59,341 bases of DNA from an uncultured Gammaproteobacteria bacterium (GTDB taxonomy: Bacteria; Pseudomonadota; Gammaproteobacteria; Pseudomonadales; Porticoccaceae). Of this stretch, positions 1 through 59,341 are shown in pieces. How positions within the stretch are numbered: position 1 is the first letter of the stretch; the number at the start of each line of letters is the position of its first letter. The stretch is from contig CAJXRS010000003.1 of NCBI GenBank assembly GCA_913060555.1, positions 1 through 59,341 on the forward strand, written 5' to 3'. Below the pieces are notes generated by a model, which ran no database searches, was not told where the DNA came from, and saw nothing but the letters and a program-made list of their open reading frames with translations. A program made the position numbers and the translations under genes.

Positions 1-1
1 C

Positions 2-283
2 CGCATGACCAAACAGCGCCGTGACGCCATCGCCCAGTATGAGGCGGCCGCGCGCGAAGAGCTGGCGGAACGCGAGCGCGCCGAGATCGCAGTGATTGCC
101 GAATTTCTGCCCGAACCCCTGCGCGAAGCCGAAATCGACACCCTGATCGCCGCGGCGATCGCCGACAGCGGCGCCACCTCGGCCCGGGACATGGGCAAGG
201 TCATGGCGCTGCTCAAACCGCGTCTGCAGGGCCGCGCCGACCTGGGCGCGGTCAGTGGCCGCGTCAAGGCCCGGCTGGGCTGA
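2..283 (+). CDS. yqeY: GatB/YqeY domain protein, 5'-truncated at contig edge
   Basis: The visible 93 or so residues are the C-terminal two thirds of a YqeY-type protein (family length about 148 aa). The segments EFLPEPL and DMGKVMALLKPRLQGRADLGAVS are typical of the tRNA amidotransferase GatB-related YqeY tail. The reading frame is open to the first base, so the true start lies outside the window, and the ATG at 5 is an internal Met. It sits directly upstream of dnaG, the usual rpsU-yqeY-dnaG-rpoD macromolecular synthesis order in gammaproteobacteria. The biochemical role of YqeY is not firmly established; a link to tRNA-dependent amidation is by homology only. Confidence 0.9.
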   Translation, partial: RMTKQRRDAIAQYEAAAREELAERERAEIAVIAEFLPEPLREAEIDTLIAAAIADSGATSARDMGKVMALLKPRLQGRADLGAVSGRVKARLG

Positions 284-341
284 CACCCCCCGCGCGAAAG
301 GGGCACTCGCCACCACCGACCCCGGATGCAATACTTTCGGC

Positions 342-2216
342 ATGACCGGCCGCATCCCCCAATCCTTCATCGACGACCTGCTCGACCGCACGGATATCGT
401 CGACCTGATCGGCGAACGTCTGGAACTGCGCCGCGCCGGCAGCAACCACAAGGCACGCTGCCCCTTTCACGACGAAAAGACGCCCTCCTTCTCGGTCAAC
501 GGCGACCGCCAGTTCTACTACTGCTTCGGCTGTAACGCCGGCGGCAACGCCATCGGCTTCCTGATGGCCTACGACCACCTGGATTTCGTCGCCGCGGTCC
601 GCTATCTGGCCGACCGCGCCGGCCTGGAGATCCCCCGCGAAGCGACACCGGCGGAGGACCGCGACGCGCCGCTGCTCGCGATTCTGCAGCGGGCCCAGGA
701 GTTCTTCCGCAGCCAGCTGAGCGATCATCCCGCAGCGCCGACCGCCACCGCCTATCTCCGCCGCCGGGGAGTAAGCGCCGAGATCGCGGCGGAATACGGC
801 GTCGGATTTGCGCCGCCCGGTTGGGACAACCTGCTCAAGGCGCTCGCCGCCGACGGCGAATCCGCGGTCGTCAGCCAGCTGGTCACCGCGGGCCTGGCAG
901 TGGCGCGGGAATCCGGCAGCGGCCACTACGACCGCTTCCGCCACCGGCTGATGTTCCCGATCCAGGATCTCCGCGGCCGGATTGTGGGTTTCGGTGGCCG
1001 GGTGCTGGGCGACGACCAGCCCAAGTACCTGAACTCGCCGGAAACCCCGGTGTTCCACAAGGGCCGGGAGCTTTATGGCCTCTACGCAGCGCGCCGACAC
1101 CTGCGCGACGATACGCCCGCGCTGGTCGTCGAAGGCTACATGGACGTACTCGCGCTGGCCCAGTTCGGCTTCCGCAACGCAGTTGCCACCCTGGGCACGG
1201 CCCTGACCGAGGAACATCTGCACAAGCTGTTCCGACATACCGGTGAGCTGGTATTCAGCTTCGACGGCGATGCCGCCGGCCGCCGCGCGGCGCGGCGCGC
1301 GCTGGAGGTCTGCCTGCCGGCGCTGCGCGACGGGCGCACGGCGCGCTTCCTGTTTCTGCCCGAGGGGGAGGACCCGGATACCCTGGTACGCAAGCTGGGC
1401 CCCGAGGCGTTCCGCGACCGCATCGATACCGCGCTGCCGCTGTCGGAATTTCTCTTCGAGATCGCCGCCGCAGACCTGGATCTGGGCCTGCCGGACCACC
1501 GCGCCCGCTTCTGTCAGCGCGCCATGCCGCTCATCCAGCGGCTGCCGGAAGGCGTACTCAAGCACCTCCTGGTGGGGGAGCTGGCCGACCGCACCGGTCT
1601 GCCTCGGGAGACGCTCGGACAACTGGAACGCCGTCCGGATGCGCGCCCGACCGAGCCCTCCATGCGCCCGCAACCGGCCGGGCCGGAGCTGCGCCGCACC
1701 CAGGCGGCGCCCCGGCGAGGCGCGCGGACCCCCTTGGCACACCATCTGCTGGCACTGCTTTTGCACGATCCCGCCATCGGCGAGCCGCTGGCGGAAGATA
1801 TCGCCCGCCTCCAGGCGGACAACCCGGATCTGGAACTGCTGCACAAGGTGCACCGCGTGCTCCTGGACAACCCCGGCTACAGTCTGGTGCATTTGCTGAG
1901 CTACTGGCACGGCATGCACGGCGCCGGCGAACGCGACCTGCTGGCGCGGATCGCCGCCAGTGACCTCCTGCACGCAGCGCCGACCGCGCACCGCGACCGG
2001 TTGGCGGAGGCCCGCGGCATCCTGGCCCGGCTGAGCGAAGCCCAGGAGCGCGAGCGCCCGCCAGGAGTGCGCCTGCGCGCGCTTTTGGCACGCGCCGAAC
2101 TCGCCGCCGAAGACCGCGCACGGGTGCGTGCGCTGATTCTCGAACTTTCCCGCAGCGACCCGAAAGACCCAGCCATTCAAGAAGCAAAACAAAGGGTTGC
2201 CGATGGCCTACAATGA
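342..2216 (+). CDS. dnaG: DNA primase
   Basis: This is a 624-residue primase that makes RNA primers at the replication fork with DnaB helicase. The N-terminal CHC2 zinc finger is seen as C40, H43, C61 and C64. The Toprim catalytic core follows, with VVEGYMD (Glu plus Asp) and the SFDGDAAG metal-binding motif. The C-terminal third, after a Pro/Arg-rich linker near residue 430, is the helicase-binding domain. The start ATG at 342 gives MTGRIPQSFIDDLL, the usual primase N-terminus; an in-frame upstream start at 255 overlaps yqeY and adds non-homologous residues. It lies between yqeY and rpoD. Confidence 0.97.
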   Translation: MTGRIPQSFIDDLLDRTDIVDLIGERLELRRAGSNHKARCPFHDEKTPSFSVNGDRQFYYCFGCNAGGNAIGFLMAYDHLDFVAAVRYLADRAGLEIPREATPAEDRDAPLLAILQRAQEFFRSQLSDHPAAPTATAYLRRRGVSAEIAAEYGVGFAPPGWDNLLKALAADGESAVVSQLVTAGLAVARESGSGHYDRFRHRLMFPIQDLRGRIVGFGGRVLGDDQPKYLNSPETPVFHKGRELYGLYAARRHLRDDTPALVVEGYMDVLALAQFGFRNAVATLGTALTEEHLHKLFRHTGELVFSFDGDAAGRRAARRALEVCLPALRDGRTARFLFLPEGEDPDTLVRKLGPEAFRDRIDTALPLSEFLFEIAAADLDLGLPDHRARFCQRAMPLIQRLPEGVLKHLLVGELADRTGLPRETLGQLERRPDARPTEPSMRPQPAGPELRRTQAAPRRGARTPLAHHLLALLLHDPAIGEPLAEDIARLQADNPDLELLHKVHRVLLDNPGYSLVHLLSYWHGMHGAGERDLLARIAASDLLHAAPTAHRDRLAEARGILARLSEAQERERPPGVRLRALLARAELAAEDRARVRALILELSRSDPKDPAIQEAKQRVADGLQ

Positions 2217-2271
2217 CCGGCAAAGGCCATTGGGGGGTTGCAATCTGTGGCTTGCATCCCCATTAATTAGC

Positions 2272-2277
2272 TATAAT
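2272..2277 (+). promoter_or_regulatory. -10 box upstream of rpoD
   Basis: A perfect TATAAT lies 41 bases before the rpoD start, inside the 102-base gap after dnaG. The region is locally AT-rich (attaattagctataat). No good -35 hexamer sits at 16-18 bases; TTGCAT at 2252 is only 14 bases away. It may be an internal rpoD promoter within the dnaG-rpoD operon, as in other proteobacteria. Confidence 0.4.
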
Positions 2278-2318
2278 GGCCGGCTTGATTCCGCGTGCCT
2301 CCCAGCCAAGAGCGAGCA

Positions 2319-4181
<1,863 letters not shown>

Positions 4182-4205
4182 CGGTTCGCAACACAGTCTC
4201 TTACC

Positions 4206-4282
4206 GGGCCCATAGCTCAGTCGGTTAGAGCAGTCGACTCATAATCGATTGGTCCCAGGTTCGAGCCCTGGTGGGCCCACCA
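4206..4282 (+). tRNA. tRNA with CAU anticodon, probably tRNA-Ile2
   Basis: A 77-nt cloverleaf can be folded by eye: acceptor GGGCCCA pairs with TGGGCCC, D-arm AGCTCAGTCGGTTAGAGC, anticodon loop CTCATAA, T-arm with GGTTCGAGCC, and an encoded 3' ACCA. The anticodon is CAU. The acceptor stem has C4-G69 and C5-G68, which are known determinants for the lysidine synthetase TilS. That points to an AUA-reading tRNA-Ile2 rather than elongator tRNA-Met. The gene starts only 24 bases after rpoD, so it may be on the same transcript. The xfp stop codon on the other strand is only 16 bases beyond it. Confidence 0.9.
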
Positions 4283-4298
4283 AGCACCCCCCCACCGA

Positions 4299-6686
4299 TC
4301 ACCCCGACCAACGCCAGTTGTCGATCTCGGGCAGATCGCGGCCGTGGGCGCGAATGTAGCGGTTGTGCTCGCTCAACCGGTCGCGGCACCACTGCTTGAG
4401 ATAGGCGGAATCGCCCTGGCCGAAGGCCACCCGATCGACCACGTCCTCGACCAGGTGGAAGCGATCGAGGTCGTTGACCACCGCCATGTCGAAGGGCGTG
4501 CTGGTGGTGCCCTCCTCCTTGTAGCCGCGCACGTGCAGGTTGCCGTGGTTGGTGCGCCTGTAGGTCAGCCGATGGATCAGCCAAGGATAGCCGTGATAGG
4601 CGAAGATGATCGGCCGGTCACGGGTGAAGATGGCGTCGAAGTCTCGGTCGGACAGTCCGTGGGGATGTTCTTCCTGCGGCTGCAAGGTCATCAGGTCGAC
4701 CACATTGACCACCCGCACGCGCAGCTCCGGCCAGTGCTCGCGAAGGATACTGACCGCCGCCAGGACCTCCAGGGTGGGCACGTCACCGGCACAGGCCAGC
4801 ACCACATCGGGGCTGACGCCGCGGTCGTTACCCGCCCACTCCCAAATGCCGATCCCGGCCTCGCAGTGCTTGATGGCCGCGTCCATGTCAAGCCACTGCA
4901 GCTGGGGCTGCTTGCCGGCGACGACGATGTTGATCAGGTTGCGCGAGCGCAGGCAGCGGTCGGTGACCCACAGCAGGGTGTTGGCGTCGGGGGGCAGGTA
5001 GATGCGGATCACGTCGGCCTTCTTGTTGACCGCGTGATCGATGAAGCCCGGATCCTGGTGGGAAAAGCCATTGTGATCCTGGCGCCAGACGTGGGAGGTG
5101 AGCAGGTAGTTGAGTGAGGCGATGGGCCGCCGCCAGGGAATTTCCGCGCTCACCTTGAGCCACTTGGCGTGCTGGTTGAACATCGAATCCACGATATGGA
5201 TGAAGGCCTCGTAACAGGAAAACAACCCATGGCGGCCGGTGAGCAGGTAGCCCTCCAGCCAGCCCTGACAGGTGTGCTCGCTGAGGATCTCCATGACCCG
5301 GCCGTCGGCCGCCAGGTGATCTTCGGCATCCACATGGTCATCGGACTCGGCCATCCAGGCGCGCCCGGTGACCTCGAACAGGGCGCCGAGGCGGTTGGAG
5401 GCGGTCTCGTCCGGGCCCACCACCCGGAAGTTGCGGCTGTCGGCATTGGCGACCATGACGTCGCGCAGCAGCCCGCCCATGATCCTGGTGCTCTCCGCCA
5501 GCTGTGTCCCCGGCCGCTCCACGGGAAAGGCGTAGTCCTCGAAATGCGGCAGCCGCAGGTTGCGCAGCAGCAGGCCACCGTTGGTGTGGGGGTTGGACCC
5601 CAGGCGCCGGACGCCGGCCGGGGCCAGTTCGCGCAGGTCCGCGCGCAGGGCTCCGGCGGCGTCGAACAGCTCCTGCGGCCGGTAGCTCGCCAACCAGGAA
5701 CGCAGCAGCTCGAGATGGGCTGGGTTGTCGCGCACATCCGAGAAAGGCACCTGATGCGAACGCCAGTGTCCTTCCACCCGGCGCCCGTCGACCCGCTCGG
5801 GCCCGGTCCAGCCCTTGGGAGTGGCCAGCACGATCATCGGCCAGCGCGGCCGCGCCACCGTTCCCGCGCCCCGGGCTTCTCTCTGAATGACAGCGATCTC
5901 GTCGAGTACCGCATCCAGGGTGGCGGCCAACTCCTGATGCAGAATTTCAGGGTCGCTGCCGGCGACGAAATAGGGCCGATAACCGTAGCCACTCAGCAGC
6001 TGCTCCAATTCTTCGCGGGGAATGCGGGCGAGCACCGTGGGATTGGCGATCTTGTAGCCGTTCAGATGCAGCACCGGCAGCACCGCGCCATCGCGCGCCG
6101 GGTTGAGAAATTTGTTGGAGTGCCAGGCGGTGGCCAGCGGGCCGGTTTCGGCTTCGCCGTCGCCCACCACGCACACCGCGATCAGCTCCGGGTTGTCGAA
6201 CACGGCGCCGAAGGCGTGCGCCAGGGAATAGCCGAGCTCACCGCCCTCGTGAATCGAGCCCGGCACTTCGGGAGTGACGTGGCTGCCGATCCCTCCCGGG
6301 AAGGAAAACTGCCGGAACAGCTTGCGCAGGCCCGCCTCATCCTGGGTGATGTCCGGGTAACACTCGCTGTAGCTGCCCTCCAGGTAGGTGTTGGCGACCA
6401 GCGCCGGGCCGCCGTGCCCTGGGCCTGTGACCAGCAGCATGTCGAGATCCCGGGCGCGTATCACCCGGTTGAGATGGGCGTAGAGGAAATTGAGTCCGGG
6501 CGTGGTGCCCCAGTGGCCGAGCAGCCGCGGCTTGATGTGCTCGACCGCCAGGGCCTCGCGCAGCAGCGGATTGTCGAGCAGATAGATCTGTCCCACCGAA
6601 AGATAGTTCGCCGCCCGCCACCAGGCGTCGATAGCGGCGAGTTCGGCCGCTGGCAGCGGCCCTGTGCTCGCACTGGCATCCGACAT
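4299..6686 (-). CDS. xfp: Xylulose-5-phosphate/fructose-6-phosphate phosphoketolase
   Basis: This 795-residue thiamine-diphosphate enzyme cleaves xylulose 5-phosphate (and often fructose 6-phosphate) with phosphate to acetyl phosphate plus glyceraldehyde 3-phosphate (or erythrose 4-phosphate). Full family length is present. Typical segments are the N-terminal [27 protein letters not shown], the cofactor motif [19 protein letters not shown], and a C-terminal [19 protein letters not shown]. It is the last gene after ackA, which consumes its product acetyl phosphate. The 57-base gap before it contains a large palindrome. Whether it prefers xylulose 5-phosphate or accepts both substrates cannot be told from the sequence. 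Confidence 0.96.
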
Positions 6687-6716
6687 CGGCGTTTTACCTC
6701 CCTTGTCGTGGATTGC

Positions 6717-6740
6717 GCTGGCCCTGGTACCAGGGCCAGC
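6717..6740 (-). repeat. 24-bp perfect palindrome between ackA and xfp
   Basis: The segment is self-complementary: a 10-bp stem GCTGGCCCTG closed by GTAC at the centre. It begins four bases after the ackA stop codon and ends 30 bases before the xfp start. No T-run follows on the minus strand, so it is not a canonical terminator. It could be an mRNA-stabilising or attenuating intercistronic hairpin, or a dyad operator. Confidence 0.7.
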
Positions 6741-6743
6741 TGT

Positions 6744-7940
6744 TCATTCCGGAGCTGAGGCGGCCTGGCCTTCCCCAGCCAGACAGTCGCTCACCTGGCG
6801 CGCGATTTCGGCCTCCTCGTCGGCGGCCATGGCCAGCACGGCGGTCCGCGAAAAGTCGGGGTCGTGCAGCGCGCCGATGCCGGCGGCGCCGTCCCAGCGC
6901 TCGGCGCCGAGCACGATGCCCAGGCCCTCCAGGCCGTGGAGGCACTGGCGCCGCAGTTCGGCGTCGTGCGCGCCAATGCCTCCGGTGAACACCAGGGCGT
7001 GGGCCCCGCCCAGCGCCGCGAGATAGGCACCTATGGTTTTCTTCACCCGGTAGGCGAACAGCTCGCGGGCGAAGGCCGCGGCGCTGTCGCCGGCCGCGGC
7101 GCGGCGGCGGATCTCGCGCATCTCGCTGCTGCCGCACAGCGCCTTGAGGCCGCTGTGGTGTTCCAACAGCTCCCGCACCTGCTGTGCGCTGCGCCCGGCT
7201 TCCTGCATCAGCAGCGGCAGCGCCGGGTCGAGATCGCCGCAGCGGGTGCCCATCACCAGACCTTCGAGTGGAGTGAAACCCATGCTGGTGTCGATACTGT
7301 GACCGCCGCGGATGGCTGCAGCGCTGGCGCCATTGCCCAGGTGCAGGGTGATCAGATCCACCTCCTCCAGGGGTCTGCGCAACCAGTCCGCCGCACGGCG
7401 CGCCGCGGCGCCGTGGGAGATGCCGTGAAAGCCATAGCGGCGCGGTGCTTCGTCACCGGCCAACTCGACCGGCGGCAGCGGATACCGATAGGCGAGCTCG
7501 GGCAGGTGATGGTGGAAAGCGGTGTCGAATACCGCGATCTGGGGCACCCCCGGGTAACGCGCCCCGGCTTCCTCGATCCCTTGCAGGTTGCGCGGATTAT
7601 GGTGGGGCGCAAGCGTCGCGAGGCGGGCGATGTGGGCGCGCACGCCAGCGTCGATGCGCACCGCCGCAGCGAAGCGCGTGCCGCCATGCACCACGCGGTG
7701 GCCGATGGCGGCCGGCATCGCGGCCTGCGCCGCCACTGCGTCGAAGGCCGCCGCCAGCGCGCCACGGTGGTCCACCATCCCGGCCGGCAGCTCACGCTCG
7801 CCGTCCTGGGTCCGCCAGCGGGGTTCATCCCCACCGATACCGTCCACCGTGCCGCTCAGCAGCACGGTTGTACCCCGCCGCAACTGATAGCGCACCGAGG
7901 AGCTGCCGCAATTGATCACCAGTATCTGGGGCTCAGCCAT
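6744..7940 (-). CDS. ackA: Acetate kinase
   Basis: This 398-residue enzyme transfers phosphate between acetyl phosphate and ADP, giving acetate and ATP. Family motifs are the N-terminal NCGSSSVRYQL, YGFHGISHG, HLGNGASAAAI and the SIDTSMGFTPLEGLVMGTRCGDLDP block of the active site. The ATG at 7940 gives the standard MAEPQILVINCGSSS start; the long open frame upstream of it is a shadow of glgA. The start overlaps the glgA stop by eight bases (ATGGCTGA), so the two are probably translationally coupled. With xfp downstream this completes a phosphoketolase-to-acetate route. Confidence 0.96.
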   Translation of the reverse strand: MAEPQILVINCGSSSVRYQLRRGTTVLLSGTVDGIGGDEPRWRTQDGERELPAGMVDHRGALAAAFDAVAAQAAMPAAIGHRVVHGGTRFAAAVRIDAGVRAHIARLATLAPHHNPRNLQGIEEAGARYPGVPQIAVFDTAFHHHLPELAYRYPLPPVELAGDEAPRRYGFHGISHGAAARRAADWLRRPLEEVDLITLHLGNGASAAAIRGGHSIDTSMGFTPLEGLVMGTRCGDLDPALPLLMQEAGRSAQQVRELLEHHSGLKALCGSSEMREIRRRAAAGDSAAAFARELFAYRVKKTIGAYLAALGGAHALVFTGGIGAHDAELRRQCLHGLEGLGIVLGAERWDGAAGIGALHDPDFSRTAVLAMAADEEAEIARQVSDCLAGEGQAASAPE

Positions 7941-9390
7941 GGCCGCCACCCGCCGCTGCCAGAGCGCGCCGGTACACCTCCAGGTAGGCCTCGGCGCTGC
8001 GCCGCCAGCCGAAATCCGCCGCCATGGCGTTGCGTTGCAGCGCATGCCAGGCGGCACGGTTGCGATACAGCGGCAAACCGCGTTCCAGGGCCGTGGCCAG
8101 GGCCTCGGCCTCCGGTGCATCGAACACCAGGCCGGTCCCGGCGGCCCCCGAGCCAGCCGCGAATACGTCCACCACGCTGTCGGCCAACCCACCGGTGCTG
8201 CGCACCACGGGTACCGTGCCATAGCGCTGGCTGTACATCTGGTTCAGCCCGCAGGGCTCGAAACGGGACGGCATCAGGAACAAATCGCCGCCCGCTTCCA
8301 GGCGATGGGCCAGTCCCTCGTCGTAGCCGATCCGCACTGCCACCCGCTCGGGCCAGGCGGCCGCCAGAGCCTCCAGTCGCCGCTCCCACTGGAGCTCGCC
8401 GCTGCCCAGCAACGCCCACTGCAGGGCGCGGTCGCTCCAGCGCTCGATCAACTCCGCGACCAGATCGACACCCTTCTGTTCCACCAGTCGGCTGATCATC
8501 ACCAGCAGCGGAATCCGACCCACGGCGGGCAGGCCCAGCTCAGCCTGTACGGCCGCCTTGTTGGCGCGCTTTCCGGCAGCGACCGTGGCACTGTCATAGC
8601 ACTGCCGCAGATAGGTGTCGGTGGCGGGGTTCCAAACCTCGGTGTCTATGCCGTTGAGGATACCGGTGAAATCCGCGGCACGATGGCGCAACAGACCGTC
8701 GAGCCCACAGCCGAACTCCGGCGTTTGCAGCTCCCGTGCATAGGTCGGACTCACGGTGGTGAGCTGGTCGGCGAACACCAGACCGGCCTTGAGAAAGGAA
8801 AAATCGCCATAGAACTCCAGGGCCTCCGGGCTCCACCAGGCTGCGGGCAACCCCAGGGCAGCGAACTGTGCGCGATCGAAGCGACCCAGAAACGACTGGT
8901 TGTGCACCGTGAACACGGTTGCCGGGCGGCTGCCTTCCAGGCTCAGGAGCGCGGGCACCAGACCGGTCTGCCAGTCATGGCAGTGCACCAGGTCGGGTCG
9001 CCACCCGAGGCCGGCGCGATCCCCGGCGATGGCGCACGAGGCGCGCGCAAAGCCGTGAAAGCGCTCGGCATTGTCCGGCCAGTCCCGGCCCCGGGTATCG
9101 CCATAGGGACCGCCGGGCCGGTCGAACCAGCGGGCGGCCTCGACCAGCACCACCGGCAGCCCGGTGCCGGGCAGCCGGCCGGGGATACACCCGACTCCCG
9201 GAAGTTCCTGGACCGGGATTTGCGGTCCGGCGGCCTCCAGGCCCGCCCGCGCACCCGGATAGGCCGGCAGCACCAGGCGGACATCGTGCCCCATCGCCGC
9301 CAGCTCCCGCGGCAGACTGGCACAGACATCGGCCAGGCCGCCGGTCTTGGCGAGCGGAAAGATCTCGGAGGCGACAAACAGAATTCGCAC
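7933..9390 (-). CDS. glgA: Glycogen synthase (ADP-glucose type, GT5)
   Basis: This 485-residue GT5 enzyme adds glucose from ADP-glucose to alpha-1,4-glucan. The N-terminal KTGGLADV motif binds ADP-glucose. The C-terminal Rossmann lobe carries ISRLVEQKGVDL, the PSRFEPCGLNQMYSQRYG motif with the conserved Glu, and the STGGLADSV segment. The start is a GTG at 9390 giving [12 protein letters not shown]. It overlaps the glgB stop by one base (TAGTG), which argues for translational coupling and against the longer open frame. Neighbours are glgB upstream and ackA downstream. Confidence 0.96.
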   Translation of the reverse strand: MRILFVASEIFPLAKTGGLADVCASLPRELAAMGHDVRLVLPAYPGARAGLEAAGPQIPVQELPGVGCIPGRLPGTGLPVVLVEAARWFDRPGGPYGDTRGRDWPDNAERFHGFARASCAIAGDRAGLGWRPDLVHCHDWQTGLVPALLSLEGSRPATVFTVHNQSFLGRFDRAQFAALGLPAAWWSPEALEFYGDFSFLKAGLVFADQLTTVSPTYARELQTPEFGCGLDGLLRHRAADFTGILNGIDTEVWNPATDTYLRQCYDSATVAAGKRANKAAVQAELGLPAVGRIPLLVMISRLVEQKGVDLVAELIERWSDRALQWALLGSGELQWERRLEALAAAWPERVAVRIGYDEGLAHRLEAGGDLFLMPSRFEPCGLNQMYSQRYGTVPVVRSTGGLADSVVDVFAAGSGAAGTGLVFDAPEAEALATALERGLPLYRNRAAWHALQRNAMAADFGWRRSAEAYLEVYRRALAAAGGGHG

Positions 9391-11582
9391 TAACCGGCCA
9401 CCTTTTCCAGCACCAGCCCGGCCAGTGGCGGCAGCGTCAGCTCCAGCGAATGGGGTCGGCCAGCAGCCGCCTGGGCGGCGCTCTCGATGTGCACGCCGTT
9501 GGTTATGTCGCTGCCCTCGTAGAAGGTGGAATCGGAATTCAGTATTTCCCGGTAGACGCCGGATTCCGGCACCCCGATGCGATAGCCATGGCGAACTACC
9601 GGGGTGAAATTGAGCACCACCACGACAAATCCGGCAGGGGCGCGGCGCAGGAAGGAGATCACCGACTGGCTGCTGTCGTTGCAGTCGATCCACTCGAAAC
9701 CCTCGCCCTCGAAGTCGTGCCAGTGGAGTGCCGGACGCGAGCGGTACAGGCGGTTGAGATCGCCGACCAGGCGCTGTATCCCCCGCTGACAGGGAAATTC
9801 CAGCAGCCGCCAGTCGAGCTCACCCTGGTGCGACCACTCGGCACCCTGGGCGAACTCCCCACCCATGAACAACAGTTTGCGCCCCGGGTGCGTGAACTGA
9901 TAGACGAACAGCAGGCGCAGGTTGGCGAATTTCTGCCAGGGATCGCCGGGCATCTTGTCGAACAGCGAGCGCTTGCCGTGAACCACTTCATCGTGGGAGA
10001 GCGGCAGAATGAAGTTTTCGTTGAAGGCGTAGAGCAGGCCAAAGGTCAGGTGGTCGTGGTGATAGCGCCGGTGTATCGGGTCTTCCTGGAAATACGCCAG
10101 GGTGTCGTTCATCCAGCCCATGTTCCATTTCATGCTGAAGCCCAGACCGCCGACATAGGTCGGGCGTGAGACCATGGGCCAGGAGGTCGACTCCTCGGCC
10201 ATGGTGAGCGCGCCGGGATGGCAGCCGTGCACCAGTTCGTTCAGCTCGCGCAGAAAGTCGATGGCCTCCAGGTTCTCCTTGCCGCCATGGCGGTTGGGAT
10301 ACCAGCCGCCGTGCTCGCGACCGTAATCGAGATAGAGCATGGATGCCACCGCATCCACCCGCAGGCCATCGACATGGCAGATGTCCAGCCAGAAGTGCGC
10401 GCTGGAGAAGAGAAAACTCCGCACTTCGTTGCGGCCATGGTTGAAGATCAGGGTTCCCCACTCGCGATGCTCGCCGCGGCACGGATCCTCGTGCTCGTAG
10501 AGCGCGCTGCCGTCGAAGCGGGCCAGGGCATGGGCGTCGCGCGGAAAGTGCCCGGGCACCCAGTCGAGTAGTACTCCGATATTCGCGGCGTGGCAGCGAT
10601 CGACCAACTCGCAGAAGTCGTCGAGGCAGCCCCAGCGGCTGGTGGGAGCGAAGTAACCGGTTCCCTGATAGCCCCAGGAGCCGTCGAAGGGATGCTCGCA
10701 GACGGGCATCAGCTCGATGTGCGTGAAGCCCAGTTCCAGCACGTAGGGAAGCAACTGGTCGGCCAGTTGCCGGTAGTTCAGGGGCGCGCCAGCGGCATCG
10801 CGGCGCCAGGAGCCCAGGTGCACCTCGAAGACGCTCATCGGCGCGTGCAGCCAGTCCTCGGCGGCACGCGCCCGCATCCACTCACCATCGCTCCAGGGGT
10901 GGGCTGGCGGCGCGGCGACCACGGCCGCGGTGCCGGGCGCGACTTCGAAGCGGCGCCCATAGGGATCGGTCTTGACCAGAACCGCACCACTGTCGCGGTT
11001 GCGGATCTCGTACTTGTACAGGGATCCGGGGCCCACGTCGGGTGCGAACAGCTCCCAGACACCGGTATCGCCGTGGCCCTGCATGGGCATGGTGCGGCCG
11101 TCCCAGCGATTGAAATCACCGACCACGGCGACCCGGGCGGCGTTGGGTGCCCAGACCGCAAAGCGGGTGCCGGCCACGCCGTCGACGACCTCCGGGTGTG
11201 CGCCCAGGAATCCGTGGGCCTCCCGGCTGCGCCCGGCGGCGAAGGCGGCCAGCGCGACGCCATCGATCCGCAGTCCGAAACTGTAGGGATCCATGAAGGC
11301 TCGCTGCTCGCCATCGATCTCTTCGACCAGGCGCGGATGTGGAGGCAGTGTCGCAGCCGCACCCCGCCACTCGAACACCGCTGTCGCGTCGGCCGGCCGC
11401 AGCGGCATCAAACCGGCCTCGGTGTCCAGCCATACCTGCGTCGCCGCGGGCCGCAGCACGCGCAACATGGCCCGGTCTTCCTGCCACCTGGGGCCGAGCA
11501 GGTCCATCGGGTTATGGGCGGACCCGGCGACCAGCCCGGACAGTTCTTGATCTGGATCAAAAAGGCCGCTGCCGGTGTTCAC
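9390..11582 (-). CDS. glgB: 1,4-alpha-glucan branching enzyme
   Basis: This 730-residue enzyme makes alpha-1,6 branches in glycogen, close to the usual 730 aa. An N-terminal branching-enzyme domain and CBM48 ([22 protein letters not shown]) precede a GH13 barrel. Catalytic segments are [16 protein letters not shown] (nucleophile Asp), MAEESTSW (acid/base Glu) and [21 protein letters not shown]. The GTG at 11582 is chosen because GGAGG lies four bases upstream (11587-11591); this trims about 70 non-homologous residues from the longest open frame. It is the first gene of the glgB-glgA-ackA-xfp run and is divergent from glgC. Confidence 0.95.
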
Positions 11583-11922
11583 AAAACCTCCATCGTCCGA
11601 TGTCAGATTGAAAGTATCGGCACATCTCCCAGAGCCGCTCCCGGGACCGGACGCGCAGGGGAATGGAGCTTCCACCCCGAATACCACCGGGTTCCACAGC
11701 AGTCTTGTGGGGCACCGAGTATGGCAAGGCGCCGGGCGCGACGCCAACTCTGCCGCAACGATCCGGCAGCAGGCGTCAGCCAAGGGAACCACCAGCGGGA
11801 CCTGCCGATACGCCCAGCCGGAAGGTTAGTTCCGCGGCGTGACAATTTCTGGTCTGCACGGCGCGGCCCTCCGGCACCCGCCGCCCCAACCGCCGCCACA
11901 ATGCGGCAAGGAGTGATCGACG
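11583..11922. other. 340-bp divergent glgB/glgC intergenic region
   Basis: This gap must hold the promoters for glgB (minus) and glgC (plus). The glgB ribosome site GGAGG is at 11587-11591 and the glgC site AAGGAG at 11908-11913. I see no convincing sigma-70 -35/-10 pair for either gene and no strong inverted repeat. Short open frames crossing it have no recognisable homology. Confidence 0.6.
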
Positions 11923-13197
11923 ATGTCTGCCATAGCCGCTTCCCCGCTCCACGCGAGGATCTCCCGCGATACCCTTACCCTGATCCTCGCCGGCGGCTCC
12001 GGTAGCCGGCTGCACGACCTGACCCGCTGGCACGCCAAACCCGCGGTACCCTTTGGCGGCACCTACAAGACCATCGATTTCCCGCTTTCGAACTGCATCA
12101 ATTCCGACCTGCGGCGGATCTTCGTCCTCACCCAGTACAAGTCGCACTCCCTCAACCAGCACATACTCAAGGGCTGGCATCTGCTGCACCCGGAGCTGAA
12201 CGAATTCATCGAACTGCTGCCCGCGCAACAACGCACCGGTGACGGCTGGTATCTGGGCACCGCCGATGCGGTGCGCCAGAACCTGGACATCCTCCGTGAA
12301 CAGCGGCCGCAACGGGTGCTCATCCTGGCCGGCGACCATGTGTACAAAATGGATTACCGGCTGATGCTGCAGCGCCACCTCGACTCCGGTGCCGACGTCA
12401 CCATCGGCTGTGTGCCTGTTCCCCTGGCCGAAGCCCGGGAGTTCGGCGTAATCGCGGTCGACGATGCCGGTTGGGTGCGGCGCTTCGACGAAAAGCCTGA
12501 GGTACCCCCACCCTGGCCGGGCAACCCGGCGCAGGCCCTGGCCTCCATGGGCATCTACGTCTTCGAGCGCGCCTTTCTCGAGCGGGTGCTCGAAGACCAG
12601 CTCGCCGGCCAGCGGCCGGGGCACGACTTCGGCCGCGACATCCTCCCCGCGCTGCTCGGCCGCGCGCGGATCGCGGCCTACGATTTTCGCGATCCGGAAA
12701 CCGGGGAACCGGCCTACTGGCGCGACGTGGGCACCGTGGATGCCTATTACGAAGCGCATATGGACCTGCTTTCGGTGATCCCGCAGCTCGATCTCTATGA
12801 CCGGGACTGGCCGGTGTGGACCTATCAGGAGCAGGCGCCGCCCTGCAAGTTCGTGTTCGACAACGACCAGCGCCGCGGTCAGGCCCTGGACTCCATGGTC
12901 GCCTCTGGGTGTATCGTCTCCGGCGGCACGGTGCGGCGCTCATCATTGGGCGCCCATGTGCGGGTCAACAGCTTCGCGCTGGTGGAGGACTCGGTGGTAC
13001 TACCCAATGTCGACATCGGCCGCGGCTGCCGCCTGCGCCGGGTGGTGGTGGACACCAACTGCAAAATCCCCGCCGGCACAGTGATCGGTTTCGATGCGGC
13101 CGCCGATGCGCGCCGCTTTCACGTCTCACCCAAGGGCATCACCCTGGTTTCCGCGGAGATGCTGGCCGAGTCGGCACCCCACAGCCATGTCGCCTGA
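11923..13197 (+). CDS. glgC: Glucose-1-phosphate adenylyltransferase (ADP-glucose pyrophosphorylase)
   Basis: This 424-residue enzyme makes ADP-glucose from glucose 1-phosphate and ATP, the committed and usually allosterically controlled step of glycogen synthesis. The nucleotide-binding LILAGGSGSRL, the PFGGTYKTIDFPLSNCINSDLRRI block and the GTADAVRQN segment are in place. The C-terminal third has the hexapeptide-like left-handed beta-helix (VASGCIVSGGTVRRSS, GAHVRVNSFALVEDSVVLPNVDIGRGCRL). ATG at 11923 has AAGGAG nine bases upstream. It is divergent from glgB and convergent with glgP; a long inverted repeat separates it from glgP. Confidence 0.97.
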   Translation: MSAIAASPLHARISRDTLTLILAGGSGSRLHDLTRWHAKPAVPFGGTYKTIDFPLSNCINSDLRRIFVLTQYKSHSLNQHILKGWHLLHPELNEFIELLPAQQRTGDGWYLGTADAVRQNLDILREQRPQRVLILAGDHVYKMDYRLMLQRHLDSGADVTIGCVPVPLAEAREFGVIAVDDAGWVRRFDEKPEVPPPWPGNPAQALASMGIYVFERAFLERVLEDQLAGQRPGHDFGRDILPALLGRARIAAYDFRDPETGEPAYWRDVGTVDAYYEAHMDLLSVIPQLDLYDRDWPVWTYQEQAPPCKFVFDNDQRRGQALDSMVASGCIVSGGTVRRSSLGAHVRVNSFALVEDSVVLPNVDIGRGCRLRRVVVDTNCKIPAGTVIGFDAAADARRFHVSPKGITLVSAEMLAESAPHSHVA

Positions 13198-13246
13198 GCC
13201 GGCAGCGCCGCGCCGCGCCCTGCCCCGGGCCGACGCTGCCTTGCTA

Positions 13247-13319
13247 AGTGGGCCACGCGGCTAATTTAGGTAACGCTCAGAGCCACTGTGCTGGTGCGAA
13301 TCAAGCCGCGTGGCCCACT
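13247..13319. repeat. Inverted repeat, 16-bp perfect arms, between glgC and glgP
   Basis: The left arm AGTGGGCCACGCGGCT (13247-13262) and its exact reverse complement AGCCGCGTGGCCCACT (13304-13319) flank 41 bases. The right arm runs into the glgP stop codon. Each arm contains an internal GCC-GCGT-GGC mini-palindrome, giving a REP-like look. The genes on either side converge here, so a bidirectional terminator is possible, but no T-run follows on either strand. A third copy of the arm sequence lies at 30199-30215. Confidence 0.75.
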
Positions 13320-15909
13320 AGAGCCACCGCATACGGCCCAATTCGAAGGGATGGGCGAGCAACTCGTGCCAGGGATAGGCGCGGATCTGGTAGCTGAGCA
13401 AACCGGATTCCGGGGGAACCAGGTCGAGTGCGAACAGGGCGCGGCCGTCGGGCAGGGAACCAGCGTGGGCGAACGCATGCGCCGAGTGCGCCTCGAATGC
13501 CCCCGTGGCCGACTCTGAGCCCAGCACGCACTCGACCGCGACGTCCTCCGGCGCCAGGACACCCAGCGCCACCGCAACCCGCAGGGAGAGAGGCTGGTCC
13601 TGGTGGATACTGTCCGGCGCGATATCCGCCAGCTCCAGGTGCAGCTCGGGCCAGCCGGCCAGCACTCGCTGCTTCCACTGCGCCAGGGTCCTGGCGCCGG
13701 ACCAATCGTCGGCCGCCAGCCGCCGACCCTGATACCGGGCCGGCTGATAATATCGCTCCAGGTAATCGGCCACCATGCGCTCGGCGTTGAAGCGCGGGAT
13801 GATGGTCTTCATCGCCGCCTTGGCGCGTTCCACCCAGCCGCGCGAGTAACCGTGGCTGTTGCGCTCGAAGTAGAGCGGAATGACCTCATGCTCCAGCAGG
13901 TCGAGCAGTTCGCCGGCCTCCTCGCGATCGCGAAACTCGGCGCTGAACGCCGAGCCGTGCGGGGCGATCCCCCAGCCGTTGTCGCCGTTGTGGCCCTCCG
14001 CCCACCAGCCGTCGAGCACACTGAGGTTGACCACGCCATTGACCGCCGCTTTCTGGCCGGACGTGCCGCTGGCCTCCTGCGGATACTGGGGGGTGTTGAG
14101 CCAGACGTCGACACCGGTGACCAGTTTGCGGGCCAGGGCGATGTCGTAATCCTCCACCAGCAGTACCCGGCCCTCGAAGCGCGGCTCGGCCGCATAGCGG
14201 TGCAGGGCGCGGATCAACTCCTGGCCCGGCTGATCGGCCGGGTGCGCCTTGCCGGCGAAGATCAACACCACGGGGCGCTGCGGGTCATCGAGCAGACGCG
14301 CCAGGCGTTCGGGATCGGAAAAGATCAGGGTGGCGCGCTTGTAGGTCGCGAAGCGGCGCCCGAAACCGATCATCATCACACTGCGCTCGCTGCCCGCCAG
14401 GTGGCGGGTGACCTTGGCGATCTGGGTCGGACTGTGGCCGTTACGGGTGAGCTGGCGGGTAAGGCGCTCGCGCAGGGCGTCGGCGAGTTTGGACTTCAGA
14501 TGCTCGCGCTGACTCCAGAATACATGACCGGGAATCTCGTCGATCCGCTGCCAGTAGTCCAGGCTGCAGAGCTCATTGCGCCAGTTGCCGCCGAACTGCT
14601 GATTGAAATAGGTGACCCATTCACGCGCCAGAAAGGTCGGCACATGGATGCCGTTGGTGACATGGCCGATGGGATTTTCGCCGGGCTCGATCTCCGGCCA
14701 GACATAGGCTTCCATGCGCGCGGCGACACTGCCGTGGATGGCGCTGACGCCATTGTGAAAGCGTGACCCGCGCAACGCCAGGGCGGTCATGTTGAACAGC
14801 TGCTCGCCGTCGGGGCTGGCGCCCAGGGCCAGGAACTGTTCCTTGTCGATACCGAGCTCGGCGATATAGGGTCCCAGGTAATGCTCGATCAGACCGCGGT
14901 CGAAACGATCGTGGCCCGCTGCCACCGGTGTATGGGTGGTGAACACGGTATCCGCGGCGACCGCCTCCAGGGCAGCGGCGAATTCCAGGCCTTGCGCAAC
15001 CAGCTCGCGACAGCGCTCGACGATCTGAAACGCAGCATGGCCCTCGTTGATATGCCACACACTGGGCGCCAGACCCAGCGCCCGCTGCGCGCGCACCCCG
15101 CCGATACCGAGCACGATCTCCTGGCGGATGCGCTCGACTTCGCCGCCTCCATAGAGCTGATAGGTGATGGCGCGGTCCTCACGCGGGTTGCGGTCGATAT
15201 CCGAGTCGAGCAGGTAGAGCCGGATGTGCCCCACCTGGGCCATCCAGACCCGCAGGGCGACGCTGCGCTCGCCCACCTGGACCTCGACGATCAGCGGGCC
15301 GCGCCGCCCCCCGGCGCAGCTCACCGGCAGGTCCTCGATCCGCGACGGATGGTAATGGGCGACTTGGTTGCCCTCGGCATCGATGGTCTGACGGAAATAG
15401 CCCAGCCGGTAGAGGATACCCACAGCGACAAAGGGGATATCCAGGTCGCTCATCGCCTTGCAGTAGTCGCCGGCGAGGATGCCCAGACCGCCGGAGTAGA
15501 TCGGGAAGCTCTCGTGGAGACCGAACTCGGCACAGGCGTAGGAAATCAGATTGCCTCGATCGTCATCGGACGGCTCACGCTCACGCTCACGCTCACGCTC
15601 ACGCTCGCGCTCGCGCTCGCGACTGCGGCGGAATTCCAGGTAGCTGTGATAGGCGGACATCACGCTGCGGAAATCCTGTAGAAAGACCGGGTCGGACACC
15701 GCCCGGTCGAGCCGCTCCTGGGCGACGCGGCGCAGAAATACCTTGGGGTTGTGCCCGCAGCGCTCCCAGAGCTCGGCGTCGAGGCGAAAAAACAGGCCGC
15801 GGACACCGCGATCCCAGCTGTAGAGGAGATTGTCTGCCAGCTGCTCCAGCCCCTGCAGTTCGGGGGGCAGACGGGGTTGGACTTCGACGCTGAAACACTG
15901 TCCGGACAT
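13318..15909 (-). CDS. glgP: Alpha-glucan (glycogen) phosphorylase, DUF3417-type
   Basis: This 863-residue enzyme releases glucose 1-phosphate from glycogen. It belongs to the phosphorylase group with an N-terminal DUF3417 domain (LADNLLYSWDRGVRGLFFRLD), not the shorter E. coli GlgP/MalP branch. YSGGLGILAGDYCKAMSDLDIPF, WHINEGHAAF and TTHTPVAAGHDRFD are characteristic. ASGTSGQKAAVNG carries the lysine expected to bind pyridoxal phosphate. The ATG at 15909 (MSGQCFSVEV) is the likely start; the longer frame adds unrelated residues. A run of Glu-Arg dipeptides near residue 100 is encoded by a hexanucleotide repeat and is not a normal family feature. Upstream on the same strand is fructose-bisphosphate aldolase. 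Confidence 0.94.
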   Translation of the reverse strand: MSGQCFSVEVQPRLPPELQGLEQLADNLLYSWDRGVRGLFFRLDAELWERCGHNPKVFLRRVAQERLDRAVSDPVFLQDFRSVMSAYHSYLEFRRSREREREREREREREREPSDDDRGNLISYACAEFGLHESFPIYSGGLGILAGDYCKAMSDLDIPFVAVGILYRLGYFRQTIDAEGNQVAHYHPSRIEDLPVSCAGGRRGPLIVEVQVGERSVALRVWMAQVGHIRLYLLDSDIDRNPREDRAITYQLYGGGEVERIRQEIVLGIGGVRAQRALGLAPSVWHINEGHAAFQIVERCRELVAQGLEFAAALEAVAADTVFTTHTPVAAGHDRFDRGLIEHYLGPYIAELGIDKEQFLALGASPDGEQLFNMTALALRGSRFHNGVSAIHGSVAARMEAYVWPEIEPGENPIGHVTNGIHVPTFLAREWVTYFNQQFGGNWRNELCSLDYWQRIDEIPGHVFWSQREHLKSKLADALRERLTRQLTRNGHSPTQIAKVTRHLAGSERSVMMIGFGRRFATYKRATLIFSDPERLARLLDDPQRPVVLIFAGKAHPADQPGQELIRALHRYAAEPRFEGRVLLVEDYDIALARKLVTGVDVWLNTPQYPQEASGTSGQKAAVNGVVNLSVLDGWWAEGHNGDNGWGIAPHGSAFSAEFRDREEAGELLDLLEHEVIPLYFERNSHGYSRGWVERAKAAMKTIIPRFNAERMVADYLERYYQPARYQGRRLAADDWSGARTLAQWKQRVLAGWPELHLELADIAPDSIHQDQPLSLRVAVALGVLAPEDVAVECVLGSESATGAFEAHSAHAFAHAGSLPDGRALFALDLVPPESGLLSYQIRAYPWHELLAHPFELGRMRWL
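15573..15620 (-). repeat. Hexanucleotide tandem repeat (8 units) inside glgP
   Basis: On the plus strand there are five copies of GCTCAC followed by three of GCTCGC with no interruption. In glgP they encode an alternating Glu-Arg run ahead of PSDDDRG. Because the unit is six bases, copy-number change keeps the frame and only alters the length of a charged linker. The two halves differ by one base, consistent with repeat expansion plus a point change. Confidence 0.9.
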
Positions 15910-15972
15910 GGCATCACCGCACTGGGATGAAGATGAAAATGGGGGGAGGCGCAGGCAGTGCCATTCTCGCCG

Positions 15973-15997
15973 CCGGTCATGGAGATTCCGTGACCGG
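15973..15997 (-). repeat. Intercistronic hairpin between fba and glgP
   Basis: CCGGTCA (15973-15979) pairs with TGACCGG (15991-15997), and GGA/TCC inside can extend the stem to a three-base loop with one imperfect pair. It lies in the 111-base gap after the aldolase stop codon and before glgP. No T-run follows it on the minus strand. It may act as an mRNA processing or stability element or as a weak terminator. Confidence 0.5.
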
Positions 15998-16020
15998 GGC
16001 GGTGCAGCCAACGCCCGGGT

Positions 16021-17070
16021 TCAGGCGATGGTCACCCGGGGCGAGAGGTAGACATCCTGAATGGCGTGCAGCAGGCGCACGCCTTCGGCCATGGGCTTTT
16101 GAAAGGCCTTGCGCCCGGAAATCAGGCCGCTGCCCCCGGCGCGCTTGTTGATCACCGCGGTGCGCACTGCCTGATGCAGATCGTCGCTGCCGGACGCACC
16201 GCCGGAGTTGATCAGTCCCACACGTCCCATGTAGCAGCAGGCAACCTGGTAGCGTACCCAGTCAATGGGATGGTCGGCGACCAGCTCGCCGTACAGGCGA
16301 GGGTCGGTCTTGCCGAAGCCGATGGCCGGAAAACCGCCATTACACTCCGCCTGTTTCTGCTTGACGATATCCGCCTGGATGGTCGCCGCCAGGTGATTGG
16401 CCTGACCGGTGAGATCGGCCGCGGTGTGATAGTCGGTATCGCCCCGCTTGAACTCAGGGTTGCGCAGATAGGCCCAGAGCACGGTGACCATGCCCAGTTC
16501 GTGGGCCCGGGCGAACGCGGTACTGACCTCCTCGATCTGGCGGCGGGACTCGGGCGCGCCGAAGTAGACCGTCGCGCCCACCGCTACTGCCCCCAGGTCG
16601 AAGGCCTGCTCGACATCGGCGAACGGTGTCTGGTCATGGATGTTGGGATAGGTCAGCAGTTCGTTATGGTTGAGCTTGACCAGAAAGGGAATCCGGTGCG
16701 CGTACTTGCGGCTGATCGCACCCAACACCCCCAGGGTCGAGGCGACGCCATTGCAGCCGCCCTCGATGGCCAGTTCGACGATCTTCTCGGGATCGAAATA
16801 TTCCGGGTTGGGGGCAAAGGATGCCCCGGCGGAGTGTTCCACGCCCTGGTCGACGGGCAGCAGCGACAGATAGCCGGTGCCCGCCAGCCTGCCGGTATTG
16901 AACAGCGTCTGCAGGTTGCGCAGCACCGCCGGTTTACGATCGCTGTACAGCCACACCCGATCGATGAAATCCGGTCCGGGCAGGTGCAGTTGGGCAGCGG
17001 TGATGCCGGTACAGCTGTGGCCGAGCAGGGACTCGGTCTCTGCGCCGAGGAACGATTCGATGGGATCCAT
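16021..17070 (-). CDS. fba: Class I fructose-bisphosphate aldolase (FbaB/DhnA type)
   Basis: This 349-residue Schiff-base aldolase interconverts fructose 1,6-bisphosphate with dihydroxyacetone phosphate and glyceraldehyde 3-phosphate. Seen in the protein are [44 protein letters not shown] (a lysine region typical of the DhnA family), [11 protein letters not shown], and the C-terminal [20 protein letters not shown] that binds phosphate. The ATG at 17070 follows GAGGCGACGT. It reads toward glgP on the same strand, linking glycogen breakdown and glycolysis, and is divergent from the MarR gene. Confidence 0.93.
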
Positions 17071-17151
17071 ACGTCGCCTCATCGGTCGTGGCGAATCAGA
17101 TACCTCACGATAACCTATTCCCGCCCGCCTTGGCAGACGCCCGCCGCGGGG

Positions 17152-17180
17152 TTGCGCGCGCCCCCGGGGGCGGGGATACT
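17152..17180 (+). promoter_or_regulatory. Possible sigma-70 promoter for the MarR-type gene
   Basis: TTGCGC (17152-17157) and GATACT (17175-17180) are separated by 17 bases and would start transcription about 25 bases before the ATG at 17213. Neither box is a strong match, so this is only a candidate. Confidence 0.3.
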
Positions 17181-17212
17181 TAACTATAAGCGTGGCATAT
17201 GGATTACTTCCC

Positions 17213-17647
17213 ATGGGTATCGACAAAGACAGCTTGGGCTTCCTGGTCGCAGATGTTTCCCGCCTACTGCGAACTGCCTTCCAACGCCGCCTGGGCAGCG
17301 ACGGCCTGACCTTTCTGCAGGCCCGGGCACTGGTCTATATCTCTCGCCACGAGGGGGTACGCCAGAACCAACTCGCCGAGCTGCTCGAGATCCAGCCCAT
17401 CACTCTGGTGCACATCATCGACCAACTCGAAGCCCGCAAGCTGGTCAAGCGCACCACTGACAACCGCGATCGCCGCGCCAAACTGCTGTTCCTGTCCTCA
17501 GCCGCACAACCGGTACTGGATTCCATCGAGGAAGTGGTCGAATCCATCCGCTATGACGCCATGACCGGCCTCGACAACCAGCAAGCCTCCCTGGCGGTCG
17601 CTGCACTGCGCCGGATCCGCGCCAACCTGGCCCCGGATCCGGCCTGA
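17213..17647 (+). CDS. MarR-family transcriptional regulator
   Basis: The protein is 144 residues, the standard size for MarR winged-helix repressors. An N-terminal helix ([19 protein letters not shown]) for dimerisation precedes the helix-turn-helix [32 protein letters not shown] and the wing [14 protein letters not shown]. The ATG at 17213 (MGIDKDSLG) is preferred over a GTG at 17192. It is divergent from fba and lies 11 bases upstream of the photolyase gene, so it may share a transcript with phrB or control one of its neighbours. The ligand cannot be guessed. Confidence 0.9.
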
Positions 17648-17658
17648 GCGCAACCCAT

Positions 17659-19080
17659 ATGCAGCTGGTCTGGCTGCGCAACGATCTACGACTGGGCGAC
17701 AACCCTGCCCTGCTGGGCGCCGCCGCGCCCCGCCGCGGCGTGCTGGCAGTCGCCGCCCTGACCCCGGAGCAATGGCGCTCGCACGATGAATCCCCGGCGC
17801 GCCTGGCCTTCTGGTTGGCCAACCTGCGGGCCCTGCAAACCGATCTCGCGGCACACAATATCGGTCTGCAACTGCTGTCTGCGGCCGGTTACGCAGAGCT
17901 GCCCCAACAGTTGCTGGCGCTGGCCCGGGAAACCCGGGTCAGCGGCCTGTGGTTCAACCGCGAATACGCGCTCAACGAAGTCCGCCGCGATCAAGCAGTG
18001 ACGCAGGCGTTCGATGCCGCCGGAATCACTGTGCACCCCTGTGACGGAGACGCGATGGTGCCGCCCGGACGCCTGACGACGCAGGCGGGCACCCCGTTTC
18101 GAATCTTCACGCCCTTCGCCCGCGCCTGGCGCCGGGAGCTGGCCGCGACCGCAGTGCAGCCACTGCCGCGCCCGGCCCGTCAACCAGCGCCGGCGCCGGG
18201 ACCTCCGGTCATCATCCCGACCGAACTCCCTGGCTGGCAGCCCGGCTATCGCGACGACCTCTGGCCTGCCGGGGGCACGTCGGCCATGCGCCGCCTGCAG
18301 GATTTCCTCGACGGCACCCACTCGGACTATGCCGCCCAGCGCGATTTTCCGGGAGACGCGGGCACCTCCAGGCTGTCGCCCTACCTGAGCTGCGGCGTGC
18401 TTTCGGCCCGCCAATGTCTGGCCGGCGTCGCGGCACGGGCCACTGGCCCGGAGTGGATGGACGATCCCTGGGTAAACGAAATCGCCTGGCGGGATTTCTT
18501 TCGCCATCTGATCGCGGCCTTTCCCGGCCTCAGTCGCTGGCGACCATTCCGTCCGGAGATCGAGGCACGAATTCAGTGGCGCAACGACCAGCGATTCTGG
18601 CAAGCCTGGACGCTGGGCGAGACCGGCTTCCCGATCGTCGATGCAGGTATGCGCGAACTGCTCGCCACCGGCTGGATGCACAACCGGGTACGCATGGTTA
18701 CCGCGAGCTTCCTGACCAAATTGCTGGGCGTGGACTGGCGTTGGGGCGCGCGGTTTTTCATGCGCCACCTGATCGACGGGGACTTCGCCTCCAATCTCGG
18801 CGGATGGCAGTGGAGCGCCTCGGTGGGTGCCGATGCCGCACCCTACTTCCGGATCTTCAATCCGGTTGCCCAGGCTCGGCGCTTTGATCCGCACGGTAGC
18901 TACGTGGCCCGCTGGCTACCGGAACTCGCGCGGGTCGCGCCCCGGGACCGCGCCGACCCCGAAGCGGCCGTGGCTGCGGGCCGGCCGCCGCCGATCATCG
19001 ACTACCGCAAGGCGCGCGCCCGCAGCCTGGCGGATTACCAGGCAGCGGGCGCAGCGCGCCAGCACCTTACCAGCCGGTGA
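17659..19080 (+). CDS. phrB: Deoxyribodipyrimidine photolyase (CPD photolyase, class I)
   Basis: This 473-residue flavoprotein splits cyclobutane pyrimidine dimers with light. The N-terminal alpha/beta antenna domain begins [16 protein letters not shown]. The FAD-binding half has [77 protein letters not shown] and the [30 protein letters not shown] signature. The last 14 bases overlap the 3' end of sucD on the other strand. A photolyase suggests a habitat exposed to sunlight. Confidence 0.95.
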
Positions 19081-19939
19081 CTTCTTGCAACGCCTGGCCG
19101 ATATCGGCCAGGCTGCGTACCGTCTTGACTCCGGCATCTTCCAGAGCTGCGAACTTCTCCGCGGCGGTGCCCTTGCCACCGGCGATGATGGCCCCGGCGT
19201 GGCCCATGCGTTTGCCGGCGGGGGCAGTGACACCGGCGATGTAGGAGACCACCGGCTTGGTGATTTCGGCCTTGATGAAGGCCGCGGCCTCTTCTTCGGC
19301 GCTGCCGCCGATCTCCCCGATCATGACGATGGCTTCGGTCTTGGGGTCTTTCTCGAACAGCCCCAGAATGTCGATGAAACTGGAACCGGGGATGGGGTCG
19401 CCGCCGATGCCCACGCAGGTGGACTGGCCAAACCCGTAGTCCGTGGTCTGCTTGACCGCCTCATAGGTCAGGGTGCCGGAACGGGACACCACGCCCACCT
19501 TGCCGGGCTGGTGGATATGTCCGGGCATGATGCCGATCTTGCATTCACCCGGGGTGATGACGCCTGGACAATTGGGCCCGATCAGGCGCACACCCAGCTC
19601 GCCGCACTTCACCTTGCACACCAGCATGTCGAGGGTGGGAATGCCCTCGGTGATACAGACGATCAACTTGACGCCGGCCTGCGCGGCCTCGAGGATCGAG
19701 TCCTTGCAGAATGGCGCCGGCACATAGATCACCGAGGCGTCGGCGCCGGTCGCCGCGACGGCTTCGGCCACCGTATTGAATACCGGCAGACCCAGATGCT
19801 CCTGGCCACCCTTGCCCGGGGTCACACCACCCACCAGCCGGGTGCCGTAGGCCAGCGCCTGCTCGGAATGCAGGGTGCCCTGAGCGCCGGTGAAACCCTG
19901 GCAGATCACCTTGGTATTGCTGTCGATCAAGATACTCAT
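19067..19939 (-). CDS. sucD: Succinyl-CoA synthetase alpha subunit
   Basis: This 290-residue subunit binds CoA and carries the phosphohistidine of succinyl-CoA synthetase in the TCA cycle. [24 protein letters not shown] begins the CoA-binding Rossmann domain, [20 protein letters not shown] is conserved, and [10 protein letters not shown] contains the expected active-site His. It is the last gene of the sdh-suc block. Its start overlaps the sucC stop by four bases (ATGA), so the two subunits are probably coupled. The gene ends inside the 3' end of phrB with no room for a terminator. Confidence 0.97.
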
Positions 19940-21105
19940 GCGCCCTTCTCCGCTGCCGCTACCACGCGCTGCGCCGCGTCCGTCAGACTTTCCGCAGCAA
20001 TGATGTTGAGCCCGCTCTCGGCGAGCAGAGCCGCGCCCCGATCGGCATTGTTGCCTTCCAGACGCACGACCACGGGCACCTCGACACCCACTTCCTGAAC
20101 CGCGCCGATGATGCCCTCGGCGATCAGGTCGCAGCGCACGATGCCACCGAAGATATTGACCAGCACCGCCTTCACGTTGGCGTCCGAGAGGATGATCTTG
20201 AAGGCCTCCGTGACCCGCTCCTTGGTGGCACCGCCGCCGACATCGAGGAAGTTGGCCGGCGCCCCGCCGTGCAGCTTGACGATATCCATGGTGCCCATGG
20301 CCAAACCGGCGCCGTTGACCATGCAGCCGATGCTGCCGTCGAGAGCGACATAGTTGAGATCCCACTGGGCGGCGTGCGCCTCGCGCGGATCCTCCTGAGA
20401 GGGATCGTGCATGGCCTTGATGGCCGGCTGGCGGTAGAGCGCATTGCCGTCCACATTGATCTTGGCGTCGAGGCAGTGCAGGTCACCCGCCTCGGTGATG
20501 ACCAGCGGATTCACTTCGATAAGCGCCAGGTCCTTGTCCTCAAAGAGTTGCGCGAGCCCCAAAAAGATCTTGGTGAACTGACCGATCTGCTTGCCGCTGA
20601 GGCCGAGCTGGAAGGCGAGTTCGCGGGCCTGAAAGGGCTGTGCGCCGGTGAGCGGATCGATGCTCGCCTTGAGAATTTTGTCCGGCGTTTCCTCGGCGAC
20701 CTTTTCGATCTCCACGCCGCCTTCGGTGGAAGCCATGAAGACGATCCTGCGGCTGGCGCGATCGACCACCGCGCCCAGATACAGCTCCTGGGCGATGTCC
20801 GTGCAGGACTCCACCAGAATGCGGCTCACGGGCTGCCCGTCGGCATCGGTCTGGTAGGTGACCAGGCGCTGTCCCAGCCACTGTTGGGCAAAGGCGCGGA
20901 TCGCCTCGACGGAATCCACCAGCTTCACGCCACCCGCCTTGCCGCGGCCCCCCGCATGGACCTGGGCCTTGACCACCCAGCGGTCACCGCCAATGGTGCC
21001 GGCCGCGGCGGTGGCCTCGTCGACTGTCTCCGCGGCGATCCCTATGGATACCGGAAGGCCGTACTCGGCAAACAGTTGCTTGCCTTGATATTCATGCAGA
21101 TTCAT
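19936..21105 (-). CDS. sucC: Succinyl-CoA synthetase beta subunit
   Basis: This 389-residue ATP-grasp subunit supplies the nucleotide site and part of the succinate site. [61 protein letters not shown] and the [16 protein letters not shown] phosphate-binding block are standard, as is [20 protein letters not shown]. Whether it uses ATP or GTP cannot be read with confidence. It lies 51 bases after lpdA on the same strand. Confidence 0.97.
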
Positions 21106-21156
21106 AGCGGGGTTCCCGTTGCTGGATACGGTTGTGGTTTCTGGATTGGCGGCGGC

Positions 21157-22605
<1,449 letters not shown>

Positions 22606-22626
22606 TCAGCTCAATTCCGGTAATCG

Positions 22627-23865
22627 CTAAATTTGCAGCAGAATCTTGGCCGGATACTCGATCATCTCCTTGATCGCGACCAGAAACCGCACCGCGTCGC
22701 GCCCGTCGATCAGGCGGTGATCGTAGGACAGCGCCAGATACATCATGGGCCGAACCACGATTTCACCATCTTCCACAACCGGGCGCTCCTTGATGGTATG
22801 CATGCCCAGAATCGCCGCTTGCGGCGGATTCAGAATGGGCGTCGACAGCAGCGACCCGAACACACCGCCATTGGTGATGGTGAAGGTGCCTCCGGTCATC
22901 TCTTCGATGGTCAGCTTGCCCGCCCGGGCGCGCTCGCCGAAATCGGCGATCTTGCTCTCGATCTCGGCCATGCTGAGATTGTCGGCGTCACGCAGCACCG
23001 GCACCACCAAACCGCGGTCGGTGGATACCGCCACGCCGATATCCTGGTAGGCGTGATAGATGACATCGTTGTCGTCGATGGAAGCATTGACCTGGGGGAA
23101 GCGCTTCAGGGCTTCCACCGCAGCCTTGACGAAGAAGCTCATGAAGCCGAGGCGCACGCCATTATGCACCCGTGCGAACTCATCCTTGTATTGGGTGCGG
23201 ACATCCATCACCCGGTGCATGTCCACCTCGTTGAAGGTGCTCAGCATGGCGGTGGTCCGGGTCACCTCCAGCAAGCGCTCGGCGATGCGCGCCCGCATCC
23301 GGCTCATGGGAACCCGACGCTCCAGGCGCTCGCCGGCAGTCGCGGGCGGTTCGGCGACGGGCGTGGACTGCACCGGGGGCGCAGCCGCTGGTGCAGGCGG
23401 CGACTCCCCGGGCGGCTGGTAATTGACGATATCCTCCTTGGTGATGCGGCCGTCGCGTCCACTGCCGGCGACACGCGCCAGGTCCACGCCACGCTCTTCG
23501 GCGAGCTTGCGCGCCGCCGGACTGGCGATGCCGGCCGCCGGAGCAGCGGCCTCCGGGGCGGTCCCGGGCTGCTCCGCGGCGGGTGCGGTCCCAGCAGGCG
23601 CCGCGTCCTCGCCGGGCTCTGCGGCGGCGCCTGCGGCGAACCGTGCCAGCAGATCGCCGGTATGCACGATCTCCTGCTCCTGTTTGAGGATTTCCGCCAG
23701 GCTGCCATCCACGGGCGCCACCACCTCGATCACCACCTTGTCGGTCTCGATATCCACCAGCACTTCGTCCCGGGAGGCGGGCTCACCCGGCCGCTTGTGC
23801 CATTTTGCGACCGTGCCTTCCTGAATGGACTCGGGAAAGGTGGGCGTGACGATGTCTGTAGCCAT
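22627..23865 (-). CDS. sucB: Dihydrolipoyllysine succinyltransferase (E2 of 2-oxoglutarate dehydrogenase)
   Basis: This 412-residue E2 core subunit carries one lipoyl domain (residues about 1-80, lipoyl Lys in [12 protein letters not shown]), an Ala/Pro-rich linker, a peripheral-subunit-binding domain ([32 protein letters not shown]), a second Pro/Ala linker, and the acyltransferase domain with [16 protein letters not shown] containing the catalytic His and Asp. A single lipoyl domain and the neighbours sucA and lpdA support the succinyl rather than acetyl enzyme. It lies 32 bases after sucA. Confidence 0.97.
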
Positions 23866-23897
23866 CTACGAAATTCCTTGAACAGTTGCGGACCGGA

Positions 23898-26735
23898 TTA
23901 AGGCAGGGGTTCCAGCGCCTGATCGATGAAGCGCTGCTGTTCTTCCAGATGAGTGGAAAGATGCCCGGTGGCCGGAGACGCCGAAGCTTCCCGACCCACG
24001 TAACGCAAATAGATCTTGTCGTTGATCCGCGCCAGGGCCGCGCGCATGTGGTGTTGCAGGTTGTACCAGACGCCCTGGTTCATGGGCTCTTCCTGGCACC
24101 AGAGCACATCCTCGCAATGACTGTAGCGGCGCAGCGTCGCCTCGAGCCCGGTCTCATCGAACGGATAGAGCTGCTCGATGCGCACCAGCGCAATCTGGTC
24201 CAGCCCTCTCTTCTCTTGCTCTTCGTAGAGATGGTAGTAAACCTTGCCGGAGCAGAGGATCACCCGGCGTACCCGCGCGGCATCCTGCGAATGGTCGGCA
24301 ATCACGGTGGCGAAGCTGCCATTCGCCAGCTCCTCGAGCGACGAGGTTGCCAGCCGGTGACGCAGGATCCACTTCGGGCTCATCACGATCAGCGGCCGGC
24401 GCAGCGGCCGGATCACCTGGCGGCGCAGCATATGGAACAGCTGCGCTGGAGTGGTCGGGTTGCACACCTGCATGTTGCCCTCGGCGCAGAGCTGCAGGAA
24501 ACGCTCCAGGCGCGCCGAGGAATGTTCCGGTCCCTGCCCCTCATAGCCGTGTGGCAACAACAGGGTCAAGCCGCTCACACGACCCCACTTCTGCTCGCCG
24601 GCGGCGATGAATTGATCGATCACCACCTGGGCGCCATTGACGAAGTCCCCGAACTGGGCCTCCCAGACCACCAGGGCATTGGGGGTCGCTGTGGCATAGC
24701 CGTACTCGAAGCCCAGTGCCGCCTCCTCGGAGAGGATGGAGTCATAGATATCGCAGCGCGGCTGGCCATCGCGCAGATGTTGCAGCGGAACGTATCCAAT
24801 GCCGTCGCGCTGATTGACCACCAGCGCATGGCGGTGGGAAAAAGTGCCACGGCTGGTGTCCTGGCCGGTCAACCGCACCTGATAGTCCTGGTCCAGCAGA
24901 GTGGCATAGGCGAGCAGTTCGGCCATCCCCCAGTTCAGCGGCAGGGCACCGCCGGCCATCTTGCGGCGGTCGTCGTAAATTTTTTCCACCTGGCGCTGGA
25001 GCACGATGCCATCGGGGATGTGGCAGATCCGGTGGGCCAGCTCCTGCAGTTTCTGCAGATCGAAACCGGTCTCCGCGGGCGTGGTCCAGTCGTGGCCGAG
25101 ATAGGATGTCCAGTCGACGAACAGCGCGGTATCGGGCGACGACACCAGGTTGTAGGCGACATATTCGCCGCGATCGAGACTGTCGCGATAGGCGTCGAGC
25201 ATCTCCCGGGACTGTTGCTCGGTGATGATGCCCTCGGCGATCAGGGTCTCGGAGAACAGGGTCCGGGTGGTCTTGTGCGAACGGATGCGTTCGTACATCT
25301 GCGGCTGGGTCGACGAGGGCTCGTCGGTCTCATTGTGGCCGCGGCGCCGGTAGCAGACCAGATCGATCACCACATCCTTGCGGAACCGATAGCGGTAGTC
25401 CATGGCGACCAGGGCGGCGAACAGTACGGCGTCCGGATCATCCGCGTTGACGTGAAAGATCGGCGCCTGGACCATCTTGGCGATGTCGGTGCAGTACTCG
25501 GTGGAGCGCACGTCCTCGCGGCGGCTGGTGGTGAAGCCAACCTGGTTGTTGACCACGATGTGGACAGTGCCGCCGGTCTTGAAGGCGCGGGTCTGTGACA
25601 GCTGAAAAGTCTCCATGACCACCCCCTGGCCGGCGAAGGCGGCATCGCCATGGACCAGAATCGGCACCACGGTGCGCCCCTCGGCATCGCCGCGCCGGTC
25701 CTGGCGGGCGCGGGTCGAACCTTCCACCACCGGCGAGACGATCTCCAGGTGCGAGGGATTGAAGTTGAGCGCGAGATGGACCTCGCCGCCCGGGGTCATC
25801 ACATTGGAAGAGAACCCCTGGTGATATTTGACGTCACCGGAGGTGTGGATCACCTTCTTGCCCTCGAACTCCTCGAACAGCTCGGCGGGATTCTTGCCCA
25901 GCACATTGACCAGCACGTTGAGCCGACCGCGGTGGGCCATGCCCATGACAATTTCCTTGGCACCGTACTCGCCGGCCCGATAGATGAGCGCATCGATGGA
26001 GGGAATCAGTGATTCGCTGCCTTCCAGGCCGAATCTCTTGGTGCCCGGGTACTTGGAGTCCAGGTGTTTCTCCAGACCCTCGGCCGCGGTCAGCCGTCCC
26101 AGGATCCGTACCCGCAGCTCGGTGTCGTAACGCGGCCGTGAGCGCTGGCGCTCGAAGCGCTGCTGCAGCCACTGCTTCTCCTCCAGCGAGGTGATGTGCA
26201 TGAACTCCGGGCCCAGGGTACCGCAGTAGGTAACCTCCAGCGCCTCGATGATCTCGCGCAAGGTGGCCTCTTCCTTGCCGATATACAGTGGACCGGCCTG
26301 AAAGGTGGTGTCGAGATCGGCCGGGGTGAGACCGTGGAAGCCCAGTTCCAGGTCGGGAACCTGGTCGCGCTCCATCAACCCCAGGGGGTCGAGACGCGCC
26401 TTCTGATGGCCGCGTTCGCGGTAGGAGCTGATCAGCTCGAGCACGCGCACCTGCTTGCGTTCGTGCTCGACATTGATGCCGCCGGAGCCGGGCGCGGGAA
26501 TGGGGCGGGCCTGGCGCCTGCCCATCAATTCGAAGTGCGCCCGCACTGTGTCATGGGAAATGTCCGGGGTGACCACGCCGTCGACCTGAGGCAAGGCGTC
26601 GAAGTAGGCGCGCCATTGCTCGGGGACGGCGTTGGGGTCGTGCAGATAGGCTTCGTACAGGCCCTCGACATAGGCCGCATTGCCCCCCGAGAGGTGGGAG
26701 GTGCGCCGAAACCGCTCGACAACGCTCTCTGACAT
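23898..26735 (-). CDS. sucA: 2-oxoglutarate dehydrogenase E1 component
   Basis: This 945-residue thiamine-diphosphate enzyme decarboxylates 2-oxoglutarate and passes the succinyl group to SucB. The E1 N-terminal segment LSGGNAAYVEGLYEAYLHDP, GMAHRGRLNVLVNVLGK, the cofactor site VHGDAAFAGQGVVMET through VNNQVGFTT, and DLVCYRRRGHNETDEPSSTQP are present, with the TGQDTSRGTFSHRHA transketolase segment later. ATG at 26735 (MSESVVERF) is preferred over one eight codons upstream. It follows sdhB after 84 bases, the largest gap within the block, which could hold a secondary promoter although I see no clear boxes. Confidence 0.97.
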   Translation of the reverse strand: MSESVVERFRRTSHLSGGNAAYVEGLYEAYLHDPNAVPEQWRAYFDALPQVDGVVTPDISHDTVRAHFELMGRRQARPIPAPGSGGINVEHERKQVRVLELISSYRERGHQKARLDPLGLMERDQVPDLELGFHGLTPADLDTTFQAGPLYIGKEEATLREIIEALEVTYCGTLGPEFMHITSLEEKQWLQQRFERQRSRPRYDTELRVRILGRLTAAEGLEKHLDSKYPGTKRFGLEGSESLIPSIDALIYRAGEYGAKEIVMGMAHRGRLNVLVNVLGKNPAELFEEFEGKKVIHTSGDVKYHQGFSSNVMTPGGEVHLALNFNPSHLEIVSPVVEGSTRARQDRRGDAEGRTVVPILVHGDAAFAGQGVVMETFQLSQTRAFKTGGTVHIVVNNQVGFTTSRREDVRSTEYCTDIAKMVQAPIFHVNADDPDAVLFAALVAMDYRYRFRKDVVIDLVCYRRRGHNETDEPSSTQPQMYERIRSHKTTRTLFSETLIAEGIITEQQSREMLDAYRDSLDRGEYVAYNLVSSPDTALFVDWTSYLGHDWTTPAETGFDLQKLQELAHRICHIPDGIVLQRQVEKIYDDRRKMAGGALPLNWGMAELLAYATLLDQDYQVRLTGQDTSRGTFSHRHALVVNQRDGIGYVPLQHLRDGQPRCDIYDSILSEEAALGFEYGYATATPNALVVWEAQFGDFVNGAQVVIDQFIAAGEQKWGRVSGLTLLLPHGYEGQGPEHSSARLERFLQLCAEGNMQVCNPTTPAQLFHMLRRQVIRPLRRPLIVMSPKWILRHRLATSSLEELANGSFATVIADHSQDAARVRRVILCSGKVYYHLYEEQEKRGLDQIALVRIEQLYPFDETGLEATLRRYSHCEDVLWCQEEPMNQGVWYNLQHHMRAALARINDKIYLRYVGREASASPATGHLSTHLEEQQRFIDQALEPLP

Positions 26736-26819
26736 CGGACATTGACCTCGATCAGTCATCGGCCTCGCGCGCAGTGTAACAGTCTCCGGGCGGCGTCCGG
26801 CGACTGCTCCGGCGCCAAA

Positions 26820-27524
26820 TCAGGTTCCGCTGCGCAGCAGCAGGGTACGGATATGGCCGATGGCGCGGGTGGGATTCAGCTCCTTGGGACAGACGGCCAC
26901 ACAGTTCTGGATACTGTGACAGCGAAACACGCTGAAGGGATCATCGAGCTCCGCAAGCCGCTCCTCGGCAGCCGTATCCCGGCTGTCGGCGAGGAACCGG
27001 TAGGCCTGCAGAAGGCCGGCCGGCCCGATGAACTTGTCCGGGTTCCACCAGAACGACGGGCAGGCCGTCGAACAGCAGGCGCAGAGGATGCATTCGTAGA
27101 GGCCGTCGAGCTTCTCGCGCTCCTCCGGCGACTGCAGACGCTCGATCGCCGGCGCCGGGGTGTCGTTGATCAGCCAGGGCTGGATCTTTTCGTACTGGGC
27201 GTAGAACTGGCCCATGTCGATCACCAAATCCCGGATCACCGGCAGCCCGGGCAGCGGCCGCAGCACCAGGCGGTTGTTCCTGACGCATTCGGACAGTGGC
27301 GTGACGCAGGCCAGACCATTCTTGCCATTGATGTTCAATCCATCGGACCCGCACACGCCCTCGCGGCAGGAACGACGAAAGACCAGGGTCGGATCCTGAG
27401 CCTTGAGCAGCTCCATTACATCCAGCACCATCAGATCCTTGCCGCCGGTATCGACCTGATAGTCCTGCATGCGCGGGGCGCTGTCGACATCCGGGTTGTA
27501 GCGATAGACACTCACATTGAGCAT
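26820..27524 (-). CDS. sdhB: Succinate dehydrogenase iron-sulfur subunit
   Basis: This 234-residue subunit carries electrons from SdhA flavin to quinone. The 2Fe-2S ligands are in CREGVCGSDGLNINGKNGLAC, the 4Fe-4S ligands in CILCACCSTACP, and the 3Fe-4S region in CHSIQNCVAVCP. SFWWNPDKFIGPAGLLQAYR is characteristic of SDH rather than fumarate reductase. It lies 12 bases after sdhA. Confidence 0.97.
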   Translation of the reverse strand: MLNVSVYRYNPDVDSAPRMQDYQVDTGGKDLMVLDVMELLKAQDPTLVFRRSCREGVCGSDGLNINGKNGLACVTPLSECVRNNRLVLRPLPGLPVIRDLVIDMGQFYAQYEKIQPWLINDTPAPAIERLQSPEEREKLDGLYECILCACCSTACPSFWWNPDKFIGPAGLLQAYRFLADSRDTAAEERLAELDDPFSVFRCHSIQNCVAVCPKELNPTRAIGHIRTLLLRSGT

Positions 27525-27536
27525 GGTGGAGGCCCT

Positions 27537-29309
27537 TCAGTAGGTGCGCGCCGTGGGCGCGAAAGCCGGACGCGTCTTGGGCTCGAAATTGACCGCCCGC
27601 TTGGCGGCCTCGCGCGTCTCCGGCAGATACAGGGAATGACACAACCAGTTGTCGTCGTCGCGCTCCGGGAAGTCCTCCCGGGCATGAGCGCCGCGGCTCT
27701 CGGTACGCGCCTCGGCGGCAATCGCGGTCGCCTCGGCGACTTCGAGCAGATTTTGCAGCTCCAGCGCTTCGATGCGCGCGGTATTGAACGCCTGGCTGTG
27801 ATCCTCGAGGCGGACATTGGCGATCCGCTCGCGCAGCTGGCGCAGCCGGTCGACGCCTTCACGCATGTAGTCGCCGCGGCGGAACACGCCGAAGTGATTC
27901 TGCATGATGGTCTGCAGTTCGCGGCGCAGCTCTGCGGTGCGCTCGCCATCGTTGTTGTCCTCCAGACGGCGCAGCCGCGTCATGGCTGCCTCCACATCTT
28001 CATCGGCGGCGTCACGCAGGGCGACGCCCTCACGCAACGCCTGCTCGATGAACAGCCCGGACGCGCGCCCGAACACCACCAGATCGAGCAGGGAATTGCC
28101 ACCCAACCGGTTGGCGCCGTGCACGGATACGCAGGCGACCTCGCCGCAGGCGTAGAGGCCGGGGACGATACGATCCTCGCCGTCCGGCCCGCGGCTCAAC
28201 GCCTGACCGTGAACATTGGTGGGGATGCCACCCATCATGTAATGGCAGGTGGGCACCACCGGGATCGGTTCCCGCACCGGGTCGACATGGGCGAAGGTCT
28301 CCGACAGCTCACAGATTCCGGGCAAGCGGCTGTGCAGCACCTCTTCACCGAGATGATCGAGCTTGAGCAGCACATGATCCCCCTCCGGTCCGCAGCCGCG
28401 GCCGGCGAGGATTTCCAGGATCATGGAACGCGCGACCACGTCGCGGCCGGCGAGGTCCTTGGCGTTGGGGGCATAGCGCTCCATGAAGCGCTCGCCGTCC
28501 TTGTTGATCAGATAGCCGCCCTCGCCCCGGCAGCCTTCGGTGACCAGGACCCCGGCGCCGGCGATTCCCGTGGGATGAAACTGCCACATCTCGATATCCT
28601 GCACCGGGAAGCCGGCGCGCAGCGCCATGGCGACACCGTCTCCGGTATTGATATGGGCATTGGTGGTGGAGGCATAGATACGCCCCGCGCCGCCAGTGGC
28701 GAACACCGTGGCGCGACACTTGATATGCACCACGTCGCCGGTCTCGATATCGATGGCGATCACGCCCACCACTGCGCCGTCCTGATTCTTCACCAGGTCG
28801 ACGGCAAACCATTCGTTGAGGAAAACCGTCCGGTTCTTGAGGTTGTTCTGGTACAGGGTGTGCAGCAAGGCGTGGCCGGTACGGTCGGCAGCGGCGCAGG
28901 TGCGCGCCGCCTGGCCACCCTCGCCGAAGTTTTTCGACTGGCCTCCGAATGGGCGCTGATAGATACGCCCCTCTTCGGTGCGCGAAAACGGCAGCCCCAT
29001 ATGCTCCAACTCGAACACCGCTTCCGGGCCTACCGAACACATGTACTCGATGGCTTCCTGATCGCCAATGTAATCCGAGCCCTTGACGGTATCGTACATG
29101 TGCCACTGCCACTGATCGGCAGGGTCGGCGCTGGCGATGGCGCAGGTGATGCCACCCTGGGCGGATACCGTATGGGAGCGGGTCGGAAAGACCTTGGAAA
29201 TCACTGCGGTCTTGTAGCCCGATTGCGCCAGCTGCAGGGCTGCGCGCATGCCCGCGCCACCGCCGCCAACGATCACGGCGTCAAAGGAAATCGTGTGTAC
29301 CTTCGCCAT
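27537..29309 (-). CDS. sdhA: Succinate dehydrogenase flavoprotein subunit
   Basis: This 590-residue catalytic subunit oxidises succinate to fumarate. FAD-binding [19 protein letters not shown] is near the start, followed by the covalent-flavin His segment [34 protein letters not shown], the His/Arg active-site segment [13 protein letters not shown] and the [19 protein letters not shown] block follow. The ATG at 29309 ([12 protein letters not shown]) is chosen over an upstream in-frame ATG that lies inside sdhD. It starts four bases after the sdhD stop. Confidence 0.97.
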
Positions 29310-29313
29310 TACC

Positions 29314-29685
29314 TCAGGCTCCCCAGAGAATTTCGATCGCCCATACCACATAAGCCAGAATCAGCGCGATCGTCGCCAGCTCCAGGGCTATCCGCAACAC
29401 CGTCGCCTTCGCGCCCATCAGGCGCACGGTCACATAGTCGGTGAGCACCGCCCAGACCCCGATCCAGGCATGCGCAGCGATGGCCAACACAGTCGCCAGG
29501 GTCAGCAGGCGCACCCAGAACTGCTGATGGAGCGCCGCCCATTGCAGGTAACTCAGATCCGGGTGCACGGCCAGATAACCCACCATGACCAGGACATAGA
29601 CGGCGATGACCACGGCGCTGACACGCTGAATCAACCAGTCCGACAGACCGCTGCGGCCCAGGCTGGTAACCGGTTTCACCCCCAT
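29314..29685 (-). CDS. sdhD: Succinate dehydrogenase membrane anchor subunit
   Basis: This 123-residue protein has three hydrophobic helices and anchors SdhAB in the membrane with Sdh[15 protein letters not shown] matches the family segment holding the haem-ligand His and quinone-site residues. The ATG at 29685 has a G-run (GGGGG, 29693-29697) seven bases upstream; the open frame begins two codons earlier with TTG. It overlaps the end of sdhC by 10 bases. Confidence 0.93.
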
Positions 29686-30053
29686 AGCCAAACCCCCGTC
29701 AGAATCACCAGCACCGCGGTGACAACCAATACCAGGCGCGCGCCCAGCACGCCGCCGCGCAAACTTTCACCGATACCCATGTCCATCACCAGATGGCGGA
29801 TACCTGCAGCCAGATGGTAGGCCAGCGCCGCCAGCAGCGCCCAGAGCAGCAGCTTGAACCAAGTGCCGGCCAGGATCTCCCCGAGCGCCTCGAAGCCCGC
29901 CTTGGAACTCAGGCTGATGTCGAGCATCCATAGCGCCAGGCCCGCCAGGGCCAGCAATACCACTCCGGAAATCCTGTGCAGGATGGAAACATAAGCGGTT
30001 ATCGGCAAGCGCATGCTGCCAATATCCAGATTCACGGGTCTCTTGTCGTTCAC
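29676..30053 (-). CDS. sdhC: Succinate dehydrogenase cytochrome b556 subunit
   Basis: This 125-residue subunit has three membrane helices. RPVNLDIGSMRLPITAYVSILHRISGV is the typical N-terminus with quinone-site Ser/Arg residues, and YHLAAGIRHLVMDMG carries the expected haem His. The start codon is GTG at 30053 (reads as MNDKRPVNL). It is the first gene of the sdh-suc block and is divergent from gltA. Confidence 0.94.
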   Translation of the reverse strand: MNDKRPVNLDIGSMRLPITAYVSILHRISGVVLLALAGLALWMLDISLSSKAGFEALGEILAGTWFKLLLWALLAALAYHLAAGIRHLVMDMGIGESLRGGVLGARLVLVVTAVLVILTGVWLWG

Positions 30054-30163
30054 GGCTGCACTGCCTTGGGCTGAATGGGGAAGGAAGGCCCGGAAGTGGG
30101 CTCACAAAGGCCGCCGGCAGCACGGCACGCTGCTGCGCTGCAGGATCCAACCGGCGACGGCGG

Positions 30164-30193
30164 ATTATAGAAACAACCTCACTGCGATTACAA
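30164..30193 (-). promoter_or_regulatory. Sigma-70 promoter for the sdhCDAB-suc block
   Basis: On the minus strand TTGTAA (30193-30188) and TATAAT (30169-30164) are 18 bases apart. Transcription would start near 30157, leaving about 100 bases of leader before the sdhC GTG. The -35 box lies just beyond the GCCGCGTGGCCCACTAG element. Confidence 0.55.
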
Positions 30194-30198
30194 CGCGG

Positions 30199-30215
30199 GC
30201 CGCGTGGCCCACTAG
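30199..30215 (+). repeat. Third copy of the GCCGCGTGGCCCACTAG element
   Basis: These 17 bases match 13305-13321 exactly and their outer part contains a GGGCC-GCGT-GGCCC hairpin. The copy sits between the back-to-back -35 boxes of the sdhC and gltA promoters, so it could be a shared operator or an intergenic REP-type repeat. No partner arm is visible close by. Confidence 0.6.
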
Positions 30216-30223
30216 CCGCCAAA

Positions 30224-30253
30224 TTGACAATGCCGCGGCGGCGGCGGTAGTCT
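30224..30253 (+). promoter_or_regulatory. Sigma-70 promoter for gltA
   Basis: A consensus TTGACA (30224-30229) is followed after 18 bases by TAGTCT (30248-30253). Transcription would begin near 30260, giving a leader of about 70 bases before the ATG at 30329. It points away from the sdhC promoter, and the two -35 boxes are only 30 bases apart. Confidence 0.55.
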
Positions 30254-30328
30254 GCGTTGCCTTCTGTAAACTTACCTTTCCTGTCCGCCACACTCCGCCG
30301 TCCCGGCCGTTGATTGGAGACGAAGTAG

Positions 30329-31618
30329 ATGACCGAGCCCAAAGCGATTCTCACGATTCCGGGACAGCCCCCCATAGATCTGCCGATCCGCAAGGGCACC
30401 CTGGGCCAGGACGTCATCGACATCGGCCCGCTGGGCCAGCACGAACACTTCTCGTTCGATCCCGGCTTTACGGTCACCGCTTCCTGTGAATCGAAAATCA
30501 CCTATATCGACGGCGACCAGGGGATCCTGCTGCACCGCGGCTACCCGATCGAGGAGCTGGCGGAAAAGTCCGATTACCTGGAAACCTGCTACCTGCTCCT
30601 CGACGGCAACCTGCCGAATGCGCAACAGAAGGCGGAATTCGAAAACATCATCACCACCCACACCATGGTGAACCGCTCGGTGGAGCAGTTCCTGTCCGGA
30701 TTCCGCTATGACTCACACCCCATGGCGATGATGTGCGGGGTGGTGGGTGCCCTGTCCTCTTTCTATCACGACTCCCTGGACATCGCCGACCCGCAGCACC
30801 GGATGATCACCGCCCACCGGCTGATTGCCAAGATGCCGACGCTGGCGGCCATGTGCTACAAGCACTACATCGGCCAGCCCTACATGTATCCGCGCAACGA
30901 ACTCAAATACGCGGAGAACTTTCTCAACATGATGTTCGGCACGCCCTGCGCGAATCGCCCGGTAAGCCCGGTCCTGGCCCGGGCCATGGATCTGCTGTTT
31001 CTGCTTCACGCCGATCACGAGCAGAACGCGTCCACCTCGACCGTGCGTCTCGCCGGCTCTTCCGGCGCCAACCCCTTTTCCTGCATCGCAGCGGGTATCG
31101 CGGCCCTCTGGGGCCCTTCGCACGGTGGCGCCAACCAGGCGGTATTGGAGATGCTCGCGGAAATCGGCGACGAAAAACACATCGACACCTTCATCCGGCG
31201 CGCCAAGGACAAGAACGACCCCTTCCGGCTGATGGGCTTCGGTCATCGCGTGTACAAGAACTTCGATCCGCGTGCCAAGGTGATGAAGCAGGCCTGCGAC
31301 AACGTACTCGCGGAACTGGGCATCGACAACGACCCGCTCTTGAGGATCGCCAAGCGGCTGGAACAGATCGCCCTGGAGGACGACTACTTCGTCGACAAGA
31401 AACTCTATCCCAATGTCGACTTCTACTCCGGCATCATCATGAAGGCGATCGGCATTCCCACCGAAATGTTCACCGTGATCTTCGCCACCGGGCGCACCGT
31501 GGGCTGGATCGCGCACTGGAACGAGATGATCAGCAACAGCTACAGGATCGGCCGCCCTCGGCAGCTCTACACGGGCGAGCGGCAGCGTTCCATCACCCCC
31601 ATCGAACAACGCGGGTAA
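30329..31618 (+). CDS. gltA: Citrate synthase (type II)
   Basis: This 429-residue enzyme condenses oxaloacetate and acetyl-CoA. [71 protein letters not shown] (active-site His), [18 protein letters not shown] (second His) and [10 protein letters not shown] (catalytic Asp) are the standard residues. Length and sequence fit the NADH-sensitive hexameric type found in Gram-negative bacteria. It is divergent from sdhCDAB, and its stop lies six bases from the stop of the mechanosensitive-channel gene on the other strand. Confidence 0.97.
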
Positions 31619-31624
31619 CCGCGC

Positions 31625-34600
31625 TCAGGCCGGCGGGACCTCCGGCCCGCCCGGCAACGACTGACCACGCAGCAGCTCGGCCACCCGGGGGTCCAGGCTG
31701 CGCAGGTGCAGGTCGCGCTGGGGAAAGGAGATCTCCACGCCGTGGCGGCGAAAGGCGGCGTCTATCCCTTCGTGCAGCTCATGGGTGGTGGGCAGTAATT
31801 CGGGCATTCCCATGACGAATACCCGCACCTCGAAACTCAAGCTGCTGTCCCCGAAACCCATGAACCAGACCTGCGGCGGCGGATCCTTGAGAGCCCGCGA
31901 ATTGGTCGTGGCAACTTCCATCAACAGCTGCCGCGCCAGGGCGGTATCCGATCCATAGGCGATGCCCACCGGAACTATGACCCGCAGCACCGGATCGCTC
32001 AGCGTCCAATTGACCAACTGATCGGTGATGAAGGCCTTGTTGGGCACGATCAACTCCTTGCGGTCCCAGTCGGTGATGGTCGTGGCGCGGATCCGGATCC
32101 GGCTGACGGTGCCGGTCACCGACCCCACGGTGACCGTATCGCCGATCCGAAACGGGCGTTCGAACAGGATGATCAATCCGGAGACAAAATTTGCCACCAC
32201 TTCCTGCAGCCCGAAGCCCAATCCTATCCCCAGCGCAGCGACCAACCACTGCAGCCGGCTCCACTCCAGGCCGAGCAAATTCACCACCACCAACACGCCG
32301 ACGGTGATGATCAGATAACGGCTGATCGTATTGGCCGCGTAACGCGCCCCGGCATCGACCTCCAGGCGCTGCAGCACCAACACCTCGAGAAGCCCGGGTA
32401 GATTGCGCGCTGCCAGAAAGGTCAGGGCACCGACCGCGAGCGCCAATCCGAGACCCGCCGCCGTCACCGCGGCGAGGGTTCTTTGCTCGCCGCTGCCCGA
32501 GACATACTCCCAGAGCACGACTTCGCGCAGTGCCTCCAGCGCCGGCAACAGGTCCGACCAGATCCACCACACTCCAAGGCCCAGCGCCAGCAGCGTGACG
32601 ATCCGCAGCAGCGCGCTGACCTGGCGGTGGACGGCGGCCACGTCGACGGGTTGAACCTCGTCGATCTCGACCGTGGCCTCGCCCCGAGTTTCGGCGTCCG
32701 CTTTGTGCTGGCGCGCCGCATCGCGCCGCGCCAGTGCCTGGCGCTGGGCGATGCGCACCTCGAACAGCCTCAACCCACGCAGCGCGACCTGCCGGGCGAA
32801 TACCACCGCCAGGAACAGCACCCCGGTGGCGCAGAAACGTTCGAGCACCTGCTGAGCGGTGTAGTAGTAGCCCGCCAGCGCCAGCGCGGCGATCACCAGC
32901 GGCGTCAACGCGAACATCCCGAACCACAACGGCCAGAGCTGCCACTGCCAACCATGCCGTCGCACTTCCACGAAATGGGCCGACAACAGCCCCCGCACCG
33001 GATGCAACGCCCGCCACACAAACCCCGACACAGCCACTGCCCAGATCACGAAACCGGCCCGGCCGAGGGTGTCTACATGTTGGCCCAGCGCATTGGTGGC
33101 ACCGACTATGAGCACCGCGACGACCGCTACCGGCAACAGCCAGTACAGCTGCTGCGCCAACCGGCGGCGCAGCCCGGCACTCCAGCCGAGGTGTGCATCC
33201 AGCAATCCTCGGTCGCGGCACAGCACCAGGGCCACTTCCAGGACCAGCACCACCCAGGCCGCGTCGCGCAGCCCCGTGGCCAACCCCTGAGAGAGATCGG
33301 AGCCCGTCGCCCCGCGCAGCAACAGGGCGCCAAACCCCAGGGTGAGCGGCACCGGCAGAGCCAGCGCCACACTGATCAAGGCCGCCTCCAGCGTGTTCCT
33401 GAAGCTATCGCGCTCCGGGTCGTTCACCCACTCGGCCAACCGGCCCAACCGGGTGCGGAGGCGGCGTCGATAGGCATAGCCGAGCACAACCACCACCGCC
33501 AATCCCAGCAACAAGCCCGGCTGGCGCTGGCAGGATTGGATGACCGCGCCCGTCAATTCCCACCACACCCGCGGGTTCGCGACTTCCAGCAGGGGCGCAA
33601 GCGCGGCGAACGGCCAACGCCAGTCGGGCCGCGGCACATCGGCGATCCAGACCAGGTTGCGACTGAGCAGGGTAGAATAATTGCCCGACAACTCGATCAA
33701 TTCGCGCTCCAGTTTGTCGAGCGCCCCAAGATCCGCGATGTAGGCGGTATAGGTGCGATCCAGCTGCCCCAGCAGTTCCTCCCGGGTCGCCCACTGCGCG
33801 TCGAGCAGCGGGCGCAACCGTTCGCGGTCCTCGGCCGGCAGTTCGCGCACGCGCTCAGCGAGCAGCTGCGGGGCCCGTTCCCAGCGCTTGAGCTCGGCGC
33901 GCAACTGCAACTGATCGAAACGCGCCAGCGCAATGGCCTCGCCGCGTTGGCGCAATTCATCCCGGCGCGGAACCAGACTCGGCAACTGCTGCCGTTGTTG
34001 ATGCAGCACCCGGCCGAAGGCGCCTCCGAGCTGCGCGATCTCCAATTGATCGACGGCGGTATCGTACAGTCCTTGCAGCTCGTCGAATCGCGCGTGCAGT
34101 TGCTGCCGCGTCTCGGCAATTTCGTCGAGTCGGGCGATCAAATCCGCGAGCCGCGAGGCCAACCCGGCATTGACGCGGGTTTCGACCGCCACCGCCGGCG
34201 GTTGCGCCTCGGCCTGTTCGGTAAGCTGCAGGGCCTGCGCGCGAACCCGCTCCACGATCGCCTGGCGCCTGCCGTCCAGCAGCCGCTGCAACTGCGCCAC
34301 CCGAACCTCCAGGCCTTCGAGTTCGGCGCGCGCCCAGCGCCGCTCGGCTCTGGCGAGCGCGAGCCGCGGCTCCAGGGTATCCAGTTCGGTATGGAGCGCG
34401 GCGACTTGCGCATCCCAGGCCGCAAGCTGCGCCTGGCGCAGGACCTCACGGGCCCTTTCCTCCTGCGACAGGACCCGCCCGGAGGGAGCCTGCCCCAGAG
34501 CAGCCGCTCGCTCGGTCTGTACCGCGGCAAGCAGCTGCTGCAACTCGAGCGGCGCGTGCTCCAGTTGCTCGACCTTGCGGGATGCATCCTGAACGCGAAT

Positions 34601-35014
34601 CTGCGCCGCGCCGAGCTCGGCGTTGGCCTCGCTGATCTGCAGATCCAGCACCTGGTAGGGCAGGCTCGGATCCGGCGGTGCGGGCGGATGTTGGCCGGCT
34701 AGGCGCCGCTCCAGCTCTCGGGTCCTGGCGGGCACCTGCTGCGCTTCCTGGTTGAGCGCATCGCGTCGTTCACGATGCCGGGCGGCTTCGAGCAGCGCAT
34801 CCAGCGCGCGGCGATAGTCGGCCAGGATGGCCTCCCGTTCCACCTCCGACAGCGATTCATCACTGGCCAGCGCGTTGATGCGGGCGGTGATCTCCTGTTT
34901 GGAGGGCGGACCCGAATCAGCGCCCCAGGCCAGGCTCAGGCACAGCCAGCAGAGCCAGGCCAGCTGCCGGAAGCGGAACTCGCGGGTAACCCGCCCGGCC
35001 GCGCAATGGAACAT
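31625..35014 (-). CDS. Large mechanosensitive channel of the MscS superfamily (MscK/MscM-like)
   Basis: The protein has 1129 residues. A signal peptide (RQLAWLCWLCLSLAWGADS) leads into about 440 residues of periplasmic coiled coil rich in Leu, Glu, Gln and Arg. About eight to ten membrane helices follow (for example LLLGLAVVVVLGYAY and AVVAVLIVGATNALG). The C-terminus is the MscS pore and beta domain: GLGFGLQEVVANFVSGLIILFERPFRIGDTVTVG and VPNKAFITDQLVNWT. It should open under membrane tension during osmotic downshock. MscK and MscM share this layout and I cannot tell which it is. It is convergent with gltA. Confidence 0.93.
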   Translation of the reverse strand: MFHCAAGRVTREFRFRQLAWLCWLCLSLAWGADSGPPSKQEITARINALASDESLSEVEREAILADYRRALDALLEAARHRERRDALNQEAQQVPARTRELERRLAGQHPPAPPDPSLPYQVLDLQISEANAELGAAQIRVQDASRKVEQLEHAPLELQQLLAAVQTERAAALGQAPSGRVLSQEERAREVLRQAQLAAWDAQVAALHTELDTLEPRLALARAERRWARAELEGLEVRVAQLQRLLDGRRQAIVERVRAQALQLTEQAEAQPPAVAVETRVNAGLASRLADLIARLDEIAETRQQLHARFDELQGLYDTAVDQLEIAQLGGAFGRVLHQQRQQLPSLVPRRDELRQRGEAIALARFDQLQLRAELKRWERAPQLLAERVRELPAEDRERLRPLLDAQWATREELLGQLDRTYTAYIADLGALDKLERELIELSGNYSTLLSRNLVWIADVPRPDWRWPFAALAPLLEVANPRVWWELTGAVIQSCQRQPGLLLGLAVVVVLGYAYRRRLRTRLGRLAEWVNDPERDSFRNTLEAALISVALALPVPLTLGFGALLLRGATGSDLSQGLATGLRDAAWVVLVLEVALVLCRDRGLLDAHLGWSAGLRRRLAQQLYWLLPVAVVAVLIVGATNALGQHVDTLGRAGFVIWAVAVSGFVWRALHPVRGLLSAHFVEVRRHGWQWQLWPLWFGMFALTPLVIAALALAGYYYTAQQVLERFCATGVLFLAVVFARQVALRGLRLFEVRIAQRQALARRDAARQHKADAETRGEATVEIDEVQPVDVAAVHRQVSALLRIVTLLALGLGVWWIWSDLLPALEALREVVLWEYVSGSGEQRTLAAVTAAGLGLALAVGALTFLAARNLPGLLEVLVLQRLEVDAGARYAANTISRYLIITVGVLVVVNLLGLEWSRLQWLVAALGIGLGFGLQEVVANFVSGLIILFERPFRIGDTVTVGSVTGTVSRIRIRATTITDWDRKELIVPNKAFITDQLVNWTLSDPVLRVIVPVGIAYGSDTALARQLLMEVATTNSRALKDPPPQVWFMGFGDSSLSFEVRVFVMGMPELLPTTHELHEGIDAAFRRHGVEISFPQRDLHLRSLDPRVAELLRGQSLPGGPEVPPA

Positions 35015-35224
35015 GTCCTCTCCCTTGTCGATTCCTGCTGGGCTGGAGTGGTGACAGCGAGGCCTGCGATCCCCGCGCCGCCCGGATCATAACAGCAGGC
35101 CACCACCGGTGGACTTTGCAGCGCCGTCTCCCTGGGCAACAATAGCCGCACTTTCAACCCGGCGCGGGCCCAGATCCGACCGGGATCAAAACGACAACGA
35201 CCCTCAGCGCAGGGAGGCCACAGA

Positions 35225-35842
35225 ATGAGTCCACGCTCCGTCAAGGCCCCGGACGACCGGGTGATTTTTCTCCAGCAGTTCCTCAAGAATCCACGCCAGA
35301 TCGGGTCCGTGATTCCCAGTTCGCGCTACCTGGAGCGCCGCGTGGTGACCCTGGCGGAGATTGCTCACGCCAAGACGATCGTCGAACTCGGCACCGGAAC
35401 GGGCGGCATCACCCGGGCCGTGCTGGCCGCAATGTCCACCGACGCACGGCTGGTGGGCATCGAGATCAACCCGCGCCTGCACCAACTGCTGACCGGTTTT
35501 GACGACCCCAGGTTGATCGCTCATTTCGGCAGTGCCGAACAGCTCTCCGAGCTCCTGCACCGACACCAGCTACCCGCCCCGGATGCCATCATCTCGGGCA
35601 TTCCGTTTTCGACCATGGACCGGGAGCTCGGCAGCCGCATTCTGGCCGCCATCGGCAATGCCCTGGCTCCGGGCGGGCGCTTCGTCGCCTACCAGGTCAG
35701 CGCCCAGGTAGCCAGGCTCGCACGCCCGGTGTTGGGCATACCGCGCCGGCAGATCGAGTTGCGGAACATTCCGCCGATGCGGGTGTATCGGTGGGATCAG
35801 CCAGCGGAGCTGCCGGCGGTGCGGCGCGCGGTGGGCGCCTGA
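35225..35842 (+). CDS. Class I SAM-dependent methyltransferase, phospholipid N-methyltransferase-like
   Basis: The protein has 205 residues with the SAM motif VELGTGTGGITRAVL around residue 55 and the acidic LVGIEINPRLHQLL after it. The N-terminal FLQQFLKNPRQIGSVIPSSRYLERR and the post-core DAIISGIPFSTM resemble bacterial PmtA phosphatidylethanolamine methyltransferases and rRNA adenine dimethylase-like relatives. GGGAGG lies nine bases before the ATG. It stands alone on this strand and is convergent with the PHA-system gene. The substrate is not proven; phospholipid is the best guess. Confidence 0.8.
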   Translation: MSPRSVKAPDDRVIFLQQFLKNPRQIGSVIPSSRYLERRVVTLAEIAHAKTIVELGTGTGGITRAVLAAMSTDARLVGIEINPRLHQLLTGFDDPRLIAHFGSAEQLSELLHRHQLPAPDAIISGIPFSTMDRELGSRILAAIGNALAPGGRFVAYQVSAQVARLARPVLGIPRRQIELRNIPPMRVYRWDQPAELPAVRRAVGA

Positions 35843-35858
35843 CCGGTCTGGCGCTTCT

Positions 35859-36140
35859 TCAATCGCCGAGATGGCGGTCGAGTGCTGCGTTGATCTCGCG
35901 CTCGATGGTGCCGCGCAGGAAGCCCGCCAGGGGCCCCAGGGAGACGTCCACCCGCAGCTGATCCTCGCCGCAATGGATCTCGGCGTCGACACCGCCGACG
36001 CGCCGGTAGTGCACCAGGTCGCCCTGCCAGCGGTAGTCGCCGCCATAACGCGCTACCAGACTGGCCGCCAACGCATCCACGCGGCCGCGTAACTCGGCGC
36101 CGCCCAGCCGGTGTCCTCTGCTGATCCGCACCAGTGCCAT
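35859..36140 (-). CDS. Polyhydroxyalkanoic acid system family protein
   Basis: This small protein of 93 residues starts MALVRISRGHRLGGAELRGRVDALAASL and contains RYGGDYRWQGDLVHYRRVGGVDAEIHCGEDQLRVDVSLGPLAGFLRGTIEREI, matching the putative polyhydroxyalkanoate system family (PHA_gran_rgn). Its molecular role is unknown; members are often near PHA granule genes. Here it lies 14 bases after acs on the same strand, and no phaC or phasin gene is in the window. Confidence 0.8.
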   Translation of the reverse strand: MALVRISRGHRLGGAELRGRVDALAASLVARYGGDYRWQGDLVHYRRVGGVDAEIHCGEDQLRVDVSLGPLAGFLRGTIEREINAALDRHLGD

Positions 36141-36154
36141 CCAGCGAAGCGCAG

Positions 36155-38092
<1,938 letters not shown>

Positions 38093-38140
38093 CGGCTCCC
38101 CCCGCTGTCGAGTTGGATCACGCGCCCGCAGGCGCGCCGC

Positions 38141-38524
38141 TCAGGACGCGATCTGTACGGGAATCGTGTTCGCCGTCCGCTCGACGCTGTTATCCGCATT
38201 GAGATAAACCAGCTTCGGCTTGTGGCGCGCGGCCTCTTCTTCATTGTACTGGCCATAGGTGGCGATGATCACCCGATCCCCGACCTGAACCCTGCGCGCC
38301 GCAGCACCGTTCATGGAGATCGTCCGCGAACCGGCCTCGGCGCAGATGATGTAGGTCGTGAACCGCTCACCGTTGTTCACATTGTAGATGTCGATCTGCT
38401 CGAACTCGCGCAGGCCGGCGAGCTCCAGCAATTCGCTGTCGATCGCGCACGAGCCGTCGTACCAGAGTTCCGCCTGGCTAACCGTGGCCAGATGCAGCTT
38501 GGCTTTCAGCAGAGTACTCAGCAC
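38141..38524 (-). CDS. panD: Aspartate 1-decarboxylase
   Basis: This 127-residue pyruvoyl enzyme makes beta-alanine from aspartate for pantothenate. The self-cleavage site is visible as [12 protein letters not shown], Gly-Ser at residues 24-25, where Ser becomes the pyruvoyl group. [34 protein letters not shown] is conserved. It lies 12 bases downstream of panC, whose reaction uses its product. Confidence 0.95.
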
Positions 38525-38536
38525 GTTTTCAACCCC

Positions 38537-39418
38537 CTACCCCAGAGTCAGGGTCACATTATCGATCAGGCGGGCACCCGTGGTGTACATGGCGCCCAGC
38601 ACCACCATTTCCTCGTCGTCATGCGCCGCCGGATCCAATGTCCTGGCATTGCGGATGCTGACGTAATCGGGTCGAAACCCGGCTTCCTGAATTCGCTCTG
38701 CCGCCGCTTCCTCGAGCACCGAAAAATCGCGCCGTCCGAGCTGCGTTATCTGGTCGCGACACCAGCACAGCGTCCGATACAGAACCGTGACCCTGGGCCG
38801 CTCGCCGGTCGTGAGATAACTGTTCCGGGAACTCAGCGCCAGCCCGTCTTCATCCCGGGCGATGGGCGCTGCGACGATTTCGACGGAAAGGCACAGATCC
38901 TCCACCATTCGGCGAATCACCGCCAGTTGCTGGTAGTCCTTGATCCCGAACACTGCCTTGTCGGGCTGCACGATATTGAACAGCTTTGACACCACCGTAG
39001 TCACGCCTTCGAAATGTCTAGGCCGACTGGCGCCGCAGAGTATATCAGTCATAGTTGGCACGACAACCCGGGTCTGATCTGCCATTCCATTCGGATATAT
39101 CTCTTTTTCCTCGGGGTGGAACAGGTAGTCACAGGATTCCGCCTCCAGCCTGGCCATATCCGCCTCCAGGGTACGCGGATACTGTTCCCAGTCCTCACTG
39201 AGCCCGAACTGCAGCGGGTTGACGAAGATGCTGACCACCACCAGGTCGCAGTGCTGTTTGGCCAGACGTACCAGCTGCAGGTGCCCCTCGTGCAGATTGC
39301 CCATAGTGGGCACCAGTGCCAGGGTGCGGCCCTGGGCGCGCTCCTCGGCCAGGGCCCGGCGCAAGCTCTCCACCCGGTGGTAGCCGGCCATGACTGCCTC
39401 GCCGCTCGATTCCGACAT
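38537..39418 (-). CDS. panC: Pantoate--beta-alanine ligase
   Basis: This 293-residue enzyme joins pantoate and beta-alanine using [21 protein letters not shown] carries the HIGH-like nucleotide motif, followed by [40 protein letters not shown] and [17 protein letters not shown] (the KMSKS-like region). The ATG at 39418 has GAGGAG 11 bases upstream, overlapping the dnaB stop; an ATG at 39391 nearer the conserved part is an alternative. Lying directly behind dnaB is not the usual site for panC. Confidence 0.93.
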
Positions 39419-39426
39419 CTTCTTGA

Positions 39427-40851
39427 TCACTCCTCGGCAAAATAATCCCGTGCCAGATTCTCGAATCTGGTGTGCTGGCCCATGAACGCCAGGCGGGCGA
39501 CACCGATCGGCCCGTTGCGCTGCTTGCCGATGATGATCTCGGCGACGCCCTTGTCGGGACTGTCCTCATGGTAGACCTCGTCCCTATAGATGAACACAAT
39601 GACGTCGGCATCCTGCTCGATGGCGCCGGACTCCCGCAGATCCGAATTGATCGGCCGCTTGTTGGGTCGCTGCTCCAAGTTGCGGCTGAGCTGCGACAGG
39701 GCGACCAGGGGACAGTCGAACTCGCGCGCGATTGTCTTCAGCTCGCGGGAGATCTGCGAGATCTCCTGTACCCGGCCCTCCGTCCGGTTTGCGGCGGACA
39801 TCAACTGCAGATAGTCGACCAGGATCAACGCCGGCCGCGCCTCCCGATCCAGTTGTGCGGGCGCGGTCTCCGGGTGGTCCCGCTTCAGCTGATCGCGGCG
39901 CTCGCGAACCAGCCGCCGCACCCGGTTACGCAACTCCATGGGATTCAGGCCCGCGGTATCATCGATGAACAGCGGGCGATCCTTGAGCCGGGCCGCGGCC
40001 CCCGCGAGCTTGTTGAAATCCTCGGGCTCCAGGCGCCCACTGCGCATCCGGCTCTGGTCGATACGCCCTATGGAGGACAGCAAACGCATCACCAGTTGGC
40101 TGGCCGGCATCTCCAGGCTGAAGACCAGTACCGGCCGCTGCTGATGGAGCATGGTATGTTCGGCCATGTTGAGCGCGAAGGCGGTCTTGCCCATCGACGG
40201 ACGGCCGGCGACGATCACCAGGTCGGCGTCCTGCCACCCCGAAGTCATGGTGTCGAGGTCGGTGAAGCCGCTGGCCAGGCCGGTGATCGGCGAATCGTGC
40301 TGATAGAGGTCGTCGATGCGTGCGATGACTTCGCGGAGCACTTCGGTGGCATGCCGAAAGCCGCCCTCCTTGGGCCTCTGCTCCATCACCTCGAGCAGGC
40401 GCCGCTCGGCTTCGGCAAGCAGCTTACTGCTGTCCCAGCCCAGCGGGTTATAGCCCTTGCGGAGAATGTCGGTGGCCGCGTCGATGAGCCGGCGCACCAC
40501 CGCACGCTCCATCACGATCTGAGCGTAAACCTGGAGATTGGTGGTGCTGGGCGCATTGTTGACCAGGTCGACGAGGTAGGCGTCTCCGCCAGCCTCGGCC
40601 AACTGGTTGCTGTTTTTCAGTGATTCAGCGAGGGTCAGGGCATCCAGCGGTTGGCCCGCCTGGGCAAGACGGCCCATGGCCATGTAGATCGCACGGTGTT
40701 CGCGAAGGAAGAAATCGGCCTCCGAGAGCAACCCGGCAACATCGTCGAAGGCCTGGTTGGCGAGCATCAGGCAGCCCAATACCGCCTGCTCCGCCTCCAG
40801 CGAATGGGGCAGTTGCGGATCCTCGAGATCCTCCGGCAGCCACTGTGCCAT
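39427..40851 (-). CDS. dnaB: Replicative DNA helicase
   Basis: This hexameric helicase unwinds DNA at the replication fork. The N-terminal domain has [16 protein letters not shown]. The C-terminal RecA-like motor has Walker [14 protein letters not shown], Walker B region [14 protein letters not shown], and [36 protein letters not shown]. The start is set at ATG 40851 ([11 protein letters not shown], 474 aa); an upstream in-frame ATG at 40893 would add 14 residues. It follows rplI by 58 bases. No intein or insertion is visible. Confidence 0.96.
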
Positions 40852-40909
40852 AAACCCGGTCCCCGCGACTCTGTCGACCTCGGCTCCCGCCATGCGGCGG
40901 GGATCGGTT

Positions 40910-41362
40910 TCAGTGCTGTTCGACTACCTGCACCCGGATCTCCTGGAGGATATCGGAGTGCAGCTGGATCCCCACATCGAACTCACCCAGCTCACGGATG
41001 GCTCCCGCCGGTAGCTGAACCGCGGTGCGTGGCACCTCGATACCCGCCGCGGCCAGGGCGTCGGCGATGTCCCGCGCCCCTACGGAACCGAACAATCTGC
41101 CGCCCTCGCCGGCCACCGCGCTCAGGGTCAGGGTGCCGACCTGGGCGATACGATCCGCCAGCGCCTGCGCCTCACCCAGCCGCCCAGCGGCCAATTGCTC
41201 GAGTTCGGCTCGGCGCGCCTCGAAGCGGGCGACATTTTCTTGCGTTGCGAACACCGCCTTGCCCTGGGGCACCAGGTAATTACGACCATAACCGGCCTTT
41301 ACCCGCACCCGGTCGCCGATACCGCCCAGCCGACCGATTTTTTCCAGCAGAATCACTTCCAT
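40910..41362 (-). CDS. rplI: 50S ribosomal protein L9
   Basis: The protein has 150 residues. The N-terminal 23S rRNA-binding domain MEVILLEKIGRLGGIGDRVRVKAGYGRNYLVPQGKA is followed by the long connecting helix and the C-terminal domain (LFGSVGARDIADALAAAGIEV, LGEFDVGIQLHSDI). It is placed after the DUF2232 gene and before dnaB, the normal order in many gammaproteobacteria. Confidence 0.97.
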   Translation of the reverse strand: MEVILLEKIGRLGGIGDRVRVKAGYGRNYLVPQGKAVFATQENVARFEARRAELEQLAAGRLGEAQALADRIAQVGTLTLSAVAGEGGRLFGSVGARDIADALAAAGIEVPRTAVQLPAGAIRELGEFDVGIQLHSDILQEIRVQVVEQH

Positions 41363-41402
41363 CGCCAAGTACCTCGCTCGATTTTGCCAAACTGCCCGAC
41401 GC

Positions 41403-42275
41403 TCAGTCCGGGCCGCCCGAATCGTCCTGCCGGCGCGCAAATCTCGCGCGCAGGTCGATCAGGCTGTCGATAAATCCCACCCCGGCCAACAACAGGCCCA
41501 GCGGACCCAACAGCAGCACCAGACACACATAAAACACCGCCAGCCAGTGGCTGCCGGCCTGGGAGACTGCCACCAGATGGTGCACCAGTGCCACGCCCCC
41601 CATAAACAGCGGCAAGCCCAGCAGGTTGCCCCACGCCGCATAGCCCGCCGGTCCCAGCTGGCAGACTGCCACACCGGCCATCAACGCCAGTGCCACCGGC
41701 GCGCTCAACCGCAGCGCGCGCAATTCCTGCCCCAGCCCACCGGGGTTGTAGAGCAGTGCCTGCCACCAGCGCCCCAACAACAGGCTGCCCAGCGCAGTTA
41801 CCGCCATCACCCAGGCCAACAGGCCCAGCACCAGGGGCACTCCGGGCTCCAGAGTCGGGCTGCGCCCGGCGCTCTGCATCTGCGCGACCAGCCCCGCCAG
41901 CATGTCGCGCATCTCCGCCAGCTCCGTAGTCAGCACCTGGCCCAGAGCCAGTGCGGTCAGCCCGCTCGCGCCGCTGAGCGCGAGCAGCGCAAGCTGCCAA
42001 GAGGAGCTCGCGCGCAACACCAGCGCCGCAACCATCACCACCACCACGGTGAACAGCGAAGCCCACACCAGCATGGGGGTCACTTCACTGATATAGAACG
42101 TCACCACCAGCGGCAGCACCGCCCAGACCCCGACCAGCAGTGTGTCATTGCCGCCCTTGCGCAGGGTGACCAGCGCCACCGCCGCAGGGCTCAGCAGCGG
42201 CAGCAGATTGCCCGCGCAAGCTACCAGAGCAGCTCGCGCCCGGCTGGCCATGATGAATTGCGCCAGCGCGCGCAC
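41403..42275 (-). CDS. DUF2232-type integral membrane protein
   Basis: The protein has 290 residues with about seven to eight hydrophobic helices and few charged residues. It begins MRALAQFIMASRARAALVACAGNLLPLLSPAA and sits between rpsR and rplI, the position of a conserved membrane protein in pseudomonads and relatives. The start codon is GTG at 42275, supported by the family-like MRALA N-terminus; an ATG at 42251 is the alternative. Its role is not established. Confidence 0.8.
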   Translation of the reverse strand: MRALAQFIMASRARAALVACAGNLLPLLSPAAVALVTLRKGGNDTLLVGVWAVLPLVVTFYISEVTPMLVWASLFTVVVVMVAALVLRASSSWQLALLALSGASGLTALALGQVLTTELAEMRDMLAGLVAQMQSAGRSPTLEPGVPLVLGLLAWVMAVTALGSLLLGRWWQALLYNPGGLGQELRALRLSAPVALALMAGVAVCQLGPAGYAAWGNLLGLPLFMGGVALVHHLVAVSQAGSHWLAVFYVCLVLLLGPLGLLLAGVGFIDSLIDLRARFARRQDDSGGPD

Positions 42276-42290
42276 AGGCGCGATCCAGTG

Positions 42291-42518
42291 TTACTGGTGG
42301 CTATCGCAATAGGGGAGCAGCGCAAGAAACCGCGCCCGCTTCACCGCTGTGGCCAGCTGGCGCTGGTAGCGCGCATTGGTGCCGGTGATGCGGCTGGGCA
42401 CGATCTTGCCGGTTTCGGACACATAGGGGCGCAGCAGATCGAGATCCTTGTAATCGATCTCGGTGATACCCTCCGCAGTAAAGCGGCAAAACTTGCGGCG
42501 GCGACTGAATCTGGCCAT
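42291..42518 (-). CDS. rpsR: 30S ribosomal protein S18
   Basis: The protein has 75 residues: [46 protein letters not shown] and a basic C-terminus typical of S18, which partners S6 on 16S rRNA. ATG at 42518 has AGGAG upstream. It starts two bases after the rpsF stop. Confidence 0.97.
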
Positions 42519-42520
42519 GC

Positions 42521-42970
42521 TCAACTCTCCTGGGATTCTGAGGGCTCACGCTCGGCGGTCTGCTCCGGCTCCTCGTTCGCTTCGGCAGCAGCGCGCGCCG
42601 CACGCTCGACTTCACGGCGCTCGCGAGCCTCTTTCTCGGCCCGGTCGGCCCGCTCCTCCTTGAGGAACTGAGTCTCCTCGGTCATCGCGCGATCGCGACG
42701 GATGACCAGATTGCGCAGCACCGCATCGTTGAACCGGAAGGCGGTTTCGATCTCGTTGATCGCCTCCTGCCCGCACTCAACATTGAGCAGCGCATAGTGC
42801 GCCTTGTGCACTTTCTGAATCGGATAGGCGAGCGGGCGCCGGCCCCAATCTTCGCGACGATGGATCGTACCGCCACCGGTTTCGACGATACTGATGTAGC
42901 GGTCGATCATGGCACCGACCTGGTCGCTCTGGTCCGGGTGGACCAGAAACACGATTTCGTAATGACGCAT
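42521..42970 (-). CDS. rpsF: 30S ribosomal protein S6
   Basis: The protein has 149 residues. [25 protein letters not shown] and [24 protein letters not shown] are the S6 fold. The last 45 residues form a long tail of alternating Glu, Arg and Ala ([17 protein letters not shown]), longer than in E. coli S6. GGGGAG lies six bases before the ATG. It heads the rpsF-rpsR-DUF2232-rplI-dnaB run. Confidence 0.96.
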
Positions 42971-43020
42971 TGTGTCTCCCCACGGGTAACAGCCGCCCGA
43001 CGCTCCGGTGCGGCAAGGAG

Positions 43021-43039
43021 CCGCCGGCAGGACCGGCGG
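43021..43039 (-). promoter_or_regulatory. Hairpin in the rpsF leader
   Basis: CCGCCGG and CCGGCGG form a perfect 7-bp stem with a five-base loop at the 5' end of the predicted rpsF leader. Autoregulatory S6:S18-binding leaders are known upstream of rpsF in many bacteria. I cannot confirm the full motif here, so the functional assignment is tentative. Confidence 0.35.
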
Positions 43040-43046
43040 GGGCGCC

Positions 43047-43075
43047 ATTCTAGAAGCGAGTCGGCCAAATGGCAA
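43047..43075 (-). promoter_or_regulatory. Sigma-70 promoter for the rpsF operon
   Basis: On the minus strand TTGCCA (43075-43070) and TAGAAT (43052-43047) are separated by 17 bases, with a predicted start near 43040. The resulting leader is about 70 bases and begins with a strong hairpin. Confidence 0.55.
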
Positions 43076-43185
43076 ACCCGCCGGTACTCCGGCTTGCCCA
43101 CGAGCACGGCGCTGCCATGCTGCCGGCACCGGGTGAGACGATTGCGTGCCCCCGCGACCACCTGCAAAGCACCAGATTCACCGCG

Positions 43186-46100
43186 CTAACGCGCGAACCA
43201 GCGCTCCTCCAGCTCGGCGCGCAGCACGTTGAGGCGCTTGGCGGAAACCGGTACCCGGGTGCGCAGTTGCTGCGCATAGAGGGACACCAGCAACTCCTCG
43301 ATGCGATAGCGGAAATCCTGCAGCGCCACCGCCGCCTGGGGATCGCGCTCCGCCGCCGCCGGCTCGTGTGCGCTCCACCAGGCGAGCAGACCCGCGATGA
43401 CGTCGGCGTTTGCGCGGTCGCGCGCCAGCTGTCCGGGGAGCCTTTCGAAGCGTGCGGTCGCCGCCTGAAAATAACGCGCATACTGTTCGAGCCAGTGGGA
43501 TTCGGTATCGCGCAGAAACCCCGGGCGCAGCAGAAAATCGAGTTGCGCCCGGCCTTCGGCCACCGCCTCGGGGAAAGGCGCTGCGCGCTCGCCGAGCAGC
43601 AGGCGCAATTCACGCAAGCCAGCACTCCAGTCGAGCACCTGCGCCGCCAGACGTTGCGCCACGGCGACCACTTGTCGGCGCCCCTGCTCCAGCCGGGCGG
43701 CAAAGGCGGTCGCGTCGCGCGGCACTGGCCCCGCGGCGAACAGCGCCTCCTGCAAGGCCGCGGCAATGGTGTCCTCTACCAGGGTCGCGCGGTCCGGCAG
43801 GCCCGCCGCCGCCAGGGACAGGGCGCTGCCGCGAAACAACTCCTTGCGCAGGTATTTGACGGTATCGGCCAGGGCGATGGCCGCCAGGCGCAGCAGGCCG
43901 AGACGCGTGGCCGCGGCGGCGGCGGCGGGCGTATCGAACAAGCGCAGCGCGGCACTGTCGCCCTCGTCGACCAACCCCGGATAGGCGCGCACCCGGAGAC
44001 CGTCGCGAGCCACGCCGAGCGATTCCGGCAGCGCCCCGAAACTCCAATCGCGCAGCCCGGCGCGCTCCGGGTTCTCGCCCTCGGGTGCGCGCAGCGAGGC
44101 GCGCACCCGCTCGCGATACTTGCCCTGGAGTTCGGCCAGTTCGCGGCTCTGCTCGAGCACCGCGCCGGCTTCGTCAAGGAGGCGGTAGTTCATGTGGTAG
44201 AAGGTTTCGAGTCGTTCCGGCTGCCAGGCGTCGGCGGGCACCCGCTGTCCGGTGGTGCGCAGGATGCGCTCGGCGAGCACAGTGGTCAGGGGGCGGTCTT
44301 CGGGCCGCAGGCCGTCGAGCAGCGTATCCACGGTATCCGGAATGGGCACCAGCGGCCGGCGCTGCTGGCGCGACAGAGTCTTCATCAGCTCGACACACTT
44401 GTCGCGCAACAGCCCGGGCACCAGCCAGTCGAAACGGTGTGCCGGCACCTGGTGCAGCACTGCAACCGGCACCACCAGAGTGACGCCATCGTCTGGTGCA
44501 CCCGGCTCGAACCGATAGTCGACGCGGTATTCGATCCCCTGCCAGGACAGCACGCGGGGAAACTGGGCCTCCTCCCCGGCCGCCGGGGCGTTGCGCAGCA
44601 GCCGCTCGCGCGGCACGTGCAGCAGCTGGGGGGATTCCCGCTCGGCATCCCGGCGCCAGCGCTCGAAGGCGCGCAACCCGGTGATATCCGCAGGCACACG
44701 CTCATCGTAGAAACGCAACAGCTCCTGCTCGTCGGCCACCAGATCGCGGCGTCGGAACCGATCTTCCAGTTCCTCGAGCTCCGCGAGCAACTGTTGATTA
44801 CGGCGAAAGAAAACGCCCTTGCCGGCGCGTCCATAGCCGCCCTCTACCAGCGCCTCGCGAATGAAGATCTCACGCGCACCGACGGGATCCAGCGCCGCGT
44901 AGCCGACCCGCTTGCGCTCCTGGATCACCAGGCCGTAGAGCATCTGCTTTTCCCAGGCCATGACCTGGCCGCTACGGGCACTGTAGTGGGGCTCGCTGTA
45001 ACTCTTCTTGATCAGATGGGCGGCGAATTCAACCAACCACCCGGGCTCGATGGCAGCACACAGATGGGCATACAGCCGGCTGGTTTCTATCAGCTCCGCG
45101 GCCATCAGCCACCGCGGCCCGGTCTTGATCACGTCGGACCCCGGAAAGATCTGCCAGCGCAGATTGCGCGGCCCTTGATACTCGCGCCGGTCGCCGCGCT
45201 GTCCGACCTGGGTGAGCAACCCCCGCAACAGCGCGCGGTGGATCTGCCGCGCCGCCGCCGGCTCGGCATTGTCGCGCCAGCCCAGCTCGCGGCAGGCAAG
45301 GTGGAGCTGGTGGTGGAGATCCCGCCATTCCCGCAATCGCGCGGGCGACAGATACTGCTGACGGCAATGGCGCTCGAAGGCATTGCGTGAAAGTTCCTGG
45401 CGGCGATGTTCAACGTCCCGCCATAGATTGAGCAGGCTGACGAAATCCGAATGCTCATCCGCCCATTGGCGGTGGCGCTCATCGGCCGCCTGGCGTTTGT
45501 CGGCGGGACGCTCGCGGGGATCCTGGATACTCAAGCCGGCGACCATGACCAGCACTTCACGCAAACAGCCCTCCGGCCGCGCCGCTACCAGCATGCGCCC
45601 CAGGCGCGGATCCACCGGCAACCGACTCAACTGACGGCCAATCTCGGTGAGGCGGCCGTCCGGGGTGATGGCCTCGAGTTCCGCCAGCAACTGGAAGCCA
45701 TCATTGATCTGCCGTTGATCCGGCGGCTCGATAAAGGGAAATTCGCGAATGTCGCCCAGGCCGAGATCCAACATCCGCAGGATCACGGCGGCCAGATTGG
45801 TACGCCGGATTTCCGGGTCGGTGAATTCCGGCCGCGAGGCAAAATCCGCTTCCTCATAGAGGCGCACACAGACGCCGGGGCCCACGCGCCCGCAACGGCC
45901 GGCGCGCTGATTGGCGCTAGCCTGGGAGATCGCCTCGATGGGCAGGCGCTGCACCTTGGTGCGGTAACTGTAGCGACTGATCCGCGCCCGCCCGGTATCC
46001 ACCACATAGCGGATGCCGGGCACCGTGAGCGAGGTCTCGGCGACATTGGTGGCAAGCACCACCCGTACGCCGCGGCCCCGCTGAAAAACGCGATTCTGCT

Positions 46101-47091
46101 CGGCCAGGCCCAGGCGCGCATAGAGCGGCAGCGCCTCCACACCGGGCAGCGCCAGGCGGCGCAGCTGTACCGAAGCCTCGCGAATCTCACGCTCGGAACT
46201 GAAAAATGCCAGCACGTCTCCGCGCTCGCGCGAAGCGACCAGCTCGGCGATGGCCGCCACCGCAGCGGCGACCGGGTCGGCGTCGGCCTCGGGCGGCACA
46301 TAGCGGATCTCCACCGGATAGCCGCGTCCCGACACCTCGATGATCGGGGCATCGTCAAAATGCGCGGAAAAGCGCGCGACGTCGATGGTGGCCGAGGTGA
46401 TGATGACCCGCAGATCGGGACGTTCCGGAAGGACTCGGTGCAGATAGCCCAGCAGAAAATCGATATTGAGGCTGCGCTCGTGGGCCTCGTCCAGGATCAG
46501 GGTGTCATAGCGCGCGAGCAGGGGATCGCGGGCGATCTCGCTGAGCAGCACCCCATCGGTCATCAGCTTGACCAGTGTGCGCTCCGAGCTCTGGTCCGTG
46601 AAGCGAACCTGGTAGCCCACTACACCGCCCAAAGGCGTGCGCAGTTCTTCGGCGATACGGTTGGCGACGGTGCGTGCGGCGATCCGGCGGGGCTGAGTGT
46701 GGCCGATCAGACCCCGTGCACCGCGCCCCAGCTCCAGACAGATCTTGGGCAGTTGGGTGGTCTTGCCCGAACCGGTCTCGCCGGCGACGATCACCACCTG
46801 GTGATCGCGCACTGCCGCGGCGATCTCCGCGCGCCGCGCCGATACCGGCAGCTCCTCGGGGTAGCGGATGGCGGGCACGCTGGCGCGCCGCTCCGCCACC
46901 GAGGCGGCGGACCGGGCGATGCGCTCCCGGATCCGGGCCAGCGCCCGGTCGGCGGGCAGACCCTTGCGGAGGCGGGCTTCAGCCCTGGCCAGATCGCGGG
47001 GCAAGCTGATTGCCGCATCCGTGCGGCAGTCCATGAGCGCGGCCCGATCGCGCGCGAGGGGGTCGGACTCCGGCAAAGGCTGCGACGTCAC
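43186..47091 (-). CDS. hrpA: ATP-dependent RNA helicase HrpA
   Basis: This is a DEAH-box helicase of 1301 residues. Motifs: Walker A VAGETGSGKTTQLPKICLELGRGARGLIGHTQPRRIAARTVANRIAEEL, Walker B DTLILDEAHERSLNIDFLLGYL, SAT in IITSATIDV, and motif VI QRAGRCGRVGPGVCVRLY. The second half holds the helicase-associated and OB domains and the long HrpA-specific C-terminus found in proteobacteria. The GTG at 47091 gives an N-terminus of about the E. coli length; an ATG at 47034 is possible. It follows the VWA gene by 11 bases. HrpA acts in RNA processing and, in E. coli, on stalled ribosomes. Confidence 0.95.
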   Translation of the reverse strand: MTSQPLPESDPLARDRAALMDCRTDAAISLPRDLARAEARLRKGLPADRALARIRERIARSAASVAERRASVPAIRYPEELPVSARRAEIAAAVRDHQVVIVAGETGSGKTTQLPKICLELGRGARGLIGHTQPRRIAARTVANRIAEELRTPLGGVVGYQVRFTDQSSERTLVKLMTDGVLLSEIARDPLLARYDTLILDEAHERSLNIDFLLGYLHRVLPERPDLRVIITSATIDVARFSAHFDDAPIIEVSGRGYPVEIRYVPPEADADPVAAAVAAIAELVASRERGDVLAFFSSEREIREASVQLRRLALPGVEALPLYARLGLAEQNRVFQRGRGVRVVLATNVAETSLTVPGIRYVVDTGRARISRYSYRTKVQRLPIEAISQASANQRAGRCGRVGPGVCVRLYEEADFASRPEFTDPEIRRTNLAAVILRMLDLGLGDIREFPFIEPPDQRQINDGFQLLAELEAITPDGRLTEIGRQLSRLPVDPRLGRMLVAARPEGCLREVLVMVAGLSIQDPRERPADKRQAADERHRQWADEHSDFVSLLNLWRDVEHRRQELSRNAFERHCRQQYLSPARLREWRDLHHQLHLACRELGWRDNAEPAAARQIHRALLRGLLTQVGQRGDRREYQGPRNLRWQIFPGSDVIKTGPRWLMAAELIETSRLYAHLCAAIEPGWLVEFAAHLIKKSYSEPHYSARSGQVMAWEKQMLYGLVIQERKRVGYAALDPVGAREIFIREALVEGGYGRAGKGVFFRRNQQLLAELEELEDRFRRRDLVADEQELLRFYDERVPADITGLRAFERWRRDAERESPQLLHVPRERLLRNAPAAGEEAQFPRVLSWQGIEYRVDYRFEPGAPDDGVTLVVPVAVLHQVPAHRFDWLVPGLLRDKCVELMKTLSRQQRRPLVPIPDTVDTLLDGLRPEDRPLTTVLAERILRTTGQRVPADAWQPERLETFYHMNYRLLDEAGAVLEQSRELAELQGKYRERVRASLRAPEGENPERAGLRDWSFGALPESLGVARDGLRVRAYPGLVDEGDSAALRLFDTPAAAAAATRLGLLRLAAIALADTVKYLRKELFRGSALSLAAAGLPDRATLVEDTIAAALQEALFAAGPVPRDATAFAARLEQGRRQVVAVAQRLAAQVLDWSAGLRELRLLLGERAAPFPEAVAEGRAQLDFLLRPGFLRDTESHWLEQYARYFQAATARFERLPGQLARDRANADVIAGLLAWWSAHEPAAAERDPQAAVALQDFRYRIEELLVSLYAQQLRTRVPVSAKRLNVLRAELEERWFAR

Positions 47092-47102
47092 TCGCCGGTC
47101 AC

Positions 47103-48278
47103 CTACTTGGCGAGCAGTGCAATACCCTCTTCCAGGCCGCCCAGGGTGAGCGGAAACATGCGGTCCTCGAGAATGCTGCGCACCCGCTGGATGGTCGGCG
47201 TATGCTCCCAGTAGTCCTGACGAACCGGGTTCAGCCAGATCAGCTTGGGATAGGTCTCGGCCATCCGCTCCAGCCACTCGATACCCGTTTCCTTGTTGTA
47301 GTACTCGACACTGCCGCCGGGGCTTTCCAATTCATAGGGGGACATCGAGGCGTCGCCCACGAAGATCACCTTGTAGTCCGCGGAATAGGTCCGCAGTATA
47401 TCGATGGTGTCCGTCTTTTCGTTGTAGCGGCGAAAATTGTCCCTCCAGACGTAGTCGTAGAGCGCATTGTGAAAGTAAAAATACTCGAGGTGCTTGAATT
47501 CGGTCTTGGTGGCCGAAAACAGCTCCTCACAGGTGCGCACATAGGGGTCCATGGAGCCGCCGACGTCGAAAAAGATCAGCACCTTCACCGCATTGTGCCG
47601 CTCCGGCACCATCTTGATATCGAGCAGGCCGGCATTCTTGGCGGTCGAGCGGATGGTATCGTCCAGGTCCAGCTCTTCATCCGCGCCGGTACGGGCGAAC
47701 TTGCGCAACCGGCGCAACGCCACCTTGATGTTGCGGGTGCCCAATTCGACGCTGTCGTCGAGGTTCTTGAATTCGCGCCGCTCCCAGACCTTGAGCGCCT
47801 TTTTCTGACCGCCCTCACCGCCGACACGAACGCCCTCCGGGTTGTAACCGCTGTTGCCGAACGGCGAAGTCCCCTTGGTACCGATCCACTTGTTGCCGCC
47901 TTCATGGCGCTTTTTCTGTTCTTCGAGCCGCTTCTTGAATTCCTCGATCAGCTTCTCGAGGCCACCCAGACTCTCGATCTTGGCCTTTTCCTCGTCGGTG
48001 AGACTCTTGGCGAATTCCTGGCGCAGCCATTCCTCGGGAATCAGCACATCGAGGAAGTCATCGAGGGTCTCGAGATCCTTGAAGTAAAGCGCGAAGGCGC
48101 GGTCGAACTTGTCGTAGTAGCGCTCGTCCTTGACCAGCGCGGTGCGCGAGAACAGGTAAAAATCGTCGATGCTGCCGAACACCACGTGCTGGTCCAGTCC
48201 CTCCAGTAGCGTCAGCAGCTCCTTGATGGAAACGGGAATGCCCGCTTTCTTCAGGGCAAAGAAAAAGTTCAGAAGCAT
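47103..48278 (-). CDS. VWA-domain protein (CoxE-like, COG3825)
   Basis: The protein has 391 residues. The N-terminal half is helical (FFFALKKAGIPVSIKELLTLLEGLDQ, FKKRLEEQKKRHEGG). The C-terminal half is a von Willebrand factor A domain with IFFDVGGSMDPYVRTCEELFSA; the metal site is DxGxS instead of canonical DxSxS. It abuts the MoxR ATPase gene with no gap, so the two most likely work as a chaperone pair. The client is unknown. No dehydrogenase gene, the classic client of such pairs, lies beside it. Confidence 0.88.
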   Translation of the reverse strand: MLLNFFFALKKAGIPVSIKELLTLLEGLDQHVVFGSIDDFYLFSRTALVKDERYYDKFDRAFALYFKDLETLDDFLDVLIPEEWLRQEFAKSLTDEEKAKIESLGGLEKLIEEFKKRLEEQKKRHEGGNKWIGTKGTSPFGNSGYNPEGVRVGGEGGQKKALKVWERREFKNLDDSVELGTRNIKVALRRLRKFARTGADEELDLDDTIRSTAKNAGLLDIKMVPERHNAVKVLIFFDVGGSMDPYVRTCEELFSATKTEFKHLEYFYFHNALYDYVWRDNFRRYNEKTDTIDILRTYSADYKVIFVGDASMSPYELESPGGSVEYYNKETGIEWLERMAETYPKLIWLNPVRQDYWEHTPTIQRVRSILEDRMFPLTLGGLEEGIALLAK

Positions 48279-49127
<849 letters not shown>

Positions 49128-49216
49128 CTCAATCTCCGCAAACGTTGGAAAATCACCTGTGCCGCATTCTACGGCAACCCTCCGTAGCTTCCAATTCGCG
49201 GCCGGGAACCCGCTGG

Positions 49217-49660
49217 TCAGTCAGCATTCGGCCGCGGGGCGTGGCCATGGACATCGCCAAATCCGGGCTCCCTGCGATGCGCCTGGGCCGCGCGACGATG
49301 CGTCTGGGCTGCGCGACTTGGCCACCGGCGACGGCGCAACGGCAGCAGCCAGAACAACAGGCTGATCGCGTAGAGCAGGCCGAACACCGCGAGCAGCGGC
49401 AGCACCCCGCGCAACAGACCGTCGCTCTGCGCCGGACTGATGGCGTCGAACAGCATCACTCCCCAGGCGGGCGCCAGATGGTACATGTCCGAATAGGCGA
49501 GCATGGGCGTGCCGAGCACGGCCAGCGCGCCACAGCGCACCAGGGCGCGCAGCGGAAAACCGGGCAGCACGCGGGTCAGACGCCAGGTCGGCACCAACAG
49601 CAACAGCACCCCGAGATAGTAGGCGACCAATCCCCAGAGATAATTTTCATCGGTGTACAC
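49217..49660 (-). CDS. Small membrane protein of unknown function
   Basis: The predicted protein has 147 residues, starts with GTG, and shows about three hydrophobic helices (LVAYYLGVLLLLVPTW, LVRCGALAVLGTPMLAY, VLPLLAVFGLLYAISLLFWLLPL). I recognise no family. The C-terminal tail is basic and His-rich, and part of it comes from a 21-bp tandem duplication. It lies six bases downstream of ycgN, so it may belong to the same transcript. It could be a real but poorly conserved inner-membrane protein. Confidence 0.6.
   Translation of the reverse strand: MYTDENYLWGLVAYYLGVLLLLVPTWRLTRVLPGFPLRALVRCGALAVLGTPMLAYSDMYHLAPAWGVMLFDAISPAQSDGLLRGVLPLLAVFGLLYAISLLFWLLPLRRRRWPSRAAQTHRRAAQAHRREPGFGDVHGHAPRPNAD
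49276..49317 (-). repeat. 21-bp tandem duplication in the 3' end of the unknown membrane gene
   Basis: Two adjacent 21-base units (49276-49296 and 49297-49317) differ at two positions. They encode repeated His-Arg-Arg segments (AQTHRRA and AQAHRRE) in the C-terminal tail. The in-frame length supports the coding frame but the tail itself looks dispensable. Confidence 0.85.
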
Positions 49661-49666
49661 GCAAGA

Positions 49667-50113
49667 TCACTCCACCCAGCGCACGATGTGTTCGGCAAGT
49701 GCTTCCGGATGCACGAAGCGCTCCGAGAACACCCGTCCCGCTACCGAAATACCCGCTTCGCGCACCGTCTGCGGATCTCCGGAGACCAGCGGGTGCCAGT
49801 CCGGCAGCGGCCGGCCCTGCGCGCGCAGGCGGTAGGCGCAGGTCGCCGGCAGCCAGTCGGTGGCGGTCACCGTGTCCGCGTCGAGCACCACACAGTCCGG
49901 CACCCGTTGTCGACGGTGTTGATAGTCGCTACAGCGCACCCGCTCCACGTCGAGCAGACGGCAGGCGACGCTTGTGTAGGCAACGGCGCCGGAATCCATG
50001 TCTTCCAGCTTGAGCAGGCAGCAGCGCCCGCAGCCGTCGCACAGCTGCTCCCATTCTTCGGCGTCCAGCTCGGCGAGGCTCTTATGTTCCCAGAATCGCT
50101 CCACGACACTCAT
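49667..50113 (-). CDS. ycgN: UPF0260/YkgJ-family cysteine-cluster protein YcgN
   Basis: The protein has 148 residues starting MSVVERFWEHKSLAELDAEEWEQLCDGCGRCCLLKLED; the CxxCxxCC motif is the family's presumed metal site (zinc or iron). CRLLDVERVRCSDYQHR and DWLPATCAYRL add further conserved cysteines. The start overlaps the ycgL stop by four bases (ATGA). Function is not established; the ycgL-ycgN pair is conserved in gammaproteobacteria. Confidence 0.93.
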   Translation of the reverse strand: MSVVERFWEHKSLAELDAEEWEQLCDGCGRCCLLKLEDMDSGAVAYTSVACRLLDVERVRCSDYQHRRQRVPDCVVLDADTVTATDWLPATCAYRLRAQGRPLPDWHPLVSGDPQTVREAGISVAGRVFSERFVHPEALAEHIVRWVE

Positions 50114-50412
50114 CCGCGCGGCAGCTTGTCGTTGCGCGCCGCGACCGCCGCCGCGATCGCATCCGAAGAAGGCGGCAATTGCAGATACCAGCCGCGCTCG
50201 TGCAATGCTGCCAGCACCTCGCCGGTATCGGCCCGGGCCAGGCGGCGGGCCGCACCCAGTTCCAGCTGCAGGGCCAACTCGGGCACCCCGAATCTGGTCA
50301 GCAAATCCTCGGGGACCGGCTCCAGATCCCGGGCCGCGGTGACGTACAGATACATCTCCGCGCGCCTGGGGCTGCGATAGACCCGGCAGGCCAGGGCCCC
50401 GGCCGCGCTCAC
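50110..50412 (-). CDS. ycgL: YcgL-domain protein
   Basis: The protein has 100 residues: CRVYRSPRRAEMYLYV, LLTRFGVPELALQLEL and ERGWYLQLPP match the YcgL fold. The start is GTG at 50412, overlapping the rnd stop by four bases (GTGA). It lies between rnd and ycgN as in E. coli relatives. Its molecular function is unknown. Confidence 0.92.
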   Translation of the reverse strand: MSAAGALACRVYRSPRRAEMYLYVTAARDLEPVPEDLLTRFGVPELALQLELGAARRLARADTGEVLAALHERGWYLQLPPSSDAIAAAVAARNDKLPRG

Positions 50413-51560
50413 GCCACCTCCGCGGGCCAGCAGCGGACGAACTCGAGCAGGTCGCTGCCCAGGGCGTCGCGGCGCCAACCACTCGCCAGTGCCTCTGGCA
50501 GCGCCGGCTGGCCGGCGCTCCAGGAGCGGGCCAACTGTTCCAGCTCCGCCCGCCGGGCGAGCAGCTCCGGAGCGATCGCCAACTGTCGCGCGCGCTCCGC
50601 GAGCCAGTCCCGGCAGGCGCGGATCAGGTCGCGCTCGGCGCGCGCTGGCGGCCCCTGGGCGATGGCTTCGGGACAGGCCTCTGCGGGCACCGCGGCGCCG
50701 CGTTCCAGCGCTGCCAGCAGGGCGTCGCCACAGGTGCGCACGACCCGGGGCCGGAGGCCGTCGACCGCGGCGAGGGCCTCCCGATCGCGGGGCCGGGCGG
50801 CAACCAGCGCCAACAGCTCGGCGTCATTGACGATATGGCCCCGAGGCCGGTTGCGGTGCCGCGCCTCGAGCTCGCGCCAGGCCGCCAGCTCGCGCAGCAC
50901 CGCGAGGTCCGCCGGGTCCAGGCGGCCGCCACCCTTGACTCGTCGAAACTGCTCCGTGGGCGGGGTCTCCTTTACGGCCTGGGTCAACACCCGCTCCATT
51001 TCCTCGGCCATCCAGGAGCTGCGCCCGGATTGCTCGGCGAGCTCCACCAAGCGCAGGTAGACCGGAAACAGGTGATGCACATCGGCCGCGGCGTAGGCGA
51101 GCTGAGCCGCGCTCAGCGGCCGCTGCAGCCAATCCGACCGGGTCTCCTGCTTGGCCAGCTCGATGCCCAGCAGCCGTTGCACCAGAGCCCCGTAACCCAG
51201 CGAAAATCCTTGGCCGGTCATCGCCGCCGCCACCTGGGTGTCATAGAGGGGCACGGGCCGGCAGCCCAGCTCGTGCTGCAACACCTCCAGATCCTCGGAA
51301 CAGGAGTGCAGCACCTTGATCACCGCCGGATCCAGGAGCACCTGCGCCAGCGGTGCCAGATTTTCGATCGCCAGCGGGTCGACCAACCACACCTGGTCAC
51401 CATCGCTCAGCTGGACCAGCGCCAGGCGCGGATGAAAGGTGTCGGTACGCATGAATTCGGTATCCAGCGCCAGGGCCGGCCGGCGCTGCCAGTGGGCCGC
51501 CGCGGCCTCCAGCTGGGAGGCACCGGTGATCAGCACGACTTCGGGCACGGAACCGCTCAC
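50409..51560 (-). CDS. rnd: Ribonuclease D
   Basis: This 383-residue 3'-5' exoribonuclease trims tRNA precursors. The DEDD catalytic motifs are seen as [42 protein letters not shown] and [18 protein letters not shown] (the YxxxD motif). An HRDC nucleic-acid-binding region follows ([31 protein letters not shown]). The start is GTG at 51560, overlapping the recR stop by four bases. Confidence 0.95.
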
Positions 51561-52162
51561 TGCACCATCTGCCGGCGGCTGGCGAAGGCATGTGACAGGG
51601 TACCGCCGTCGACGTACTCCAATTCACCGCCCAGGGGCACGCCATGGGCAATCCGGGTCACCGAAATCCCCAGGGTCGCAGCATGTTCGCCGATGAACTG
51701 GGCGGTGGCCTCGCCTTCCACCGTGAGATTGGTGGCCAGGATCAGTTCCGCCACCGGCTCGGCGGCCAGCCGGCGCAGCAGCTGATCGATGCCGATCTCC
51801 TCCGGCCCCAGGCCATCGATCGGCGACAGGCGTCCCAACAACACGAAATACCTCCCCTGGTAGGTCCCCGACTGCTCGATGGCGAGCAGATCGGCCGGCG
51901 TCTCCACCACGCACAACAGGCTGGGATCGCGCCGCGGATCGGCGCAGATCGGACAGGCCTCGGTCTCGGTCAGAGTCCGGCAATGCCGGCAGCGGGCCAC
52001 CCGATCGGCGGCCTCGGACAGCACTGCGGCCAACTGCCGGGCACCTTCACGGTCGCGTTCCAGAAGGTGCAGTGCCATGCGCTGCGCACCCTTGGGGCCC
52101 ACCCCGGGCAGGCGCCGCAGGGCCTGGATCAGATGATCGATAAGCGGGCTGAACATCGCCAT
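51557..52162 (-). CDS. recR: Recombination protein RecR
   Basis: This 201-residue protein acts with RecO and RecF to load RecA on gapped DNA. The HhH region [20 protein letters not shown], the zinc finger [16 protein letters not shown] and the Toprim segment [25 protein letters not shown] are present. The ATG at 52162 overlaps the ebfC stop by one base (TGATG); an ATG two codons later is possible. It belongs to the dnaX-ebfC-recR cluster. Confidence 0.97.
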
Positions 52163-52482
52163 CAGAAGGGCATCTTGAAGCCCGGGGGCAGCGGCATCCC
52201 TGCGGTCAGCCCGCCCATCAACTCCTTCTGTCTGGCCTCGATCTTGCGCGCGGCATCATTGACGGCCGCGGCGAGCAGATCCTCGAGGATTTCCACTTCC
52301 TCCTGCATCAGGCTCGGATCGATACTGACCTGCCGGACGTCGTGACGGCCGGTCATGCGCACCCGCACCAGGCCGGCACCGGCCTCGCCCTCCACCTCCG
52401 CAGCGGCGGCCTCCTCCTGCAGCTTCTGCATCTTTTCCTGCATCTGCTTGGCCTGCTGCATCAATTCGTTCAGATCTTTCAT
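52162..52482 (-). CDS. ebfC: Nucleoid-associated protein, YbaB/EbfC family
   Basis: This 106-residue protein starts [26 protein letters not shown], with helical DNA-binding arms, then [21 protein letters not shown] and [21 protein letters not shown], as in YbaB. It lies eight bases after dnaX and one base into recR. Confidence 0.96.
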
Positions 52483-52490
52483 GAGCTACC

Positions 52491-54131
52491 TCATTCGTCG
52501 AGGGGAACCACGGTGTCTTCGAGCAACACTCCGTCGAAGTGTTCCACCAGCGCGCCCACCACGGGATCGGCCCGCAGGGCCGCCACCGCGGCGGCATGGC
52601 GCTCGCGCCCGGTGCGCAGAGCCGCCGCCCGCGGCGACTCCGACTGCTGATCGCCCACTTCGATCCTGGCGGTGACCGCGGTGCCGAAATACGCGCCCAG
52701 CGCTTCCTGCAGACGCCGGCGGTGACCGTCCTCGTACAGCGAGGCACTGCCGGCATCGAGCCGGAACACCAGCTCCGTGCCGGTTACGGTCACCAGTTCC
52801 AGGTTGTCCGCCGTGTTGCCAGCCACCCCGCCCAGGCGCAGCGCGCCACAGACCCGGGGCCAGTGACGCGGCACGAATTCCGCCAGGGTAAAGCCGTCCC
52901 CGGCGGCGCCGGCCACCGATACAGGCGCCGGCTCGGGCTCGCTTCGAGCCGCACGCGGCGGCTCAGGCTCAGGCTTTTTTGCCGCAGGCGGCACCTCCGG
53001 CGCCGCTCGCTGATGCCCTGTCGCAGACCCGACTTCCGCCACCGCCGGCTCCGGTTGGAAGGCCAGTTGGCGCAGCAGGATCATCTCGAAACCCACCCGT
53101 GGATCACCGCTGTAGGGCAGATCCCGCCGGCCCAACAGACAGATTTGATAGAACAACTGTACCGCTTCCGGTGCCAGGTCGGCCGCCAACTCCCGGATCG
53201 CCGCGCCCTCGGCACCGTCCGCGGGCAGCGCCTCGGGAACGGTCTGCGCCACCGCGACGCCATGCCAGAGGGCGATCATCTCGGCGAGCGCAGCACCGTA
53301 ATCCGGCGCCAACTCGGCAAACCCCTCGACCAGCGCGAGCACTCGGGGACCATCGCCGGCCGCTATCGCCTGACAGAGGGCCAGCACCCGGGAGCGGTCG
53401 ATGGTGCCCAGCATGGCGTTGACCTCGGCCTCCAGCACCTGTCCGCCGCCCTGCGCCACGGCCTGGTCGGTCAGACTCAGGGCGTCCCGCATACTGCCGT
53501 CGGCAGACCGCGCCAGGGCCCAGAGACCGGCCTCCTCGAAGGGGACGTTCTCCTCTCGCAACACCGCGGACAAATGCCCCTGGATCCGCTCCGGTGTCAG
53601 ATTCTTGAGGCTGAACTGCAGGCAGCGCGACAGCACCGTCATCGGCAGCTTCTGTGGATCCGTGGTGGCGAGCAGAAACTTCACATGGGGCGGCGGTTCT
53701 TCGAGCGTCTTCAGCAGCGCATTGAAGCTGTGCCCGGAAAGCATGTGCACCTCATCGATCAGGTACACCTTGAAGCGCCCCCGGGTGGGCAGGTACTGCA
53801 CGTTGTCGAGCAGATCCCTGGTGTCCTCGACCTTGGTACGAGAGGCGGCGTCGACCTCGATCAGGTCGACGAAGCGCCCCTCCGCCACCTCCACGCAGGC
53901 CGAGCAGGTGCCGCAGGGCGTAGCACTGACGCCGGTTTCGCAGTTCAGGCACTTGGCAAGGATGCGGGCGATGGTGGTCTTGCCCACGCCGCGGGTACCG
54001 GTAAACAGATAGGCATGATGCAGCCGGCCCTGATCCAGGGCGTTGATCAGCGCCTTGAGGACGTGCTCCTGCCCCACCATCTCGGCGAAGACACGGGGCC
54101 GCCACTTGCGGGCCAGCACCTGATAGCTCAT
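52491..54131 (-). CDS. dnaX: DNA polymerase III subunits tau and (by frameshift) gamma
   Basis: The full 546-residue frame is tau, the clamp-loader ATPase that also tethers polymerase and DnaB. The AAA+ domain has Walker A LFTGTRGVGKTTIARILAKCLNC, a four-cysteine zinc site around CLNCETG and CGTCSAC, Walker B YLIDEVHMLSGHSFNALLKTLEEPP and the LRDALSLTDQAVAQGGG sensor 2 region. A -1 frameshift signal at 52974-52980 should also produce a shorter gamma of about 387 residues ending Lys-Lys-Ala. The tau-specific C-terminal part is about 160 residues, shorter than in E. coli (total 643). Confidence 0.96.
   Translation of the reverse strand: MSYQVLARKWRPRVFAEMVGQEHVLKALINALDQGRLHHAYLFTGTRGVGKTTIARILAKCLNCETGVSATPCGTCSACVEVAEGRFVDLIEVDAASRTKVEDTRDLLDNVQYLPTRGRFKVYLIDEVHMLSGHSFNALLKTLEEPPPHVKFLLATTDPQKLPMTVLSRCLQFSLKNLTPERIQGHLSAVLREENVPFEEAGLWALARSADGSMRDALSLTDQAVAQGGGQVLEAEVNAMLGTIDRSRVLALCQAIAAGDGPRVLALVEGFAELAPDYGAALAEMIALWHGVAVAQTVPEALPADGAEGAAIRELAADLAPEAVQLFYQICLLGRRDLPYSGDPRVGFEMILLRQLAFQPEPAVAEVGSATGHQRAAPEVPPAAKKPEPEPPRAARSEPEPAPVSVAGAAGDGFTLAEFVPRHWPRVCGALRLGGVAGNTADNLELVTVTGTELVFRLDAGSASLYEDGHRRRLQEALGAYFGTAVTARIEVGDQQSESPRAAALRTGRERHAAAVAALRADPVVGALVEHFDGVLLEDTVVPLDE
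52946..52998 (-). promoter_or_regulatory. dnaX programmed -1 ribosomal frameshift signal
   Basis: On the mRNA strand, in order: Shine-Dalgarno-like GGAGGT (52998-52993), 12 bases, slippery A AAA AAG (52980-52974, in frame after GCA), 9 bases, then a perfect 7-bp hairpin GAGCCGC/GCGGCTC with loop CGCGT (52964-52946). The -1 frame reaches TGA at 52971-52969, one codon after the slippery heptamer. The heptamer and the position of the stop are the same as in E. coli dnaX. Confidence 0.85.
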
Positions 54132-54175
54132 GCGGGATTACGCCCTTGGCATCGGCGTCGTTGCGACCGGCAGCC

Positions 54176-54181
54176 ATTATA
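54176..54181 (-). promoter_or_regulatory. -10 box upstream of dnaX
   Basis: A perfect TATAAT lies 45 bases before the dnaX ATG on the minus strand. The expected -35 window is GC-rich with no TTGaca-like hexamer, so this is a weak call despite the perfect -10. Confidence 0.35.
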
Positions 54182-54234
54182 GGCCGACGGCGACCGCCGG
54201 CGCGAAAGCCATGCCAGCGGCGGGAGATTGGAGA

Positions 54235-54341
<107 letters not shown>

Positions 54342-54356
54342 CCATTGCGGGCGGCG

Positions 54357-54385
54357 ATTATCCGGGTTGGCCCCGGGCAAAGCAA
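54357..54385 (-). promoter_or_regulatory. Sigma-70 promoter for ffs
   Basis: On the minus strand TTGCTT (54385-54380) and GATAAT (54362-54357) are separated by 17 bases, placing the start within about ten bases of the mature RNA's 5' end. The rest of the gap to the DUF3617 stop (up to 54530) shows nothing else I can name. Confidence 0.55.
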
Positions 54386-54530
54386 CCGGGAGCCTTGACC
54401 AATGACCCAGGAGCCTGAACGGGGGCCTGATTCCAACGCTCCCCGGCGAACCACTTCGCGATCTTTCGGTGGATGCGCCTGCGGCTTATCCACCCTACAT
54501 CACCGTCCGCTGCGCGCGGTCGGGCCTGAA

Positions 54531-54956
54531 TCAATCGCAGGGACCGATGCGCTTGCCCTCCCAGGTCACCTCCATGGCAAACGGCTGACCGCCCATATCG
54601 GCGCTCATGGTCATGCGCCCGCTGGCGCTGTCGCCTCTGGATTTGAACTGGCCCTCGGCCTGCATCGTCATCTGTTCCATCTGACAGGACATGGTCCAGG
54701 TCATGGCGTTGCCGCTGACCTCGTGCGACAGCAGGCGGCACTCGGCGGACTTCGCCATCTCTTTGGTGGGATCGAAGCTCTCCTCGCGCATGCACTGGGT
54801 ACTGGAAAAGGTTCGCGGCCCGGTAAAGGGGTTACTGGTGGTGCTTTCCACCTGCCACTTGCCCGGCTCGACGCGGATGGTTTCCGCCCGGGCCGGGCCG
54901 CCGGCGGCCAGCAATGCGGTCACTGCCGCGAAGATTGCGATTCTGTTCGGAGTCAT
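54531..54956 (-). CDS. DUF3617-type exported protein
   Basis: The protein has 141 residues. A signal peptide MTPNRIAIFAAVTALLAAGGPARA is followed by a mature domain with ETIRVEPGKWQVESTTSN and Met/Cys-rich strands (SSTQCMREESFDP, AECRLLSHEVSGNAMTWTMSCQMEQMTMQAEGQF), typical of the DUF3617 family. ATG at 54956. It is divergent from the oppA-like gene. Function is unknown. Confidence 0.85.
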   Translation of the reverse strand: MTPNRIAIFAAVTALLAAGGPARAETIRVEPGKWQVESTTSNPFTGPRTFSSTQCMREESFDPTKEMAKSAECRLLSHEVSGNAMTWTMSCQMEQMTMQAEGQFKSRGDSASGRMTMSADMGGQPFAMEVTWEGKRIGPCD

Positions 54957-55119
54957 GCTCTGTTCCTTGCCAGCGAAGACGAGATCCTGGCGGTCCACCG
55001 CGGTGGCCCGCCGCCGGGATTGTGCGCAAATTTCGTCGCCACCTCCAGCGGCGGCGCCAACTGTTGTGCGCCCTCCTGCTCGGGTACCATCCGCGCCAAA
55101 GTATCGGAGCCAAACCCGG

Positions 55120-56751
55120 ATGAGTTTTCGCAAGATCCACGCCCTGCTCGTGCTGGGGTTGAGCTGTGCGCTCGCACTGTCCGCCTGCGGCGGCGGCGAA
55201 ACCCGCGTCGAGGCCGGCGACCGCGAGCAGATTCTGCACTGGGGCAACGGCGCCGAGCCCCAGGAGCTCGATCCCCACATCGTCACCGGCGTGCCCGAGC
55301 ATCACATCATCATCGCCCTGCTCGAAGGCCTGGTGCTCAAGGATCCGGCCACCCTGGAGATCATCCCGGGCGTCGCCGAGCGCTGGGAAATCAGCGCCGA
55401 CGGCCTGATCTACACCTTCCACCTGCGCGCCGACGCGCGCTGGTCGAACGGCGATCCGGTGACCGCCGGCGACTTCGCCTGGTCGTGGCGGCGGGCCCTG
55501 ACCCCGAGCCTGGGCAACCTCTACGCCTACATGTATTTCCCGATCCGCAATGCCGAGGCCTTCGCTACCGGGAAGATCGATGACTTCGATCAAGTCGGCG
55601 TCGAAGTGCTGGACGAACATACCCTGCGGGTGACCCTGAACCACCCCACACCCTACTTCCTCCAGCTGCTCGACCACTACAGCATGTTCCCGGTGCACCG
55701 CGCCACGCTGGAAAAACACGGCGATCCCTTCCAGCGCGGCAGCGACTGGACGCGAGCGGGCAACTTCGTCGGCAACGGGCCCTTCGTACTCGCGGAATGG
55801 CAGCTCAACAAGGTGGTTGCGGTGGACAAGAACCCCGGCTACTGGGATGCCGAACGGGTGCGGCTCAACGGCATCCGCTACTATCCGGTGGAGAACGTCT
55901 CCACCGAGGAGCGCATGTTCCGCGCCGGCCAGCTGCATGTCACCGGCTCCATTCCGCCGGACAAGATCGCCGTGTACCGCAAGGAGTCTCCCGAGCTGTT
56001 GCGTACCGAGCCCTACCTGGGTAACTACTTCTACCGCTTCAACCTCGACGTGCCCCAGCTGGCCGACCCCCGGGTGCGGCGCGCCCTGGCGATGAGCATC
56101 GATCGCGAGCAGATCGTCGAGCACGTCACCCAGGGAGGCCAGATCCCCGCCTACGCCTTCACTCCCCCGGACACGCTCGGTTATACCGCTCCCCCCGCGT
56201 TCGCCCATGACCCGGAGGCGGCGCGCGCGCTGCTCGCCGAGGCCGGCTATCCGGGCGGCCAGGGCTTCCCGCCCACCGAACTGCTCTATAACACCAGCGA
56301 GGGCCACCGCAAGCTGGCGGTGGCCATCCAGCAGATGTGGAAGCGTGAACTCGGCATCGAGATCACCCTCAACAACCAGGACTGGAAGGTCTATCTGGAC
56401 AGTGTCAACAACGGCAACTACCAGATCGCCCGCGCCGGCTGGATCGGCGACTATGTGGATCCCAACAGCTTTCTCGACATGTGGGTGACCGACGGCGGCA
56501 ACAACCGCACCGGCTGGAGCGATCCCCGTTACGACCAACTGGTGCTGGAGTGTGCCCCCAGGGCGCCGGACCGCGAACGGCGCTATCGGTGCTTCCAGGA
56601 GGCCGAAGCCCTGCTGATGGAAGCCATGCCGATCATCCCCGTCTACTTCGCGACCCGCAACTACCTGACCCGGCCCAGCGTGCGCGGCATGCCACCCAAC
56701 CTGCTCGGCTATCCGCTGTTCAAGCAGATCCACCTGCAGGCGGCAGACTGA
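55120..56751 (+). CDS. oppA: Oligopeptide-type ABC transporter substrate-binding lipoprotein
   Basis: The protein has 543 residues with a lipoprotein signal peptide (LVLGLSCALALSACGGG, lipobox LSAC). The OppA/DppA fold is seen in LHWGNGAEPQELDPHIVTG, YTFHLRADARWSNGDPVTAGDFAWSWRRALTP, NGPFVLAEWQLNKVVAVDKNPGYWD and RRALAMSIDREQIVEHVTQGG. ATG at 55120 is chosen over the long upstream frame. It captures peptides in the periplasm for the OppBCD genes that follow. The exact ligand (oligo- or dipeptide) cannot be read. Confidence 0.93.
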   Translation: MSFRKIHALLVLGLSCALALSACGGGETRVEAGDREQILHWGNGAEPQELDPHIVTGVPEHHIIIALLEGLVLKDPATLEIIPGVAERWEISADGLIYTFHLRADARWSNGDPVTAGDFAWSWRRALTPSLGNLYAYMYFPIRNAEAFATGKIDDFDQVGVEVLDEHTLRVTLNHPTPYFLQLLDHYSMFPVHRATLEKHGDPFQRGSDWTRAGNFVGNGPFVLAEWQLNKVVAVDKNPGYWDAERVRLNGIRYYPVENVSTEERMFRAGQLHVTGSIPPDKIAVYRKESPELLRTEPYLGNYFYRFNLDVPQLADPRVRRALAMSIDREQIVEHVTQGGQIPAYAFTPPDTLGYTAPPAFAHDPEAARALLAEAGYPGGQGFPPTELLYNTSEGHRKLAVAIQQMWKRELGIEITLNNQDWKVYLDSVNNGNYQIARAGWIGDYVDPNSFLDMWVTDGGNNRTGWSDPRYDQLVLECAPRAPDRERRYRCFQEAEALLMEAMPIIPVYFATRNYLTRPSVRGMPPNLLGYPLFKQIHLQAAD

Positions 56752-56756
56752 GCCCC

Positions 56757-57695
56757 ATGCCGCGCTTCATCCTCCACCGCCTGCTGCAGGCGCTACCCGT
56801 GCTGCTGGTGGTGGTGACCGCGACCTTCTTCCTGGTCCGGTTGGCACCGGGCGGTCCCTTCAGCGACGAGAAGGCGGTGCCCGCCGAGGTGCAGCGGGCC
56901 CTGGAGGCGCGCTACCGGCTCGATCAGCCGCTGGCCTCCCAGTACCTCAGCTACCTGGGCGACCTGGTGCGCGGCGACTTCGGCCCGTCGTTCCGCTATC
57001 CCGGGCGCAGCGTCGACGAGATGATCTTCGCCGGCTTGCCCACCACTGCCGAGCTCGGCCTCTACGCGCTGCTCATCTCCCTGGTACTGGGTACGGCCGC
57101 GGGCGTGGTGGCCGCGCTGCGCCCCAACAGCGCCCAGGATTACCTCCCCATGTCGGCGGCCATGATCGGCATCTGCCTGCCGTCCTTTCTGCTCGGCCCC
57201 CTGCTGATTCTGGTGTTCGGCATCTGGCTCGACTGGATGCCGGTGTCCGGCTGGGGCAATGTCCCCGGCGACAAGATTCTGCCCGCTCTGACTCTGGCAT
57301 CCGGCTACACCGCCTATGTGGCGCGGCTGTCGCGCGGCGGCATGCTCGAGGTGCTGTCCCAGGACTACATCCGCACCGCGCGCGCCAAGGGCCTGCCGGA
57401 GTGGATCGTGGTGCTCAAGCACGGCCTGCGCGGCGGCCTGATCCCGGTGGTGGCCTTCGCCGGCCCGGCCTTCGCCGGCCTGCTGTCGGGCTCCTTCGTG
57501 GTCGAGACCATCTTCCAGATCCCGGGTCTGGGGCGCTTCTATGTACAGGCGGCCTTCAACCGTGACTACACCATGATAATGGGCACCACCATCTTCTTCG
57601 CCGTGCTGATCGTGGCCTTCAACCTGCTCGCCGACATCGCCGCGGTCTGGCTCAACCCGCGCCTGCGCCACCAGTACCGGAAGCGCGCCTCGTGA
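56757..57695 (+). CDS. oppB: Oligopeptide ABC transporter permease OppB-type
   Basis: The protein has 312 residues and about six membrane helices beginning MPRFILHRLLQALPVLLVVVTATFFLVRLAPGGPF, the OppB N-terminus. The EAA loop for the ATPase is YIRTARAKGLPEWIVVLKHGLRGGLIPVV. The start lies five bases after the oppA stop. It pairs with OppC and the OppD/F ATPases. Confidence 0.95.
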   Translation: MPRFILHRLLQALPVLLVVVTATFFLVRLAPGGPFSDEKAVPAEVQRALEARYRLDQPLASQYLSYLGDLVRGDFGPSFRYPGRSVDEMIFAGLPTTAELGLYALLISLVLGTAAGVVAALRPNSAQDYLPMSAAMIGICLPSFLLGPLLILVFGIWLDWMPVSGWGNVPGDKILPALTLASGYTAYVARLSRGGMLEVLSQDYIRTARAKGLPEWIVVLKHGLRGGLIPVVAFAGPAFAGLLSGSFVVETIFQIPGLGRFYVQAAFNRDYTMIMGTTIFFAVLIVAFNLLADIAAVWLNPRLRHQYRKRAS

Positions 57696-58567
57696 GCGAC
57701 GAGGCACTGCAGGCCGAACGCGGCGTCTCCCTGTGGCGCGACGCCTGGCTGCGGCTGCGCCGCAACCGTCTGGCGGTAGCCGGCGGCGTGACGCTCATCC
57801 TGCTCTGCGTGCTGGCCCTGCTGACGCCCTGGATCGCACCCTACGACTACCGCGCCCAGGATCTGGCCCTGGGCGCCTCGCCACCTTCCGCGGCACACTG
57901 GCTGGGCACCGACACTCTGGGCCGCGACCTGCTCACCCATGTGCTCTGGGGCGGACGCATCTCGCTCGCGGTGGGCTTCGTCGCCACCGGGGTCGCGCTC
58001 TTGATCGGCGTGCTCTACGGCACCATCGCCGGCTACGCCGGCGGCCGCGTCGATGCGGTGATGATGCGCCTGGTGGACATCCTCTACGCCCTGCCCTTCA
58101 TGATCTTCATCATCCTGCTGATGGTGATCTTCGGCCGCAACCTGGTCCTGCTGTTCCTGGCCATCGGCGCCGTCGAGTGGCTGACCATGGCGCGCATCGT
58201 GCGCGGCCAGGTGCAGACGCTGAAGCAACAGGAATTCATCGAGGCTGCGGTCTCCCTGGGGCTGTCGCGCTGGACCATCATCCGCCGCCACCTGATTCCC
58301 AACACCCTGGGGCCGGTGATCGTCTACACCACCCTGACCATTCCCAGCGTGATGCTGCTGGAAGCCTTTCTCAGCTTCCTGGGCCTGGGCATCCAGCCGC
58401 CGGCGAGTTCCTGGGGACTGCTGATCTCCTACGGCGCAGAGACCATGGAGGAATATCCCTGGCTGCTGATCTTCCCGGGCGTCGCCCTGTCGATCACGCT
58501 GTTTTCCCTCAATTTTCTGGGCGACGGCCTGCGCGACGCCCTGGATCCGCGGATCGCCAAGGACTGA
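57692..58567 (+). CDS. oppC: Oligopeptide ABC transporter permease OppC-type
   Basis: The protein has 291 residues, with a cytoplasmic N-terminus before WLRLRRNRLAVAGGVTLILLCVLALLTPWIAPYDY, then HWLGTDTLGRDLLTHVLWGGRISLAVG and the EAA loop EFIEAAVSLGLSRWTIIRRHLIPNTLGPVIVY. The GTG at 57692 overlaps the oppB stop by four bases (GTGA). The next gene, oppD, starts three bases after its stop. Confidence 0.95.
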   Translation: MSDEALQAERGVSLWRDAWLRLRRNRLAVAGGVTLILLCVLALLTPWIAPYDYRAQDLALGASPPSAAHWLGTDTLGRDLLTHVLWGGRISLAVGFVATGVALLIGVLYGTIAGYAGGRVDAVMMRLVDILYALPFMIFIILLMVIFGRNLVLLFLAIGAVEWLTMARIVRGQVQTLKQQEFIEAAVSLGLSRWTIIRRHLIPNTLGPVIVYTTLTIPSVMLLEAFLSFLGLGIQPPASSWGLLISYGAETMEEYPWLLIFPGVALSITLFSLNFLGDGLRDALDPRIAKD

Positions 58568-58570
58568 GTC

Positions 58571-59077
<507 letters not shown>

Positions 59078-59295
59078 GCGCTGATGGCCGCGATCGGCAC
59101 CTATATGTCCGGCTATCTGGCAGACAAATATGCCAAGCGCTTTCCCAAGGCGCTGGCGCTGATCCCGATGTTCGCGCTGATCGGCGTGATTCCGATGCAT
59201 GTAACCGGCTATCTGGCGGAATCCCTGTGGCTGGCGGTGCCGCTGATGATGGTCGGGCAGATGCTGCTCTATACCTATCTCTGCCCGCTCTATGC
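59078..59295 (+). other. Chimeric insert resembling an MFS-type transporter fragment
   Basis: The in-frame translation (MAAIGTYMSGYLADKYAKRFP, ALIPMFALIGVIPMHVTGYLAESLW, VPLMMVGQMLLYTYLCPLY) is hydrophobic and looks like part of a major-facilitator transporter, perhaps spinster-like. It begins at a short GCGCTGGCGCTG repeat that could be shared microhomology, directly after the OppD signature motif. It is bounded on the right by the sequencing adapter. Base composition looks less GC-rich than the rest of the contig. It probably comes from another library molecule. Confidence 0.75.
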
Positions 59296-59341
59296 CTGTC
59301 TCTTATACACATCTCCGAGCCCACGAGACTAGGCATGATCT
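59296..59341 (+). other. Untrimmed Illumina Nextera adapter and i7 index
   Basis: Positions 59296-59314 are the 19-bp Tn5 mosaic end (CTGTCTCTTATACACATCT), and 59315-59329 complete the Nextera read-through sequence (CCGAGCCCACGAGAC). Positions 59330-59337 read TAGGCATG, matching the Nextera i7 index N706, and 59338-59341 (ATCT) start the P7 flow-cell sequence. Its translation yields the well-known artefact peptide CLLYTSPSPRD. This stretch is not genomic DNA. Confidence 0.98.

Follow-up and report, generated by a model that had tools for sequence, protein, structure and literature searches.

A putative E. coli-type -1 frameshift cassette in dnaX of an uncultured Porticoccaceae bacterium, and its conservation across the family

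Does dnaX of an uncultured gammaproteobacterium (GTDB order Pseudomonadales, family Porticoccaceae) yield, besides full-length tau, a short gamma made by programmed -1 ribosomal frameshifting of the kind known from E. coli? The question is raised by contig CAJXRS010000003.1 of assembly GCA_913060555.1 (positions 1 to 59,341, analysed as one 59,341-nt stretch and hereafter called the window), in which an initial annotation had recognised a Shine-Dalgarno (SD)-like GGAGGT, an in-frame A AAA AAG, a -1 stop and a perfect hairpin; all four were found where it had placed them, and in that order. The locus reads as follows.

54131..52491, minus strand: dnaX, zero-frame product tau, 546 aa (ORF list and Pfam)
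52998..52993, minus strand: internal SD-like GGAGGT, with a 12-nt spacer to the heptamer
52980..52974, minus strand: slippery heptamer A AAA AAG, in frame, read GCA AAA AAG
52971..52969, minus strand: -1 frame stop TGA, preceded by one sense codon (GCC); gamma ends at 387 aa
52964..52946, minus strand: downstream hairpin GAGCCGC-CGCGT-GCGGCTC, 9 nt past the heptamer
52945..52965, minus strand: the same hairpin with an outer U-G pair, 7 bp perfect, 5-nt loop, -13.0 kcal/mol
52950..52936, minus strand: competing hairpin GGCTCG-AAG-CGAGCC, the tip of a longer bulged stem
52923..52963, minus strand: a longer, bulged stem-loop as the alternative; it is the fold of minimum energy (-22.7 kcal/mol for the 54 nt)
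52162..52482, minus strand: ybaB-like ORF, directly 3' of dnaX (ORF list)
51557..52162, minus strand: recR-like ORF (ORF list)

The dnaX ORF comprises 546 codons before its stop, and translation of both frames bore out the product sizes given at the outset (tau 546 aa, gamma about 387 aa), with the -1 frame product at exactly 387 aa. The clamp-loader Pfam matches lie between residues 20 and 363, where gamma3 ends, and tau_5 occupies residues 423-541, with the shift codons 384-386 falling in between. At offset -18 lies the best anti-SD 7-mer, GGAGGTG, with -12.6 kcal/mol, whereas in the +1 frame no stop comes until 60 codons past the site. Downstream, the two ORFs that we take, by E. coli gene order, to be ybaB and recR occupy the positions of those genes in the E. 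coli K-12 record, which has the order dnaX-ybaB-recR. An Rfam search of the stretch gave no match to a frameshift element, its two hits both being sub-threshold.

From these elements and their conservation, we consider it very probable that gamma is made here by programmed -1 ribosomal frameshifting, at a cassette like that of E. coli dnaX. Mechanistically, the internal GGAGGT would base-pair with the 16S rRNA 3' end of an elongating ribosome that holds AAA AAG in its P and A sites; downstream mRNA structure would help, and two tRNA-Lys(UUU) would move back by one base to pair with AAA AAA. The slipped ribosome would add alanine and then stop at TGA, leaving a 387-aa gamma that would retain the clamp-loader domains and lose the C-terminal tau domain, with non-slipping ribosomes yielding tau. 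The sequence elements, the domain split, the conservation described below and the single tRNA-Lys(UUU) are observed directly; the slipping itself, the efficiency with which it would occur and the entry of gamma into the clamp loader are what we infer.

Conservation was assessed in 112 genomes of the family, and counts rest on the 100 in which dnaX was found at an E-value of 1e-80 or better. The in-frame heptamer is present in 87 of the 100 loci fetched, and a -1 stop follows within 8 codons in all 87, after a single codon in 67. Three of the 13 heptamer-less loci are unreadable, owing to a contig end (L178), a broken frame (L204) or a run of N before the site, beyond which an SD, the heptamer and TGA follow in a frame that cannot be read (L199). 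The ten readable genes without the heptamer fall in genus g10 (seven), g13 (two) and g4 (one, L164), and the sole g10 locus that has it (L201) carries it inside an A8 run. In the window's own genus, heptamer and SD are present in all four species, with the stop at +1 in two species and at +5 in the other two. Locus L152 (genome G104) has an intact cassette, after which dnaX passes through a series of short repeats and its reading is disrupted in several frames, perhaps through sequencing error.

In the family profile, the mean anti-SD energy reaches -9.7 kcal/mol at offset -18, with off-peak values mostly between -1 and +1, lesser downstream dips (to -2.9 at +24) and a value at offset -10 that is an artefact of the no-duplex placeholder. 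A site of -7 kcal/mol or better lies somewhere between -30 and -6 in 86 of the 87 genes, the thresholds of -6 and -7 used here having been picked after viewing this profile. At the -7 threshold, the heptamer, a -1 stop within 8 codons and the SD occur together in 82 of 92 readable family genes (those of at least 1500 nt) against 1.1 expected from 40 synonymous shuffles per gene. The peptides at the site vary (73 distinct among 87 genes), and the SD core starts in all three codon phases (56, 27 and 3 of 86, by a crude first-match rule); thus, the protein sequence does not explain the SD. Of 79 Pro and Ser codons directly after the heptamer, 65 end in T, the letter that a -1 TGA requires, compared with 1078 of 3396 across the same whole genes. 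To judge from these patterns, it is as nucleotide sequence that most of the family retains heptamer, SD and near -1 stop, and the likening of the site to the E. coli mechanism made by the initial annotation is supported by this conservation, with gamma as the probable product.

Downstream RNA structure is the weakest element, carrying little weight for the window gene alone and gaining support across the family. The perfect hairpin that had been pointed out is present; it is not the best fold, since enforcing it over the 54 nt past the heptamer gives -20.4 against -22.7 kcal/mol (2.3 worse), and the suspected competitor GGCTCG/CGAGCC does exist, at the tip of the minimum-energy fold. Stability downstream in window dnaX does not exceed that of synonymous shuffles (p 0.10-0.18 over 30-45 nt; 0.32 over 60 nt), nor does it in L113 and L004, which are the closest relatives, although it strongly does in L006. 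In the nucleotide-level comparison of relatives proposed with the initial annotation, the heptamer held and the GAGCCGC hairpin did not, being absent from L113 and L004. A simple scan for perfect hairpins found none in many relatives, and structure was thus assessed by folding energy: across the 87 family genes, the 45 nt starting 6 nt past the heptamer are stabler than in synonymous shuffles (mean z -1.26, SE 0.12), with p of 0.05 or less in 41% of them, compared with mean z between -0.47 and 0.25 at ten control positions. A 66-nt segment from E. coli dnaX around its site is itself unremarkable against dinucleotide shuffles (z -0.68), so a single-sequence stability test is weak either way.

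Beyond the family, two putative devices stand in contrast: ribosomal frameshifting, marked by an A6G site with a strong SD and a -1 stop, and transcriptional slippage, marked by a run of A9-A10 that lacks an SD and has stops in both other frames. Where genes outside the family carry A AAA AAG and reach a -1 stop no more than 10 codons on, the median SD energy is -7.5 kcal/mol (n=32), and seven of the A6G genes there are weaker than -6 and have no other passing site. For genes with runs of A9 or longer, the SD energy is -1.9 (n=26), not beyond the background of -2.7 (n=531); exceptions are L323 (A9), with an SD of -8.1, and L044, where an A6G site and an A10 run coexist. Of 108 genes with heptamer plus SD, 32 show a +1 stop no further than 10 codons away, near the background of 174 in 525; the -1 stop within 10 codons of all 110 such genes follows from the definition of the class, whereas the family count (87/87) required no stop. 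By comparison, 23 and 23 of 25 A9+ genes have a stop within 10 codons in the two other frames, and 21 have it in both, against 75 of 525 in the background. Runs of A9-A11 in the dnaX linker, mostly without an SD, were found in L038, L043, L059, L069, L119, L129 and L138 and in 18 loci of a class-wide sample.

That sample, mostly one genome per family, comprised 140 genomes, of which 131 had dnaX at an E-value of 1e-90 or better and 130 were fetched (G493 was omitted). In the 129 loci besides the window, heptamer and SD occur together only in L207 and L263, with a weaker case, L306, outside the counting range. The A9+ relatives are candidates for transcriptional slippage replacing ribosomal frameshifting: long A runs without an SD and with near stops in both frames are the published slippage signature, and it thus seems that Gammaproteobacteria arrive at the short product by either of two mechanisms. 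Two loci, L303 (A9, codon 374) and L332 (A11, codon 392), differ in that the zero frame stops soon after the run and the -1 frame is open for about 200 codons, so that slippage would be required for tau, the situation of the two-ORF genes in Antonov 2013; a homopolymer error in these draft genomes is possible. In 34 Pseudomonas-titled loci (among L065-L112), the search past codon 300 for zero-frame slippery heptamers and for A runs of at least 8 found neither, and lineages related to Pseudomonas on the tree do carry the cassette.

Evolutionarily, the heptamer-plus-SD label requires 21 changes on the dnaX tree, at least 10 of them by starred branches, against 39.9 in shuffles, and the A9+ label 16 against 19.7, on a tree that comes from a quick search with one gene, 131 chosen rows, a midpoint root and long branches, and on which gain and loss look alike. 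It is perhaps the case, and we hold the matter evenly balanced, that selection in Gammaproteobacteria maintains the short gamma and not the means of making it, with the dnaX linker having repeatedly gained, lost and exchanged both devices, sometimes between near neighbours on the tree, and the Pseudomonas examined having neither.

The tRNA-Lys complement bears on both devices. According to a review (PMC5009743), the E. coli-type device goes with a sole tRNA-Lys (UUU) that reads both AAA and AAG, and a second tRNA-Lys may, its authors suggest, accompany transcriptional slippage. In the 98% complete draft to which the window belongs, one tRNA-Lys was found, with anticodon ttt and confirmed by ARAGORN, and a ctt form gave no match to a pattern that could miss tRNAs not fitting it. 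Over 79 genomes searched with this pattern (11 without a match; the ARAGORN check covered the hits of the window genome), the picture is mixed: the 16 A9+ genomes of the class sample comprise five with both TTT and CTT, seven with only TTT and four without a match, and three A9+ genomes of the order (G039, G052 and G054) have only TTT. Pattern matches suggest that G589, whose locus L207 has heptamer and SD, possesses both forms, which would speak against the need for a sole tRNA-Lys.

Against the frameshift reading we count the non-significant structure in the window gene, the absence of its hairpin from L113 and L004, the ten family genes without the heptamer and the Pseudomonas loci (0/34). 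Could the A run instead act through transcriptional slippage of the Thermus dnaX type, giving mixed mRNAs of which the shifted ones make gamma? The heptamer is an A run, and the relatives with A9 or longer runs fit that type; the run here has only 6 A, however, where the review speaks of runs of 9 (PMC5009743), and a strong SD without known use to RNA polymerase is conserved beside it. Moreover, the +1 stop is distant, in contrast to the paired near stops of most A9+ genes, and we regard slippage at this site as very unlikely. Alternatively, the site may be inherited with its gamma unused, or gamma may arise mainly by proteolysis of tau, as is reported for Caulobacter in the review (PMC5009743). 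Proteolysis requires no heptamer, SD or -1 stop, yet all three are conserved in most of the family, which makes this reading, too, highly improbable.

Finally, a Lys-Lys in a fast-changing linker might simply happen to be written AAA AAG, with no shifting at all. AAAAAAG occurs once in the window against 1.00 expected, so the heptamer alone proves nothing, and the hairpin of the window gene is not significant. However, an in-frame heptamer within codons 350-483 arises in 13 of 5000 synonymous shuffles of window dnaX, and the heptamer with a -1 stop within 8 codons and an SD in 2 of 5000. In the draft genome, of 2.95 Mb, GGNGG-N8..16-AAAAAAG-NN-TGA has a single match, which is the dnaX site, and its reversed control has no match there; over 390 genomes of the order, at least 120 have a match, a count that we set aside, as it is not tied to dnaX and the reversed control also matches in many. 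Together with the excess of the cassette in the family, these shuffles leave chance strongly disfavoured and the least probable reading of all.

Both mechanisms were already known, and the site is a well-supported further case of the ribosomal kind. We found no title or abstract on dnaX frameshifting in Porticoccaceae, nor on switches between the two devices within Gammaproteobacteria, in a search confined largely to open-access papers. With this cassette, a form of recoding known from textbooks gains a further family, on the comparative base of dnaX loci from 100 genomes, with the SD conserved more strictly than any single hairpin. The contrast between A6G and A9+ relatives also supplies ready pairs with which the purpose of gamma could be studied, because some close relatives apparently do without it.

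Among known systems, Blochmannia, which we take to belong to the Gammaproteobacteria, is a nearby precedent within the class. Its genome paper infers transcriptional slippage at another dnaX poly-A tract, beyond the ribosomal site, that restores tau. The two-ORF dnaX genes of Antonov 2013 share recoding at an A run in dnaX (PMC3711429); there, recoding makes tau, whereas in the window tau is read through a single open frame and it is the short product that the shift would give. That study derives its dnaX motif from nine genera, among which are Escherichia, Vibrio and Neisseria, and reports A7-A10 two-ORF genes elsewhere (PMC3711429). Thermus thermophilus dnaX shares the gene and a short gamma from a late A run, by features described in two sources (PMC5009743, PMC1088944), but has A9 where the window has A6, an SD and no near +1 stop.

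The closest likeness is to E. coli dnaX, which likewise has A AAA AAG in this frame, a single codon between it and a -1 TGA, an upstream SD-like motif and a predicted downstream stem-loop. The K-12 site reads AGGGAG, 10 nt, A AAA AAG, AG TGA, with gamma annotated as a joined CDS, and the review puts shifting there at 50% (PMC5009743). A device of this type should yield both tau and gamma, in a ratio of about 1:1. The spacings noted initially (SD 12 and hairpin 9 bases from the heptamer) hold and differ from those of E. coli, in which AGGGAG ends 10 nt before the heptamer, so that GGAGGT stands 2 nt further off, and the stem starts 5 nt after it, compared with a predicted 9-10 nt in the window. 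The 12-nt spacing nevertheless falls inside the 9-14 nt range given for -1 frameshifting in the review (PMC5009743). Tau is shorter in the window (546 versus 643 aa), and the best anti-SD 7-mer there is the stronger of the two, E. coli reaching -7.3 kcal/mol.
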